Assembly (NCBI GenBank): GCA_029558715.1
Contig: JAKQEA010000042.1
Coordinates: forward strand, 1-64,000
Length of the DNA: 64,000 bases
Source: Bacteroidota bacterium
GTDB lineage: Bacteria; Bacteroidota; Bacteroidia; Chitinophagales; Chitinophagaceae
Reading direction: 5' to 3'
Shown here one piece after another: positions 1-64,000 of this stretch. The position numbers were made by a program, and so were the translations under genes. The notes below the pieces were generated by a model. The model searched no databases. It saw nothing but the letters and a program-made list of their open reading frames with translations, and was not told where the DNA came from. Every line of letters starts with the position of its first letter. Positions within the stretch are counted from its first letter, which is position 1.

Positions 1-164
1 CCGGTAGCCCGGGATAGTGTTGATAATTGTTTCCATAACCATCCATTTAAAATTTCAGAAAATACTTACCTATTTTCTTAGCACTAATTTACTAAATTTT
101 TTAGTTATTCCAAATATTTTTACCACCTTTATGCAAGAAAATTTATTCTATAATGACTCTGCTG

Positions 165-200
165 TCCTCCTTTCCTTCAGGAGAGGAGTTAGAGGTGAGG
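165..200 (+). repeat. G-rich palindromic repeat, copy 1 (upstream of umuD start)
   Basis: TCCTCCTTTCCTTCAGGAGAGGAGTTAGAGGTGAGG; resembles copies at 13394, 33186, 33363, 38766 and 38901. Confidence 0.6.
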
Positions 201-214
201 CAAAAATTATTTTT

Positions 215-649
215 ATGGAAGGGGAAGAATTTTACGGGGCGGCCTATAAAGGTTCGAAACAATTTAAACAGCAGGAAGTAAAGACAGCCAATGCTACCGG
301 CTTTGGTGCTGCGGCTGACGACTACGCTGAAAGGGGTATTGACCTTAATGAGCAATTAATTCGTAACAAACCAGCCACTTTCTTTTTTAAAATGAAAGGT
401 GATGCCATGAAAGAGGCTGGTATTTTCGACGGAGATATTCTGATTGTTGACCGTTCATTGAAATTGGCAAATGGAAAAATAATTGTGGCTATTCTGAATG
501 GTGAACTATTGGTACGACGGTTTCATAAAAACTTCTCCTCCGCATTCCTGATTGCCGAAAATGATCGGTACAAAAACATTAATCTGGCAGAATTCACCAA
601 TTTCCAGGTGTGGGGGGTAGTTGTTTACTCTATACATTCCCTCGGCTAA
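215..649 (+). CDS. umuD: UmuD/LexA-like S24 family protein, probably catalytically inactive
   Basis: Protein 'GFGAAADDYAERGIDLNEQLIRNKPATFFFKMKGDAMKEAGIFDGDILIVDRSL' aligns with UmuD; followed by umuC. Start assigned at the internal Met (MEGEEFYG). Confidence 0.8.
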   Translation: MEGEEFYGAAYKGSKQFKQQEVKTANATGFGAAADDYAERGIDLNEQLIRNKPATFFFKMKGDAMKEAGIFDGDILIVDRSLKLANGKIIVAILNGELLVRRFHKNFSSAFLIAENDRYKNINLAEFTNFQVWGVVVYSIHSLG

Positions 650-688
650 AGCCGAGGGCAATGAATTGCTCAGGCCTTCAGGCCTGAG
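639..688 (+). repeat. REP-like two-hairpin module, left flank of RAYT
   Basis: CCCTCGGC-TAAA-GCCGAGGG (639-658), linker GCAATGAATTGC, then CTCAGGCC-TTCA-GGCCTGAG (669-688). Confidence 0.85.
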
Positions 689-710
689 ACTAAAATATAA
701 AATCAATAAT

Positions 711-1154
711 ATGGGATATACAAAAATGTGGGTTCATTTAGTTTGGGCAACCAAGAGAAGAGAACCTGTTCTTGACAAAGGCATAAGATCAAAGTTATTC
801 TCACATATCCGGGAAAATGCCCGGACAAAAGGTATTTATATCGATTTTGTAAATGGATATGTTGATCATATTCATGTATTGATATCGTTAAATGCCGATC
901 AGACCATTGCCAAAATTGTTCAGCTGATTAAAGGAGAGAGTTCTTTCTGGATGAATAAGCATAGATTAACTTCTTCAAAATTTGAATGGCAGGATGATTA
1001 TTTCGCTGTGTCGGTGAGTGAGTCGGGTATAAACAAGGTAAGAGAGTACATTAAAAATCAGGAACAACATCATGCAAAAAAAACATTTCAACAGGAGTAT
1101 GATGAATTTATGGAGAAATATGGTTTTGAACTATTACAAGAATCCCTGGGCTAA
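711..1154 (+). mobile_element. REP-associated tyrosine transposase (RAYT/IS200-like Y1 transposase)
   Basis: MGYTKMWVHLVWATKRREPVL...GYVDHIHVLISL...REYIKNQEQHH; HUH motif (HIH) and Y1 Tyr region; flanked by REP-like hairpins. Confidence 0.85.
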
Positions 1155-1263
1155 AGCCCAGGGCAAAACAAAAGCCCAGGGCAAGACAAAAGCCCAAGGC
1201 AAGACAAAAGCCCAGGGCAAGACAAAAACACCGGACATGAATTGCCCAGACCTGAAGGCCTGG
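1144..1263 (+). repeat. REP-like module, right flank of RAYT, with expanded 18-bp tandem repeat
   Basis: CCCTGGGC-TAAA-GCCCAGGG (1144-1163); four 18-mers GCAARACAAAAGCCCARG at 1163-1234 (last diverged); ATGAATTGC linker; CCAGACC-TGAA-GGCCTGG (1246-1263). Confidence 0.8.
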
Positions 1264-1278
1264 AATAAATAATTATCG

Positions 1279-2559
1279 ATGAAGGCGATTATTGATTGTA
1301 ATAATTTCTATTGCTCCTGCGAGAGGTTATTTAAACCAAAGTTGGACAAGAAGCCAGTTGTTGTTCTCAGCAACAACGATGGATGTATCATCTCCCGAAG
1401 CAATGAAGCCAAAAAACTGGGAGTAGAGATGGCCGGCCCTTATTTTAAAGCCAAACCACTGATTGAAAAATATGATGTGGCTGTTTTTTCTTCCAATTAT
1501 AATTTATATGGCGACCTGAGTTGGCGGGTAATGGAAACGCTGCGAATACTTTTGGGCAAAAATAATGTGGAAGTATATTCTGTTGACGAAGCTTTCCTTG
1601 ACCTGAGCATTTTCCCTGAAAATGAATTACAGACTATCGCAGAAAAAATAAAAGAGACCGTTGAAATGTGGACTGGTATAAAAGTATCAATTGGTGTGGC
1701 TCCCACAAAAGTGCTGGCAAAAGTTGCTAACCGCTTATCAAAAAAATACGTAAGCACATATAACGGTGTGATGGTGCTGGACAATGAAGAAAAAATAAAC
1801 CATGCCTTAAAACATACCCAGATCAGTGAAATTTGGGGAGTAGGCCGGCAATATGCAGAAAAACTAAGCCAGCTTTTTTGTATCTACGATGCACTGCAAC
1901 TAAGCCGGATGAGTGAAGAATTTGGCAGAACTCATTTGGGTGGTGTTACTGGTGTACGCCTTATTAAAGAACTGAAAGGTGAACCAGTAAAGGAAACGGA
2001 TGATGAGCTGGTAAGTAAAAAGATGATTGCCACCACCCGAATGTTTGGCAGTCCGGTGAGTGATATTGCATCCATTAAAGAAGCGGTAGCAACATATACT
2101 TCAAGAGCAGCAGAAAAATTAAGACGCCAGCATGGCGCCGCAAAAACTATCAGTGTATTTGTAGTAACAAAAGAAGAAAATCATAATGTAGATTATCGGG
2201 GAGCTACGCTTGGTGATTCTGTCACATTGCCTGCCGCCACTTCATTTACCAATGAGTTGATAAAACCTGCAGTAGCTATCGTGGACAGATTATTTAAGAA
2301 TGGAACACAATATAAAAAAGCCGGCGTTATGCTTAGCGGCATTGTACCCGATAATTCTATACAGGCAAACCTGTTTTTGTCTGAAACAAAAAACTGTGAA
2401 CGGAAACTGATGGATATGATCGATAACGTCAACTTCAGTCAAAGGAATGATGTACTGAAATTTGCCGCCTCCGGTACTGTCCGTAACTGGAAAATGCAGC
2501 AAAATCATATCAGCCCACGATATACTACCCGGTGGAATGAGCTATATGAAGTTAGCTAA
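1279..2559 (+). CDS. umuC: Y-family DNA polymerase, UmuC-like
   Basis: MKAIIDCNNFYCSCERLFKPKL...NNDGCIISRSNEAK...YSVDEAFLDLS. Confidence 0.93.
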   Translation: MKAIIDCNNFYCSCERLFKPKLDKKPVVVLSNNDGCIISRSNEAKKLGVEMAGPYFKAKPLIEKYDVAVFSSNYNLYGDLSWRVMETLRILLGKNNVEVYSVDEAFLDLSIFPENELQTIAEKIKETVEMWTGIKVSIGVAPTKVLAKVANRLSKKYVSTYNGVMVLDNEEKINHALKHTQISEIWGVGRQYAEKLSQLFCIYDALQLSRMSEEFGRTHLGGVTGVRLIKELKGEPVKETDDELVSKKMIATTRMFGSPVSDIASIKEAVATYTSRAAEKLRRQHGAAKTISVFVVTKEENHNVDYRGATLGDSVTLPAATSFTNELIKPAVAIVDRLFKNGTQYKKAGVMLSGIVPDNSIQANLFLSETKNCERKLMDMIDNVNFSQRNDVLKFAASGTVRNWKMQQNHISPRYTTRWNELYEVS

Positions 2560-3494
2560 TCAAACAACCCTTTTTGTTTAGGTTTGGGCTCAGGTAATAG
2601 AGTAGTGTCAATAAATTTGGGTTTCATTAAATCCAGCCTGCATTCCTTATTTAATCTATCTACCAGATAAACAGTCAGCTCCGGCGAAGTGGCTTCATCA
2701 TGCATATGCATAAAAAAATATAACTCTTCCATTCCTTTACTCAGCCAATACTTCATTCTCTGTATCCAGGCATCAATTCTGGTATAGTCAGATGAATGCA
2801 AGCTATTGCCAACATAGCGGATAAAGGTTTTAGGAATCGTTATATGCATATGAGCACAATCCCTGCGGCCGGCTGTATCTGTAATCACAGCACCCATGTT
2901 ATTCTCTTTTAAAAAATTGAACATGTCTTCCTTATCCTTTTCCCTGGCAAACCAATCCGGGTGGCGAACTTCTAAAAAGAACTGCAGATCGGTGGGCAAT
3001 GATTTAAGATAAGTAAATAGTTCGTCTTTCCTTTTAGGTGAAAAACTATCACTCACCTGTACGAAAATGGGGCCGAGATGTTTTTCAAACCCAACAATGC
3101 CCCGTAAAAATTCATTGGAGATAAATTCTTTTCCTTTCAAGTTACCAAAGTGTGTGACACCTTTATACATCTTAGGACAAAATAGAAAATCTTTACCCTT
3201 TGCTTTCTCTGCCCATTTCCGAATACCTGTTTCCCCATATACCTTGTAATGTGTGGCATTCAGTTCAATACAATTATAATGCTCCACATAGTGCTGCAGA
3301 AAATCCTTTTCTTTTGTTTTTGGCGGGTAGATCTTTCCCACCCACTCTGTTCTTCCCCATTTTGCACAGCCTACATATACCCTGGGCTGTTTTGCCGGCT
3401 TACCTTTTAATACCATTTTATTAAAATCAGGTTCAGCAGGCAAGCTGAAATCAATACCTGCTAATTCTATTTCCGGTACACGACCAAATTCCAT
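2556..3494 (-). CDS. DUF72 (YecE-like) family protein
   Basis: VYVGCAKWGRTEWVGKIYPP...HYNCIELNATHYKVYG; typical DUF72 pattern. Confidence 0.85.
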   Translation of the reverse strand: MEFGRVPEIELAGIDFSLPAEPDFNKMVLKGKPAKQPRVYVGCAKWGRTEWVGKIYPPKTKEKDFLQHYVEHYNCIELNATHYKVYGETGIRKWAEKAKGKDFLFCPKMYKGVTHFGNLKGKEFISNEFLRGIVGFEKHLGPIFVQVSDSFSPKRKDELFTYLKSLPTDLQFFLEVRHPDWFAREKDKEDMFNFLKENNMGAVITDTAGRRDCAHMHITIPKTFIRYVGNSLHSSDYTRIDAWIQRMKYWLSKGMEELYFFMHMHDEATSPELTVYLVDRLNKECRLDLMKPKFIDTTLLPEPKPKQKGLFD

Positions 3495-3561
3495 ACTTGT
3501 TATTTAGTACCCAAATCTACATGAAATCAAATAGTGTATCTTAGGTCAATAAATAATCAAT

Positions 3562-5106
3562 ATGCGACTGATTATATTCCTGTTTCTACTCACTTCTTCA
3601 TGCTTCGCCCAGCAAAAGCCAAATATTATTTACATCATGAGTGATGACCATGATGCCGACGCCATCAGTGCTTATAATAAAACACTGATCAGTACTCCAA
3701 ATATTGACAGACTGGCAATGGAAGGAATTAAATTTAAAAATGCTTTTGTCGGTAACTCCATTTGTGGGCCGGCCCGGGCTACTTTACTCACAGGGCAGCA
3801 TTCGCATAAGAATGGTGTAAAAGACAACAGGAGCAGATTTGACTCTTCACGAATATCCATGCCTAAACTATTACAAGCTGCCGGTTACCAGACTGCTATT
3901 ATTGGAAAATGGCACCTGCATTCCTATCCAACCGGCTTTGATTACTGGAAAATATTACCCGGCCAGGGATTGTATGTAAATCCCCGTTTGATTGAAATGA
4001 CAGGAGATACTATTACCCAGGAAGGGTACGCCACTGATGTCATCACAAATGAAACAATTAAATGGCTTGACAGAAGGGATAAATCAAAGCCATTTGTACT
4101 GTTACTCCATCATAAAGCACCGCATCGATATTTCTTTCCTAACCTGAAACACCTGGAAGAGTTTCATACAAAAGAGTTTCCTGAACCATCCACATTATAT
4201 GCAGATACATTTAATCGTGGCAGTGCATGGCGTATACAAACGATGAGTATTCTCAGGGACATGCAGCTGTGCAGCGATCTGAAAGTTGACCCTGCTTATC
4301 TTATGGATATCCCTGAGTATAAGCCTGATTCTACACAGATAGCCTATTACAAAGCAATAATGAACAGAGTCCCTGAAAAACAACGGGTACGCTATAAAGA
4401 AATTTATGCTGAAAGAGGAAGATTATTGAAAGAGCTCAGGCCAACAGGTAATGAATTGCTGAAATATAAATACCAATGGTATATGCAGGATTTTATGGCT
4501 TGTGTGAAATCTGTTGACGAAAATACAGGTCGTATACTCGACTATCTTGACCGGCAAAATCTTACCAGCAATACAGCCGTGATCTATACCAGTGACCAGG
4601 GATTTTTCCTCGGTGAAAATGGCTGGTTTGACAAACGCTTTGCATACGATGTGTCTATGCAAACACCACTACTGATGAGATGGCCAGGGCATATTAAACC
4701 CGGGACAGTAACAAATACATTGGTTCAAAACATCGATTACGCCCCAACCATTCTTGACATAGCCGGTGTACAAATTCCTGGATGGATGCAGGGACTAAGT
4801 TTAAAACCGGTTGTAACAAATAAGCAAAAAACACTGAACAGGGATTATCTCTACTATCATTATTATGAATTTGTAAGGGACCATACTGTTATACCGCACC
4901 TTGCCGTAAGGGGCAGCCGGTACAAACTGATCTACTTTTACACTGTAAATGAATGGGAGCTATATGATTTGAAAACTGATCCACAGGAGCAAAAGAATCT
5001 TATTAAATCTCCCTTACACCAGAAAACACTATCACAGATGAAAAATGAACTGCTTAGGCTTCGTAACCAGTATGATGATCATGAAAAAGCCGGAGAACTT
5101 TATTGA
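3562..5106 (+). CDS. secreted sulfatase
   Basis: Signal peptide; 'PNIIYIMSDDHDADAIS' and formylglycine motif C-G-P-A-R in 'NSICGPARATLLTGQHSHKNG'. Confidence 0.92.
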   Translation: MRLIIFLFLLTSSCFAQQKPNIIYIMSDDHDADAISAYNKTLISTPNIDRLAMEGIKFKNAFVGNSICGPARATLLTGQHSHKNGVKDNRSRFDSSRISMPKLLQAAGYQTAIIGKWHLHSYPTGFDYWKILPGQGLYVNPRLIEMTGDTITQEGYATDVITNETIKWLDRRDKSKPFVLLLHHKAPHRYFFPNLKHLEEFHTKEFPEPSTLYADTFNRGSAWRIQTMSILRDMQLCSDLKVDPAYLMDIPEYKPDSTQIAYYKAIMNRVPEKQRVRYKEIYAERGRLLKELRPTGNELLKYKYQWYMQDFMACVKSVDENTGRILDYLDRQNLTSNTAVIYTSDQGFFLGENGWFDKRFAYDVSMQTPLLMRWPGHIKPGTVTNTLVQNIDYAPTILDIAGVQIPGWMQGLSLKPVVTNKQKTLNRDYLYYHYYEFVRDHTVIPHLAVRGSRYKLIYFYTVNEWELYDLKTDPQEQKNLIKSPLHQKTLSQMKNELLRLRNQYDDHEKAGELY

Positions 5107-5903
5107 TATTTCTTCATGAGATCATATAAGATCTTTTTATCGGCCTCATTGATAACTTTTGTTGTATCCTGCTGAACAAAATGAATCTTATAAGACTGAA
5201 TAGCATTTTTCTCATTTTTCACATCATATCCAATAATACGTAATGCCTGTACAGGGCTAAAATCGGCAGGGATTTTTACATTAGTGGTATCGTACCAAAG
5301 ACCAAATCCGTTTTGTGCCAGTTTTTGCCAGGGGAAATTCCTGTTAGGATCTACTTTTCTGCCAGGTGCAATATCTGCATGACCAATAAAATTAGCCGCT
5401 GGAATATTATATGCTTTTTTTAATCTATCCAGCACCAGTAAAAGACTGGCTATTTGTTCATTTGTAAAGACCTCATATCCGTTATTATCAATTTCAATTC
5501 CAATACTTGATGAATTCAGATCAGTGGCATTGCCCCACTTACTTACCCCTGCATGGTGACCCCGGAGCAGATCATTCAGCATATGATGCACGGTGCCATC
5601 TTTACATATCACATAGTGTGAACTTACCTGTGTCCTTGGAAGTGTAAAGGTTTTCAATGTTTGTTCACAACTATTCTGCGCCGTATGGTGAATGATGACA
5701 TAATTAGGTCTCCGCATAGAGAAATTTGTGGTCCCAACCCAATCTGCTGCAGTAGCAAATGAATCCTTTACCGGGTATTCAGCAAGTATTTTGGCATATG
5801 CTTTCACCTGTTTTTTATACATCTTATTTGTACCTGCATATTGGCCCGTTGAGCAACTATACAATATGGCAACAACTATGATTGGTGCTAACCATTTTTT
5901 CAT
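5100..5903 (-). CDS. N-acetylmuramoyl-L-alanine amidase (lipoprotein-like)
   Basis: MKKWLAPIIVVAILYSCSTG lipobox; 'NYVIIHHTAQNS...SSHYVICKDGTVHHML...HADIAPGRKVDPN'. Confidence 0.88.
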   Translation of the reverse strand: MKKWLAPIIVVAILYSCSTGQYAGTNKMYKKQVKAYAKILAEYPVKDSFATAADWVGTTNFSMRRPNYVIIHHTAQNSCEQTLKTFTLPRTQVSSHYVICKDGTVHHMLNDLLRGHHAGVSKWGNATDLNSSSIGIEIDNNGYEVFTNEQIASLLLVLDRLKKAYNIPAANFIGHADIAPGRKVDPNRNFPWQKLAQNGFGLWYDTTNVKIPADFSPVQALRIIGYDVKNEKNAIQSYKIHFVQQDTTKVINEADKKILYDLMKKYQ

Positions 5904-5940
5904 ACAACTAAAATTAAAGGACAACTAAAGTAATAACAAA

Positions 5941-7155
5941 TTATCTGCGTTTGGGGCCGCTCTTATAGAATTTTCGCTTTGGCCGGCTGTTTCCTGAGTA
6001 GATACGGGGATGATAAGAAGGGCTTTCTCCTAATTCGGCGGGAACTGAAGACTTTTCTACTTCTTTTTCAAGCAACTTTTCTATGGCAGCAAACTTATTC
6101 TGTTCCTTCTCACCAACCAATGTATAGGCAACTCCATCCGCTTCCGCTCTGGCTGTACGGCCTATCCGGTGGACATAATCTTCGCCATCGCCAGGTACAT
6201 CATAATTGATCACCAGGTCTATTGTATCAATATCAATACCACGGCTTAAAATATCAGTAGCAACTAATAACGGAATACGACCACTGGCAAATGCACCAAG
6301 TACACTTTCCCTTTTTGATTGCTCCAGGTCACTATGAATTTCCTCAATATTAAATCCTCCTTGTTTCAGTTCTCTTGTTAATTGTTTAACTGTCTGTTTA
6401 CGGCTGCAAAACACCAATGCGTTTTTATAGGCTGTTTCTTTCAGTATCTTTTTTATCAATGGCAGCTTCTGTGGCTCATACACTACAAACGCTCTTTGGA
6501 TAATTTTTTCCGGTGGTTTTGAAATAGCGATATTTATTTCTGCCGGTTGATGAAGTATCCGTTTAGCAAGTTGTCTTATCTTTTCCGGCATTGTAGCAGA
6601 AAATAAAAGATTTTGTCTTTTCTGCGGAAGTGATTTGATGATCTTATTTATATCATCCTGGAAGCCCATATCCAGCATACGGTCAGCTTCATCCAACACC
6701 AGGAATTGTAACCCTTTCATATTTACATACCCCATATTCAGGTGAGCAATCATTCTGCCCGGAGTACAAACAATGATATCTGCCCCCATTTGCAATGCTT
6801 TTTTCTCTGCTACGAAATTCTGTGCATCATTTCCTCCATAAATGGCAATAGAACTCAAATGAGTGAAATATGAAAGACCCTCCACATGCTGCGAAATCTG
6901 AATCGCCAGTTCCCGGGTTGGCACTATGATAAGGGCCCCTACTTGTCCATCAACATGATTCTGTAACAGGCGATTCATTACCGGTAATAAAAAAGCAGCT
7001 GTTTTACCAGTTCCGGTTTGTGCGGAAGCTATTACATCCCGGCCGGCCAATATAGGTGGTATCACCTGCTCTTGCACCGGGGTGGCTGTTTCATAGTTGG
7101 ATGCCTCAATTCCTTCCAGTAAGTTGGGATGAAAATCAAATTCTGTAAAACGCAA
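5941..7155 (-). CDS. DEAD-box RNA helicase (RhlE-like)
   Basis: AQTGTGKTAAF, PTRELA, VLDEADRMLDMGF, SAT, HRIGRTAR motifs. Confidence 0.95.
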   Translation of the reverse strand: MRFTEFDFHPNLLEGIEASNYETATPVQEQVIPPILAGRDVIASAQTGTGKTAAFLLPVMNRLLQNHVDGQVGALIIVPTRELAIQISQHVEGLSYFTHLSSIAIYGGNDAQNFVAEKKALQMGADIIVCTPGRMIAHLNMGYVNMKGLQFLVLDEADRMLDMGFQDDINKIIKSLPQKRQNLLFSATMPEKIRQLAKRILHQPAEINIAISKPPEKIIQRAFVVYEPQKLPLIKKILKETAYKNALVFCSRKQTVKQLTRELKQGGFNIEEIHSDLEQSKRESVLGAFASGRIPLLVATDILSRGIDIDTIDLVINYDVPGDGEDYVHRIGRTARAEADGVAYTLVGEKEQNKFAAIEKLLEKEVEKSSVPAELGESPSYHPRIYSGNSRPKRKFYKSGPKRR

Positions 7156-7348
7156 AATACTCAGTTTTAGAAAGATGCGAAGTTAACTGAATTTGAATGG
7201 AAAGCTGAACAAGTTTAAATCCTCCTCCTTACCATAGATAAACAATAAAAATCAGTCACAGGACTGCCACAAGTCATCTTAAGTGGTCAGCAATGACAGT
7301 AGCTTTCAGATTGAAAAAAATAATCACTTACAATTTAATATTACTGCT

Positions 7349-7936
7349 ATGAAATATAGTCTTCTTCTGCTCGCAGCCATTATCATTTCACTGGCAGGTT
7401 ATACCCAGGCATGGGCGAAGCAATACGATCATGTGGATGAATGTGTCTGCGGTCTGTCGTTGGTAGGAAAAGGTGATAAACATGGTTTTGTCAATAAGGA
7501 TGGTAAACTCATAGTTCCTCTTATTTATGATGATGCCTTAACTTTCTCAGAAGGTTTTGCAGCTGTCAAAATGAATGGCAAATGGGGATACATTGACAGT
7601 ACAGGTAAAGTTTTTGTAGAACCAAAGTTCACAGAGGCGATGTCCTTCCACAACAGCCTTGCAGTGGTAAGTAGCGGAAATGATTATGGATTTTTAGACA
7701 CCAGTGGCAAAATTGCAATACCAATGGTTTATGAAAATGCTTCTCAGTTTTCTGAAGGCCTTGCGGCTGTGAACAAGAAAGGAATGTGGGGGTATATCGA
7801 CAATAAAGGCAAAGAAATCATCTCTTGCAAATATGGTTTCGCAGGCACCTTTTCAGATGGTGCTGCTAGAGTTATGCTCAGCGGCAAATGGCTGATTATT
7901 GACAAGACTGGTAAGAAAATTGCTGACAGCGAGTAA
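7349..7936 (+). CDS. WG-repeat protein, secreted
   Basis: Signal peptide; repeated 'G(K/M)WGYID..GK' modules. Confidence 0.88.
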   Translation: MKYSLLLLAAIIISLAGYTQAWAKQYDHVDECVCGLSLVGKGDKHGFVNKDGKLIVPLIYDDALTFSEGFAAVKMNGKWGYIDSTGKVFVEPKFTEAMSFHNSLAVVSSGNDYGFLDTSGKIAIPMVYENASQFSEGLAAVNKKGMWGYIDNKGKEIISCKYGFAGTFSDGAARVMLSGKWLIIDKTGKKIADSE

Positions 7937-7961
7937 AAACGGGTAACTGAACTATTTCAAT

Positions 7962-7985
7962 AAAAGCCTTCTTTCGAAGGCTTTT
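7962..7985. terminator. bidirectional intrinsic terminator
   Basis: AAAAGCCTTC-TTTC-GAAGGCTTTT between convergent genes. Confidence 0.8.
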
Positions 7986-7988
7986 ATA

Positions 7989-10900
7989 TTACATATTTCT
8001 CCTGTATTGCCCGCCGACTTCATACAAGGCGTGAGTGATTTGACCGAGTGAACAATATTTCACCGTTTCCATCAATTCAACAAAAAGGTTTTCATTATTA
8101 ATAGCTGCAGATTTTAATCTTTCCAGCATTTCAGCTGATTTACTTTTATTCCGTTCCCAGAATGCCCGGAGATTTTGGATCTGCTGCTCCTTTTCTTCCG
8201 TTGTACTCCGAATAACTTCAGTCGGTAAAATAGTGGGACTTCCTTTCTTATTCAAAAAGGTATTAACACCAATTAAAGGCAATTCACCAGAATGTTTTTG
8301 ATGCTCATAATACAGGCTTTCTTCCTGGATCTTGTTTCGCTGGTACATTCGTTCCATGGCCCCCAGTACACCACCCCTTTCGGTAAGACGGTCAAATTCA
8401 GACAGCACCGCTTCTTCTACCAGGTCAGTTAACTCTTCTATTGCAAATGAACCCTGGATAAAGTTCTCTGTTTTCGCAGTACCTAACTCCCGGTTGATAA
8501 TCAATTGTATCGCCATAGCTCTTCTGACACTCTCTTCTGTAGGAGTGGTGATAGCTTCATCATATGCATTGGTATGAAGCGAATTACAGTTATCATATAT
8601 GGCATACAATGCCTGCAGGGTGGTTCTGATATCATTAAAATCAATTTCCTGTGCATGCAAACTCCTTCCGGATGTCTGGATATGATATTTCAGCATCTGG
8701 CTCCGCTTATTGGCCTTGTACTTATACTTCATGGCTTTTGCCCAGATACGTCTGGCAACTCGTCCTATCACACTATACTCAGGATCCATTCCATTACTGA
8801 AGAAAAAAGAAAGATTAGGAGCAAAATCATCAATATTCATTCCCCGGCTCAGGTAGTACTCCACATATGTAAACCCATTTGCCAATGTAAATGCCAACTG
8901 GGTAATTGGGTTGGCCCCTGCTTCAGCAATGTGATAACCACTGATGGAAACAGAATAAAAATTCCGGACCTTATTCCGGATAAAATATTCCTGTACATCT
9001 CCCATCAGCTTTAATGCAAACTCAGTAGAGAAGATACAGGTGTTTTGGGCCTGGTCTTCTTTTAAAATATCAGCCTGTACTGTTCCCCTTACCTGTTGTA
9101 ATGCAGCTTGTTTACACTGTTCATAAATTTCTTCGGGCAACACTTCTTCACCGCTTAATCCGAGCAACTTCAATCCCAATCCGTTATTTCCTTCCGGAAG
9201 CTCCCCCGGAGATGAGGGATTATGGTATTGTGGCGGAGGAAAGTTTTTATATTTCGATGCACTGATCTTTTTTACCTCCTCCCATAGCTTTAGCTCAGTA
9301 ATTTTCTTTTCACATTGCTGATCTATAGCCGCATTCATAAAAAATGCCAGTAATATGGGCGCCGGTCCATTGATGGTCATAGAAACAGATGTCTTAGGAT
9401 CACAGAGATCAAAACCGCTATACAATTTTTTTGCATCATCTACTGTAGCAATACTCACTCCGCTGTTTCCCACTTTACCATAAATATCCGGGCGATGATC
9501 AGGATCTTCTCCATATAGTGTTACGCTGTCAAATGCAGTTGACAACCGCTTTGCCGGCTGATCCACACTCACATAATGAAATCTTTTGTTTGTTCTTTCA
9601 GGGCCGCCTTCACCTGCAAACATTCTGGTAGGATCTTCTCCTTCTCTTTTCAAAGGAAACACACCGGCGGTAAATGGAAAGTGACCCGCCACATTCTCCT
9701 GTGCCTGCCATTTTAAAATATCTCCCCAGTCTTTGTATTTGGGTAACACTACTTTGGGAATCCTTGTACCACTCAGGCTCTTTGTGGTCATGGGTTGTTT
9801 AATCACCTTTTCCCTTACAGTGTATTCATAAAAATCTTTTTGATACTCAGCTATTTTATTGGGCCAGTTGGTGATCAGTTTACGGGCAACGGGAGTTAAT
9901 TGTTCGGTATAAAAATCAATTTGCTGCTGAATCATACCGATCATCGATTTGTCTGCTTTGTCCTTCAATATTTCCCTTGAACCATGCAATTGATATAACT
10001 TACTTGCAATAGCTGCCTGGTCTTTGACCAACTGATCATAATTACGGTTGTTCTCGCTTATTTCACTCAGGTACCTGACACGGTTGGCCGGAATTACTGC
10101 CTGGGACACTTTAGCTGTTTCAGCAAAATGGTATTCCCCAAAAACAGTTTTTGTTTTTAGTTCAATCTTTTTAATCAGCAACTTAAATAAATGGTTTACT
10201 CCATCGTCATTGAATTTACTGGCCATCGTACCAACGATGGGCAGTTCTTCATCTTTTGCTGTCCAGAGGTTATGATTTCGTTTATATTGCTTTCTTACAT
10301 CTGCCAGGGAATCTAATGCCCCGGCTTTATCAAATTTGTTTATACAAACAAGGTCTGCATAATCAAGCATGTTTATTTTCTCTAATTGTGATGCAGCACC
10401 ATACTCCGGTGTCATCACATACATACTTACATCACAATAGTCAAGAATAGAAGCATCACTTTGTCCCACACCGGCTGATTCTAAAATAATAAAATCAAAC
10501 CTTGCTGCTTTACAAATATCTATCGCTTCCTGTACAGCGCTGCTGAGTGCTGTGTTATCATCTCTTGTGGCCAGGCTTCTCATATATGCCCTTGGGTGAG
10601 AGATAGAATTCATCCGTATCCTGTCCCCAAGTAATGCACCACCTGTTTTTTTCTTCGATGGATCAACAGAAATTACAGCTATTATTTTGTCAATAAAATT
10701 ATTGAGAAAGCGACGGACAATTTCATCTGTAACAGATGACTTACCGGCACCACCTGTACCAGTAATGCCAAGTACAGGTATTACGGTTTTTGATTTTTCA
10801 CTTTTAACTTCTATTCCATTCTCTGCATTGGTTATCTGTCTCGCTATTATTCTTACATCCCTGGCTTCTTCCAGTTTCAACGGGCTTTTATAATCAGCTT

Positions 10901-11336
10901 TTCCATTTAACTGCATATCACATTGACGGATCACATCTTCGATCATTCCCTCCAGTCCCATTTTTCTTCCGTCGTCAGGACTATAGATTCTTGTAATGCC
11001 GTATTGATGCAGTTCCTCAATTTCGTCTGGCAAAATAGTACCTCCACCGCCGCCAAAAATTTTTATATGACCACAACCATTTTCTTCCAGCAGGTCTTTC
11101 ATGTACTTAAAAAATTCCACATGACCGCCCTGGTAACTGGTAATGGCGATGCCCTGCACATCTTCCTCGATAGCTGTTTCTACAATCTCTTTCACTGACC
11201 GGTTATGACCGAGATGGATGATCTCGGCACCTTTACTCTGCATTATGCGACGCATAATATTAATGGCGGCATCATGACCGTCAAATAAGCTGGCTGCCGT
11301 AACAATACGAACCTTATGGGAGGGGGTATAACTCAT
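7989..11336 (-). CDS. icmF: fused acyl-CoA mutase (IcmF type): B12-binding, MeaB-like GTPase and mutase domains
   Basis: N-term B12 domain ([25 protein letters not shown]), GTPase ([17 protein letters not shown]), C-term mutase ([21 protein letters not shown]); 1115 aa. Confidence 0.9.
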
Positions 11337-11429
11337 AATCTTTCAGAAAAAGCAAATTTAGCCTAAAAAACTAATGCCTGTTAGTCCTGTCAACATACAG
11401 GATTGCAAGCGGTTACCTACATTTGTCCC

Positions 11430-12899
11430 ATGCAGCACCTTATCGAATCCATATCATCGTTGTATAAAAAGTGGAAAGGAACCAATCCAGGTTCAATTGA
11501 TCTGCTACCTCAAAGTGGAAGTGAACGTCGTTATTTCAGACTTCATGATAACAAAGGATCAGTGATCGGCACCTATGGAGCTAATATAAAAGAGAATGAA
11601 ACCTTCATATATTTCTCTGACCATTTTAAGAAAAAACAACTGGCTGTTCCGCAAATATTGGCAATCAGTGAAGATAAACAGTTTTACCTGCAGGAAGACT
11701 TTGGCGACGTTTCATTGCTGAATCATCTTGAATCAAAAGGATTCACTGATGAAGTATATGAGCTGTTTAAAAAAAGCCTCGGGGCATTAGCGCAATTGCA
11801 GGTAAAAGGTGATGAAGGTTTGAATTATAATAAATGTCTGACGAATAAAGAATTTGGCAAGCAGGCTATCATGGCCGATCTGTTATATTTTAAATATTAT
11901 TTCCTGGATGCATTACGCAAACCGTATGATAAACAAAAACTGATCGATGATTTTGAGGCATTGAGTAATTACCTCACCCATACAGAGTACAAGTATTTCA
12001 TGTTCCGGGATTTTCAGAGCAGGAATATTATGGTAACTGAAGATAATAATGTTCACTTCATCGATTACCAGGGAGGTATGAAAGGTGCCCCGCAATATGA
12101 TGTAGCCTCCATGCTCTGGCAGGCAAGGGCCAATCTTCCTGACAAATGGAAATACGATTTGCTGGAAGACTATATTGATGCCTTCGAGAATACTATCGGG
12201 GAAAGTGTAAACCGGAATATTTTTCAAAGTCAGTACAATGGTTATGTACTGATCCGGTTGCTCCAGGTACTGGGAGCTTATGGTTTTCGCGGATTATTTG
12301 AACGTAAGGCACAATTTCTGACCAGTATTCCATTAGCACTCAGGAACCTGAAAGAATTCTTTGACCACCAGCGCCTGGGCATCTCTGTACCAGAATTCAG
12401 AAAAGTGCTGGATATGTGTGTGGCTGATGAGATCATTCAGCAATTCACTCCTACCCAGGCCACTGAAAAAACACCATTGCTGATAAAAGTTCATAGTTTC
12501 TCTTATCGTAAGGAGATTCCTGCTGATAACAGTGGTAATGGTGGCGGATTTGTGTTCGATTGCCGCGGTATTTTAAACCCCGGCCGTGTGGAAAGCATGA
12601 AAACACAAACGGGACGGGATAAAGAGGTAAAGGATTTTTTGGAACAACAAACCAAAATGCCGGAGTTTTTGAATAGTGTGTTTGATATTGTAGACATCAC
12701 AGTAGAAGAATATATCAAACGGGATTTTGAAAGCCTGATGATCAGTTTCGGTTGTACAGGCGGGCAACACCGCAGTGTGTATGCAGCAGATGCCATGGCA
12801 AGGCATTTAAGAAATAAATTTAAAGTGAAAATTGAACTACTTCATATTGAACAGGAAGCAAAAAACTGGATAAACCCCCTCCCGGAGAAGAAGCAATGA
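11430..12899 (+). CDS. phosphotransferase (AmgK/APH-like) fused to RapZ C-terminal domain
   Basis: N-term kinase motifs 'FRDFQSRNIM...FIDYQGGMKGAPQYDVASML'; C-term RapZ-like 'FVFDCRGILNPGR...ISFGCTGGQHRSVYAADAMA'. Confidence 0.85.
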   Translation: MQHLIESISSLYKKWKGTNPGSIDLLPQSGSERRYFRLHDNKGSVIGTYGANIKENETFIYFSDHFKKKQLAVPQILAISEDKQFYLQEDFGDVSLLNHLESKGFTDEVYELFKKSLGALAQLQVKGDEGLNYNKCLTNKEFGKQAIMADLLYFKYYFLDALRKPYDKQKLIDDFEALSNYLTHTEYKYFMFRDFQSRNIMVTEDNNVHFIDYQGGMKGAPQYDVASMLWQARANLPDKWKYDLLEDYIDAFENTIGESVNRNIFQSQYNGYVLIRLLQVLGAYGFRGLFERKAQFLTSIPLALRNLKEFFDHQRLGISVPEFRKVLDMCVADEIIQQFTPTQATEKTPLLIKVHSFSYRKEIPADNSGNGGGFVFDCRGILNPGRVESMKTQTGRDKEVKDFLEQQTKMPEFLNSVFDIVDITVEEYIKRDFESLMISFGCTGGQHRSVYAADAMARHLRNKFKVKIELLHIEQEAKNWINPLPEKKQ

Positions 12900-13633
12900 A
12901 GGCAATGATTTTTTCGGCCGGACTCGGCACAAGATTTAAGCCATGGACAGATAAGCATCCAAAGGCGCTGGCTGTTGTAAATGGCAAGTCATTGCTGCAA
13001 CGCAATATTGAGTACCTGCAGCAACAAGGCATAAGAGATGTGATCGTTAATGTACACCATTTTGCAGATCAAATAGACCAGGCTATTGTTGAAAATGATG
13101 GTTGGGGAAGCAATGTATTGGTTAGTGACGAAAGAGAAGAAGTATTAGAAACAGGTGGCGGTCTGTTGAAAGCAAAAGAATTATTTACTCCGGATGAAAA
13201 ATTTATCACCTGCAATGCAGACTTCTTAACGGATTTAAATATCCATAAGCTTATTCATTACCATAATGAAAAGAAAGCACTCATAACTTTTGGTGTTACC
13301 AGCCGTAAATCATCGAGGGTTTTGCTATTTGATGATAATATGAGATTAACAGGGTGGCGAAATACGGTAACCGGTGAAGAGCGGATCGCCATTCCCCCTC
13401 CTGGGGAAGGAGTCAGGGAGAGGCCACTGGCTTATAGTTGCGTAGTAGTTTTTGAATACAGCATTTTTGAACTGATGAAGGAATATGGTTTTATTGGGAA
13501 ATTTTCACTCATTGATGTGTACCTGAAACTGGCTCCAGAACATCTTATAATGGGTTATGACCATACCGGTGACCGGTTGGTGGATGTGGGCAAACCAGAA
13601 AGTGTGGCCATTGCAGAATCACTTTTCCCCTAA
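12896..13633 (+). CDS. sugar-phosphate nucleotidyltransferase (MurU-like)
   Basis: MKAMIFSAGLGTRFKPWTDKHPKALAVVNGKSLL; 4-bp ATGA overlap with upstream kinase. Confidence 0.85.
   Translation: MKAMIFSAGLGTRFKPWTDKHPKALAVVNGKSLLQRNIEYLQQQGIRDVIVNVHHFADQIDQAIVENDGWGSNVLVSDEREEVLETGGGLLKAKELFTPDEKFITCNADFLTDLNIHKLIHYHNEKKALITFGVTSRKSSRVLLFDDNMRLTGWRNTVTGEERIAIPPPGEGVRERPLAYSCVVVFEYSIFELMKEYGFIGKFSLIDVYLKLAPEHLIMGYDHTGDRLVDVGKPESVAIAESLFP
13394..13423 (+). repeat. G-rich palindromic repeat, copy 2, in frame inside the MurU-like gene
   Basis: CCCCCTCCTGGGGAAGGAGTCAGGGAGAGG encoding PPPGEGVRER. Confidence 0.65.
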
Positions 13634-13728
13634 AATTGTTTTTCAGATATAAAGAATTGCAAATACCCTTTTAACGGTAATCCTGTTGCTGGCTTTTATT
13701 TTATCTTTCCACCATAAATAAGTAGTAC

Positions 13729-15684
13729 ATGAAGAAGATTGTTCTTGTCATTAGCAGCATAATTATGCTTTTGCCCGTTTTTGCCCAGTCAAAGTATGAT
13801 CATAAAGAAACTTTCCATCCACAGTTCTATCCTTACCCTGGTAATGATTACAGAAGTGCCGGCGGCGAACCCGGCCCTAAATACTGGCAGAACAAAGCAG
13901 ACTATTCCATCAATTGTAAACTGGATACTGCAACTCATTCAGTAACGGGTGATGTAACAATTACCTATACTAACAATAGTCCTGATAATTTACGGTTCCT
14001 CTGGCTGCAGATGGATCAGAATATTTATAAAAAAGATTCCCGCGGATCAGCCACCACTACACAAACAGGTGGCCGCTGGGCCAATTCGGGTTTTACTGAT
14101 GGCTATACTATTACTAGTGTGCAACTGGAAACTGCCGGTGTTATGCATGCACCTGATAAAACAATTAAGACCGATACCCGGATGCAGCTCTTTCTGAAAG
14201 ATCAGCTGGGAAAAGGAGAAAAAGTGAAGATCAGGATCAGCTATAGCTTCATTATACCTGAGTATGGTACAGACCGAATGGGAAGGTTAAAAACAAAAAA
14301 CGGAATTGTATATGAAGTGGCACAATGGTTTCCCCGGATGTGTGTGTATGATGATATACAGGGATGGAATACGCTGCCTTATATTGGCGCCGGAGAGTTT
14401 TATTTAGAATACGGCGATATCGACTTCAGCATCACAGCACCTGCTGACTTAATAATAGTTGGTTCCGGCGAGTTAGTCAATCCACAGGAATGTTACACTG
14501 CTGAACAGATGAAAAGATGGGAAGCTGCTGCCAAAAGTGATAAGACCGTAACCATTCGCAGTGATAAAGAGGTAACGGAAAAAAACTCCAGGCCGAAAAC
14601 AGCCAGCACTACCTGGCGGTTCCGCATTCAGAATACAAGAGATGTAGCATGGGCAGCGAGCAAAGCCTTTGTGCAGGACGCAGCAAGAATTAATCTGAAA
14701 AGCGGTAAGAAATGTATGGCCATCAGTGTGTACCCGGTTGAAAGTATCGTAAAAAACGGCTGGCAGCGATCTACTGAATTTACCAAAGCAAGTATTGAAC
14801 ATTATTCTGATAAATGGTTTGAATATCCTTACCCTGCAGCAACCAATGTAGCAGGAATAGTAGGTGGCATGGAATATCCCGGTATTGTATTCTGCAGTGC
14901 AGAATCATCCGGCACTGGTCTTTGGGGTGTAACAGATCATGAATTTGGCCATACCTGGTTCCCGATGATAGTAGGCAGTAATGAAAGAAAATATGCCTGG
15001 ATGGATGAAGGCTTTAATACATTCATCAATGATCTTTCCACTGAAGCGTTTAATAATGGTGAATTTAAAGAAGCCGGTTTCTTTGGTGATCCTAATTCAT
15101 CTTTTATGGTGAAATATACATTTGGCGACAAGATGGATGGCTTGTATAATATACCCGATGTGATACAACAGGAAAACCTTGGAATAGCTGCATATATGAA
15201 ACCGGCACAGATGCTTACTGCATTACGGGAATTGGTATTGGGAAAGGAAAGATTTGATGCCGCTTTTGCAGAATATATAAGGCGCTGGGCCTTTAAGCAT
15301 CCTACTCCATGGGATTTCTTTCATACTATGGAAAATGTAGCTGGTGAAGACCTTAGCTGGTTCTGGAGAGCATGGGTATTAAATAGCTGGAAGCTGGACA
15401 TGAAAGTAAAAGAAGTAACCTACATTGATGATAATGCCGAAAAAGGGAGTGAGATCACTATTGAAACCCTGGAAAAAATGGTCATGCCGGTAACAGTACT
15501 GGTAAAAGAAAGCAATGGCAAAGAGCATAAAATCAATTTACCGGTGGAAATATGGCAGCGGGGAGCTGAATGGCATTTTACTGTACCCACCACCAGCGAG
15601 ATAAAAGAAGTAATACTGGATCCTGATAAAAAATTGCCTGAATGGGAACGTAGCAATAATAGCTGGAAGAAGAAAGCATTTTAG
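13729..15684 (+). CDS. M1 family metallopeptidase
   Basis: Signal peptide; 'VGGMEYPG', 'DHEFGHTWFPMIVGSNERKYAWMDEGFNTF' (HExxH-x18-E). Confidence 0.93.
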   Translation: MKKIVLVISSIIMLLPVFAQSKYDHKETFHPQFYPYPGNDYRSAGGEPGPKYWQNKADYSINCKLDTATHSVTGDVTITYTNNSPDNLRFLWLQMDQNIYKKDSRGSATTTQTGGRWANSGFTDGYTITSVQLETAGVMHAPDKTIKTDTRMQLFLKDQLGKGEKVKIRISYSFIIPEYGTDRMGRLKTKNGIVYEVAQWFPRMCVYDDIQGWNTLPYIGAGEFYLEYGDIDFSITAPADLIIVGSGELVNPQECYTAEQMKRWEAAAKSDKTVTIRSDKEVTEKNSRPKTASTTWRFRIQNTRDVAWAASKAFVQDAARINLKSGKKCMAISVYPVESIVKNGWQRSTEFTKASIEHYSDKWFEYPYPAATNVAGIVGGMEYPGIVFCSAESSGTGLWGVTDHEFGHTWFPMIVGSNERKYAWMDEGFNTFINDLSTEAFNNGEFKEAGFFGDPNSSFMVKYTFGDKMDGLYNIPDVIQQENLGIAAYMKPAQMLTALRELVLGKERFDAAFAEYIRRWAFKHPTPWDFFHTMENVAGEDLSWFWRAWVLNSWKLDMKVKEVTYIDDNAEKGSEITIETLEKMVMPVTVLVKESNGKEHKINLPVEIWQRGAEWHFTVPTTSEIKEVILDPDKKLPEWERSNNSWKKKAF

Positions 15685-15685
15685 A

Positions 15686-15713
15686 AAAAAACCGACCAAA
15701 GCGTCGGTTTTTT
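15686..15713. terminator. intrinsic terminator
   Basis: AAAAAACCGAC-CAAAGC-GTCGGTTTTTT. Confidence 0.8.
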
Positions 15714-15751
15714 ATTTGTATAATACTATCGTCCTTATAATTCTCTCAAGA

Positions 15752-16813
15752 TCAAATCATATTTCTAATATCCATTTCTTCCAGTACTTCCCGATTTTTC
15801 TTTTCCGACCACTTGATCAAACGGATACAACCATCAGCAATTTCAATTCCTGTTATATCCCCATCGCTGAAACAGCAGCAACCTGTATTAAAATAAGAAG
15901 GTTTCATGTTCATATAGTCAACTGATACCGCAGTAAACTCCCTTTCCCGTTTTCTTATTTCTTCCTCCCTTGCAGCATCCTTCTGATGAATAGCCTGCTG
16001 AAAATTCTTATACAACCGTTCCAGGTGGGTGAGCGAAGCAAAGACGGGCTGATGCGTATGCCCTGTTACCAGCAATATATTTTTTTGCTCAGATGACCAT
16101 TCATACATGATGCTATTATGCAGCGTCTTCTTCTCTGCATCGTAAGCCGGTGTATTAGGGTTGATCCTCAGAAAAGCCTGCAGCGGCGCCCAGATATTCG
16201 CTACAAAGAATTTGCTGAACCAGTTCCCATCACTTTGTGCATCACCCTGGTGTCCATGAGTGAGGAAAATGGTAAGTGGTGAATAGTTAGCCGGTTGCAA
16301 TACCACTCCTTCATACACTTTCACTTTTTCCCCATAAATGTCTTTCAGGTGCCACCAGGCCAATGGGTCATTGTCCCAGAACAAATCATGGTTACCGAAT
16401 ATTTTTATATGCTTTCCTTTTGCAATAAATTTTCTCTCTGCCTCAAACGTCTCTTTATTTTTCTTTTTTACCTGCCAGATACTGTTTTCCCATAACTCCT
16501 CGCTATCGCCAAGGTTAATGAAGTAAAAATCCTGTTCATTATAATACTGTAATGCCTGCAGGTAATTGGATTCGCATTGCGTAAAATCATCTGCCCCGTT
16601 TCTTTTGCCTTTATGCTGATCGGAAAAGATGATGAATTTGCCGGTCCGGGTATCATAGGGAATGATTAGTCCCTTTTTGCCAGGATGATCAAGAATGTCT
16701 TTATACAGTTTATTCAGCGCCTCAAATACCCGTTCCTTTTTTGGTTTGGAGGAGAATTTACCGGCAGCCCATAGTATGGGTTTATACAAAATGATGCGCA
16801 GAAAATTTCTCAT
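15752..16813 (-). CDS. metallophosphoesterase
   Basis: 'FIIFSDQHKG', 'NLGDSEELWE', 'IFGNHDLFWD', 'LTHGHQGD', 'VTGHTHQPVF'. Confidence 0.9.
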   Translation of the reverse strand: MRNFLRIILYKPILWAAGKFSSKPKKERVFEALNKLYKDILDHPGKKGLIIPYDTRTGKFIIFSDQHKGKRNGADDFTQCESNYLQALQYYNEQDFYFINLGDSEELWENSIWQVKKKNKETFEAERKFIAKGKHIKIFGNHDLFWDNDPLAWWHLKDIYGEKVKVYEGVVLQPANYSPLTIFLTHGHQGDAQSDGNWFSKFFVANIWAPLQAFLRINPNTPAYDAEKKTLHNSIMYEWSSEQKNILLVTGHTHQPVFASLTHLERLYKNFQQAIHQKDAAREEEIRKREREFTAVSVDYMNMKPSYFNTGCCCFSDGDITGIEIADGCIRLIKWSEKKNREVLEEMDIRNMI

Positions 16814-16848
16814 ACTTAATACTGCTCAATTTACACTATAAGAAAAGA

Positions 16849-16881
16849 AAAACCCGCCGGCTCTGTCACCTGGCGGGTTTT
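16849..16881. terminator. intrinsic terminator
   Basis: AAAACCCGCC...GGCGGGTTTT hairpin. Confidence 0.75.
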
Positions 16882-16898
16882 GAATTTATTCTTAGTGC

Positions 16899-19800
16899 TT
16901 ATCTGACATGCACTTTTCCTTCCGCTAATTTTTTTCCACTTGCATCTCCTACCACCACATAATAAATACCCCTGTTAGCTCTTTCAAGATTCACCGGTAT
17001 CAGTGTATAAAGACCAGCTACCGGGAACTGCCTGTCAAATACCGCAGCACCCTTTGAATCATAAACGATGATCCGCCTTTGCGTACTGCTGCCTCCGTTG
17101 TTATAATAGGAAACAGTAAAGTTTCCATCATTGGGGCTTGGATAAACGAACAAACGGCTGCTGGCAGAAGCATCAATAGTTACAATTTGTGAAAGGCTGG
17201 AACAGAAGATACTGCTGGGCCATGTTTCCCTGATACTTACCTGGTAAGCACCAGGATTGGCTACTGTTACCGGTAGTGTATTACCTGTAACTGAAATCGG
17301 GCCTCCATTCAAAGTCCAGGCTGTGGTAAGTGTACCGCCTGTTGAGGAAGTGGGTGTAGCTGTTAACGTAGTTGTTTGTCCCGGCAACAAACTGGTAAGT
17401 GGTGCTGCTGTTAATCCAACCGTTGGCAACTGGCGAACTGTTAATATAGCTGCAGCAGAAACAACCGGTGTGGTACAGGTAGCATTAGATAACTGGCAAC
17501 GATACTGGTTATTATTCATTACAGTAATTACACCGGATATTGTATAAGTTGCCGAGTTCGCTCCTGTAATGGCTGTCCAGGTGCTGCCACTATTTGTACT
17601 TACTTCCCACTGGTAAATAATAGCCGGCACACTACTACCTGCGACAGTAAAGCTGGCATTACTTCCCGAACAAACTTCTGTATTAACCGGAGAAGTAGTA
17701 ACAGTGACAGGTGCATGAACAGTTAATGTAGCTGAAGCTGAATTGGCTGCAGGTGTACAGGTACCTGTTACCACACATCTATACTGGTATCCGGTGAGTG
17801 TAACTGTTGCACCAGTAATTGTTAAGGTAGCTGTTGTTGCACCCGAATACACTCCCCCATTACTGATAGTAGCAAAACCGCTGCCGGTATTCACCTGCCA
17901 TTGGTAATTGATGCCTGTTCCTGTCGCCGTCACACTAAATGAAGTGTTGCTACCTGTACAAATTGTCTGGTTAGCCGGACTGCTGGTAATTGCAGGTAAT
18001 GCATTTATAGTTAATGTAGCTGCATTCGATACTCCCGGAGTAGGGCAAGAGCCGTTTGACAACTCACAACGATACTGGTATCCATTCATTGCTGTTGTGG
18101 CACCGGTAATGGTTAAAGTAGCAGTTGTTGCTCCTCCATACACTCCACCATTGCTGATATTGGCAAAACCACTGCCAGTGTTTACCTGCCATTGGTAGAT
18201 AAGTCCCGTTCCGCTTCCTGCTACAGTAAAGTTTGCATTGGCTCCGTCACATACCGTTTGGTCGGCAGGTTGTGAGGTTACTGTTACCGCGGTTGCCACA
18301 GTTAATGCTGCACAGTTAGATGTAATAGTAGTCGGGCCGCAGGTACTGGTAACCTGGCATCTGTAGAAAGTATTGTTCATACCTGCTGCAACAGCAGGAA
18401 TATTATAACAAGCAGACGTTGCTCCTGCAATATTTGTCCATGGGCCACCACAACCAACCGGGTTTGACTGCCATTGGTAAGTAAGACCGGTACCCGTAGC
18501 CGTGACACAGAATGTAGCACTGCTTCCGGTACATAATGACAGATCAGCAGGCTGAGCTGTTATAGCCACACCCGCATTCACTGTTAATATGGCTGCGTTT
18601 GAGTTGGTGCTGCCGCATTGATTGCTCACCACACAACGGTATTGATTGTTATTTAATCCGGTTGTTACACCAGTGATAGTATAAGAAGAAGTAGTCTGAC
18701 CTGCGACGTTTGTCCAGGTACCGCCCCCATTGGTGCTTACTTGCCATTGGTAATTACCGGTTGCTACAACACTAAAGGTCACATTCTGGCCTTCACATAT
18801 TGCCTGGCTCACCGGGTGGGTAGTTATTGATGGTCCGCTGCCCGGGTTAACTGTAAACGTAAGGCTAGCTGTCTGGTTAGTAGCACCGGATGCCACTCCC
18901 GTTACAGTAACTATATAAGTACCGGCAGATAATGTATTGGTGTTATTCAATGTTACCACGCTACTGTTACCCGGTATTACCGGATCAGTTCCAAAACTTA
19001 ATGTAGTACCTGCAGGAACACCTGTAGGAGCTATAGAAGAAAGGCTTATCGGGTTCAAAAATCCACCGTTAGAAATGGTCGGAAGTGTTACACTCATACT
19101 GGCAGGTGCAGGACAAGTAGCGGTGGCTGGTGTAGTGCTGCCAAAACTGAAACCAGAAGGTGCCGGTACAGCAGCTGTCCAGATTCCTCTTCCATGTGTA
19201 GCTGCTGCAATGGTACGGTCGGATGAACGATACTTGATCATATCTGTTCTTACATTCGGGAAAGTAGCATTTGCATTCCATACAGTGCTGGCACCATTGA
19301 TTGCATCGGTTTCCCACACACCAGTCTCTGTAGCTATGTATGCTTTGGTATTATCATCAGGATGAAACAATGCCCAGCGAACAGGCATATTGGGTAAGTT
19401 ACCGTCTATACCTGTCCAGGTAGTACCTCCGTCATTGGATACCCAAACATTCATAATATTATAATTGGAATAACAAGCAATGAGGTGCTGATCAGACGAA
19501 CCGGTGACCACACAGTTAACATAACCGGTTGCTCCGGTGGGTGTGATATTTGCTTCCACCGGGCTGGCTCCATGAGCTTCATCCACCCGTACCACTCTCC
19601 CATTGCCCGTTCCAAAATAAACCCTGTTCGCTGTATAAGGAGAAACATGAACAGCAGAAACATTTTGTGCTGCAAAAGCTCCAATTGAAACTACAGTCGT
19701 TGAATTGCCTGTCTGTGGATCATTCCACCTGAAATAACTACCCGCAGAATTACAGGCATATATTATATTGGCTGCATTGTCATAATCCCATGGATTAATA

Positions 19801-21443
19801 AACCGGCCACTTGACTGGTTATTAATAGGAGTACTCCACGTAGCACCACCATTGGTGCTTCGCCTGTAAACATTAAATACATAAGAGCCGAATTGATACT
19901 GGGGTTCATTCTGGTCAATAGCCACAAATGCACCATCACCTCCTGTTACTTCAACAGAAGCGCCTAAACCCGGATTTGTCAACTGATGAACACCATTATC
20001 CTGTGTTCCTCCTATAAAATAATTGGTAGTGGTAGGATGTACTGCTACAGAATAAAATTGTTTTAATCGTAAGCCTATATTCCTGTCCCGGATAGTAGTG
20101 CCACCATCGGCAGAATAATGTATCCCGCCGTCGCATGCAAAAACTAATTTATTTCCCCCATCCCACCATTGAATGTCATGCTGGTCAGCATGCACATATT
20201 GGCCCGAGGTTCCCACCCACGCCGAAATTTTCGACCAGGATATACCACCGTTATTTGTTTCAAAACAATCAATACCACCAACTATACAATTATCAGGATT
20301 AGAAGGATTAATACGAACAGACAGATCATACCATGCCTGGCCATTTGCCCATCCGCTGGTAGGTTGTCCCCCGGTGGCAGTCCATATATTACCTCCGTCT
20401 GTTGACTTATAAATAGTAGGTACCTGGTCTGAATTATCAGCAGGTAAAGCATATAAAGTATTTCCGCTTACTGCAATTTCCGCCCTGTTATTGAATGAGG
20501 GGAATGGAGTAGCAGGCGCATTCCATCCTGAGGCAGAAGTTACTGTAGCGGGATCGTCTGTATAACGGTAGCTTTGTGCCGAAGCAATACCAGTCACCAT
20601 ATGTAACCTGGACTGTACCGCAGTAGAAGTTATTTCAAGATCACAAATACGGTTACTTAAACCTGATGGTGTAATAGTTGTCCATGAATTTCCCCCGTCG
20701 GATGATCTGAGCAATCCGTTACCACGGGTAGCTAAGTAAATATTTCCCAGGTGATCGCATAAAATCCGGGTACAGGCTACATATGCGCTGGTACTGGGAA
20801 GAAAATTCCAGGTTACACCACCATCTATACTTTTAAAAACACCTACTCCCTGAACTGCATCGCTATTAAAATATGATTCCCCGGTACAGAAATACATGGT
20901 ATTTTGAAATCCCGGTCTTGGATCCTGGCAAATTGCAGAAATGGCCAGGTTACTCAAAAAGTCGTTTACTAATATCCAGTTAGCCGGAGAAGCAGTAATA
21001 TCAGTGGTCTTCCAGAGACCGCCATTCACTCCTCCAACAAAAACAGTTTTTTTTGTAGGATCCAGTGAATCTACCATCACGGCCCTTATTCTTCCGGCTG
21101 TTACGCCGCCATTGGCCCTGGTATTTCCATTAGAAGGTCCGGTCACATCACTGTCCGGGCCCCTCTCAGTCCATGTCAATGCGGCTATGGCATTTGTTGC
21201 TGCAAATTCCTTAGCCATTTTGGTTTCTTCAATCGCTTCCCACAGTTTATTCCAGGGTACTCTGCCGGTAGCAGGGTCTTTGGTACGTTCTATCTCCCAT
21301 GCGGCTCTTTCCTCCGGGCCACTGTATTCACCATCCTCTTCAAGATCAGATGTGTTGTTTTTTGTACCACAACCGGCTACCAGTAACAGGCTTATTACTG
21401 CCAGTGAAATGCCCAGCAATGGCAAAGAGTAAAATTTCTTCAT
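16899..21443 (-). CDS. secreted BNR/sortilin-like protein with tandem Ig-like domains and T9SS sorting domain
   Basis: Lipobox-like N-term; repeated 'S.DGG.TW' BNR motifs; about six 'YQW.V.TGSG...YRC.VS..C' Ig-like repeats; C-term 'LFVYPSPNDGNFTVSYYN...GIYYVVVGDASGKKLAEGKVHVR'. Confidence 0.88.
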   Translation of the reverse strand: MKKFYSLPLLGISLAVISLLLVAGCGTKNNTSDLEEDGEYSGPEERAAWEIERTKDPATGRVPWNKLWEAIEETKMAKEFAATNAIAALTWTERGPDSDVTGPSNGNTRANGGVTAGRIRAVMVDSLDPTKKTVFVGGVNGGLWKTTDITASPANWILVNDFLSNLAISAICQDPRPGFQNTMYFCTGESYFNSDAVQGVGVFKSIDGGVTWNFLPSTSAYVACTRILCDHLGNIYLATRGNGLLRSSDGGNSWTTITPSGLSNRICDLEITSTAVQSRLHMVTGIASAQSYRYTDDPATVTSASGWNAPATPFPSFNNRAEIAVSGNTLYALPADNSDQVPTIYKSTDGGNIWTATGGQPTSGWANGQAWYDLSVRINPSNPDNCIVGGIDCFETNNGGISWSKISAWVGTSGQYVHADQHDIQWWDGGNKLVFACDGGIHYSADGGTTIRDRNIGLRLKQFYSVAVHPTTTNYFIGGTQDNGVHQLTNPGLGASVEVTGGDGAFVAIDQNEPQYQFGSYVFNVYRRSTNGGATWSTPINNQSSGRFINPWDYDNAANIIYACNSAGSYFRWNDPQTGNSTTVVSIGAFAAQNVSAVHVSPYTANRVYFGTGNGRVVRVDEAHGASPVEANITPTGATGYVNCVVTGSSDQHLIACYSNYNIMNVWVSNDGGTTWTGIDGNLPNMPVRWALFHPDDNTKAYIATETGVWETDAINGASTVWNANATFPNVRTDMIKYRSSDRTIAAATHGRGIWTAAVPAPSGFSFGSTTPATATCPAPASMSVTLPTISNGGFLNPISLSSIAPTGVPAGTTLSFGTDPVIPGNSSVVTLNNTNTLSAGTYIVTVTGVASGATNQTASLTFTVNPGSGPSITTHPVSQAICEGQNVTFSVVATGNYQWQVSTNGGGTWTNVAGQTTSSYTITGVTTGLNNNQYRCVVSNQCGSTNSNAAILTVNAGVAITAQPADLSLCTGSSATFCVTATGTGLTYQWQSNPVGCGGPWTNIAGATSACYNIPAVAAGMNNTFYRCQVTSTCGPTTITSNCAALTVATAVTVTSQPADQTVCDGANANFTVAGSGTGLIYQWQVNTGSGFANISNGGVYGGATTATLTITGATTAMNGYQYRCELSNGSCPTPGVSNAATLTINALPAITSSPANQTICTGSNTSFSVTATGTGINYQWQVNTGSGFATISNGGVYSGATTATLTITGATVTLTGYQYRCVVTGTCTPAANSASATLTVHAPVTVTTSPVNTEVCSGSNASFTVAGSSVPAIIYQWEVSTNSGSTWTAITGANSATYTISGVITVMNNNQYRCQLSNATCTTPVVSAAAILTVRQLPTVGLTAAPLTSLLPGQTTTLTATPTSSTGGTLTTAWTLNGGPISVTGNTLPVTVANPGAYQVSIRETWPSSIFCSSLSQIVTIDASASSRLFVYPSPNDGNFTVSYYNNGGSSTQRRIIVYDSKGAAVFDRQFPVAGLYTLIPVNLERANRGIYYVVVGDASGKKLAEGKVHVR

Positions 21444-21568
21444 AATGGAAGTATTGCTTTATGATGTTTTTTGAAAATAAACGACACAAGGTAGGCAAAC
21501 CATCAAATATTATTGTAGAAGTATATCGGATTTTTCGACCGAATGGTTGCAAAACCTAAACAAAACAG

Positions 21569-21970
21569 CTATTTGACAGCTATCATACTGATTTCCACAT
21601 TCACAAACTTGGGAAGAGCCGATACCTGTACCGTTTCCCTGGCAGGGAAGTCCCTTTCAAAGTATTTACCATACACTTCATTAACAGCACTGAACTGGTG
21701 CATATCTGTGATAAAGATGGTAGTTTTTACCACATTACTAAAATCCATCCCTGCTTCCTGGAGTATTGCTTTCAGGTTATGCATTACCTGGTGTGTCTCC
21801 TCCTGGATATCCTTATTTTTTAAATTACCCGTAGAAGGATCAATGCATATCTGGCCGGATACAAAAAGCATAGCTTGTCCAGGTTTTTCGGGATTGTCAG
21901 ATAAAACAGCCTGGTTATAAGGACCAATTGGAGCCGGCGCACTGCCCGTATTGATAATTGTTTTGTTCAT
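21569..21970 (-). CDS. RidA family protein
   Basis: MNKTIINTGSAPAPIGPYNQAVLSDN...VSGQICIDPSTG. Confidence 0.92.
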   Translation of the reverse strand: MNKTIINTGSAPAPIGPYNQAVLSDNPEKPGQAMLFVSGQICIDPSTGNLKNKDIQEETHQVMHNLKAILQEAGMDFSNVVKTTIFITDMHQFSAVNEVYGKYFERDFPARETVQVSALPKFVNVEISMIAVK

Positions 21971-22037
21971 AGCAATAATTATATAATTCAGAAAGACGAA
22001 TTTAGCTTTATACATTTTCTTTGCAAAAAATAGTATT

Positions 22038-22658
22038 ATGACGATCGTAGTTATAGCAGATGAATCACAGAAGGAGGAATTACTGGCACAGGGAATAAAC
22101 AAAGAAGTGCAAATCCAATGGTCAGACAAACTTTTACCTGTTGCCGGGGCAGATTGTTATATGGATCTTCTTTTCAACGCCGAAAGCCATACTACTGAAT
22201 TGCCTGCACTGCATCCGGCGCTAATTATTGTTAATGACGTATACAATACAACTGACCGGTTACCCGCCGGTTTGATCCGTATCAATGGATGGGCTACTTT
22301 TTTGAAGAGACCGGTGGTGGAAGCAGCCTGCACTGATACAGGCCTAAGAACAAAAGCAGAAAAAATTTTTGACCTATTCAACAAAAAGACAGAATGGGTC
22401 GCTGATATTCCGGGATTCATTTCACCCAGAGTTATTACCACTATCATCAACGAGGCATATATTACACTGGAGGAAAAAGTAAGCAGCAAAACAGAAATTG
22501 ATACCGCCATGAAACTGGGCACCAATTATCCATATGGCCCATTTGAATGGAGTGAAAAAATAGGGTTAAAAAAAGTATACAACCTGCTTTCGATACTGGC
22601 GCAAACCAATAAACGCTACGAACCATCTCTCCTATTAAAAAAGGAAGCACAACAATAA
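22038..22658 (+). CDS. 3-hydroxyacyl-CoA dehydrogenase C-terminal-domain-like protein
   Basis: 'PGFISPRVITTIINEAYITLEEKVSSKTEIDTAMKLGTNYPYGPFEW'. Confidence 0.75.
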   Translation: MTIVVIADESQKEELLAQGINKEVQIQWSDKLLPVAGADCYMDLLFNAESHTTELPALHPALIIVNDVYNTTDRLPAGLIRINGWATFLKRPVVEAACTDTGLRTKAEKIFDLFNKKTEWVADIPGFISPRVITTIINEAYITLEEKVSSKTEIDTAMKLGTNYPYGPFEWSEKIGLKKVYNLLSILAQTNKRYEPSLLLKKEAQQ

Positions 22659-23329
22659 TGGCATTGATACTAAATATCGACACATCACTTGATACAGCTT
22701 CCCTTTGTCTTGCAAAAGACTATAAAGTATTACAGTTGGTCTTTAACGAAACTCAAAAAGATCATGCTGCATGGATACATAATGCAATACAGGAAATTTT
22801 AGAACGGGCAGCGTGTAACATAAATATACTTGACGCTGTTGCTGTCAGCATTGGCCCGGGTTCATATACTGGTCTGCGTATCGGGCTGGCAACTGCGAAG
22901 GGTTTATGCTATGCTCTGAATATTCCATTGATCGTAGTCAACACGTTAAAAATTATTGCTGCTGCTGCCCGTAAAAATGCTGCAGATTATATCTGCCCGA
23001 TGATTGATGCAAGAAGAATGGAAGTATTCGCAGCCATGTATGATAAAAACCTGGAAGAAATAAATCCACCACAATCATTCATTATAGATGATCCGCGGTT
23101 TATTTCATTTCTTCCTGCCGGTAATATTCTTTTTTGCGGAAACGGCAGCAAAAAGCTGCAAAAAGTTAGCTCTTTTTCTGGTTCTGCTTATGATACTACT
23201 GTATCAGATGCTTCTCATTTAGCTGAATTGTCACAGAATTGTTACGTAAATAAACAATTTGCAGACATTGCTTACACTGAGCCTTTATATATAAAAGAAT
23301 TTTATACTCCGGCGAAAGGATTAAAGTAA
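22658..23329 (+). CDS. tsaB: tRNA threonylcarbamoyladenosine biosynthesis protein TsaB
   Basis: 'LNIDTSLDTASLCL', 'AVSIGPGSYTGLRIGLATAKGLCYALNIPLI'. Confidence 0.93.
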   Translation: MALILNIDTSLDTASLCLAKDYKVLQLVFNETQKDHAAWIHNAIQEILERAACNINILDAVAVSIGPGSYTGLRIGLATAKGLCYALNIPLIVVNTLKIIAAAARKNAADYICPMIDARRMEVFAAMYDKNLEEINPPQSFIIDDPRFISFLPAGNILFCGNGSKKLQKVSSFSGSAYDTTVSDASHLAELSQNCYVNKQFADIAYTEPLYIKEFYTPAKGLK

Positions 23330-23353
23330 AAATCCGTCTTATTAACAATTATT

Positions 23354-23386
23354 TTGACAAACCCTGTTTGGTCAAGGGTATTTTTG
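23354..23386 (+). promoter_or_regulatory. putative ArsR operator overlapping a Bacteroidota promoter
   Basis: Imperfect palindrome TTGACAAAC-CCTG-TTTGGTCAA (23354-23375) just upstream of TATTTTTG (23379-23386, matches TAnnTTTG). Confidence 0.45.
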
Positions 23387-23420
23387 TTTTTATTTATTCA
23401 TTAACCTACAGATTCTGATT

Positions 23421-23759
23421 ATGAGTAATTATTCAATGACACTTACAGACACAAAAGAAAATGGGGTGCTGCTAAAAGTTGACCTCCTGGAGGTAAAAAA
23501 AGCATCACTGGTTCTCCGGGCACTTAATCATAAATTACGGCAGCAGATATTAAAGCTTATTGATGAAAGTGGAAAAATGACAGTGACAGAATTGTATGTA
23601 AAACTAAGACTGGAGCAATCTGTTGCTTCTCAACATTTAGCGATACTACGGAAAGCAGGCTTTGTAAAAACTGAAAGAGATGGGAAGTTTATTTATTATT
23701 CAGTGAATATCAACCGTATACATGAACTGAACCGTTTTGTAAATGAACTGCTCAACTGA
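23421..23759 (+). CDS. ArsR-family HTH transcriptional regulator
   Basis: 'LRALNHKLRQQILKLIDESGKMTVTELYVKLRLEQSVASQHLAILRKAGFVKTERDGKFIYYSV'. Confidence 0.93.
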   Translation: MSNYSMTLTDTKENGVLLKVDLLEVKKASLVLRALNHKLRQQILKLIDESGKMTVTELYVKLRLEQSVASQHLAILRKAGFVKTERDGKFIYYSVNINRIHELNRFVNELLN

Positions 23760-23777
23760 TTTACAGATTAACCAGAT

Positions 23778-23814
23778 AAAAACCCCGTTTCAGTTACATG
23801 GAAGCGGGGTTTTT
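23778..23814. terminator. intrinsic terminator
   Basis: AAAAACCCCG...CGGGGTTTTT. Confidence 0.75.
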
Positions 23815-23872
23815 TCTTGTATATAAAATCTAATTTTACAACGCTGATCCGGCAAAACAAAAACCAGGGAAT

Positions 23873-25282
23873 ATGTTTATCAAACAGTTTTATACAGGCT
23901 GCCTGAGTGAAGCAGCTTATTATATTGAACATAATGGAGAAGCCGCCATCATTGATCCTCTGCGTGATATAGATGAATATCTTCAATTGGCTAACGAAAG
24001 AAAGGCGGCCATCAAATACATTTTCGAGACACATTTTCATGCAGATTTTGTAAGCGGGCATCTTGATCTCAGTAAGGCAACCGGCGCTCCGATCGTATAT
24101 GGACCGAATACGGTTACTAGATTTCCTGTACATGTTGCAAAAGATGGTGAACAATTTAAAATTGGACAACTTACCATTGAAGTATTACATACTCCCGGCC
24201 ATACTTTAGAATCAACCTGCTATTTATTAAAAGACGCATCCGGAAAAGATCATTGTGTATTTACGGGTGACACTTTGTTTGTGGGTGATGTGGGCCGTCC
24301 TGACCTGGCACAAAAAGGCACCGAGATCACTATGAATGACCTCGCAGGTATGATGTATGACAGTATTCACACAAAGCTTTTCCCGCTGGCGGATGATGTT
24401 ATGATTTATCCTGCTCATGGACCGGGCAGTTCCTGCGGGAAAAACCTGGGTCCCAATACACACAGTACAATCCGAGAGGAAAAGCAATTAAATTATGCAA
24501 TGAAGGCTGAAACAAAGGAAGATTTTATCAAACAGGTCACAACCGGTATTACCGCACCGCCTTCTTATTTTCCTGTTAATGCAAAAATAAATAAAGAAGG
24601 ATATAGCAGCCTTGATGATGTGCTTTCACAGGGGATGACTGCATTGTCTGTTGAAGAATTAAAAAAACTGATAGACGAGAATGTGATTGTACTGGATACC
24701 CGCCGGGCAGATGTCTTCACACAGGGATTTGTTCCTGGTTCCGTTTTTATTGGCCTCGAAGGCCGCTTTGCAGAGTGGGCAGGCAGTTTACTTCCGTTTG
24801 ACACTTCTATAGTGCTGGTAACTGAACCCGGAAAAGAAAAAGAGACCATTATACGACTTGCCAGGGTTGGGTTTGATAAAGTAAAGGGATACCTGACTGG
24901 CGGATATGAGGCATGGCAAAATGCAGGAGAACCTGTTGATATGATCATTGATATTGAAGCTGATGAACTGATGATGGATATACCACATGATAATAACCTT
25001 GTAGTGGTTGATGTACGCCGCGAAACAGAATTTGCAGATGGTCATTTAAAAAATGCTGTGAATATCCCTTTGAACGAAATGACAGATCCCGGAAGTATGG
25101 CTAATATCGAAGACACACAAAATCTCTATATACACTGTTTGGGCGGATACCGGAGTGTAATTGCCTCCTCCTTATTAAAGAGACAGGGTATTCATAATCT
25201 CAGAAATATTGTTGGTGGCTGGAATAAGATCAAAGAACAGGAAAAAGCAGAGATCGTAAAAGAAACCAGCGTATTGAATTAG
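23873..25282 (+). CDS. MBL-fold hydrolase with two rhodanese-like domains (persulfide dioxygenase-like)
   Basis: 'ETHFHADFVSGHLDLSKATGAPIVYGP', 'TPGHTLESTCYLL', rhodanese 'VLDTRRADVFTQGFVPGSVFIGL' and 'VVDVRRETEFADGHLKNAVNIPL...IHCLGGYRSVIASSLL'. Confidence 0.9.
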   Translation: MFIKQFYTGCLSEAAYYIEHNGEAAIIDPLRDIDEYLQLANERKAAIKYIFETHFHADFVSGHLDLSKATGAPIVYGPNTVTRFPVHVAKDGEQFKIGQLTIEVLHTPGHTLESTCYLLKDASGKDHCVFTGDTLFVGDVGRPDLAQKGTEITMNDLAGMMYDSIHTKLFPLADDVMIYPAHGPGSSCGKNLGPNTHSTIREEKQLNYAMKAETKEDFIKQVTTGITAPPSYFPVNAKINKEGYSSLDDVLSQGMTALSVEELKKLIDENVIVLDTRRADVFTQGFVPGSVFIGLEGRFAEWAGSLLPFDTSIVLVTEPGKEKETIIRLARVGFDKVKGYLTGGYEAWQNAGEPVDMIIDIEADELMMDIPHDNNLVVVDVRRETEFADGHLKNAVNIPLNEMTDPGSMANIEDTQNLYIHCLGGYRSVIASSLLKRQGIHNLRNIVGGWNKIKEQEKAEIVKETSVLN

Positions 25283-25308
25283 TCTTTGAATTAATTCAGC
25301 TTACAAGA

Positions 25309-25349
25309 AAGCCCTGTCATGTTTTGATAAACTCAACATAACAGGGCTT
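25309..25349. terminator. hairpin/terminator between convergent genes
   Basis: AAGCCCTGTCATGTT...AACATAACAGGGCTT. Confidence 0.6.
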
Positions 25350-25368
25350 AACTATTTAATACAGACAA

Positions 25369-26076
25369 TTACATTTTCGAAATGATCCATTCATTCAGCG
25401 CTGGTGAACTTTCGCAACTGATGATCACTGCATATCTTGGTTTATCACCATTGTGCACACCCACATGCCACAATCTTTGTGAATCCACTACAAAATGTGC
25501 TCCTTTAGGCATAGGTACTCTTGCCTCAGATTCTTTGATTGGCAAATTGTTTTCATCACTATCATACAACAACATGTAGCTGTCGGGATTATCAGTTAGT
25601 TCTATCCACATTCTTACTACCCATCCTTCATCATCCGGATTAAGGCGGTTGTTATCATCGCGGTGTACTGAACGAAGTGCCTGGTCATGATTCTGTGGCT
25701 CAAGCTTTATGATTCTCACTCTGCCGAAATTGGCCGGAATAGATCTGATATACTTCATCAGGTTAGGCGCCAGCTCAGCATTAGGTGTAAAAATGGCATT
25801 CTTATCCGTCTTGCCATTTTCCCAAAACCCTTTACACTCAATAGTACCATCACAGGAAGCTAAGGGTGCAAAGTTGGTATCACCACCACTTTTCCAGTCC
25901 ATGTAGGTCAGGTTTTCCCATTCAGCAGCAGGTATATGAGAGATATCAAGGGTCTTCATAATAACATACCCTTTATCCTTCATCACCGGCATACGATAAT
26001 GGGGGGTGTTTAACGGTATCTTCACTGACCAGTGTTCACTATGTGGCCAAAAAATAGCAGGAGCTGAAGCTGACAT
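25369..26076 (-). CDS. putative 2OG-Fe(II) dioxygenase (aspartyl/asparaginyl hydroxylase-like)
   Basis: HxD-like 'VHRDDNNR' and distal 'RLWHVGVHNGDKPRYAVII'. Confidence 0.5.
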   Translation of the reverse strand: MSASAPAIFWPHSEHWSVKIPLNTPHYRMPVMKDKGYVIMKTLDISHIPAAEWENLTYMDWKSGGDTNFAPLASCDGTIECKGFWENGKTDKNAIFTPNAELAPNLMKYIRSIPANFGRVRIIKLEPQNHDQALRSVHRDDNNRLNPDDEGWVVRMWIELTDNPDSYMLLYDSDENNLPIKESEARVPMPKGAHFVVDSQRLWHVGVHNGDKPRYAVIISCESSPALNEWIISKM

Positions 26077-26167
26077 AAAATTTATATTAATGGTTAATCA
26101 AAAGTTGAATGCTAATGTAGGAAATATCAGGAACACCGGAGATGAGCAATATCTTTCTGCAAAAAAA

Positions 26168-26812
26168 TTATAGCCTCACCACACCATTCTTGATGGCATA
26201 AATAGCCAGGCCGGTTCTTGTTTTGATATTCAGCTTTTCAAAAAGAGAGTCCCTGTATCCATCAATGGTTCGGGGGCTCAGGTTCATTTGTGCCGCTATT
26301 TCCTTATAGGTAAGTTCAGAACAGGCCAATCTCAAAAATTCTGTTTCCCGTTCGTTCAGTTTGGACAAGGTACCAGCCATTTCATCCCCCTCCTTATTAA
26401 TAGAATGAATTAGTTTTCCGGTTACCAGTTCAGAATAATAGTACCCCTTATGAACGACTGCATCCAGTGCAGCTCTCAGTTCAGCCGGTTCATTGTCCTT
26501 TAAAATATATCCCCTGGCCCCGTTGCGCAGCATTTTAAGAATAGCATCCTCATCATCATACATGCTTAATGCCAGCACTTTTATAAGCGGATGGGTTGTT
26601 CTTAACCATGCAGCCGTTTCATAGCCGTCCATTACTTTCATATTAATATCCAGCAACACTATGTCAGGCAGATTTTCTTTGTCTAATTTTTCCTGAAAAT
26701 CTTTCCCGTTATCTGCCTCAAATAAAACATCATACCCGATATCTCTTACAAGGCCCGCCAGTCCGCTGCGCAACATGGCATGATCGTCCACCAGTACCAC
26801 TTTTTGATTCAT
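26168..26812 (-). CDS. NarL/LuxR-type response regulator
   Basis: 'VVLVDDHAMLRSGLAGLV', 'DIVLLDINMKVMDGYE', C-term HTH 'LACSELTYKEIAAQMNLSPRTIDGYRDSLFEKLNIKTRTGL'. Confidence 0.95.
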   Translation of the reverse strand: MNQKVVLVDDHAMLRSGLAGLVRDIGYDVLFEADNGKDFQEKLDKENLPDIVLLDINMKVMDGYETAAWLRTTHPLIKVLALSMYDDEDAILKMLRNGARGYILKDNEPAELRAALDAVVHKGYYYSELVTGKLIHSINKEGDEMAGTLSKLNERETEFLRLACSELTYKEIAAQMNLSPRTIDGYRDSLFEKLNIKTRTGLAIYAIKNGVVRL

Positions 26813-26814
26813 AG

Positions 26815-27618
26815 TTACACGTTGTTAAATGGTATACTCAATTTAATAACAGTTCCGTTACCGGATACACTTTCCATACTGAAAGTGGCACCCACCATCT
26901 TAGCCCGGTTATGCATATTACGCAAACCGAGACTTTTATTACTACTTTCTTCCTTGTTAATATCCAGCATAACGGCTATGCCTTTTCCGTCATCCTGCAC
27001 CTGCAATTCCAGCGCATCTGTATTATATACAGCCGTTACAGTGATCGTTCCGGCCTCTGCATGTTTGATGATATTGGTGAGAGCCTCCTGCACAATACGG
27101 AAAATGATCAACTCCCTTTGCGGCTCCATCCGGGTGATAGTTCCGCTAATGCGAAGATCTGTGGCAAACCCGCTTTTACGGAAAAGTTCCAGCTCATACT
27201 CCACTGCTCTTATCAATCCCATAGCGGCAATATTATCTGTATTCAGGCTGCGGGAAAGGTCACGAAGGTCCTGTATTGCCTTGCTGACTAAATTTTTTGA
27301 ATCGGTGATCTTTTCAATTAGTTGCTCTTGTTTCGTAATGTCAATAGTATTCAGTTTCAGCTTGGCCAGGCTGAGCGCCTGCCCAATATTATCATGAATT
27401 TCTTCAGAAATAGTTTTTAGTGTTTGTTCCTGGATTTCGAGTTGAGTTTGTAGAAGAGCTTGCTGGAAATCATTTTTAATTTTTTGCTCGTTTAAAAGCA
27501 TATCATTCTGCTTTTGCATTACTTTTTTAAAAAAAATAAAAAAAGCAAGGAAAACAAAGAAGAAAAGAGTACTGGACCCAATCAGGTAATACCCCGCCTC
27601 TGAAATCTGGATGAACAT
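26815..27618 (-). CDS. sensor histidine kinase (HisKA_3 type)
   Basis: 'EIHDNIGQALSLAKLKL', 'IVQEALTNIIKHAEA', 'DDGKGI', 'SLGLRNMHNRA'; one N-terminal TM. Confidence 0.93.
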   Translation of the reverse strand: MFIQISEAGYYLIGSSTLFFFVFLAFFIFFKKVMQKQNDMLLNEQKIKNDFQQALLQTQLEIQEQTLKTISEEIHDNIGQALSLAKLKLNTIDITKQEQLIEKITDSKNLVSKAIQDLRDLSRSLNTDNIAAMGLIRAVEYELELFRKSGFATDLRISGTITRMEPQRELIIFRIVQEALTNIIKHAEAGTITVTAVYNTDALELQVQDDGKGIAVMLDINKEESSNKSLGLRNMHNRAKMVGATFSMESVSGNGTVIKLSIPFNNV

Positions 27619-28232
27619 AAGAAAGCATAAGTGATAAGTGAATAATATACCAGGTTCCCAAATGTATTCAATGTCTTATATATTACTTTACTCGCAGGGT
27701 TTTCAGCAAAGGATTTAATGAATACTGCATTCACAAAAAAGAGATTAATAAAATTCACTAAAATGATTCCTGTGGCAAGCCAGAAAAACGGGTTTTTCAG
27801 AAAACCTATTACTTTTTGGCTGTTATAAATATAATGGTAATATAAAAGCCCTGTGGCAATTAAATGAAGACCTACAAAATTTTTAAAATATGGATTTAAT
27901 TTCTCTGCACCACCGGTGATTATTGAAACTACCATCCCTGTAATAAACAAAACCGAAAAAGCAGCAAGTAGTTGCCTGTACTTCTTATTAAGAAACCCGA
28001 CATTGAATATTTTCCAGAAAACAAATGCCTGCAGGAAAAAAAAGGAAGTATAAAAATAATTCTTACTGACCCCTGCAGATTTATAAACACCCCAAAAACT
28101 AAAACCCTCATTTAATACTGTAATTAACAAAAGTATTACTAACCATTTTATTGATGAGGGTTGCAGTTTATAAAAAAAACACAACCCGGTAAGCAATGCA
28201 ATACATTCAAAAAAAAAGCTCAGATAAAACAT
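27582..28232 (-). CDS. hypothetical multi-TM membrane protein
   Basis: 216 aa ORF, strongly hydrophobic; overlaps the kinase gene by 37 bp. Confidence 0.7.
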   Translation of the reverse strand: MFYLSFFFECIALLTGLCFFYKLQPSSIKWLVILLLITVLNEGFSFWGVYKSAGVSKNYFYTSFFFLQAFVFWKIFNVGFLNKKYRQLLAAFSVLFITGMVVSIITGGAEKLNPYFKNFVGLHLIATGLLYYHYIYNSQKVIGFLKNPFFWLATGIILVNFINLFFVNAVFIKSFAENPASKVIYKTLNTFGNLVYYSLITYAFLCSSRFQRRGIT

Positions 28233-28249
28233 GGTAGAGGATTATATTT

Positions 28250-28750
28250 TTATGGCCATTCGTCATTCCAGTTATCGTAGAATTTTTTCCCCCCTACATT
28301 AAAAGGAAGTATACCTTTTTGGTTAATGCCGATTATTCCAAAAACAACACCATATTTATTTAATGGCTTTCTTGATGGATCTGAGTGATTTTGCCTTTTT
28401 TCGAATTCAGTATCGCTTAAAGTACTCCCAAATCCAGTAGTATCATATTTCGTAAATCCGACTGAAATACTATAACCTGGATTATTATCAAGATATGTTT
28501 TGAAAAAATCAATAACTGAGTCTGTTAATACTATCCCGTGGAAATTATCAGGATTTGTACTTTGATACTTGCTCATATAATGCTCTGCCACCTTTTCCCT
28601 GAGGGGAACCATTTGAACTGGGATTTTTTCTAAATACTTGTTATAATTTTTCTTTGTTTGCACACCATTTTTAACAAAAGTGAAATAGAAATAACCAATA
28701 ATCAGAACAAGAAGAAGAATAACAGTCTGGTAGATTCTGATTTGTTTCAT
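28250..28750 (-). CDS. hypothetical membrane-anchored protein ending YDNWNDEWP
   Basis: N-term TM; C-term shared with the neighbouring ORF; start assigned at MKQIRIYQ. Confidence 0.7.
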   Translation of the reverse strand: MKQIRIYQTVILLLVLIIGYFYFTFVKNGVQTKKNYNKYLEKIPVQMVPLREKVAEHYMSKYQSTNPDNFHGIVLTDSVIDFFKTYLDNNPGYSISVGFTKYDTTGFGSTLSDTEFEKRQNHSDPSRKPLNKYGVVFGIIGINQKGILPFNVGGKKFYDNWNDEWP

Positions 28751-28802
28751 ATAAATCGTTTTTTTAAGTAATAGTTTCGTGTTATAAAAAAGTTCCAAAA
28801 TA

Positions 28803-29285
28803 CTAAGGCCACTCATCATTCCAGTCATCGTAATATTCTGCTGTTACAATTCCGCCGGGTGTAGATATCCTGGCCGTAAATGGTTTAATCCCTTTTATTT
28901 CATCCCAATAACCAATAATCCCGGTATTCTGATATGCTTTTTCGGGTTTCCAATTAGGGTCAGAGTCATCTGGCTTTTGTGGAGTTCTGAGTTCTTCTGG
29001 AGTATAATTTGAAATTGCAATTGCAAGATCCCCAGCCATTGGTTTTCCTTTGGCTATAGTTTCTTCATAAATCTGCTTATACAAATAGGCGATTACACTG
29101 CGTGATATTTTAATTACAAAAGGAGCTCCATTATATTTACGATAGCCCCGCATATATGCTTTTGCCACATCAACAGTAATGGGCATTGCGTCTTTTACTT
29201 TCTCATTAAATTTTTGAAATTTAGAATTGAGCTCCTCCTGAAACGCCATTGCGTCTTTATTTATCTGCTGTTCTATGCTTTCCAT
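28803..29285 (-). CDS. hypothetical protein ending YDDWNDEWP
   Basis: 160 aa ORF with C-terminal motif shared with 28250..28750. Confidence 0.7.
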   Translation of the reverse strand: MESIEQQINKDAMAFQEELNSKFQKFNEKVKDAMPITVDVAKAYMRGYRKYNGAPFVIKISRSVIAYLYKQIYEETIAKGKPMAGDLAIAISNYTPEELRTPQKPDDSDPNWKPEKAYQNTGIIGYWDEIKGIKPFTARISTPGGIVTAEYYDDWNDEWP

Positions 29286-29332
29286 AATATAATTGTTTTT
29301 AGGTGAAAGAATAAGTGATTATAAAAAAGATT

Positions 29333-30223
29333 TTACCTGCTGTTAAAAGGTTCATAGCTACCGGGCAACCCCTTCAGATCCAGTTCCAGCGTCGTTTTCC
29401 CATTGTCCGCCACTGCCCCGACAGTAAAAGCTCCCCATGCTTTTGTTTTTATTTCGGCTATTCCATTCAGTACGATAATAACAGGACTGGAATTGATAAA
29501 CGTCGGATGCAGATGAAAAGTAACAATACCCTTTAATGGATCCTTTTTGGGATCAGTACTTTCCACCCTGAGTATTATTTCAGCCCAGTCACTTCCGGTT
29601 ATCCTGTTGATCACCGCAGAGAGTTTCCGGTTATTACTTTCTGCCTTACCTCCCCATCTGCCCTTTTGAGGATCCAGTGCACTAGTCTCGTTCACCATTC
29701 TTGTCTTTTCTTCAATGAACAGATGTTTCATTTCTTCCGTAGCAGTTCTGCCTCCCTGTGGCACCTGTGGAGTTTGTGCCATCTGGCTTTGTGCTTCATT
29801 CAGGGCTTTGGCTATTTCCTGGAAATCAGCGGATACTCCGTCTTTGCCAAAATTGAAAGATTTTAATCTTGGCAGTATGGCGAGGATGATGAATACGCCA
29901 AACAGCAGCAGGAAATAATTATAAACAGCTGTAAGTTTTTTATTGATGCTGTCATCACTTGTTGGTGCTGCAGCAACTGACTCAGCCGGCTTTGTCACTA
30001 TAGTTGTATCAATTATAATCTTTTTACCGGTCGCTTTTATACTGCTGTCAATCTTTATGGAAGTGGTGGAAGTAATTAATGGCAGAACGGACTTAGCTGC
30101 CGCAGGCGGCGCCGGTTTGGTAAATACATACATCACAATTAAAATGAAAAGTGTAACTGCAATTATAAACGATAATACAGATACCCAATTGTAAAGGCGG
30201 TTGTTGCCCGTTGCAGAACTCAT
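29333..30223 (-). CDS. two-TM protein with C-terminal pYEATS-like domain
   Basis: TM segments 'VSVLSFIIAVTLFILIVMYVF' and 'YFLLLFGVFIILAILPRL'; C-term 'VTFHLHPTFINSSPVIIVLNGIAEIKTKAWGAFTVGAVADNGKTTLELDLKGLPG'. Confidence 0.6.
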   Translation of the reverse strand: MSSATGNNRLYNWVSVLSFIIAVTLFILIVMYVFTKPAPPAAAKSVLPLITSTTSIKIDSSIKATGKKIIIDTTIVTKPAESVAAAPTSDDSINKKLTAVYNYFLLLFGVFIILAILPRLKSFNFGKDGVSADFQEIAKALNEAQSQMAQTPQVPQGGRTATEEMKHLFIEEKTRMVNETSALDPQKGRWGGKAESNNRKLSAVINRITGSDWAEIILRVESTDPKKDPLKGIVTFHLHPTFINSSPVIIVLNGIAEIKTKAWGAFTVGAVADNGKTTLELDLKGLPGSYEPFNSR

Positions 30224-30318
30224 AGCCGTTGGTTTTATTCAAGATAAACTATAACAGTTGTATCTGAAAGTTATTTGATTATTACGGAAGTTACTAACCG
30301 AAAATTGCACAATAAAGT

Positions 30319-30780
30319 TTATAGCTTTTTAATAACGACTTTATTTATAATAGTGCCACTGTAACCGCAGCAACCGGCGCATGACTGTGTATCCACCGTT
30401 ACCCAGCCCTCCGGTACAGGCCCGGGGCACATCATAATTACGGTACCGGAGGGCAGATTGTCTATCCGCTTGATGACGGGTTTGTTAATAATAGTGCCGC
30501 TGTAGCCGCAACAGCCGGCGCATGACCGGGTATCAATTACCACCCAGCCAACAGGTGTTGCCTGCGGACAAATTTCCAGGGTGGTGCCCACAGGCAGGTT
30601 ATCAATACGTTTAATGATCAGTTTATTGATAATGGTACCTGTATAACCACAGCAACCGGCGCATGACCGGGTATTGATAATAACCCAGCCGGATGGCACG
30701 GTACCCGGACAAATTTCCTGCTCCTGGCCAAATGCAAATGATGCTAACAGGATGAAAGCGGCTGTAATAATCTTTTTCAT
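30319..30780 (-). CDS. secreted Cys-rich protein of three 47-aa tandem repeats
   Basis: Signal peptide MKKIITAAFILLASFAFGQ; three repeats 'ICPxxxPxGWVxIxTxSCAGCCGYxGTIINKxxIKR'. Confidence 0.8.
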   Translation of the reverse strand: MKKIITAAFILLASFAFGQEQEICPGTVPSGWVIINTRSCAGCCGYTGTIINKLIIKRIDNLPVGTTLEICPQATPVGWVVIDTRSCAGCCGYSGTIINKPVIKRIDNLPSGTVIMMCPGPVPEGWVTVDTQSCAGCCGYSGTIINKVVIKKL

Positions 30781-31006
30781 AACGAAGGAGTTGAAATTAT
30801 TTAAAAGGCACTTGCAATGTAGAACGATGATATACTATGTACAACGGGTTTATAACCCTTTCCGGCAGGTGATAACACGGTATATATTTAAGAAAACAAC
30901 GGTTGTCCGGCGCTTCCTCCTGCAACTACTTTCACCATGATATCAGCAGAACCAGGTAATCAACAATAACCCTGTCCTGTTTTCCAGAACCATTAAAAAA
31001 TTTAAA

Positions 31007-31564
31007 ATGAAAAAAGTGTTTTCAGTTGACAGCATAAAGCTGGCCCTCAACAAAAGCAATCCTCCCTGCCTTGTAGTAACTGCCGAAGGAACGGCTAATA
31101 CATCGGGCTGGTCCGGTTTTACCCTTCGTCCCTTGTGGAACAGAAGTAATCCCCCCGTTAACGGTGTTTACTCATTTGCACTGGAAGGTGTACCGCCAAC
31201 CGGCATTGTACAGCAGGTGCTTACTCCTACAGGCCCTGTCAGCCATACATTAACCTACGGCGAAACAAAGGATGTAAGAAAAGTAGTGGTATATGCCGCT
31301 TCCAACAGCCAGTCTGTGGAATACAATGAAAAAAATGCAACCGATTCTTTGTTGTCGGCTTCGCCTGATGCCATAACACAAACAGGTGTTGGCTACTCTG
31401 ATAACTGGGACCTCGCCGATGCTTTCAGGGATGCCATTAAAAATCTGCCCACCGATCCTTATCCTTATCCCGATAAGCTGCAGCAATACAGAATTGTTAG
31501 TATTGAAGCGGAGGTAGGAGGGTTCGTCGGGCTCAACAGGATGAAAGTAACCATTGAAGCATAA
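31007..31564 (+). CDS. hypothetical protein
   Basis: 185 aa ORF, 'CLVVTAEGTANTSGWSGFTLRPL'; no signal peptide. Confidence 0.65.
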   Translation: MKKVFSVDSIKLALNKSNPPCLVVTAEGTANTSGWSGFTLRPLWNRSNPPVNGVYSFALEGVPPTGIVQQVLTPTGPVSHTLTYGETKDVRKVVVYAASNSQSVEYNEKNATDSLLSASPDAITQTGVGYSDNWDLADAFRDAIKNLPTDPYPYPDKLQQYRIVSIEAEVGGFVGLNRMKVTIEA

Positions 31565-31593
31565 ACTGTCCATTAAATCAAACACCATTTTAT

Positions 31594-31923
31594 ATGTCAA
31601 CAAAAATTACCACTTCTGATTGGGCTGCATGGGTCAACCTCATGCTTCCAGCACCAACTCCGGGCGGCACCCTGCATGTTGTCGGAACAGTTGATACACA
31701 CTCTGCTGATTTCGCTTTCCTGGAAAAAGCAGTACCACAGGGCAAAAACCCATCTATACTGCTGTTGAACCTGCGGACCGAAACCGGGACTGCACCGGCG
31801 AAAAACCCGCAAAACGTAAGTTATACGGAAACATTACAAACAAAAGGCCAATACAGTGAAGTACAGGTATGGTACAATGGTAAATTGGAAGCGGCCATTA
31901 CAAAGATTGAAGAAGTGCATTGA
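31594..31923 (+). CDS. hypothetical protein
   Basis: 109 aa ORF, 'LHVVGTVDTHSADFAFLEKAVPQGKNPSILLLNL'; 29 bp downstream of previous ORF. Confidence 0.65.
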   Translation: MSTKITTSDWAAWVNLMLPAPTPGGTLHVVGTVDTHSADFAFLEKAVPQGKNPSILLLNLRTETGTAPAKNPQNVSYTETLQTKGQYSEVQVWYNGKLEAAITKIEEVH

Positions 31924-32031
31924 TCAAACGGCAGTATAAAGGCGAAAACAACGGGCAACTTTTAGTATCAGGCGGCCTGGCGGTTTTTCGCCTTTTCTTT
32001 CTTTCATTATCTTACGGCCTTCAAATACATC

Positions 32032-33621
32032 ATGGCCAAAACAAAAAAGGAAACCAACACCCAGCCGCTTGAAAAAACACTCTGGCTTGCTGCCGATAAG
32101 CTCCGCAAAAATATGGATGCTGCCGAATACAAACACATTGTACTCGGCCTCATCTTTCTCAAATATATTTCTGATGCATTTGAAGAATTGTATGCAGCAC
32201 TAAGCAGTGATAAACTCGCCGATGCCGAAGATGCCGATGAGTACCGGGCCAAAAATGTTTTCTATGTGCCTCCGCAGGCAAGGTGGAGTTATCTTTTATC
32301 CAAAGCCAAAGACCCGCTGATTGGAAAAATGGTGGATGATGCCATGGATGCCATTGAAGCACTTAACCCTACATTAAAAGGTGTTCTTCCAAAGGTATTT
32401 GCCCGGCCCAATCTCGATAAAAACTCACTCGGTGCATTGATTGACATGATCGGCACCATTGCACTGGGGGATGCGGCAGCAAGAGCCAAAGATTTATTAG
32501 GCAGGGTGTATGAATATTTTCTCGGACAGTTTGCACTGGCCGAAGGAAAAAAAGGCGGACAGTTCTATACACCGCAAAGCATTGTTCGCTTACTGGTAGA
32601 AATGCTGGAGCCATACAAAGGCCGTGTGTTTGATCCCTGCTGTGGCAGCGGCGGCATGTTTGTACAGAGTGAAAAATTTGTGCTGGCACATGCCGGTAAA
32701 ATAGACGACATCAGTATTTACGGACAGGAAAGTAACCAAACCACTTACCGTTTGGCAAGGATGAATCTTTCCATCCGCGGTATTGACAGCAGCAATATTA
32801 AATGGAACAACGAAGGAAGTTTTTTGCGGGATGCACATCCTGATTTAAAAGCTGATTATATTATTGCCAACCCACCGTTTAATGACAGCGACTGGAGCGG
32901 CGAACTGCTCACCACCGATGGCCGCTGGCAATATGGTGTGCCGCCGGCCGGGAATGCCAACTTTGCCTGGGTGCAGCATTTCATTTATCATTTAAGTGCA
33001 ACAGGTATGGCTGGTTTTGTATTGAGTAACGGAAGCCTCAGCAGTAATACCGGTGGCGAAGGTGAAATACGGCAACGCCTAGTAGAAAATGATCTGGTGG
33101 ATTGCATTGTGATGCTGCCCAAACAATTATTTTACAATACAGGCATACCCGCCTGCCTATGGTTTTTGAGCAGGAAGCGTAGCCACTCCTCCCCTGGAGG
33201 AGGAGGCAGGGAGAGGGCCAGTAACAGAAAAGGCGAAGTATTATTTATAGATGCCAGCGAACTCGGTTTTATGATTGACCGCAAGAGCCGTGACCTTAGC
33301 GATGAAGACATTAAAAAAATTACCAGCACATACCACAGCTGGAAAAAACGGAGTGATACTAACTCCTCCCCTGAAGGGGGAGGTTGGGAGGGGGACATAA
33401 AAGGCTTTTGCAAATCGGCCACCCTTGCCGAGATAGCCAAACATAAATATGTATTAACCCCCGGCCGCTATGTAGGCATACCCGATGCGGTGGAAGATGA
33501 AGAAGCCTATGAAGAAAAAATAGCAAAACTTACTGCTGAACTGAAAACACAAATGACGGAAGCAGAAAAATTAGATAAAGAAATAAAAATGCAGTTGAAA
33601 AAAATCGGGATAGAATTATGA
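32032..33621 (+). CDS. hsdM: type I restriction-modification system, methyltransferase subunit
   Basis: '[37 protein letters not shown]', '[13 protein letters not shown]', '[12 protein letters not shown]'. Confidence 0.97.
33186..33219 (+). repeat. G-rich palindromic repeat, copy 3, in frame in hsdM
   Basis: CTCCTCCCCTGGAGGAGGAGGCAGGGAGAGGGCC encoding [11 protein letters not shown]. Confidence 0.75.
33363..33396 (+). repeat. G-rich palindromic repeat, copy 4, in frame in hsdM
   Basis: CTCCTCCCCTGAAGGGGGAGGTTGGGAGGGGGAC encoding [11 protein letters not shown]. Confidence 0.75.
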
Positions 33622-33635
33622 TTTTATCAACCGGT

Positions 33636-34775
33636 ATGGCAAAACAAAAAAATAAATACCAGCAGATAGTAGAAAGCCTGAAAGAAAAGATCAGGCTATC
33701 CCGTATGCAGGCTACAACGCAGGTAAACCACTTGCTAATAAAAACATATTGGGAAATTGGTACTACTATTTTGCAACAGGAAAAAGAAGAAGGCTGGGGC
33801 GCCGGTGTAGTCGCCAATCTTGCTGCAGACCTGAAAGCAGCTTTTCCTGATATGAAAGGATTGTCTCAGCGCAACCTTACTTATATGCGAAACTTTGCCG
33901 CTGCTTATCCCTGTTTTCCAATTTTGCAAGCACCACTTGCAAAATTGACCGTTGCCGGTAAACGCAAACAAGCTGACAATACTGCTTCTTCAATTTTGCA
34001 AGCACCGCTTGCAAAATTGAGCTGGTATCACCACATCACTCTGCTGGATAAAGTAAAAGACGAAAAGGAAAGGGTTTTTTATATATACAAAACCATTGAA
34101 AACGGGTGGAGCCGCAATGTAATGGTGCACCAGGTAGAGAGCCGTTTATACAAACGGCAGGGAAAAGCCATCACCAATTTTAAACACACCTTATTGCCCC
34201 TGCAATCAGACCTGGCCAATGAAATGGTAAAGAGCCCTTACCTCTTCGACTTCCTGGGGCTGGGAGATGAAGTGCAGGAACGGGAACTGGAAAAAGCATT
34301 GATACAGCATATCAAAAAATTTATGCTGGAATTGGGCAAGGGGTTTGCCTATGTAGGCAACCAGTACAACCTGCAGGTAGAAGGCGATGAATATTTCTTA
34401 GACCTGTTGTTTTATAATTACCTGCTGCACCGCTTTGTGGTGTTTGAATTGAAGGTAGGGGAATTTAAACCCGAGTATGCAGGCAAATTGAATTTCTACA
34501 TTAATACTATTGACGGGCAGATAAAAACGGAAAGCCACCAGCCCACCATTGGCATACTGCTTTGCAAAACGCCCAACAAAACAGTGGTAAAGTATGCGCT
34601 GCAGGGAATGGATACACCTATTGGCGTGGCAGAATACCAGCTTACCCGTACACTGCCCCGGCAACTGAAAAGCGGCATACCCTCTATTGCCGAGCTGGAA
34701 GCTGAAATGAATAAAGGATATAAGCAGTTGAAAAAACCGGTAAAAAAAAAGAAATCGGTAAAAAAGAAAAAATAA
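33636..34775 (+). CDS. DUF1016 / YhcG-like PDDEXK nuclease family protein
   Basis: 'YWEIGTTILQQE...GWGAGVVANLAADLKAAFPDMKGLSQRNLTYMRNFAAAY', 'FLDLLFYNYLLHRFVVFELKVGEFKPEYAGKLNFY'. Confidence 0.9.
   Translation: MAKQKNKYQQIVESLKEKIRLSRMQATTQVNHLLIKTYWEIGTTILQQEKEEGWGAGVVANLAADLKAAFPDMKGLSQRNLTYMRNFAAAYPCFPILQAPLAKLTVAGKRKQADNTASSILQAPLAKLSWYHHITLLDKVKDEKERVFYIYKTIENGWSRNVMVHQVESRLYKRQGKAITNFKHTLLPLQSDLANEMVKSPYLFDFLGLGDEVQERELEKALIQHIKKFMLELGKGFAYVGNQYNLQVEGDEYFLDLLFYNYLLHRFVVFELKVGEFKPEYAGKLNFYINTIDGQIKTESHQPTIGILLCKTPNKTVVKYALQGMDTPIGVAEYQLTRTLPRQLKSGIPSIAELEAEMNKGYKQLKKPVKKKKSVKKKK
33919..33947 (+). repeat. perfect 12-bp-stem hairpin, copy A, inside the DUF1016 gene
   Basis: CAATTTTGCAAG-CACCA-CTTGCAAAATTG. 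Confidence 0.9.
33991..34019 (+). repeat. perfect 12-bp-stem hairpin, copy B, inside the DUF1016 gene
   Basis: CAATTTTGCAAG-CACCG-CTTGCAAAATTG, exactly 72 bp downstream of copy A. Confidence 0.9.
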
Positions 34776-34867
34776 AATGATGAACGAGGCTGTAGTGCTA
34801 CTATCATCTTTCGTTGCGACACTCCGTTCAGGGTGCTGTTTGCTACTCACCAAAATAATTGCAGTGT

Positions 34868-36094
34868 ATGAGTGAATGGAAAGAAACTGATTTGGGTTTA
34901 TTACCTAATGATTGGGAAATAATAACTCTTGAAAAGCTTGTTAATGAAGAAAGAGGTATTTCTTATGGTGTTGTACAACCGGGTTTCCATAATGAAGAAG
35001 GCGTACCGATTTTACGTGTTAATAATATTAAGGATGGACGAATTATAATTGATGAAGTTCTTAGAGTTGACGAGGAGATTGAAAAAAATTATCAGCGAAC
35101 AAGATTGAGAGGCGGAGAATTATTGATAACGTTAGTTGGTAACTTAGGAGAATGTGCAATTGCAACTAAGGAATTTGAAGGATGGAACGTTGCAAGAGCC
35201 ATAGGTGTAATTGATTTGAATAGAAAAAAAGTAAATCCTGAGTGGATTAAATATTTACTATCAACAACTACAATAAAAAGTATAATTAATAGTTGGGCAA
35301 ATACTACTGTACAGGCAACGCTTAACTTAAAGGAGCTTAATCAACTTCCAATAAGTTTACCCCCTCTCCCCGAACAACAATCCATCGCAGCCATACTCAG
35401 CAGCCTCGACAACAAAATAGACCTGCTGCGCCGCCAAAACCAAACATTGGAACAATTAGCCCAAACTATTTTTAAGCAGTGGTTTGTTGAGAATAAAGAA
35501 AATCTTGAAACAGATGAAGTAGGTAATCTTTTCGACATTACGATTGGCAGAACTCCACCACGAAAGGAAGGTGAGTGGTTTACTGAAAACAGTTCAGACA
35601 TTAAATGGATTTCAATTAGAGATTTGGGAATTAGCGGCATTTATGTTGACACTACGGCAGAATATCTAACTAGTGAGGCAGTTGAACGTTTTAATATTCC
35701 AGTTATTCCAGCTAATACAGTTGTACTTAGTTTTAAATTAACTGTAGGAAGAGTAGCGATTACCACCGAAACTATGTTATCGAATGAAGCTATTGCTCAT
35801 TTCAAAATAAAAGCTGATTCTCCTTTTGTTTCTGAGTTCGTATATCTATTTCTAAAAACCTTCAACTTTGGTTCAATGGGGAGTACTTCATCAATTGCAG
35901 ATGCAGTTAATTCCCAAATGATTAAAGGGATTGAATTTCCAATTCCCGATGAATTATGGATTGAAAAATTTCAACCATCTATAATTACTTACTTTAAGAA
36001 AATAAGAAACAATACAAAAGAAATCCAAACCCTCACCCAATTGCGGGATAGTTTATTGCCCCGGCTCATGAGTGGTAAATTAAGGGTAGGGTGA
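34868..36094 (+). CDS. hsdS: type I restriction-modification system, specificity subunit
   Basis: Two target-recognition halves; 'LPISLPPLPEQQSIAAILSSLDNKIDLLRRQNQTLEQLAQTIFKQWFVE', 'LTQLRDSLLPRLMSGKLRV'. Confidence 0.95.
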   Translation: MSEWKETDLGLLPNDWEIITLEKLVNEERGISYGVVQPGFHNEEGVPILRVNNIKDGRIIIDEVLRVDEEIEKNYQRTRLRGGELLITLVGNLGECAIATKEFEGWNVARAIGVIDLNRKKVNPEWIKYLLSTTTIKSIINSWANTTVQATLNLKELNQLPISLPPLPEQQSIAAILSSLDNKIDLLRRQNQTLEQLAQTIFKQWFVENKENLETDEVGNLFDITIGRTPPRKEGEWFTENSSDIKWISIRDLGISGIYVDTTAEYLTSEAVERFNIPVIPANTVVLSFKLTVGRVAITTETMLSNEAIAHFKIKADSPFVSEFVYLFLKTFNFGSMGSTSSIADAVNSQMIKGIEFPIPDELWIEKFQPSIITYFKKIRNNTKEIQTLTQLRDSLLPRLMSGKLRVG

Positions 36095-36193
36095 AAACAC
36101 GGTGTAGATTCCCTGCAAACACGGTTGATTAGCTAATAATGACTTCCTACTTTAGAGGTATTAAAATTACTTAATCATTAAACCTGAATGTTT

Positions 36194-36619
36194 ATGGCAA
36201 CAAAGAAAAAAGTCACTTCTCCAACAGAACAACCGCCAATCAGAATTATTATTGAAGTGGTGATAAAAGATGAAAGAGAAAGGTCCTTAAAAAGAAATTT
36301 TGCTGGTTTAGCCGAGGCTGAAATTAGTTCATCCGATGAGTTAATTGAATCATTTGATCTGCGAAAACTTCCGCCCGTTGAAATTATGGTAAAACAAGCA
36401 ATTCTTAAAGCAGCGGGCAGATCGGGTAATCCCGAAGATCTATCTGATGATGCAGAACTTTCAGATTTATTTAGTTCAAATGCACAATACATTCTTTTAA
36501 GAGCATATCTGGAAGGCATTGCAAGATTGTTTAAGCCAACCGCCACAATTTCCCTTAATGAAGTGATGGGTTGTACAACAGTTGGAGATTGTATTGATCT
36601 TGTCAAAAGTAAAATTTAA
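36194..36619 (+). CDS. hypothetical protein (R-M cargo)
   Basis: ORF between hsdS and hsdR; no family recognised. Confidence 0.6.
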   Translation: MATKKKVTSPTEQPPIRIIIEVVIKDERERSLKRNFAGLAEAEISSSDELIESFDLRKLPPVEIMVKQAILKAAGRSGNPEDLSDDAELSDLFSSNAQYILLRAYLEGIARLFKPTATISLNEVMGCTTVGDCIDLVKSKI

Positions 36620-36623
36620 CAAA

Positions 36624-37556
36624 ATGAAAAAGCTTATCCTGTTTATTACGATACTTTTTAATCTGGCGTTAAATGCACAAAACTCTCCATCCTGGATTAA
36701 AAACCTCAAAATTCGTCAATCATTTGAAGATGATGACTCTAAGCAAAACCCGGCTGCTTTTACAATGACTTTTCCAAAAGGAAAGGAGTCTTCATATTTA
36801 ATTGATATGGGAGTTTTGTATAAACTGAACTCTAAAAGCAACACAAAGATTGGGAGTTTGATTGCTGAATATCATAGAATAAATCTCACTGATGAAGAAG
36901 TGAATAACTTTCAGATTGGATACAAACATGAATGGTTTTTCAAGAAACCAGTCGTTAGTGTTAAACCTGAAGATTTGGGAAATCCGGATTATTTTGATGC
37001 ATGGAAGACGTTTAAACTTAACTCTGCAATTAAATACAGATGGGATGATATTGATGGTTCGCATGGAATAGCAGGATCATTTCTATTTTCTTACTTTCAG
37101 CAGGGCTCGAAGTATAAAACATGGTGGAGCTCATGGAATATTAATGAGAATAAAACATTTGCGTGGATAGTAACACCTCAATTCGGTGTGGAATTCCAAC
37201 ATAATTTCAAAGCAGACAGTACAAAAATTGCAGGTTTTGTTGGAAGAGGAGTTGGTAAATTTAGTTTGAGCTTTGGAGCAATGAAACCTGATCCAGACGA
37301 TAAGATAATTCCACTGAACAAATGGCTTTTTACAGCAGATATGTCAGGCAAATATGATCTTTTTGGGAAAGAATACACCGACAACAGGTTTCACCCATTA
37401 ATAAAAACAGGCCTTGATATTTTTCTTATATATAAACCTGTTAAATTGATAATCGGCGGCTCATTTACTTATGGTGATAATCCTGTTGAAGGATTCAAAG
37501 AGTTTAAGTTCAAACCTCAGCAGTTTTGGGTAGTTGCAATTAAGATTCAGAAATAA
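36624..37556 (+). CDS. hypothetical secreted or outer-membrane protein
   Basis: Signal peptide MKKLILFITILFNLALNAQ; alternating beta-barrel-like C-terminal half. Confidence 0.6.
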   Translation: MKKLILFITILFNLALNAQNSPSWIKNLKIRQSFEDDDSKQNPAAFTMTFPKGKESSYLIDMGVLYKLNSKSNTKIGSLIAEYHRINLTDEEVNNFQIGYKHEWFFKKPVVSVKPEDLGNPDYFDAWKTFKLNSAIKYRWDDIDGSHGIAGSFLFSYFQQGSKYKTWWSSWNINENKTFAWIVTPQFGVEFQHNFKADSTKIAGFVGRGVGKFSLSFGAMKPDPDDKIIPLNKWLFTADMSGKYDLFGKEYTDNRFHPLIKTGLDIFLIYKPVKLIIGGSFTYGDNPVEGFKEFKFKPQQFWVVAIKIQK

Positions 37557-37578
37557 TTATAACAATAGTATTAAACAT

Positions 37579-37902
37579 ATGCCAGATTTTAAAATAGCAC
37601 TGACCTTCTTAAAAAAAAGCAAGAAAATTTCAATCGTTGAACTGGATAGAAATTATTTTGACAACACTATTGAATATATGAAGGAAGCAGATTTGGTTAG
37701 CTGGGTATATAGCATAGACAATGAAGATACCCGGCGTGAAATCCTGGATAAAATAAATCATTTGGGCGGACAGGGCGGAAATGATTTTGGTAGCCTTGTA
37801 TTCATAAACCAATCTAAATGCTTTGCAGGCCGGAATATTCTTGCTGCTATAGCTTGTGTAGAGAAAATAAGAGATAAAATTTTGCAGGATACAACTATCT
37901 GA
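37579..37902 (+). CDS. hypothetical protein (R-M cargo)
   Basis: 108 aa ORF between hsdS and hsdR. Confidence 0.55.
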   Translation: MPDFKIALTFLKKSKKISIVELDRNYFDNTIEYMKEADLVSWVYSIDNEDTRREILDKINHLGGQGGNDFGSLVFINQSKCFAGRNILAAIACVEKIRDKILQDTTI

Positions 37903-37987
37903 TATATTTAATTAATATTTTTAAAGCTGTTGTGTTATAACTAACGGCATTTTCTTTTTACCTTAATGGCTTATTCCCATTAAGCCC

Positions 37988-40900
37988 ATGCCCCGCATCA
38001 CCGAATCAGCCATCGAACAACTCGCTATTGAAAAGCTGGAGGCATTAGGCTATCAGTATGTATATGGCCCTTCCATTGCCGTGGATGGAGAGCAGCCGGA
38101 GAGGAACAGTTACCAGCAGGTTATTATCCCCGGCAGGGTAAAAGAAGCTATTCGTCGTATTAACCCAGCTGCTCCGGCTGTTGCCATAGAGCAGGCATAC
38201 AATACCATTGCCCGTGCAGGCAATCCCGATTTACTCAGCAGCAACGAGGCCATACATAACTACATCACCAATGGAATAGAAGTAACCTACAACAGCAAAG
38301 ACGGTGAACGGGGCGATAAACTTTGGCTCATAGATTTTAATAACCCGGAGAATAATGAGTTTATTGTCTGCAACCAGTTTACCGTTATTGAAAACAACCA
38401 GAACAAAAGGCCGGATATTATTTTATTCGTCAACGGGCTGCCGCTGGTAGTAATAGAATTAAAAAATGCGGCGGACGAAAATGCCACTATTAAAAAGGCA
38501 CATTCACAGCTTACGAATTACTACACCGCCATTCCTTCCTTATTTCATTACAATGGTTTTGTCATTGCATCGGACGGGCTGGAAGCAAAAGCCGGAACGA
38601 TATCGTCTGCCTTCAGCCGCTTTATGGCCTGGAAAACCACCGATGGCAAACAGGAGGCATCACGGCTCACCAGCCAGTTACTCACCATCATTGATGGTAT
38701 GCTGAACAAGGCAACATTGCTGGAGTTATTACGTCATTTCATTGTATTTGAAAAGACGGTTCATACTCCCCTCTCCCAGGGGAGAGGGGTTGGGGGTGAG
38801 GCCATCACTACTATTGAAACCGTGAAGAAACTGGCAGCTTATCACCAATATTATGCAGTAAAAAAAGCAGTGGCTTCAACAATCAGGGCTGCGGGTTTGC
38901 AAGTCTCCTCCAAAGGGGGAGATTTAGAGGGGGCCGGTAACCGTAAAGGCGGCGTTATCTGGCATACACAGGGCAGTGGCAAAAGCCTGAGTATGGTTTT
39001 TTATACCGGCCAGTTGGTACTGGCATTAAATAACCCTACCATTGTTGTTATAACAGACCGGAATGACCTGGATGAACAACTGTTTGACACCTTCGCCGCT
39101 TCGTCGCAATTGTTACGGCAGGCGCCTGTAAAGGCTGATAGCCGGGAGGAACTGCAGCGATTATTAAAAGTGGCTGCAGGCGGTATCATCTTTACTACCA
39201 TTCAGAAATTCTTTCCGGAAGAAGAACACTCTACATATCCTGAACTGAGTGATAGAAAAAATATTGTGGTAATTGCCGATGAAGCGCATCGTACCCAATA
39301 TGGCTTTGAGGCCAAAACAAAATACCTGAAAGATGCAGCAGGTAATGAAACCGGAACAAAGATCAGTTATGGTTTTGCCAGGCATTTACGGGATGCTTTG
39401 CCGCATGCCACCTTTATTGGCTTCACCGGAACACCGGTGGAAAGCACCGACCGTAATACCAAAGCCGTGTTTGGTGAATACATTGATGTGTATGATATAG
39501 CACAGGCGGTGGAAGACGGGGCCACTGTTCGTATCTACTATGAAAGCCGCCTGGCAAAAATTCATTTAAGAGAAGAACAAAAAGATAATATAGACGAGGA
39601 ACTCAGTCTTGCTGCAGAAGATGCACCTGAATATGTGGTGCAGAATGCCAAAGCCAAATGGGCAAGGCTGGAAGCAATCGTTGGCCACCCGGAGCGGATA
39701 AAAGAAGTGGCAAAAGATATTGTGCAACATTTTGAAAACAGGCAACAGGTATTTGAAGGCAAAGCCATGATTGTGGCCATGAGCCGGAGGATAGCGGTGT
39801 TGCTATATGAGGAAATTGTACAGCTTCGGCCTGACTGGCATAAGAAAGAAGATGAAACTGGTGTAATAAAAGTTATTATGACAGGCTCTTCTTCCGACCC
39901 TGCATCCTATCAGCATCATATAAGAAATAAAGAAAGAAGAAAAGCCATTGGTGAACGGTTAAAAGACCCGGCTGATGAATTGAAGCTGGTAATTGTAAGG
40001 GATATGTGGCTCACCGGTTTTGATGCACCCAGCCTGCACACCTTATATATTGATAAACCCATGCAGGGGCACAACCTGATGCAGGCTATTGCAAGGGTAA
40101 ACAGGGTGTATAAGGATAAGCCCGGCGGTTTAATTGTGGATTATATCGGCATTGCATCCGATTTAAAAAAGGCATTGGCTGTTTATACCGAAAGCGGGGG
40201 CAGAGGAAAACCAGCTTTAGATATTGAAGAAGCAGTAAATGCTATGCTGGAAAAATTAGAAATCGTTCAGCAGATGATGCATAGTTTTGACTATATAAAA
40301 TATTTTACTGCATCATTAACGGATAAGCTAAGTATTATACTGGCAACAGAAGAACATATTCTTGGCCTGGAAAATGGAAAAGAACGATTTATAAAAGAAG
40401 TGGGAGCCTTGTCTAAGTTATTTGCCTTAAGTAAATCAACAAAAGAAGCAGATGCGGTAGCAGAAGAAGTTGCTTTTTTCCAGGCAGTAAAAGCAAGGCT
40501 TGCCAAATTTGAAAGCCGTGTTAGCGGAAAATCAAATGAAGAAATAGAAACAGCTATCCGTCAATTGGTGGATAAAGCAGTAGTAGCAGAAGGGGTGATT
40601 GATATTTTTGATGCAGCAGGAATCAAGCGACCGGATATTTCTATTCTCTCCGATGAATTCCTGGAAGAGATACAGGGCATGAAGCATAAAAACCTTGCCT
40701 TAGAGTTATTGAAGAAGATTTTAAATGATGAAATAAAAAGCCGCAGCAAGTATAACCTGGTGCAGAGCAAATTATTTTCAGAAATGCTGGAGAATGCCAT
40801 TCGCAAATACCAGAATAATTTACTGACCAGTGCAGAGATCATTCATGAATTGATTGGTATTGGCCGGGAGGTAAGAGAAGCAGATGCAAGAGGTGAACGG

Positions 40901-41206
40901 TTACACCTGAGTATGGATGAGCTGGCTTTTTATGATGCACTGGGAGTAAACGAAACGGCAAGGGAAGTCATGAAAGATGAAACGCTCCGTGATCTTGCCC
41001 GGCTGTTGGTGGAAAGAGTAAAAGCCAATACTTCGATTGACTGGACTATCAGGGAAAGTGTAAGAGCCAACCTGAAAGTGATTGTAAAACGATTGTTACG
41101 GGAATATGGCTATCCGCCTGATATTCCGGGAACCAAAGAGTACACCGTATCCGTTGACAGGGTATTATCACAAGCTGAGGTGCTGGCCGATAACTGGGCA
41201 GCCTGA
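37988..41206 (+). CDS. hsdR: type I restriction-modification system, restriction subunit
   Basis: 'RPDIILFVNGLPLVVIELKN', 'VIWHTQGSGKSLSMVFY', 'VIADEAHRTQYG', 'FIGFTGTPVESTDRNT'. Confidence 0.97.
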   Translation: MPRITESAIEQLAIEKLEALGYQYVYGPSIAVDGEQPERNSYQQVIIPGRVKEAIRRINPAAPAVAIEQAYNTIARAGNPDLLSSNEAIHNYITNGIEVTYNSKDGERGDKLWLIDFNNPENNEFIVCNQFTVIENNQNKRPDIILFVNGLPLVVIELKNAADENATIKKAHSQLTNYYTAIPSLFHYNGFVIASDGLEAKAGTISSAFSRFMAWKTTDGKQEASRLTSQLLTIIDGMLNKATLLELLRHFIVFEKTVHTPLSQGRGVGGEAITTIETVKKLAAYHQYYAVKKAVASTIRAAGLQVSSKGGDLEGAGNRKGGVIWHTQGSGKSLSMVFYTGQLVLALNNPTIVVITDRNDLDEQLFDTFAASSQLLRQAPVKADSREELQRLLKVAAGGIIFTTIQKFFPEEEHSTYPELSDRKNIVVIADEAHRTQYGFEAKTKYLKDAAGNETGTKISYGFARHLRDALPHATFIGFTGTPVESTDRNTKAVFGEYIDVYDIAQAVEDGATVRIYYESRLAKIHLREEQKDNIDEELSLAAEDAPEYVVQNAKAKWARLEAIVGHPERIKEVAKDIVQHFENRQQVFEGKAMIVAMSRRIAVLLYEEIVQLRPDWHKKEDETGVIKVIMTGSSSDPASYQHHIRNKERRKAIGERLKDPADELKLVIVRDMWLTGFDAPSLHTLYIDKPMQGHNLMQAIARVNRVYKDKPGGLIVDYIGIASDLKKALAVYTESGGRGKPALDIEEAVNAMLEKLEIVQQMMHSFDYIKYFTASLTDKLSIILATEEHILGLENGKERFIKEVGALSKLFALSKSTKEADAVAEEVAFFQAVKARLAKFESRVSGKSNEEIETAIRQLVDKAVVAEGVIDIFDAAGIKRPDISILSDEFLEEIQGMKHKNLALELLKKILNDEIKSRSKYNLVQSKLFSEMLENAIRKYQNNLLTSAEIIHELIGIGREVREADARGERLHLSMDELAFYDALGVNETAREVMKDETLRDLARLLVERVKANTSIDWTIRESVRANLKVIVKRLLREYGYPPDIPGTKEYTVSVDRVLSQAEVLADNWAA
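38766..38801 (+). repeat. G-rich palindromic repeat, copy 5, in frame in hsdR
   Basis: CTCCCCTCTCCCAGGGGAGAGGGGTTGGGGGTGAGG encoding TPLSQGRGVGGEA; near-perfect palindrome CCCCTCTCCC-AG-GGGAGAGGGG. Confidence 0.8.
38901..38935 (+). repeat. G-rich palindromic repeat, copy 6, in frame in hsdR
   Basis: AAGTCTCCTCCAAAGGGGGAGATTTAGAGGGGGCC encoding SSKGGDLEGA. Confidence 0.7.
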
Positions 41207-41420
41207 TTTTTTTTATACTAGTCAAGCCATCCCTTTTCCCATATAATATTTTACAGGTAAATAGAACAGGTTTTCCCAATTAGTTTATCCTCCCCCGTTT
41301 TTTCACCCTCCCAATCTCCTCTTTAATACCCTGCTTGCATTTCTTTCTTGCTACAGTTTTACACTTAGAAAATATTCCTGTGAAAAACTGAAAACAGACT
41401 TTCACTTTTAAAAATTTTTT

Positions 41421-41444
41421 GGAGCTGATTAATCAATCAGCTCC
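41421..41444 (+). terminator. intrinsic terminator downstream of hsdR
   Basis: GGAGCTGATT-AATC-AATCAGCTCC followed by TTTTCTTTT. Confidence 0.65.
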
Positions 41445-41649
41445 TTTTCTTTTGCCAACAAAAAGTTAACGACCCCCTTTTTTCGCCATTCGTCAGGAAA
41501 TTGTCACCGGTCAGATAATTCGACCCTGAATTAAGAACTACACATTTATTTTTATCCTGCGAATTTATTAGTAGTTATTGCCGCTCACCTGTTTCGACCT
41601 GTAACACTATCTGCAGGATTTGCGTCATAACAACGTTCAAAGTATAGCC

Positions 41650-44118
41650 ATGAAATTCAAAACCAACTTAGTATTGGGGGCACTGTTGCTCCTATGCCTG
41701 TACAGTAATGCCCAGGCCCCTGCTCCCCGGCAATTACCCGCCAAAAGAACCACACAACCGGTAAAAATTGATGGCCTCTTAAATGACTCGGCCTGGAAAG
41801 ATGCGGCCATGATGACAGATCTTGTTGAATTTCGTCCCAAGATGGGAGCCAAAGAAAATCATGAGAACCGCACAGAAACTTACCTGATGTATAACGATGA
41901 GGGTATCTACTTTGGCGGCTATTGTTATGAACGTACCAAAGACAGTATCGCTACTGAACTGGCCGGCCGGGATGGCTTTGGCACAAATGACTATGTAGGT
42001 TTGATATTTGATACCTACTACGATAAGATAAATGGTTTTGAATATTTCGTAACCCCGTTAAATGAGCAATGGGATGCAAAGATGGCTCCCAACAATAACG
42101 GCAACAGTGAAGACTTTTCATGGAACGCTGTTTGGCAAAGTGGTGCTGTTATTCATGACAATGGCTGGAGTTTTGAAATGTTCATCCCCTATGCTGCCAT
42201 ACGATTTGGGAAAAAAGAAGTCCAAGACTGGGGATTAAATATTACACGGCGAAGAAGAAAAACAGAACAACAATATACCTGGAACCCAATCGATATAAAT
42301 GTAAACGGGTTTCTTACGCAGGAAGGAATATGGACAGGTATCACCAATATCAAACCACCGCTGCGCTTACAGTTCTCTCCTTATTTTTCTGTTTATGCCA
42401 ATCATTTTCCATCAAACCAGCCAGGACAAAAAAACTGGACCAGCCAGGTAAATGGTGGTATGGATGTGAAGTACGGCATCAACCAGGCTTTTACCTTAGA
42501 TGCCACTTTGATACCTGACTTTGGCCAGGTACAAAGTGATAACCGGGTACTTAATCTTGGTCCTTTTGATATACAGTTTAATGAAAACAGGAACTTCTTT
42601 ACAGAAGGTACCGAACTGTTTGGAAAAGGAGGATTATTCTACTCCCGCCGGATTGGCGTAGAGCCGGTATATTATGATATTTCACTGGGCACTAATGAAA
42701 GAATCTTACAAAATCAACTGGAATCGAAATTGATCAACGCTTCAAAAATTTCAGGTCGTACACAAAAAGGATTGGGAATCGGCGTTTTAAACGCCATTAC
42801 CAAGCCTCGTTATGCTACAATAGAAGATATAAATACCAAAGAGCAATACAAAAAAGAAGTGGAGCCATTGACCAATTATAATATCCTGGTATTAGACCAG
42901 ACTATGAAAAACAATTCCAGTGTAACATTGGTGAATACAAATGTCTGGCGGGGTGGCAGTGCTTATGATGCCAATGTTACTGCCGCTTTATTTGATCTGA
43001 ATGATAAAAAGAATATGTGGAATGTAGGTGGCAAGAGTGCTGTAAGTTCCCGCATCGGTTACATTTCAAACGGAAAAACAGAGACAGGCTACAGCCAGCA
43101 ATTATATGTCGGAAAAACCAGCGGTCGTTTCAATTTCAATGTGTGGCAGGAATTGACTGATACCCGCTATACGCATCGTGACCTCGGCTATTTTACCAAT
43201 AATAATTTTTTAGATCATGGATACTGGTTTGGTTACAAGTGGACAGAACCAAAAGGTTTTTACAACAGGATATTCATCAATACCAATTTCCGGTTCAGCA
43301 AATTGCTGAAACAAATTGGCCATATTGACCAGCAATACCAGCAGGCCAATATGAACTTCAATATGAACATACAATCAAAAAAACTATGGTGGGTAGGAGC
43401 CTTCACCAATTTTATATTTCGTGGCAATGACTTTTATGAGCCAAGAAAAGAGGGCTGGTTTTTCCGTCGTGGATCCAGTCTTGTCCTGGGCGGATGGTTT
43501 GAAAGCAACATGGCAAAGAAATATTCTTTCAATACTGAACTATTTACCCGTACTTTTTTCAATTTCTACGATGCCTTCAGTTACGAGATAAGCCTCCGGC
43601 AGAATTACCGGTTTAACAACCGGCTCACTGTTTCTCACTATATATATACCAACCCGTTATTTAATAATGTTGGGTTTGTATATGTACCCGGCAGCAATGA
43701 TATCAACTTTGCAAGGCGCAAAAGAAATACCATTGAGAACATACTGAGTGTCAAATACAGCTTTACCAATAAAATGGGAATTACCTTCAGGGCCAGGCAC
43801 TACCTGAGCACTGTTGACAATAAAGAGTTTTATTTTCTTCAGCCAGATGGAAAATTAAAAGCTAATCCCACTTTTATCACCGGGGTAAATCAAAATTTTA
43901 ATTTGTTCAATATTGATATGGTTTATACCTGGCAGTTTGCTCCCGGTAGTTTTATTAATATAGTATGGAAGAATGCAGTAGAAGATTTTGACGGACATAT
44001 CCAGAGAAGTTATTTCAAAAACTTTGACAGGACGATGAAGGCAGATGATAATAATAATATTTCTTTAAAAGTGATATATTTTCTTGATTATCTCCAATTA
44101 AAGAAAAAGAAAAGCTGA
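41650..44118 (+). CDS. DUF5916 / CBM9-like outer-membrane-associated protein
   Basis: Signal peptide; 'KIDGLLNDSAWKDAAMMTDLVEFRPKMGAKENHENRTETYLMYNDEGIYFGGYCYE', long beta-rich C-term. Confidence 0.85.
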   Translation: MKFKTNLVLGALLLLCLYSNAQAPAPRQLPAKRTTQPVKIDGLLNDSAWKDAAMMTDLVEFRPKMGAKENHENRTETYLMYNDEGIYFGGYCYERTKDSIATELAGRDGFGTNDYVGLIFDTYYDKINGFEYFVTPLNEQWDAKMAPNNNGNSEDFSWNAVWQSGAVIHDNGWSFEMFIPYAAIRFGKKEVQDWGLNITRRRRKTEQQYTWNPIDINVNGFLTQEGIWTGITNIKPPLRLQFSPYFSVYANHFPSNQPGQKNWTSQVNGGMDVKYGINQAFTLDATLIPDFGQVQSDNRVLNLGPFDIQFNENRNFFTEGTELFGKGGLFYSRRIGVEPVYYDISLGTNERILQNQLESKLINASKISGRTQKGLGIGVLNAITKPRYATIEDINTKEQYKKEVEPLTNYNILVLDQTMKNNSSVTLVNTNVWRGGSAYDANVTAALFDLNDKKNMWNVGGKSAVSSRIGYISNGKTETGYSQQLYVGKTSGRFNFNVWQELTDTRYTHRDLGYFTNNNFLDHGYWFGYKWTEPKGFYNRIFINTNFRFSKLLKQIGHIDQQYQQANMNFNMNIQSKKLWWVGAFTNFIFRGNDFYEPRKEGWFFRRGSSLVLGGWFESNMAKKYSFNTELFTRTFFNFYDAFSYEISLRQNYRFNNRLTVSHYIYTNPLFNNVGFVYVPGSNDINFARRKRNTIENILSVKYSFTNKMGITFRARHYLSTVDNKEFYFLQPDGKLKANPTFITGVNQNFNLFNIDMVYTWQFAPGSFINIVWKNAVEDFDGHIQRSYFKNFDRTMKADDNNNISLKVIYFLDYLQLKKKKS

Positions 44119-44128
44119 ATGCAACTTT

Positions 44129-44160
44129 AAACAGCCGTTTAGAATATAAGCGGCTGTTTA
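44129..44160. terminator. bidirectional terminator hairpin
   Basis: AAACAGCCG...CGGCTGTTTA between convergent genes. Confidence 0.7.
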
Positions 44161-45045
44161 ATCCAGGATATTTCCGTATTCCGGCTTCCATTCATATTTC
44201 CAGCGGCGATGGCTCCATAAATAATTAGAAGGATCCTTGCGAATGATTCTTTCTACTTCGTTTTTATACATAACAGTAAGCTCCTGTGGCGTAAACTGAG
44301 AGGCAGATTCTGTCAGCACCTTACAGTCAAAGTGATAATGCCCTCGTTTTATTCTATTAAACCCGGCTATGATAACTGCTGTATTATTCTTCACAGCTCC
44401 CTTAGCAGGGCCTGTAACAAAAGGTGTGGGTCTCCCAAAAAAATTTACCCAGTAGGCATTTGCAGGATTTCCCGGATTCTGATCTGCTGCCAGCGCTAAA
44501 ACATAACGACCTGAAAAAACCTGGTGCATCTTAGTTCTGAATTCAGTAGCAGAAACCAGCACTGTCCCGTGCTTTTTTCTGAAGTTATAAAATATCCGGT
44601 TCAGTATTTTGTTTTTAATGGGCATATAAACACCAACAAACGGAGCAGAAAGCTGTAAGGGATAAAGAATATTTACATACTCCCAGTTAAACTGGTGACA
44701 AGCCATCGCATGAATATTACATCCTTTCTGTATTAGTTCATTTATCGGATCAATATCAGCAGAGCTTCTTTTTAAAGCAGTTTTGGCCGATATAGAAATG
44801 AACTTAACCGACTCTACAAATGTATCAATCAGGTTATGGTAAAACTGCCTGGCTATTTTCAGCCGCTCTTTTTCTGCTTTTTCCGGGAAAGCAATATTCA
44901 GGTTATTCATGACCACATCTCTGCGGTATTTGAACAGATAAAATACAAACACATAAATCACATCAGAGATGAAATACAATACCCTGAAAGGTAACTTAGA
45001 TATAAGCCAGAGAAACCCATATACAACATAATACATAGCTGGCAA
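44158..45045 (-). CDS. LpxL/HtrB-family lysophospholipid acyltransferase
   Basis: 'RRDVVMNNLNIAFPEKAEKERLKIARQFYHNLIDTFVES', 'LAADQNPGN', 'FVTGPAKGAVKNN'. Confidence 0.9.
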   Translation of the reverse strand: MPAMYYVVYGFLWLISKLPFRVLYFISDVIYVFVFYLFKYRRDVVMNNLNIAFPEKAEKERLKIARQFYHNLIDTFVESVKFISISAKTALKRSSADIDPINELIQKGCNIHAMACHQFNWEYVNILYPLQLSAPFVGVYMPIKNKILNRIFYNFRKKHGTVLVSATEFRTKMHQVFSGRYVLALAADQNPGNPANAYWVNFFGRPTPFVTGPAKGAVKNNTAVIIAGFNRIKRGHYHFDCKVLTESASQFTPQELTVMYKNEVERIIRKDPSNYLWSHRRWKYEWKPEYGNILD

Positions 45046-45054
45046 AGATAACCA

Positions 45055-46656
45055 CTATAAAACGATGTTCTGTACCAGGTGACTCTTGCCCGGATAATCT
45101 GTATTATAATGCAATCCCCTGCTTTCCTTCCTGAAGCTGGCACCTTTTACAATCAGGTAGCCAACAGTGATCATATTACGAAGCTCAAGCAATTGAGGTG
45201 ATAAAGAACTGCTTTGATACAACTGTTCTGTTTCTTCCCAAAGCAGGTCAAGACGTCTTGAGGCTCTTTGTAAACGGACGTCATTACGAACAATACCTAC
45301 ATAGTCACTCATTATCAGCTGTAGTTCTTTCAAACTTTGTGTTATCAGAATCATTTCCCTGGGTTCAGTAGTCCCTTCTGCATTCCAGTCTGGTAAAGAC
45401 TCGTTAAACGATACATCTTTTACTTTCTCCGCTGCATCAATGAAACACCGGTGTGCAAAAACCATTGCTTCAAGCAATGAATTACTGGCTAAACGGTTAG
45501 CACCATGCAATCCTGTACTGGCACATTCGCCACAGGCATATAAACTCTTAATAGAACTTCTTCCCCACTCATCTGTTTTTATTCCTCCGCAGCTATAATG
45601 AGCCGCCGGAGCAACGGGTATCATATGTTGTGTTATATCAATTCCAATTGACAGGCATTTTTCATAGATATTGGGGAAATGTTCAGTAAATTTTTCTTTA
45701 GTGAAATGACGGCAATCCAGCCATACATGCTCCGTACCTGTTCGTTTCATCTCACTATCAATGGCCCTGGCCACAATATCACGGGGTGCCAGGTCTTTTC
45801 TGGCATCATACCTTTCCATAAAGGCTTCCCCATTTTTGTTTCTTAATATTCCCCCATCACCCCGAACAGCTTCTGTAATTAAAAAAGCCTGCCCCCTTAC
45901 CCCGGGTTCATATAAGGCAGTGGGGTGGAACTGAATAAACTCCATGTTCTCAATTCTTCCTTTTGCCCTGTACACCATTGAAACTCCATCCCCGGTTGCA
46001 ATGGAGGGATTAGTAGTCGTTCTGTAAACCTGTCCATTGCCCCCCGTAGCAAGCAAAGTTATTTTAGACAATATTTTCTCGATCTTGTTCGTCTCCAGGT
46101 TTAATACATACACTCCATAACATTCCACATCAGGTGTTGATTTGGTGATCAGGTATCCAAGGTGGTGTTGTGTTATAATATCAATTACAAAGCAATGTTT
46201 GATGAATTCGATATTGGCCTGTCTCGCTACAGCATCAAGTAAAGCTCTTTCCATTTCCTTGCCTGTCACATCTTTGTGATGAAGAATACGAAACTCTGAA
46301 TGTCCTCCTTCTTTTCCTCTTTTGTATTCTCCGTCATCTTCTCTGTCAAACTGAGCGCCCCAGTCAATAATTTCCTGTACTCTTTCCGGCCCTTCCTTCA
46401 CTACAATTTCCACTACTTTCTCATTGCAAAGTCCGTCGCCGGCAATCAGTGTATCCTCAATATGCTTTGCAAAACTGTCATTCTCCAGGTCATTCACTAC
46501 TGCAATACCACCCTGTGCATATTTTGTATTGGTTTCATCTGCTGTGGCTTTTGTCATCACCAATACTTTCTTGTCCGGAAATTTACTGGCCATTTTTAAA
46601 GCGTAAGTCAGCCCTGCAATGCCCGATCCAATAACTAAAAAATCTGTTTTGTGCAT
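45055..46656 (-). CDS. nadB: L-aspartate oxidase
   Basis: 'DFLVIGSGIAGLTYALKMA', 'TKYAQGGIAVV', 'HYSCGGIKTDEWGRSSIKSLYACGECASTGLHGANRLASNSLLE'. Confidence 0.96.
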   Translation of the reverse strand: MHKTDFLVIGSGIAGLTYALKMASKFPDKKVLVMTKATADETNTKYAQGGIAVVNDLENDSFAKHIEDTLIAGDGLCNEKVVEIVVKEGPERVQEIIDWGAQFDREDDGEYKRGKEGGHSEFRILHHKDVTGKEMERALLDAVARQANIEFIKHCFVIDIITQHHLGYLITKSTPDVECYGVYVLNLETNKIEKILSKITLLATGGNGQVYRTTTNPSIATGDGVSMVYRAKGRIENMEFIQFHPTALYEPGVRGQAFLITEAVRGDGGILRNKNGEAFMERYDARKDLAPRDIVARAIDSEMKRTGTEHVWLDCRHFTKEKFTEHFPNIYEKCLSIGIDITQHMIPVAPAAHYSCGGIKTDEWGRSSIKSLYACGECASTGLHGANRLASNSLLEAMVFAHRCFIDAAEKVKDVSFNESLPDWNAEGTTEPREMILITQSLKELQLIMSDYVGIVRNDVRLQRASRRLDLLWEETEQLYQSSSLSPQLLELRNMITVGYLIVKGASFRKESRGLHYNTDYPGKSHLVQNIVL

Positions 46657-46665
46657 GTGTCAAAA

Positions 46666-47340
46666 TTAATTGGATGACCTGATATAGCGAATTGCCCCTT
46701 CAGCAATCAGGAATTGTGCTAACCCGTAAGTGAGCATTATAACAATACCAGCTACCTCAAACGCCTGGTAAAATTTGTTTACAGCAAGAACCGAATCAGA
46801 AATAACAAAAAGTAATGCGCCTGTCATCATCCATTTGCCTGCATTCTTATTATTAATGTATAGCATATACATAGCCAGCATAAACATGATACTAATAACA
46901 ACCCCATAAATACGAACCGGCCATTTCATCTCATTCAAATAGGGCGACAACCAGGTAATAAGTGCTGCATAATAAATAATTATTACGAGCAGTAGCCATA
47001 TGCTTCTCTTAACTTTTTCTGCTAAACGAACCTTATAAAAGAAAATGATATAAAAAATATGTGCCAGTAAAAAGGAAGATAACCCCAATAAAAAGAAAAT
47101 ATCCCTTTGACCCTGGAACATCAGCAATACATCACCACCCCAGGAAAAGAATAATGCAAGTAATATCCACTTCTGCAGCTTGCTGCTTATGTTACCGGTT
47201 TCAATAAAAAAATAAGCCGCTAAAAAAGGAATGATCAATGGCTTGGATAAATACTGAATTATTTCATTCTCCGTTTGTATTCCAACAATATCTGTCACCA
47301 AAGCAATAAAAAAGCCAATGATCCATAGTCTTTTTTTCAT
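46666..47340 (-). CDS. lysoplasmalogenase (YhhN family)
   Basis: Multi-TM; 'LSKPLIIPFLAAYF', 'FSWGGDVLLMF', 'SSFLLAHIFYIIFF', 'GALLFVISDSVLAVNKF'. Confidence 0.88.
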   Translation of the reverse strand: MKKRLWIIGFFIALVTDIVGIQTENEIIQYLSKPLIIPFLAAYFFIETGNISSKLQKWILLALFFSWGGDVLLMFQGQRDIFFLLGLSSFLLAHIFYIIFFYKVRLAEKVKRSIWLLLVIIIYYAALITWLSPYLNEMKWPVRIYGVVISIMFMLAMYMLYINNKNAGKWMMTGALLFVISDSVLAVNKFYQAFEVAGIVIMLTYGLAQFLIAEGAIRYIRSSN

Positions 47341-47349
47341 ACTGCAGAT

Positions 47350-49350
47350 TTATGCATCAATCCAGGCGTCACTTTCCTTTAATAAGTTAATTAATTCATC
47401 CACCGCCACTTCACTGTTTACATTCCGTTTCACCACTTCCTTTCCTTTATACAAAGTAACTTTCCCCGGGCCACTGCCAACATAACCAAAATCGGCATCA
47501 GCCATTTCACCCGGTCCATTCACAATACAACCCATAATGGCAATCTTTATCCCTTTCAGGTGATTGGTAACGGCCCGGATCTTTGCAGTGGTCTCCTGCA
47601 GATCAAATAAAGTACGACCACAACTTGGACAACTGATATACTCTGTTTTTGAGATCCTTGTCCTGGTGGCCTGCAGGATACTAAAAGCCGTATTATTAGT
47701 AAACTGGTAGATATCTTTTACTTCGAGGTATGTACGACCAGTTGCTTTTACACTTTCCATCTGCGCTTTATTGCTGTAGCCCAGGCAGATTCCATCACCC
47801 ATCCCTTCCAAAAATAAAGCACCTGTTTCCGTAGCAAAATGTATCAGATGCTCATCAGGAGTTTGCCAGTTGCTGTCTGTAACCAATACAACAGGGTTTT
47901 TAATACCTCTGCTTTGCAACTCCATAAACATCCTGCGAACAGACTGCATTGCATTACGATTAGTACTGCTCAGACAGATCACCACTGTCGGGTCTTTGAC
48001 TATACTATCTAAAAATGTATAATCATTCAAAGGCGTATCATCACTGTAACAATCCTGCATCACAAAATTCAGTTTATCACTTTTTATTTCTGCTTCTGCA
48101 AAACCACCGGCTTCAAAAATGGGGAAATACTTTGTTTTATCAACTGCCTGTATCCAGGCGCCGGGATAAACAATTACTTTCAAGGTTCCCGGTAATTCAA
48201 AATTCAATAGCTGGCTACCTGTAAAAATATAATCAGCTGCTGCATCACTTATATTCCACTTATCCGTTGCTTCGTTATATGTATACCCTATACTTTGCAG
48301 GTGCTGCGGAGTTATTTTCTCTACCTTATGCAGGTCGGCTATTACTACAGGAACATGCCTGCCGCCAATATTATCAATGGGAAATGTTTCTCTCCTTTTA
48401 TACTCAAAAGGGTTATAAGGCAATTTAGAAAAAGTGGGTACTGAACTGCTTCCTTCAGATGAGTTAGCAAGGTTATACCTTTTCACCAAATCTTTACAAA
48501 CAGGTATCTCGAATTCAGGATCTTCTGTTAACGATACCCTGATCGTATCGCCAATTCCATCTTCCAATAATGTACCAATACCAACAGCACTCTTTATTCT
48601 TCCGTCCTCACCATCACCTGCCTCCGTTACACCTAAATGTAACGGATAACATTCGCCAAATTCATCAGCCATTGTCTTTACCAGCAACCGGTAAGCCTGC
48701 ACCATCACCTGCGGGTTACTGCTCTTCATACTCAGTACAATATTGTGATAGGCTTCTGCCCTTGCAATCCGTAAAAATTCCATAGCACTTTCCACCATCC
48801 CGTTTGCAGTATCACCATAACGGCTCATGATCCGATCACTGAGAGAGCCATGATTTGTACCAATCCGCATAGCTGTTCCATACTCCTTGCATATTTTTAC
48901 CAGCGGGGTAAACCGTTCCCGGATACGATCTATCTCTTCTGCATACTCCGAATTGGTGTACTCTATCTGTTCAAATTTTTTCTTATCCACATAATTACCA
49001 GGATTCACTCTCACTTTTTCTATAATCCTTGCCGCGATTTCTGCAGCATTCGGGGTAAAATGAATATCAGCCACCAGGGGTATTGTATAGCCTCTTTTTC
49101 TCAACTCATTTTTTATATTCAGCAGGTTTTCTGCTTCCTTTTTTGAAGGTGCTGTTATACGAACCATCTCTGCTCCTGCTTCAATACAACGTATACTCTG
49201 CTCTACCGTGGCAATTGTATCCATGGTATCAGTAGTGGTCATAGTTTGTATCCGTATAGGATTAAAATTACCCAGCAGCAGGTCGCCTATCTTAACTTCC
49301 CTTGTTTTAAGACGTTTATATTCAGTAAGTGATTCGCAGTAAAGTTGCAT
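47350..49350 (-). CDS. ispG: 4-hydroxy-3-methylbut-2-enyl diphosphate synthase, long form
   Basis: 'PIRIQTMTTTDTMDTIATVEQ', 'PLVADIHFTPNAA', 'CPSCGRTLFDLQ...AIMGCIVNGPGEMADADFGYVG'; 666 aa. Confidence 0.96.
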   Translation of the reverse strand: MQLYCESLTEYKRLKTREVKIGDLLLGNFNPIRIQTMTTTDTMDTIATVEQSIRCIEAGAEMVRITAPSKKEAENLLNIKNELRKRGYTIPLVADIHFTPNAAEIAARIIEKVRVNPGNYVDKKKFEQIEYTNSEYAEEIDRIRERFTPLVKICKEYGTAMRIGTNHGSLSDRIMSRYGDTANGMVESAMEFLRIARAEAYHNIVLSMKSSNPQVMVQAYRLLVKTMADEFGECYPLHLGVTEAGDGEDGRIKSAVGIGTLLEDGIGDTIRVSLTEDPEFEIPVCKDLVKRYNLANSSEGSSSVPTFSKLPYNPFEYKRRETFPIDNIGGRHVPVVIADLHKVEKITPQHLQSIGYTYNEATDKWNISDAAADYIFTGSQLLNFELPGTLKVIVYPGAWIQAVDKTKYFPIFEAGGFAEAEIKSDKLNFVMQDCYSDDTPLNDYTFLDSIVKDPTVVICLSSTNRNAMQSVRRMFMELQSRGIKNPVVLVTDSNWQTPDEHLIHFATETGALFLEGMGDGICLGYSNKAQMESVKATGRTYLEVKDIYQFTNNTAFSILQATRTRISKTEYISCPSCGRTLFDLQETTAKIRAVTNHLKGIKIAIMGCIVNGPGEMADADFGYVGSGPGKVTLYKGKEVVKRNVNSEVAVDELINLLKESDAWIDA

Positions 49351-49383
49351 ATTGCAAAACTAACAAAGAACCCGCAGCTTGGT

Positions 49384-50013
49384 TTACCAATCTTTGGCTT
49401 GCCCGCCACCCGATTTCGATTTTTCTTTATGAAGCCGCTGGCTCACATCTTTTTCTTTTTGCTCCAGCAGCTTAAGACGCTGCTCTGCTTCTTTGGGGCT
49501 CATTTTGGGTTGCTGTTGCTTTTTCTGTTGCTCTTGTTGCTTCTTTTTGGGATTCTCTTTTTCCTCTTTCTTTTTAGGAGGGTTTCTCTTTTTTAATTCC
49601 AACAGCGCCTTTTGCAGGTTTTCTCTTGCCTCTTTATCATCAGGATTTTGACGGAGTGCATTTTTGTATGCTTCAATACTTTCTTCCAGTTTTTTTTGCC
49701 CGGTAAGTACTACTCCTTTATTGTAATATGATTTTGACTTTAGATCTTTCTCTGTCGTTTTTTCTATCAATACTGAAAACTCTTTTAAGGCTTCTTCCTG
49801 TTTTCCCTGCTTCTGCAAACTGTTGGCCAAATTAAATTTTGCTGTGGTATTAGCAGGATTAGCTGCTACCGCCCTGTTATATTCAACTGCCGCCTTTTCA
49901 AACTGCTGTTGCTTATAGTACCCATTTCCTTTTTGAATCGCCTTTTCATCATCCTGCGATTTTGCAAGCAGTGTAATTAAAAAAATTACTGTTATCGAAA
50001 AGCATTTTTTCAT
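49384..50013 (-). CDS. TPR-repeat protein (BatC/BatE-like)
   Basis: TPR motifs, K/Q-rich C-terminal tail; adjacent to VWA gene. Confidence 0.85.
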   Translation of the reverse strand: MKKCFSITVIFLITLLAKSQDDEKAIQKGNGYYKQQQFEKAAVEYNRAVAANPANTTAKFNLANSLQKQGKQEEALKEFSVLIEKTTEKDLKSKSYYNKGVVLTGQKKLEESIEAYKNALRQNPDDKEARENLQKALLELKKRNPPKKKEEKENPKKKQQEQQKKQQQPKMSPKEAEQRLKLLEQKEKDVSQRLHKEKSKSGGGQAKDW

Positions 50014-51014
50014 ACTACCAGTTTCTTTTTACGTTCCGGAATTAAGTTTTCTGCCAATAACAAAATAAACATGGCCACAGCAAACCATATATAATAAGTT
50101 TTAAAATTCATTTGTGAAACATCACCAAATGCTTTTCTCTCTATCTGGGATAATTGGCTCTTAATCGAAGCAATGGCGTCATCACTGTTTTGCAGCCTTA
50201 TATAAATACCGTTTGTGTACTGAGCAATTTCTTTCAGCCCTTCTTCGTTCAATTTGGATATTATTGTATTACCAGCTTCGTCTCTTTTATTTTGCCCGGT
50301 GGCAGGATCAACGATAGATGACCCATCCGGAGAACCGATACCGATCGCATTTATCATCACTCCCTGCGCTGCAAGATCTTTGGCCGTACTTATTGCATCT
50401 GCATCATGATCTTCTCCATCAGAAATAAGCACTACCGTCTTAAATCTTTTTTCAGCACTATTAAAAACTCCTGCACTCATTTTCAGTGCATCACTGATAA
50501 CAGTACCCTGCTGGGGTACAGCATCCGGAGTGGCTGAAGATATAAATAGGCTGGCAGCTCCATGATCAACCGTCAATGGCATTTGCAAATAAGCTTTACC
50601 GGCAAACAGTATTAGGGCTATCCTGTCATTCGGCATTTCATTGATCAGTTTATTGACAAATTGCTTGGCTCTTTCCAGTCTGTTGGGTGCCAGGTCAGCA
50701 GCCAGCATACTTTTGCTTACATCCAGTGCTATCGCTACATCAATTCCTTTTCTTTCTACCCCATCCGTATCTCCGGGTACCCTGGGATTCATTACTGCTA
50801 TAATACCTGTTGCAATTGCGAGTATAAGTAATATGAATTTTACAGTGAATCCCTTAGAAGAGAAGTTATCAATCAATAATTTTACCAGCTTCTTATCACC
50901 GATCTTATTTAAAGTATTTCCTTTCCAGCGCAGCAAATAAAGAAACAAACCGACAAGTATGGCAATAGCCACAAAAAGCCATACAAACTCATTATATTGA
51001 AACTGCCAGTTCAT
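50010..51014 (-). CDS. VWA-domain membrane protein (BatA/BatB-like)
   Basis: 'GIDVAIALDVSKSMLAADLAPNRLERAKQFVNKLINEMPNDRIALILFAGKAYLQMPLT'. Confidence 0.9.
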   Translation of the reverse strand: MNWQFQYNEFVWLFVAIAILVGLFLYLLRWKGNTLNKIGDKKLVKLLIDNFSSKGFTVKFILLILAIATGIIAVMNPRVPGDTDGVERKGIDVAIALDVSKSMLAADLAPNRLERAKQFVNKLINEMPNDRIALILFAGKAYLQMPLTVDHGAASLFISSATPDAVPQQGTVISDALKMSAGVFNSAEKRFKTVVLISDGEDHDADAISTAKDLAAQGVMINAIGIGSPDGSSIVDPATGQNKRDEAGNTIISKLNEEGLKEIAQYTNGIYIRLQNSDDAIASIKSQLSQIERKAFGDVSQMNFKTYYIWFAVAMFILLLAENLIPERKKKLVV

Positions 51015-51074
51015 CGGGTCAACTACTCAAAATTCATGCTACAAAACCACCTGTCTGCCCTACACATAGTGGAA

Positions 51075-51902
51075 TTACATTTTCCCTTCAAGGAAGCCAA
51101 GTTGTTTCAGAATATCTTTCAGCATTTTTATTCTTACCGTCTGCATGTCATAATCCTTATCAGGTGATTCGATATTTAAAACAAAAAAATATGGGTGATT
51201 ATTTTCTTCAATCCAGCCTACTATCCAGCCAATAGCATGGCCTTTTTCTGTAAAACCCCAGCCTGTTTTGTAGCCTAACCGGTAGTTTGTATTGCTCTCA
51301 AACAACATGGCCCTTTTTACAATCTCCTGGTAAGTCTTGAAAAAAGGCAGTTGATCGAAGTATAATCTCTTTACTAATCCCAATTGCTGGTCTGGGGTTA
51401 TTTTAAGAGAATTGTTTAGCCAGAAACTGTCAACGGCAGTCTTAATAACTACTTTTTCTGTATCGGTTTTGGCGCCATATTTCAAACTGTCCAGCCAAAG
51501 TTGCATGGTATCTTTACCAATGCGCCGCGCCACTTCCTGGTAATAATAAACAGAAGAAACCCTGAATGCTTCATACATGTTCAGATCCTTATTCCAATCA
51601 GCTACCCGTCTTTCTACTCCATCCCATTTTATTATCATGCTGTCGCTGCTGATCTTGCCGGTCTGCAAACCAATCAATGAGTTAACAATTTTGAATGTGG
51701 AGGCAGGCAGGTAGCTGCTATCACGAAAGCGGCTGAGATTATGCACAGTAAATTTGCCCGAAGCATTATCCATTAAGGCAAAACAACCTTCCACTTTATT
51801 GTCATCAAAATATTTCTTCAGGCTTTTATCCTGTTTGACATTATTGGGAGAGCAGGATTGCAGAAATGCTATCAGTAAAAGGAAATAAAAGAATTGTTTC
51901 AT
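51075..51902 (-). CDS. class D (OXA-type) beta-lactamase, lipoprotein-like
   Basis: 'PASTFKIVNSLIGLQTG' (STFK), 'SSVYYYQ', 'YKTGWG' (KTG); lipobox LLLIAFLQSCS. Confidence 0.9.
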   Translation of the reverse strand: MKQFFYFLLLIAFLQSCSPNNVKQDKSLKKYFDDNKVEGCFALMDNASGKFTVHNLSRFRDSSYLPASTFKIVNSLIGLQTGKISSDSMIIKWDGVERRVADWNKDLNMYEAFRVSSVYYYQEVARRIGKDTMQLWLDSLKYGAKTDTEKVVIKTAVDSFWLNNSLKITPDQQLGLVKRLYFDQLPFFKTYQEIVKRAMLFESNTNYRLGYKTGWGFTEKGHAIGWIVGWIEENNHPYFFVLNIESPDKDYDMQTVRIKMLKDILKQLGFLEGKM

Positions 51903-51933
51903 CTGGGAAATAAAATTTCGGCAAAGGTAGCCA

Positions 51934-52458
51934 TCATTCGGTTCGCTTTAAAATAGCTTTCTGATAACTACCAACTTTGTAACTGTCAACAGACGGGCTG
52001 TTCTCTGTCCCATTGCCGGTTGTAATAATGGGTTTTGCTGAAATACTAAAAAATTCTATCATCAGCTGATCATTCTCTACCCAGTAATTGCTGATAATTG
52101 TAGAGTTCATTACCGTAAACGCTCCACAAAATTTATCAGCAACCCAAAACTGATCGAGCACAATACCATTGTTCTCGTCTATTATCCAATGCCCTTTAGC
52201 GGTATCTTTTGCAATTAATGTGTAAGGCCGGCTATCTTCAGTAGGTAAACCGTAGATAAGATGCCAGGTGTACTTATTTAGACTATCTGCAGGTTGTATT
52301 CTTAATTCCATCACTACAGTCTGAGGCTCTTTCACTCCTGTCTTAAACCATTTCAGCTCTCCCTTCCAGTTACCGATCCAATTTTGAGGGAAAGTGCCTG
52401 TTTGAGACAAACCGGATAATGAAATCATAATACTGAATACAGCAAAAAAATTCTTCAT
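51934..52458 (-). CDS. hypothetical secreted protein
   Basis: 174 aa, signal peptide, 'NWIGNWKGELKWF'. Confidence 0.7.
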   Translation of the reverse strand: MKNFFAVFSIMISLSGLSQTGTFPQNWIGNWKGELKWFKTGVKEPQTVVMELRIQPADSLNKYTWHLIYGLPTEDSRPYTLIAKDTAKGHWIIDENNGIVLDQFWVADKFCGAFTVMNSTIISNYWVENDQLMIEFFSISAKPIITTGNGTENSPSVDSYKVGSYQKAILKRTE

Positions 52459-52484
52459 TCCTTATATTTTACTAAAAATAAAAA

Positions 52485-52505
52485 GTCCCGGTGATATGCC
52501 GGGAC
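52485..52505 (-). terminator. intrinsic terminator
   Basis: GTCCCGG-TGATATG-CCGGGAC, followed by T-tract on minus strand. Confidence 0.75.
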
Positions 52506-52531
52506 CTGAATGAGTTTAGTGATCCTTCACC

Positions 52532-52660
52532 TTAAAGGTAAATACCATTTTTTAAGCGATAGTGTTTATTACCCTGGCAATCCCTTTTAGTGGCTGCGCA
52601 AGAACTGAAAATAAACATAACTACAGCCGCTGTGGCCAGACAAAGCATTAACTTCTTCAT
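52532..52660 (-). CDS. small putative lipoprotein (42 aa), absent from the supplied ORF track
   Basis: Reverse strand translates as MKKLMLCLATAAVVMFIFSSCAATKRDCQGNKHYRLKNGIYL*; lipobox-like SSC; terminator immediately downstream. Confidence 0.6.
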   Translation of the reverse strand: MKKLMLCLATAAVVMFIFSSCAATKRDCQGNKHYRLKNGIYL

Positions 52661-52916
52661 ACTTTTTTACAAGTTGGGTCAACAAATTAATTAATGGAAA
52701 TTCCAGAGGAATTGGGCGGGTAGAGTTTATCTCATCGTGTATAGAACGAAAGTAATATGTGAAAATTGTATTTCATAACTTCCGTTGAACTTTTTCCTAT
52801 TTATTTATGAAAACATACGAAGTAGGTAACTCTATTAGTAGAACCCCGATAAATAGTAATTTTACCTTACTAAAGATTTGTCAAATACAACTCATTGCAT
52901 TTCATACGGAAATAAA

Positions 52917-54104
52917 TTATTTCAACACACCCACCTCTTTCCCAATCTTCGTAAACGCTGCTATCGCTTTATCGAGGTGATGCTGTTCATGCGCCGCACT
53001 TAGCTGCACCCTTATCCTCGCCTGTCCTTTGGCCACCACAGGGAAGAAAAAGCCTATTACATACACACCTTCTTCCAAAAGTTTTGCAGCCATCGTTTGT
53101 GCAAGTACTGCATCATATAGCATGATGGGAACAATTGGGTGATCACCGGGTTTGATGTCGAAACCGGCTTCCGTCATTTTATGGCGGAAATATTTAGTGT
53201 TATATTCCAGTTTATCTCTCAATTCCGTTGTTTCTGTCAGCATATCCAGCACAGCAATAGAAGCACCAACAATTGAGGGAGCCAATGTATTACTGAATAA
53301 ATACGGCCTTGATTTCTGGCGTAGCATATCAATGATCTCTTTTCGGCCAGAGGTAAAACCACCGGATGCGCCACCCAATGCTTTACCTAATGTTCCGGTA
53401 ATAATATCGATCCTTCCCATCACACCCCTGTATTCATGAGTGCCCCGGCCTGTCTTGCCGAGAAACCCCGAGGAGTGGCATTCATCAATCATAATACAGG
53501 CATCATATTTTTCAGCCAGATCGACGATCTTATCTAATTGTGCTATGGTGCCATCCATACTAAAAGAGCCATCAGTTACAATGATCCTGCTGCGGCAGCC
53601 GGCGGCTTCCCTCAGCTTAGCTTCCAGGTCATTCATATCGTTATGTTCATAGCGGAAACGCTGTGCCTTACACAAACGAACCCCGTCAATAATAGAAGCA
53701 TGGTTCAGTGCATCTGAGATAATGGCATCCTGTTCATTAAATAAAGGTTCAAACACACCGCCATTGGCATCAAAAGCAGCAGCATATAATATGGTATCCT
53801 CCATGCCAAGAAATTGAGAGATTTTTTCTTCCAATTCTTTATGAATATCCTGTGTACCGCAAATAAAGCGGACACTGCTCATTCCATACCCTCTTTTATC
53901 AATGGCCTCATGCGCTGCTTTGATCACTTTAGGATGGCTGGAAAGGCCAAGGTAATTATTAGCACAAAAGTTCAGGACCGCTTTACCGCCCACGATTATT
54001 TCGGCTCCCTGGGGACTTTCAATAATTCGTTCTGTTTTATACAGACCCGAGGCTTTTATCTCTTCCACCTCTTTAGCAATGCGTTGCACCAATTTTTCGT
54101 TCAT
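52917..54104 (-). CDS. kbl: glycine C-acetyltransferase
   Basis: '[23 protein letters not shown]', '[43 protein letters not shown]'. Confidence 0.95.
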
Positions 54105-54259
54105 GCGGCTTGATTTATGGGCAAATATAAGAATTGGGCCTGTTGAGCGTCTTATAGAACAACTTCACATGAATATGCGATTGTCAGCCGGAAAAAGAAA
54201 TTTTAGGTTTGCGGTAACATTTTGAAAATTACTTTCGTCAAATAGCCTAAACCAACACC

Positions 54260-54484
54260 ATGAAGCGGAAAAATTATCTTTTATTCAGCCTGCTGACTGT
54301 CCTTCTTACGGCAGCACTGGTTATCCTGAGCTCTTCCTCTTCGACGGAAAAGGCCCCCAAACAGGCTGTCCCAACTTGCTGTAAAAAAACAAAGGTGAAC
54401 TGCCCAGAGACCAAAAAAGATATTCCGGCTGATCTTATGCTGGAAAGTCTTTCCCGGCAGTTTATCAGCATTTCCTCCTTCTAA
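54260..54484 (+). CDS. hypothetical small secreted or membrane-anchored protein
   Basis: 74 aa, N-terminal hydrophobic segment, 'TCCKKTKVNCPETKKDIP'. Confidence 0.5.
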   Translation: MKRKNYLLFSLLTVLLTAALVILSSSSSTEKAPKQAVPTCCKKTKVNCPETKKDIPADLMLESLSRQFISISSF

Positions 54485-54599
54485 ATATTGATTTTCAACC
54501 GATAACAGGTGGCCGGTTAAGCATTTCCCGAAAGTTTTGTCAATTGTTGTAACATTTTGTTCCCTGAACCGTATTATTTAACAAGCAGGTTCCGTTGAC

Positions 54600-54607
54600 T
54601 ATTTTTG
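54600..54607 (+). promoter_or_regulatory. candidate Bacteroidota -7 element of the sigma factor gene
   Basis: TATTTTTG matches TAnnTTTG about 20 bp before the ATG; no clear -33 element. Confidence 0.35.
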
Positions 54608-54626
54608 CCTGCACTATCGGCTGTTT

Positions 54627-55112
54627 ATGACTGAACGAGAATACAATGAATGTGTGAATACGTATGCAGATAATGTGTACCGCTTCATCCTGAAAAATCT
54701 TCGCCATGAAGAAGATGCCCGGGATGTGGTGCAAACTGCCTTTGAAAAAATGTGGCGCAACCGGGATGAGGTAGATGCACAGAAAAGCAAATCTTATCTT
54801 TTTACGGTAGCATACCACCAGATGATCGATCATATTCGAAAAGTAAAACGGATACAATTGCGGGAAGAGTTCAGTGCTGAAGCAAGAGTGGAGAACCGTC
54901 CGGCCAATAACCTGAAAAAGATACTTGACGAGGCCCTGAACAGGCTGAGCGAAACGCAACGATCACTGGTTTTGCTGAAAGACTATGAAGGATATAGTTA
55001 TGAAGAAATAGGCCAGATCATGAACCTGAACCCCAGCCAGGTAAAAGTGTACCTGCACCGGGCAAGGGTTCAGCTGAAAGAATATTTAGTGAAAATGGAA
55101 AACGTAATCTGA
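54627..55112 (+). CDS. RNA polymerase sigma-70 factor (ECF)
   Basis: 'NVYRFILKNLRHEEDARDVVQTAFEKMWRNRD', 'LVLLKDYEGYSYEEIGQIMNLNPSQVKVYLHRARVQLKEYL'. Confidence 0.95.
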   Translation: MTEREYNECVNTYADNVYRFILKNLRHEEDARDVVQTAFEKMWRNRDEVDAQKSKSYLFTVAYHQMIDHIRKVKRIQLREEFSAEARVENRPANNLKKILDEALNRLSETQRSLVLLKDYEGYSYEEIGQIMNLNPSQVKVYLHRARVQLKEYLVKMENVI

Positions 55113-55115
55113 TCA

Positions 55116-56237
55116 ATGAATATCAACCGCCATAATTACGAAGAGTATTTTATCCTGTACATGGATAATGAACTGGGTAGTGAGGAGCGCCGTATGGTGG
55201 AAGAATTTGTGCAGCTTCACCCTGACCTGAAAGAAGAACTGGAGATTTTACAACAATTCAAATTAACTCCCGATACTAATATTGTTTTTGCAGGAAAAGA
55301 TGAACTATTGAAAGGGGAAGAAGCATCTTCTGTTACCCTTTCTAATTATGAAGAATGGCTGATGCTGTATACCGATAATGAACTGGATGCTGAACAAAAA
55401 GAAATTGTTGAACAATTTGCTGCAAAAAATCCCATCGTTCAACAAGAACTGACTTTGCTGTTGCAAACCCGGCTGCAACCTGAACGGGTTGTATTTACCA
55501 ATAAAGAATCTTTATACAGAAGAGAAGAGAAAGTGCGGGCACTTCCCATCCGCTGGTGGAGAGCTGCAGCTGCTATATTGCTCATTGGTTCAGGCATTAC
55601 CACAGCTATTATTGTAAACAATAAGAAGTCGCCAGGCACCTCCATTGAAGTGGCCGGGCTTACCAATGAAAAACAAAAAACTACACCTGTTGAAACTGTT
55701 CAGCCAAAAAACGATGCAGTTGCTACCACAAAAGTTCAAAATGAACCTGCCGGCAGTCCTGCAACAAAAAACAGGCAACAGGATAATAATGCCCCCGTAT
55801 ACAAACAGGTAAATAATCCTGTGGCAGTAACGGATAATAATACTATTATTAAAAATGATGCTCCGGAAAAAAATAATGCCCCTGTAATTGCAGATAACAG
55901 TCCTTCTAACAATCTCCCTAAACCGGAGAATAATCCTTATGTAAATAATAATACATCAACTGACGTTGCTGCTAATACAAAAACGGATATCCCGGAAAAA
56001 AACAATAAATCAACTTCATTAACAGATCGTGTTGTAACATCTCCATCTGCTCAACCGTCAGACAAGAGAACTGCTTCAGTAAATGAATCAGATCTAAACC
56101 AGGGTGATGGCAAGAAAAACAAACTCCGTGGACTTTTCCGGAAAGTAACACGGACCTTTGAAAAAAGAACTAATATTGACCCGACCGACGATGATGACCG
56201 GTTATTAGTGGGCGGGTTAGCCATCAGGCTGAAATAA
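55116..56237 (+). CDS. anti-sigma-like single-TM protein with duplicated N-terminal module
   Basis: Directly follows sigma gene; two 'NYEE(Y/W)..LY.DNEL..E' modules; TM 'AAAAILLIGSGITTAIIV'; N-rich C-term. Confidence 0.75.
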   Translation: MNINRHNYEEYFILYMDNELGSEERRMVEEFVQLHPDLKEELEILQQFKLTPDTNIVFAGKDELLKGEEASSVTLSNYEEWLMLYTDNELDAEQKEIVEQFAAKNPIVQQELTLLLQTRLQPERVVFTNKESLYRREEKVRALPIRWWRAAAAILLIGSGITTAIIVNNKKSPGTSIEVAGLTNEKQKTTPVETVQPKNDAVATTKVQNEPAGSPATKNRQQDNNAPVYKQVNNPVAVTDNNTIIKNDAPEKNNAPVIADNSPSNNLPKPENNPYVNNNTSTDVAANTKTDIPEKNNKSTSLTDRVVTSPSAQPSDKRTASVNESDLNQGDGKKNKLRGLFRKVTRTFEKRTNIDPTDDDDRLLVGGLAIRLK

Positions 56238-56267
56238 CCTAATTACAAATTTTTAAAAAGAAAGAAT

Positions 56268-57110
56268 ATGAAAAGGATTTTTACCCTATGTGCAGCGCTA
56301 TGTATAGCCGCAATCAGTTTTTCCCAGACAGACACTACTGCTAATCCCAAACCGGCTCCGCAGGATGACACCATCCGTATCGGTGGCATGGTTATTATCC
56401 GTAAGGCCGGCAGCAAAGACAAAGAGGTAATCCGTGACCGGGAATACAAAATGCGGAACCGCCGTGGCGACAAGCCTTCTAATCTGAGCACCAACTGGTG
56501 GATACTCGATCTTGGTTTTTCCAATTACGTTGATAATTCCAATTACACCACAGCGGCATTAAGTGGTTTTGTAGCACCGGGCATTGGTGAAGACCAGTTG
56601 AAGCTGAGGGCCGGTAAGTCAAGAAATGTAAACCTCTGGTTCTTTATGCAACGATTGAATATAGTCAAACATGTACTGAACCTGAAGTATGGTATGGGAC
56701 TGGAGCTAAACAATTATCATTTTGAAACAAATAATATTGTTTTCACCAAGAACCCCACCAATATTTCGCTGGGTAGCACTGATTTCAAAAAAGTAAAACT
56801 GGCTGCCGATTACCTGACAGTGCCCATGATGCTGAACATCAATTTTACGCCTAAAAGAAAAAACGGATTTGGTATCAGTGGCGGTGTAAGCGCCGGGTAT
56901 TTATATTCTGCCCGTTACAAAACAAAAGAAGATGGTGATATTGAAAAAGTGAAAAGTGATTTTGACCTGGAACGTTTTAAACTATCCTATATCGGGGAAT
57001 TATCACTCGGACCTGTAAAACTTTACGGCAGCTATGCGATGAAGAATATGTGGGAAAAAGGATTGGATATGACTCCGTATACACTGGGCTTCCGGTTTAG
57101 CAACTGGTAA
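56268..57110 (+). CDS. outer-membrane beta-barrel protein
   Basis: Signal peptide; alternating barrel-like C-term ending 'GFRFSNW'. Confidence 0.7.
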   Translation: MKRIFTLCAALCIAAISFSQTDTTANPKPAPQDDTIRIGGMVIIRKAGSKDKEVIRDREYKMRNRRGDKPSNLSTNWWILDLGFSNYVDNSNYTTAALSGFVAPGIGEDQLKLRAGKSRNVNLWFFMQRLNIVKHVLNLKYGMGLELNNYHFETNNIVFTKNPTNISLGSTDFKKVKLAADYLTVPMMLNINFTPKRKNGFGISGGVSAGYLYSARYKTKEDGDIEKVKSDFDLERFKLSYIGELSLGPVKLYGSYAMKNMWEKGLDMTPYTLGFRFSNW

Positions 57111-57138
57111 ATAAACAGTTTCTCATATTCATACATGA

Positions 57139-57164
57139 AACCGGTCCTGTTTTCAGGACTGGTT
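57139..57164 (+). terminator. intrinsic terminator
   Basis: AACCGGTCCTG-TTTT-CAGGACTGGTT followed by TTTT. Confidence 0.8.
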
Positions 57165-57367
57165 TTTTATTGTAAAAAGGAAAGATTACAGGGAAAAAAT
57201 CCCCGTATCTTTTCTAAACACTCCGTTAAAACATATCCACACTTAATAATAAAATTTTATGGCATTGCGTTTGAGTGATTGGACGGACACTTTTACGAAT
57301 AATGCCATGAATAAATGCGGCTCCCACCTTAGCTGCAGATTAGATCTGGCCTTACCGAAAACACTAC

Positions 57368-57943
57368 ATGGACATGAAAAACTTCTTCATTCTTACTACT
57401 GTTTTTTTAGGGAGCAGTTTGCTGGCTTCGGATTTTCATGCCAAAAAAAGGGCCACCCTCAACAAACGCTTTGATGGCAGCACAGCTTCCAAAGGTCCCG
57501 TAGGGAATATTTCCATTATAATAGACAAATCTGACTACGAACTGAATGTATATGATGATAAAGGCTGGTATGCCACCTACCCTGTAGTGTTTGGCAACAG
57601 CAGCCTGGCCGATAAAAAAATGGAAGGCGATAAGAACACACCCGAGGGAACTTTCCGCATAACCAGCAAGCGGGTACATGAAAAATGGAGCCGCTTCCTC
57701 GCCATTGATTATCCCACCGCCGCTGACAGGGAGAAGTTCAACCAGCGCAAACAGAGAGGAGAGATTCCTGCCAATGCCCGTATTGGCGGGGGCATAGGCA
57801 TTCACGGTACATGGCCGCATGAAGATTTTATGATAGACAGGTATAAGAACTGGACCCTTGGCTGTATCTCAATGAAAAATGAAGATGTAAAAGAATTATA
57901 CGGATTTACGGATTCCGGCACCACCGTTACCATCAGAAAATAA
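57368..57943 (+). CDS. L,D-transpeptidase (YkuD family)
   Basis: 'TPEGTFRITSKR', 'GGIGIHGTWPHEDFMIDRYKNWTLGCISMKNEDV'. Confidence 0.9.
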   Translation: MDMKNFFILTTVFLGSSLLASDFHAKKRATLNKRFDGSTASKGPVGNISIIIDKSDYELNVYDDKGWYATYPVVFGNSSLADKKMEGDKNTPEGTFRITSKRVHEKWSRFLAIDYPTAADREKFNQRKQRGEIPANARIGGGIGIHGTWPHEDFMIDRYKNWTLGCISMKNEDVKELYGFTDSGTTVTIRK

Positions 57944-57955
57944 ATAGAATACCTG

Positions 57956-58930
57956 TTATTGCCCGTTGAGGAATTTTCCCACTTCTGTCTGCCATTTCAC
58001 AGGGTCATGTTGCAGCAACGATTCATGACCGGCATTTTCATACCCGACCAGTTTTTTTTGGTTCGAAAAGATCGAGGTGTACACTTCATCAATTTCACTT
58101 TTTAAAACATAACTGTCTTTAGCTCCATACTGCACCAGTGCCGGACAGCTTATGGCTTTTGCATATCTCTTTGTCCGGTGTTTATATCCATTAAATCCTC
58201 TTTCTATTCCTATCCAGCCGGTAACTAAAAAAGCAAAAGGCTGTTGCGGAAACCCAAGTACTCTTGCTCTTGCTTTCAGGTGAGATTGCAGGGAAGAAAA
58301 GGGAAGTTCAAGTATCACTCCTGCTGGTTGTATGGGATAATCATGTAACGCTTTTGCAATAACAACCGCACCCATGGAAATACCCCATAGAAAAATTCTT
58401 TTTTCTCCTTTTGCTTTTATATAGTCATACGCCAGCTTTACTTCCTCGGTTTCCCTGACTCCCATGGTGGTGGTGACACCATCACTTTTTCCATGTGCCC
58501 GCAAGTCGATCAGCATAATATTATATCCCTGGTAGCGGAATTCATTGGCCTCCGACAATAGTTGGCCTTTATTGGACATTACTCCATGAAAAAGTAACAC
58601 TGTTCCTTTTGCTACAGAATCAGTCCTGGCATACCATGCTTTTATTGAAATACCATTAGCTGTAGTCAAGTCTACCGTATCGTATACAAATGCCGGTTGC
58701 TCTGTAAGCTGTGACTTAGGCAGCTTAGGCCCGGTAAAGAGTTTCCATGTTTTTGTAAAAATATTTCCGGAAGGAGAACTATTGTAGAGTGAGGGGTCGT
58801 TATAAAAATGGGTGAGCCGGTACGCATAAAAAGCAGCGCTTATATTAATCAGGATAAACTGAACAAGAATAACCCAGAAAATCCAACGAAGTAAAGAAGG
58901 CATTTTTCGCCTGGTCTTTTTTTCTTCCAT
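57956..58930 (-). CDS. alpha/beta hydrolase
   Basis: N-term TM; 'LLFHGVMSNKGQLL', 'DLRAHGKSDG', 'LWGISMGAVV' (GxSxG). Confidence 0.9.
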   Translation of the reverse strand: MEEKKTRRKMPSLLRWIFWVILVQFILINISAAFYAYRLTHFYNDPSLYNSSPSGNIFTKTWKLFTGPKLPKSQLTEQPAFVYDTVDLTTANGISIKAWYARTDSVAKGTVLLFHGVMSNKGQLLSEANEFRYQGYNIMLIDLRAHGKSDGVTTTMGVRETEEVKLAYDYIKAKGEKRIFLWGISMGAVVIAKALHDYPIQPAGVILELPFSSLQSHLKARARVLGFPQQPFAFLVTGWIGIERGFNGYKHRTKRYAKAISCPALVQYGAKDSYVLKSEIDEVYTSIFSNQKKLVGYENAGHESLLQHDPVKWQTEVGKFLNGQ

Positions 58931-59116
58931 AAGATATTATTCAACCACGCCGTGGTTATCGCCAAAAGTAATTTTTACAATGCATACAAGCTACTATTTG
59001 GCAGTTTTTTCTGACTAACCTGTGAATAATATTCTTATTATAAAAAATAAGAGATGCTGTTTTGTGCTTTTCTTTGCACTGCTTTTGCCTCACTAACGAA
59101 CCCCGAAAAACCTTTT

Positions 59117-59140
59117 AAAGCAGCCCATCCGTGCTGCTTT
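59117..59140 (-). terminator. terminator downstream of acs
   Basis: AAAGCAGC...GCTGCTTT with flanking T-tract on minus strand. Confidence 0.55.
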
Positions 59141-59147
59141 AATTATC

Positions 59148-61094
59148 TCAGATCTTCCCTTTTTTTATTTCTTCCACTACTCCGGGATCAAGTAATGTAG
59201 TAGTATCTCCGAGATTTTCTGTTTCTCCTTCGGCGATCTTTCTTAGGATACGCCGCATAATTTTTCCGCTTCTTGTTTTAGGAAGTCCTGGTACAAATTG
59301 TATCTTATCCGGTTTGGCAATAGGCCCAATGACACGGGTAACAGTTTGCAGGATATCCTGGCGGGTCATATTTTCATCTCCATGCATATGCTCATAGATA
59401 ACAAAGGCATAAACCCCTTGTCCTTTTATATCATGCGGATAACCTACTACAGCACTTTCCACCACACCGGCATGCATATTAATAGCATTCTCTACTTCGG
59501 CAGTACCAAGCCGGTGACCACTTACATTTAATACATCATCTACCCGGCCGGTAATGCGATAATTACCTTTTTCATCTTTCAATGCACCGTCACCGGTGAA
59601 ATATAAATTCTCATACGTAGCAAAATAATTAGTACGGCAGCGTTCATGATCACCATAGGTGGTTCTTAATATACCGGGCCAAGGTGCTTTGATACACAAA
59701 TTCCCCTTTTGCAGACCCTGCTCATCTTTTTCTGTTACTTCTTTCCCGTTTTCATCTACCAGCAATGGCTGCACACCCGGCATAGGTAAAGTAGCCCAGC
59801 TTGGTTTGGCCGGAGTTATCCCTGCCATATTTGATATCAGGCAGGCACCTGTTTCCGTTTGCCACCAGGTATCCACTACCGGGCATTTCTTTTTTCCAAT
59901 ATTATCATTATACCAATGCCATGCCTCTTCATTTATAGGCTCACCAACTGTACCGAGTATTTTTAAAGAAGACAGGTCTTTTCCCCTGAGCGGTTCCAGG
60001 CCAAAGCCCATGAGACTACGGATAGCTGTTGGTGCCGTATAGAGAATATTGACCTTGTGCCTGTCAACAATATCCCAGAAACGTCCGGCATCAGGCCAGG
60101 TAGGGATACCTTCAAACATTACTGAAGTAGCACCAGCACTTAACGGACCATACAAAATATAACTATGGCCTGTAATCCAACCAATATCTGCCGTGCAGAA
60201 ATGAATATCACCAGGTTTATACTGAAATACATTGACAAAAGTGTAATTCGTCCAGAGCATATAACCTGCGCAACTGTGTACTACCCCTTTGGGCTTACCT
60301 GTGCTGCCGGAAGTATATAAAATGAATAAGGGATCCTCTGCATCCATTTCCTCTGCCGGGAAGGACGCCTTCCCTTCTTTTTCTACCTGGGCTTCTGCAT
60401 GCTCCATTTCATCCTCCCACCATACATCTCTGCCTTTGATCATAGAAACAGGAGTTCTTGTTCTCGTATAAACAATTACCTTTTTTACTGTTCTATTTCC
60501 GATCAAAGCATCATCGATCACACTTTTCAGAGGAATATCTTTATTGCCCCGGTACGCCCCATCACAGGTAACAATATACTCTGCATTGGCATCATATAAC
60601 CTGTCAGCAATGCTTTGTGCAGAGAACCCTCCAAAGATGACACTATGGATAGCACCAATTCTTGCACAACCCAGCACTGCATAAGCCAGTTCGGGCACCA
60701 TCCCCATATAGATACAAACTCTGTCACCCTTTTTTACACCATTATTCTTTAACACTTGTGCAAACTGGCAAACCCTTTTATGCAACCGGTTATATGTTAC
60801 CACCCTCACCCTATCCTCCGGGTTATTAGGTTCCCAGATGATGGCAGGTTTATCACCTAATGCGGAGAGGTGACGGTCAATGCAATTTTCTGTGATATTC
60901 AGTTTAGCCCCTTTGAACCATTCTACTTTTGGCTCTTTAAAATTCCACTCCAATACTTTATCCCATTTCTTTTTCCATTGAAAATGATCTGCAACTGAGG
61001 ACCAGAACCCTTCGGGATCCTCTATACTTTTTTCGTACGCTTCGTGATACTGTTCTAATGATTTTATCTGGTAGGGATATGACATGACCGGCAA
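59148..61094 (-). CDS. acs: acetyl-CoA synthetase
   Basis: 'LFILYTSGSTGKPKGVVHS', 'VDTWWQTETGACLISN', 'PKTRSGKIMRRILRKIAEGE'. Confidence 0.95.
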   Translation of the reverse strand: MPVMSYPYQIKSLEQYHEAYEKSIEDPEGFWSSVADHFQWKKKWDKVLEWNFKEPKVEWFKGAKLNITENCIDRHLSALGDKPAIIWEPNNPEDRVRVVTYNRLHKRVCQFAQVLKNNGVKKGDRVCIYMGMVPELAYAVLGCARIGAIHSVIFGGFSAQSIADRLYDANAEYIVTCDGAYRGNKDIPLKSVIDDALIGNRTVKKVIVYTRTRTPVSMIKGRDVWWEDEMEHAEAQVEKEGKASFPAEEMDAEDPLFILYTSGSTGKPKGVVHSCAGYMLWTNYTFVNVFQYKPGDIHFCTADIGWITGHSYILYGPLSAGATSVMFEGIPTWPDAGRFWDIVDRHKVNILYTAPTAIRSLMGFGLEPLRGKDLSSLKILGTVGEPINEEAWHWYNDNIGKKKCPVVDTWWQTETGACLISNMAGITPAKPSWATLPMPGVQPLLVDENGKEVTEKDEQGLQKGNLCIKAPWPGILRTTYGDHERCRTNYFATYENLYFTGDGALKDEKGNYRITGRVDDVLNVSGHRLGTAEVENAINMHAGVVESAVVGYPHDIKGQGVYAFVIYEHMHGDENMTRQDILQTVTRVIGPIAKPDKIQFVPGLPKTRSGKIMRRILRKIAEGETENLGDTTTLLDPGVVEEIKKGKI

Positions 61095-61222
61095 GTATTT
61101 AAATAATATTACTGCTAATGCGGGATAAATTTACAGAATGACGGGCAAATCAGGACGAATCACCGGGAACGATTCCGGTTAAATTGTTTCTTACATTTTT
61201 TATTAATACTTATCTTACCCGG

Positions 61223-62791
61223 ATGAAACCAACGACGATCCGGAGTGTCATCGCTGCCTCTTCTGTAGGAACCATGATTGAATGGTACGATTTCTACATC
61301 TTTGGTATGCTTGCCAAAACGATTTCTACTCAATTCTTTCCGGAAGGAAATGCCACAGCAGCTTTGCTTAGTACACTGGCGATCTTTGCAGCAGGATTTA
61401 TTGTTCGCCCTTTTGGCGCTTTGGTATTTGGCAGACTCGGCGACCTGATCGGCAGAAAGTATACCTTTCTTCTTACTCTTGTTTTAATGGGTGGTTCTAC
61501 TTTTTTAATCGGATTGGTTCCCGGCTATAAAACAATTGGTATAGCAGCTCCTTTACTGGTATTGTTACTAAGATTAATCCAGGGTCTTGCTCTTGGCGGC
61601 GAATATGGCGGTGCCGCTACTTATGTAGCAGAGCATGCCCCGGCAAACAAAAGAGGTTTTTATACCAGTTGGATACAAACAACAGCTACACTGGGATTAT
61701 TTGTAGCGCTGGGGGTTATCATGCTGGTGAAACTGAATATGCCTGACTCATCATTCAATGCAGAATGGGGTGGATGGCGCTACCCATTCTGGATATCTAT
61801 ATTACTGGTGGCAGTTTCCGTCTATATCCGGTTAAAAATGTCAGAGTCTCCGCTATTTTCTAAATTAAAAGAGGAAGGAAAGACATCAGTTAATCCATTA
61901 AAAGAAAGTTTTAGCCATAAAGCCAATTTCAAAATGGTATTGATGGCTTTGTTTGGTGCAGTGATGGGACAGGGAGTAGTTTGGTATACCGGGCAGTTCT
62001 ATGCACAGAATTTTTTAGAAACAAAATGCAATATTGAATTTGAACAAAGCCGGACCATCATGCTTTGGGCTATTGCTTTTGCTACGCCTTTCTTTGTATT
62101 CTGGGGCTGGCTGAGTGACAAGATCGGGAGGAAATGGATTATGATGGCGGGGATGGCGTTAGCGATATTTACTTACCGTCCAATTTTCAATATTTTTCTG
62201 GACGACACAAAACCTGGTCCACCCGCAAGTGGATTGGTCAGCGCAACGCCAATCATTTTCGGACCTTCCAAAAAGGAGATCATGAAGAATGGTGATAGCC
62301 TGATTACATACATCCATCGCAATATCAAACATCGTAGTCTGACGTTTGATCAGATGTGGACCGACACCATTTTTGCAAAACCCATGAAGGCTATGCCGGA
62401 TGAAAAGAGTTCAGCTATAGATGGCATGGTATTTTCCAGAATGAGCCAAATAAAAGACATCAATATTAGGCTTGACCGGAGTTTATATTGGAAATTCATT
62501 GGACTTGTCTTCCTTTTGATCTTATATGTAACCATGGTCTATGGACCTATAGCAGCATTTCTGGTGGAAATGTTCCCCACTAAGATCCGTTATACTTCCA
62601 TGAGCCTTCCTTATCATATCGGCAATGGTGTATTTGGAGGACTGGTTCCCTTTATTGGATTATTACTTACCACTTCCTTTCCTTCTGATCCTTTAGTGGG
62701 ATTGTGGTACCCGATTGGTGTGGCAGCACTATGCCTGCTAATTGGTACAGTATACCTGAGAAATAAAATTGATGAAAACGTAGAAGATTAA
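61223..62791 (+). CDS. MFS transporter (metabolite:H+ symporter type)
   Basis: 'SVGTMIEWYDFYIFG', 'RPFGALVFGRLGDLIGRKYTFL', 'GGEYGGAATYVAEHAP'; soluble insertion between later TM helices. Confidence 0.92.
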   Translation: MKPTTIRSVIAASSVGTMIEWYDFYIFGMLAKTISTQFFPEGNATAALLSTLAIFAAGFIVRPFGALVFGRLGDLIGRKYTFLLTLVLMGGSTFLIGLVPGYKTIGIAAPLLVLLLRLIQGLALGGEYGGAATYVAEHAPANKRGFYTSWIQTTATLGLFVALGVIMLVKLNMPDSSFNAEWGGWRYPFWISILLVAVSVYIRLKMSESPLFSKLKEEGKTSVNPLKESFSHKANFKMVLMALFGAVMGQGVVWYTGQFYAQNFLETKCNIEFEQSRTIMLWAIAFATPFFVFWGWLSDKIGRKWIMMAGMALAIFTYRPIFNIFLDDTKPGPPASGLVSATPIIFGPSKKEIMKNGDSLITYIHRNIKHRSLTFDQMWTDTIFAKPMKAMPDEKSSAIDGMVFSRMSQIKDINIRLDRSLYWKFIGLVFLLILYVTMVYGPIAAFLVEMFPTKIRYTSMSLPYHIGNGVFGGLVPFIGLLLTTSFPSDPLVGLWYPIGVAALCLLIGTVYLRNKIDENVED

Positions 62792-62801
62792 AACTATTTG
62801 T

Positions 62802-63050
62802 ATGAACAGTATAAAAAGAGCACTGGGAATTGTCTGGCTGATACTGGCCCCCGCTGTTATTTATTTCCTGGTGGACAGGGCCATTGTTCATATTGATCCT
62901 GCTGGCAAAAAGGATATTAATAACCCGGTGATCTGGATCATTATCATTGGCATTTTCACACCCATTGCTATAGGGCTGATGATCTTTGGCTGGTATGCTA
63001 TTAAAGGAGAATATGATCACCTGCCCGAATCATCAGAAGAACTCTCCTGA
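62802..63050 (+). CDS. hypothetical small two-TM protein following the transporter
   Basis: 82 aa ORF, hydrophobic segments, 10 bp after MFS gene. Confidence 0.7.
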   Translation: MNSIKRALGIVWLILAPAVIYFLVDRAIVHIDPAGKKDINNPVIWIIIIGIFTPIAIGLMIFGWYAIKGEYDHLPESSEELS

Positions 63051-64000
63051 GCTACTTTATTATATTTTATACTCTTCAGCACAAGCAATCCCCCGGCGGC
63101 AGCCAGGAATGAAGCACAGAGTATAGCAATCTTTGAGTTCACGACTGTTGCTTCATCAGTAAAGGCCAGTAGTGTAATAAATATGGACATAGTAAAACCG
63201 ATACCCGCCAGCATGCCGGCGCCAGTAATCTGTTTCCAGGAAACTGAATGCGGCAGATGACCGATTTTTGTTTTAACAGCCAGCCATGCAAAACTGATAA
63301 TACCAAGTGGTTTCCCAATAACAAGCCCCGTCATAATGCCCAGGCTGTTCAAAGAAAGCAGGGTATTATAAAAACCTGGTGAAAGTTTTATACCTGTATT
63401 TGCCAGTGCGAATAACGGTACAATAATAAAGGCAACCGGGTAATGCAGATGATGCTGTAACTTATAAGAAGGCGAATCTTCTCCACCTTTACCAAAAGGT
63501 ATGGCAAATGCCAGTAACACTCCGCTGATAGTAGCATGTACACCCGACTGCAGCATAAAATACCACATGACAATACCTGGGAGCAAAAATAAAAATAGGT
63601 TTTTCACTCCTGCTTTACCCATTATAAACAGTCCCGCAAAAATACCAAAGGCAAGAAGCAGGTTAACAAAAGAGACATCATCTGTATAAAAGATAGCGAT
63701 AATAATAATTGCTCCCAGGTCATCTATTATAGCGAGAGCTGTGAGAAATATTTTTAATGCTACCGGCACTGATTTACCGGCCAGCGAAAGTATACCCAAA
63801 GCAAATGCAATATCAGTTGCCATAGGAATACCAAATCCGGAAGCCGTAGCAGTACCCATATTGAAGATTGCATGAACGATGGCCGGTACCAGCATTCCGC
63901 CAACCGCAGCGAATACCGGTAACACTGCATTTTTGAACCCGGATAATTCACCAACATAAATTTCTCTTTCTATTTCCAGCCCTACCAACAGAAAGAAGAC
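63017..64000 (-). CDS. nhaA: Na+/H+ antiporter NhaA (partial, N-terminus outside window)
   Basis: 'LVGLEIEREIYVGEL', 'PMATDIAFALGILSLAGKSVPVALKIFLTALAIIDDLGAIIIIAIFYT'; frame stays open to the window end. Confidence 0.93.
   Translation of the reverse strand, partial: VFFLLVGLEIEREIYVGELSGFKNAVLPVFAAVGGMLVPAIVHAIFNMGTATASGFGIPMATDIAFALGILSLAGKSVPVALKIFLTALAIIDDLGAIIIIAIFYTDDVSFVNLLLAFGIFAGLFIMGKAGVKNLFLFLLPGIVMWYFMLQSGVHATISGVLLAFAIPFGKGGEDSPSYKLQHHLHYPVAFIIVPLFALANTGIKLSPGFYNTLLSLNSLGIMTGLVIGKPLGIISFAWLAVKTKIGHLPHSVSWKQITGAGMLAGIGFTMSIFITLLAFTDEATVVNSKIAILCASFLAAAGGLLVLKSIKYNKVAQESSSDDSGR

Follow-up and report, generated by a model that had tools for sequence, protein, structure and literature searches.

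The window, a stretch of 64,000 nucleotides from contig JAKQEA010000042.1 of a Bacteroidota bacterium (Chitinophagaceae), carries a gene for a DUF1016/YhcG-type nuclease between hsdM and hsdS, with two palindromes inside the nuclease gene. In the list of features, i is the distance of a half-site base from the palindrome centre, and residue numbers after an equals sign are those of the Mucilaginibacter protein L101.

32032-33621, hsdM, 5' neighbour of the DUF1016 gene (Pfam N6_Mtase/HsdM_N)
33618..34775, + strand, DUF1016/YhcG-type PD-(D/E)XK nuclease gene, 385 aa (Pfam DUF1016_N + YhcG_C)
33870..33884, + strand, putative specificity residues R85 (=77), T88 (=80), and Y89 (=81) in the helix GLSQRNLTYM, covarying with i7, i9, and i5
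33919..33947, no strand, palindrome copy A, centre 33933, extra in-frame copy, ILQAPLAKL as aa 102-110
33948..33990, + strand, spacer of the 72-bp insertion, encoding TVAGKRKQADNTASS
33991..34019, no strand, palindrome copy B, centre 34005, canonical family site, ILQAPLAKL as aa 126-134
34023..34025, + strand, codon of the conserved W (SWYHH), the anchor of the palindrome
34026..34037, + strand, putative specificity residues Y137 (=102) and I140 (=105), covarying with i2/i3 and i4
34113..34118, + strand, putative specificity residues R166 (=130) and N167 (=131); a residue other than R at 131 goes with an unpaired centre, here CACCR
34401..34454, + strand, intact catalytic PD-(D/E)XK motif D262...E277-L-K279, by motif match to the family
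34868-36094, hsdS, 3' neighbour of the DUF1016 gene (Pfam Methylase_S)

Both domains of the window protein scored above their Pfam gathering cut-offs (139.5 bits against 32.8 for DUF1016_N and 208.5 against 32.5 for YhcG_C), and the gene is a full two-domain member of the DUF1016/YhcG family. The catalytic residues E190 and K248 were invariant among 44 homologues. A fold search matched PD-(D/E)XK structures weakly, with a weak resemblance of the nuclease domain to Holliday junction resolvase, and no solved DUF1016 structure was found by sequence search.

Copy A reads CAATTTTGCAAG-CACCA-CTTGCAAAATTG and copy B reads CAATTTTGCAAG-CACCG-CTTGCAAAATTG. Each spans 29 bp, with identical arms and 72 bp from start to start; the 12-bp arms are perfect in both copies, and copy B extends to 14 bp around a 3-nt centre. 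In dinucleotide shuffles of the window, the expected number of chance matches was zero. These results confirm an earlier note on this DNA, which had reported two same-arm palindromes 72 bp apart in the DUF1016 gene at these coordinates, with perfect 12-bp arms and ILQAPLAKL encoded twice. The note had also assigned copy B to the conserved position of the family, and it indeed lies directly before SWYHH with its centre 18 nt before the W codon, which is the canonical place. Its further proposal, that copy A and 'TVAGKRKQADNTASS' form an extra in-frame insertion of 24 aa, requires a surplus of that size in the domain alignment, and one was found: window residues 21-180 align with positions 2-137 of the DUF1016_N profile, leaving approximately 24 surplus residues. 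Apart from copies A and B, the whole 4.0-Mb genome contained no match to the arms with up to three mismatches. A second DUF1016 gene of this genome likewise contains a pair of in-frame palindromes, which differ in sequence from copies A and B. Within hsdM, two G/C-rich quasi-palindromic repeats (TCCTCCCCTGGAGGAGG.. and CTCCTCCCCTGAAGGGGGAGG..; 33186-33220 and 33363-33395) lie in frame, and these seem to be what the note called a G-rich family.

The arms of the window palindrome were scanned against 85,000 species genomes, which gave 58 loci. Most loci with a clear coding context lay in DUF1016 genes and encoded the same motif; these came from Bacteroidota, Acidobacteriota, Armatimonadota, and Kiritimatiellia. 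In four Clostridia loci, a window-type palindrome lay directly upstream of the DUF1016 start codon. Confinement of the arms to the DUF1016 gene, raised as a question in the earlier note, holds in the genome of the window but only in part elsewhere, as approximately 20 of the 58 exact palindromes fell outside DUF1016 coding regions. At the same place, more distant homologues had a very different sequence that was equally palindromic. Of 193 distinct DUF1016 genes, drawn from several phyla, 185 had a palindrome of approximately 25 bp, and every sampled group was represented; the palindrome is in frame, immediately ahead of the codon for the conserved W, and its sequence is gene-specific, with both arms varying jointly. 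The supposition that this one locus hosts a special palindrome was not supported: many different palindromes occupy the same place across the family, each suited to the DNA-reading residues of the protein concerned. From one to four such copies per gene were counted when homologues were compared.

Pairing over 12 bp around the canonical centre, at offset -18 nt from the W codon, was 0.84 in 104 genes, compared with 0.12-0.36 at other offsets; in the set of 195 genes, it was 0.74 at the same centre against a mean of 0.26 elsewhere. Where the canonical place was unpaired, the palindrome was displaced upstream, and nearly all such copies kept the same frame; the reading phases of in-gene copies were distributed 205:8:5. 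Covariation of the arms was evident from 1459 paired cells against at most 879 in shuffles, and positions i5-i8 showed all four Watson-Crick pairs, whereas i3-i4 showed three or four of them. Synonymous shuffles that preserve codons gave 5.3 of 12 pairs against 9.8 of 12 in the real sites, with p<0.05 for 76 of 83 distinct sites. This null rules out a by-product of codon usage, which the note had named as a reason to discard its observation, and the exact palindrome was moreover found in DUF1016 genes of several phyla. The palindromes of the window are one case of an unreported DUF1016-wide rule by which the gene carries its presumed target site. The clearest exception was L284, a GC-rich member of the family in which no palindrome could be recognised. 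In some subfamilies, the gene carries a further in-frame palindrome whose position is also fixed, at +183 nt in L120, L135, and L179, and at -108 nt or nearby in L099, L144, and L114.

Half-site bases were compared with residues outside the encoded peptide by mutual information with background correction. The linked pairs were i7-77, i5-81, i9-80, i4-105, i2-102/131, and i3-130/102, and in the predicted protein model, the linked residues sit in three DUF1016_N helices around the loop encoded by the palindrome. Individual associations were strong (R77 with G, 46.8:0.2; Y81 with A, 36.8:1; R81 with C, 27:4; R105 with C, 20:1; R131 with C, 56.9:0), and they look like protein-DNA contacts. Sister-pair tests and hold-out tests limited by identity guarded against shared ancestry. 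Among 87 independent sister pairs, the base at i7 was the same in 46 of 47 pairs with the same residue 77 and differed in 29 of 39 pairs with different residues (p=2.3e-13, the best of 3432 tests); general divergence makes such p values too small, with unrelated columns reaching about 1e-5. When the training proteins were less than 40% identical, residue 77 predicted i7 at 0.85 (baseline 0.52), and residue 81 predicted i5 at 0.87 (baseline 0.62). With R131, the innermost bases i1/i2 were paired at 0.91/1.00, compared with 0.52/0.64 for other residues at this position. Positions 77, 80, 81, 102, 105, 130, and 131 of the window protein are occupied by R, T, Y, Y, I, R, and N, and its site carries the bases favoured by these residues at i7, i5, i4, and i3. 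The unpaired CACC(A/G) centre is as expected, because N131 would leave the central bases free. What the sequences show directly is a palindrome kept across the family, covariation between its arms, and a code linking residues to bases.

Additional copies were common in and around DUF1016 genes. In-frame duplicates like copy A were among them, with 44 of 195 genes containing more than one palindrome in which 10 or more of 12 pairs formed. Palindrome density within 100 bp upstream of the gene was 0.94/kb against about 0.15, and enrichment was also observed 0-600 bp downstream; five genes (L008, L096, L103, L137, and L185) have copies closely upstream of the start codon, and most DUF1016 genes have no flanking copy. 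Arrays of 6-8 palindromes follow two Mucilaginibacter genes (L101 and L107). The non-coding sites of these arrays retained i7=G and i2=C, the bases expected from R77 and R131; their i5/i6 vary yet mostly remain symmetric, which a simple base readout does not explain. In both loci, the DUF1016 gene overlaps a tyrosine recombinase gene by ATGA, and the 6-8 non-coding palindromes that follow the DUF1016 gene are irregularly spaced and of the same architecture (L101:2496-3055; L107, G006:C3:107551-107872). A different palindrome, TTGAYATCACARATTGTGATRTCAA or its complement, lies approximately 70 bp 3' of the DUF1016 gene in L107 and 44 bp 5' of it in L120.

At the genome scale, every site of the type lay at the DUF1016 locus and none elsewhere in the two Mucilaginibacter genomes with arrays, each of approximately 7 Mb (G001 and G006), and up to 15 palindrome matches were found in one Bacteroidota genome. 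Of 248 Bacteroidota genomes, 99 have DUF1016, and all 17 with the ATTGTG-type palindrome belong to these 99. Palindromes like those of the window also stood alone between genes, for example in L011, L027, L050, and L025. A DUF1016 gene was present elsewhere in 35 of 38 tested genomes with such solo palindromes, which are possibly empty sites.

Natural variation was followed in Escherichia coli, where yhcG was matched in 4434 of 5426 complete genomes. The alleles carry one (O157 Xuzhou21), two (405 and CE10), or three palindromes (K-12, 39 nt apart). Two alleles differ mainly within nt 240-420, one having K77 with i7=C and the other R77 with i7=G, and the rest of the gene is 87-100% identical between them. 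Some extra yhcG sites have i7=G despite K77, and strain 405 does not follow the association of W80 with i9=C. Strains such as Z247 and the ST131 lineage have no yhcG between gltD and nanQ, and 947 genomes matched at least 80% of the joint of this yhcG-less locus. The empty locus contains exactly one cognate palindrome, ATTCGCCAGACAGTGTCTGGCGAAT; in K-12, a near-identical palindrome follows gltD, gltF..yhcG comes next, and a further palindrome lies 27 nt beyond the stop codon of yhcG. These palindromes (L363:3002-3026 in the empty allele; L350:2633-2657 and L350:10971-10995 at both ends of the filled one) were located individually, and the left-end palindrome of the filled allele is the border of the gltF-yhcF block. 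Either insertion at the palindromes or deletion between them yields this pattern, and an outgroup search for its polarity returned only distant gltD matches. Truncated yhcG alleles end or begin in palindrome 3, with some breakpoints corresponding to IS1 insertions. Breaks located exactly in palindrome 3 (L352:5001-5406; L359:1201-1605; L351:5001) affect yhcG of ATCC 8739 and FORC_069 and, through an IS1-adjacent deletion, that of ECCWS199.

The residue-base code, the sister pairs, and the E. coli alleles together argue that DUF1016_N very probably reads the dyad site carried by its own gene. DUF1016/YhcG proteins would then be site-specific nucleases in which the N-terminal DUF1016_N, as a dimer, would read a two-fold symmetric DNA site of approximately 25 bp and the C-terminal PD-(D/E)XK domain would be the cutter; we infer binding of the palindrome by a DUF1016_N dimer from the covariation. 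Nearly every member would hold its cognate site in the coding sequence, in the nine codons of a surface loop before the [ST]W motif. Because little distance separates the site from the codons of its predicted reading residues, specificity and site would travel together on allele recombination. In the window, copy B would be the cognate site and copy A an additional in-frame copy of the kind often gained by members of the family. Against this reading, a nuclease with an intact active site and its target in its own gene should cut itself, which calls for a restraint; no such restraint was found, and the neighbouring genes include no universal methyltransferase.

The nature of the palindromes could be explained in other ways. 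The earlier note had spoken of hairpins, and an mRNA or single-stranded DNA hairpin might be selected for its fold, for translation control or as a structure-specific substrate such as a cruciform. Compensatory changes that keep pairing in the variable arms and at variable array positions agree with this reading, as does the weak likeness of the nuclease domain to Holliday junction resolvase. However, G-U pairs were no commoner than A-C mismatches (48 vs 40 in 195 genes; 32 vs 33 summed over the codon-null set), i1/i2, which are unable to pair in a 1-nt loop, are symmetric depending on residue 131, and base identity follows protein residues. An mRNA hairpin was rejected on the parity of G-U and A-C and the residue-131-dependent symmetry of the centre, and a hairpin of either kind is improbable; the sites fit the DNA-reading residues, which points to a double-stranded dyad recognition site as the functional form. 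A dispersed palindromic repeat, such as a REP- or Rickettsia-RPE-like selfish element inserting by chance in DUF1016 genes, is more improbable still. The in-frame extra copies and the exact palindromes outside DUF1016 coding regions would suit such an element, but the genome of the window has only two sites, both in the gene, the sites of G001 and G006 are all at the DUF1016 locus, the ATTGTG type was confined to DUF1016-bearing genomes among the 248 Bacteroidota genomes, and the sequences differ from gene to gene; a REP-like repeat was rejected on the confinement to gene or locus in these three genomes. A phage target was ruled out, as no viral contig carries a match to the window palindrome and no relative of the window protein was found in viral contigs. 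A constant methyltransferase partner, as in restriction-modification, was rejected after a scan of 88 neighbour proteins, of which a minority were restriction-modification proteins (Methylase_S, 8; N6_Mtase, 6).

Two readings lead for the purpose of the self-site, one of homing-like mobility and one of autoregulation, and both are compatible with recognition of a self-carried site by DUF1016_N. In homing-like or recombinational use, which we regard as a real possibility falling somewhat short of an even chance, the nuclease would cut palindromes of empty loci or of other alleles, after which DUF1016 segments would be copied, swapped, or duplicated at palindromes by repair. This would explain the flanking palindromes, the allele swaps, the in-frame extras, and the single palindrome at empty loci. 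It is favoured by the empty gltD-[palindrome]-nanQ locus compared with [palindrome]-gltF..yhcG-[palindrome] in K-12, by the enrichment upstream and downstream of the genes, by the yhcG truncations at palindrome 3, and by the proliferation of copies in genomes. On the other hand, homing genes normally abolish the target that they use, whereas here the target stays in the gene; recombinational deletion between two palindromes gives the same empty site, with no close outgroup for polarity; most genes lack a flanking copy; and IS1 insertions account for some breakpoints. In autoregulatory use, which we consider the less likely of the two and rather unlikely in itself, the protein would bind the intragenic and upstream sites as operators, lower its own expression, and cut elsewhere. 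The match between protein and site specificity, the similar copies just before five start codons, the location of sites mostly at the DUF1016 locus, and the lack of the window palindrome on viral contigs argue for such a role; however, most genes have no upstream copy, a site approximately 300 bp into the gene is an unusual operator, and the downstream arrays of L101 and L107 are left unexplained. We tentatively suggest, with some doubt, that DUF1016 genes may form a self-targeting, homing-like class of nucleases, in which the DNA-reading helices and the palindrome, within approximately 250 bp, would be swapped as one cassette and the palindromes within the gene, at either end of it, and at empty loci would direct movement, allele replacement, and in-frame gene growth.

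Several known systems resemble these loci. Homing endonucleases with long palindromic targets include the PD-(D/E)XK enzyme I-SspI and the LAGLIDADG enzyme I-CreI. A long two-fold symmetric site, putative in the case of DUF1016, and a patchily distributed nuclease gene are common to both, and the E. coli loci without yhcG, with their one palindrome, may correspond to the empty alleles of homing systems. In contrast, the DUF1016 gene does not interrupt its own site, which persists intact in the coding sequence of the nuclease in 185 of 193 distinct genes, and the specificity co-evolves. In REP/RAYT (REPtron) and IS200/IS605 systems, a nuclease-type gene has palindromes in its flanks, as DUF1016 genes also do. 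Unlike these, DUF1016 has PD-(D/E)XK rather than Y1 tyrosine chemistry (Pfam finds only DUF1016_N and YhcG_C in the window protein, and no Y1 HUH transposase domain), its sites are in the coding sequence, and there is no high-copy dispersal with many intergenic copies. Rickettsia palindromic elements (Ogata et al. 2000, 2002, as described in PMC4316617) are likewise in-frame palindromes within coding sequences; however, they are approximately 100-150 nt long and lie in unrelated genes, whereas the DUF1016 palindromes are approximately 25 bp and lie at DUF1016 loci. Exact-pattern matches in clear coding homologues were DUF1016 genes, and the others were outside genes or in unassigned frames, with no insertion into many unrelated genes.

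The YhcG family has been described as predicted PD-(D/E)XK nucleases of unknown role, with the motif E-D-E(I/L/V)K and an N-terminal domain without assigned function (PMC1189080), and deletion of yhcG is synthetic lethal with hypomorphic parE, dnaN, and dnaB (PMC2672614). Both reports fit a role involving DNA. PADLOC lists DUF1016/YhcG (Pfam PF17761 + PF06250) only as a candidate defence system, PDC-S02. In open-licence papers, no report of an in-gene palindrome or recognition code in this family was found, and in these two points the finding goes beyond what those papers describe. For a widespread nuclease family, this yields a candidate domain for site recognition, a code from residue to base, and, in most members, a target that can be predicted from the gene itself, and the function becomes directly testable, including that of YhcG of E. 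coli K-12. The family also illustrates how the requirement to keep a DNA site can mould a coding sequence, and it would offer a readable specificity if the nuclease cuts where it is bound.
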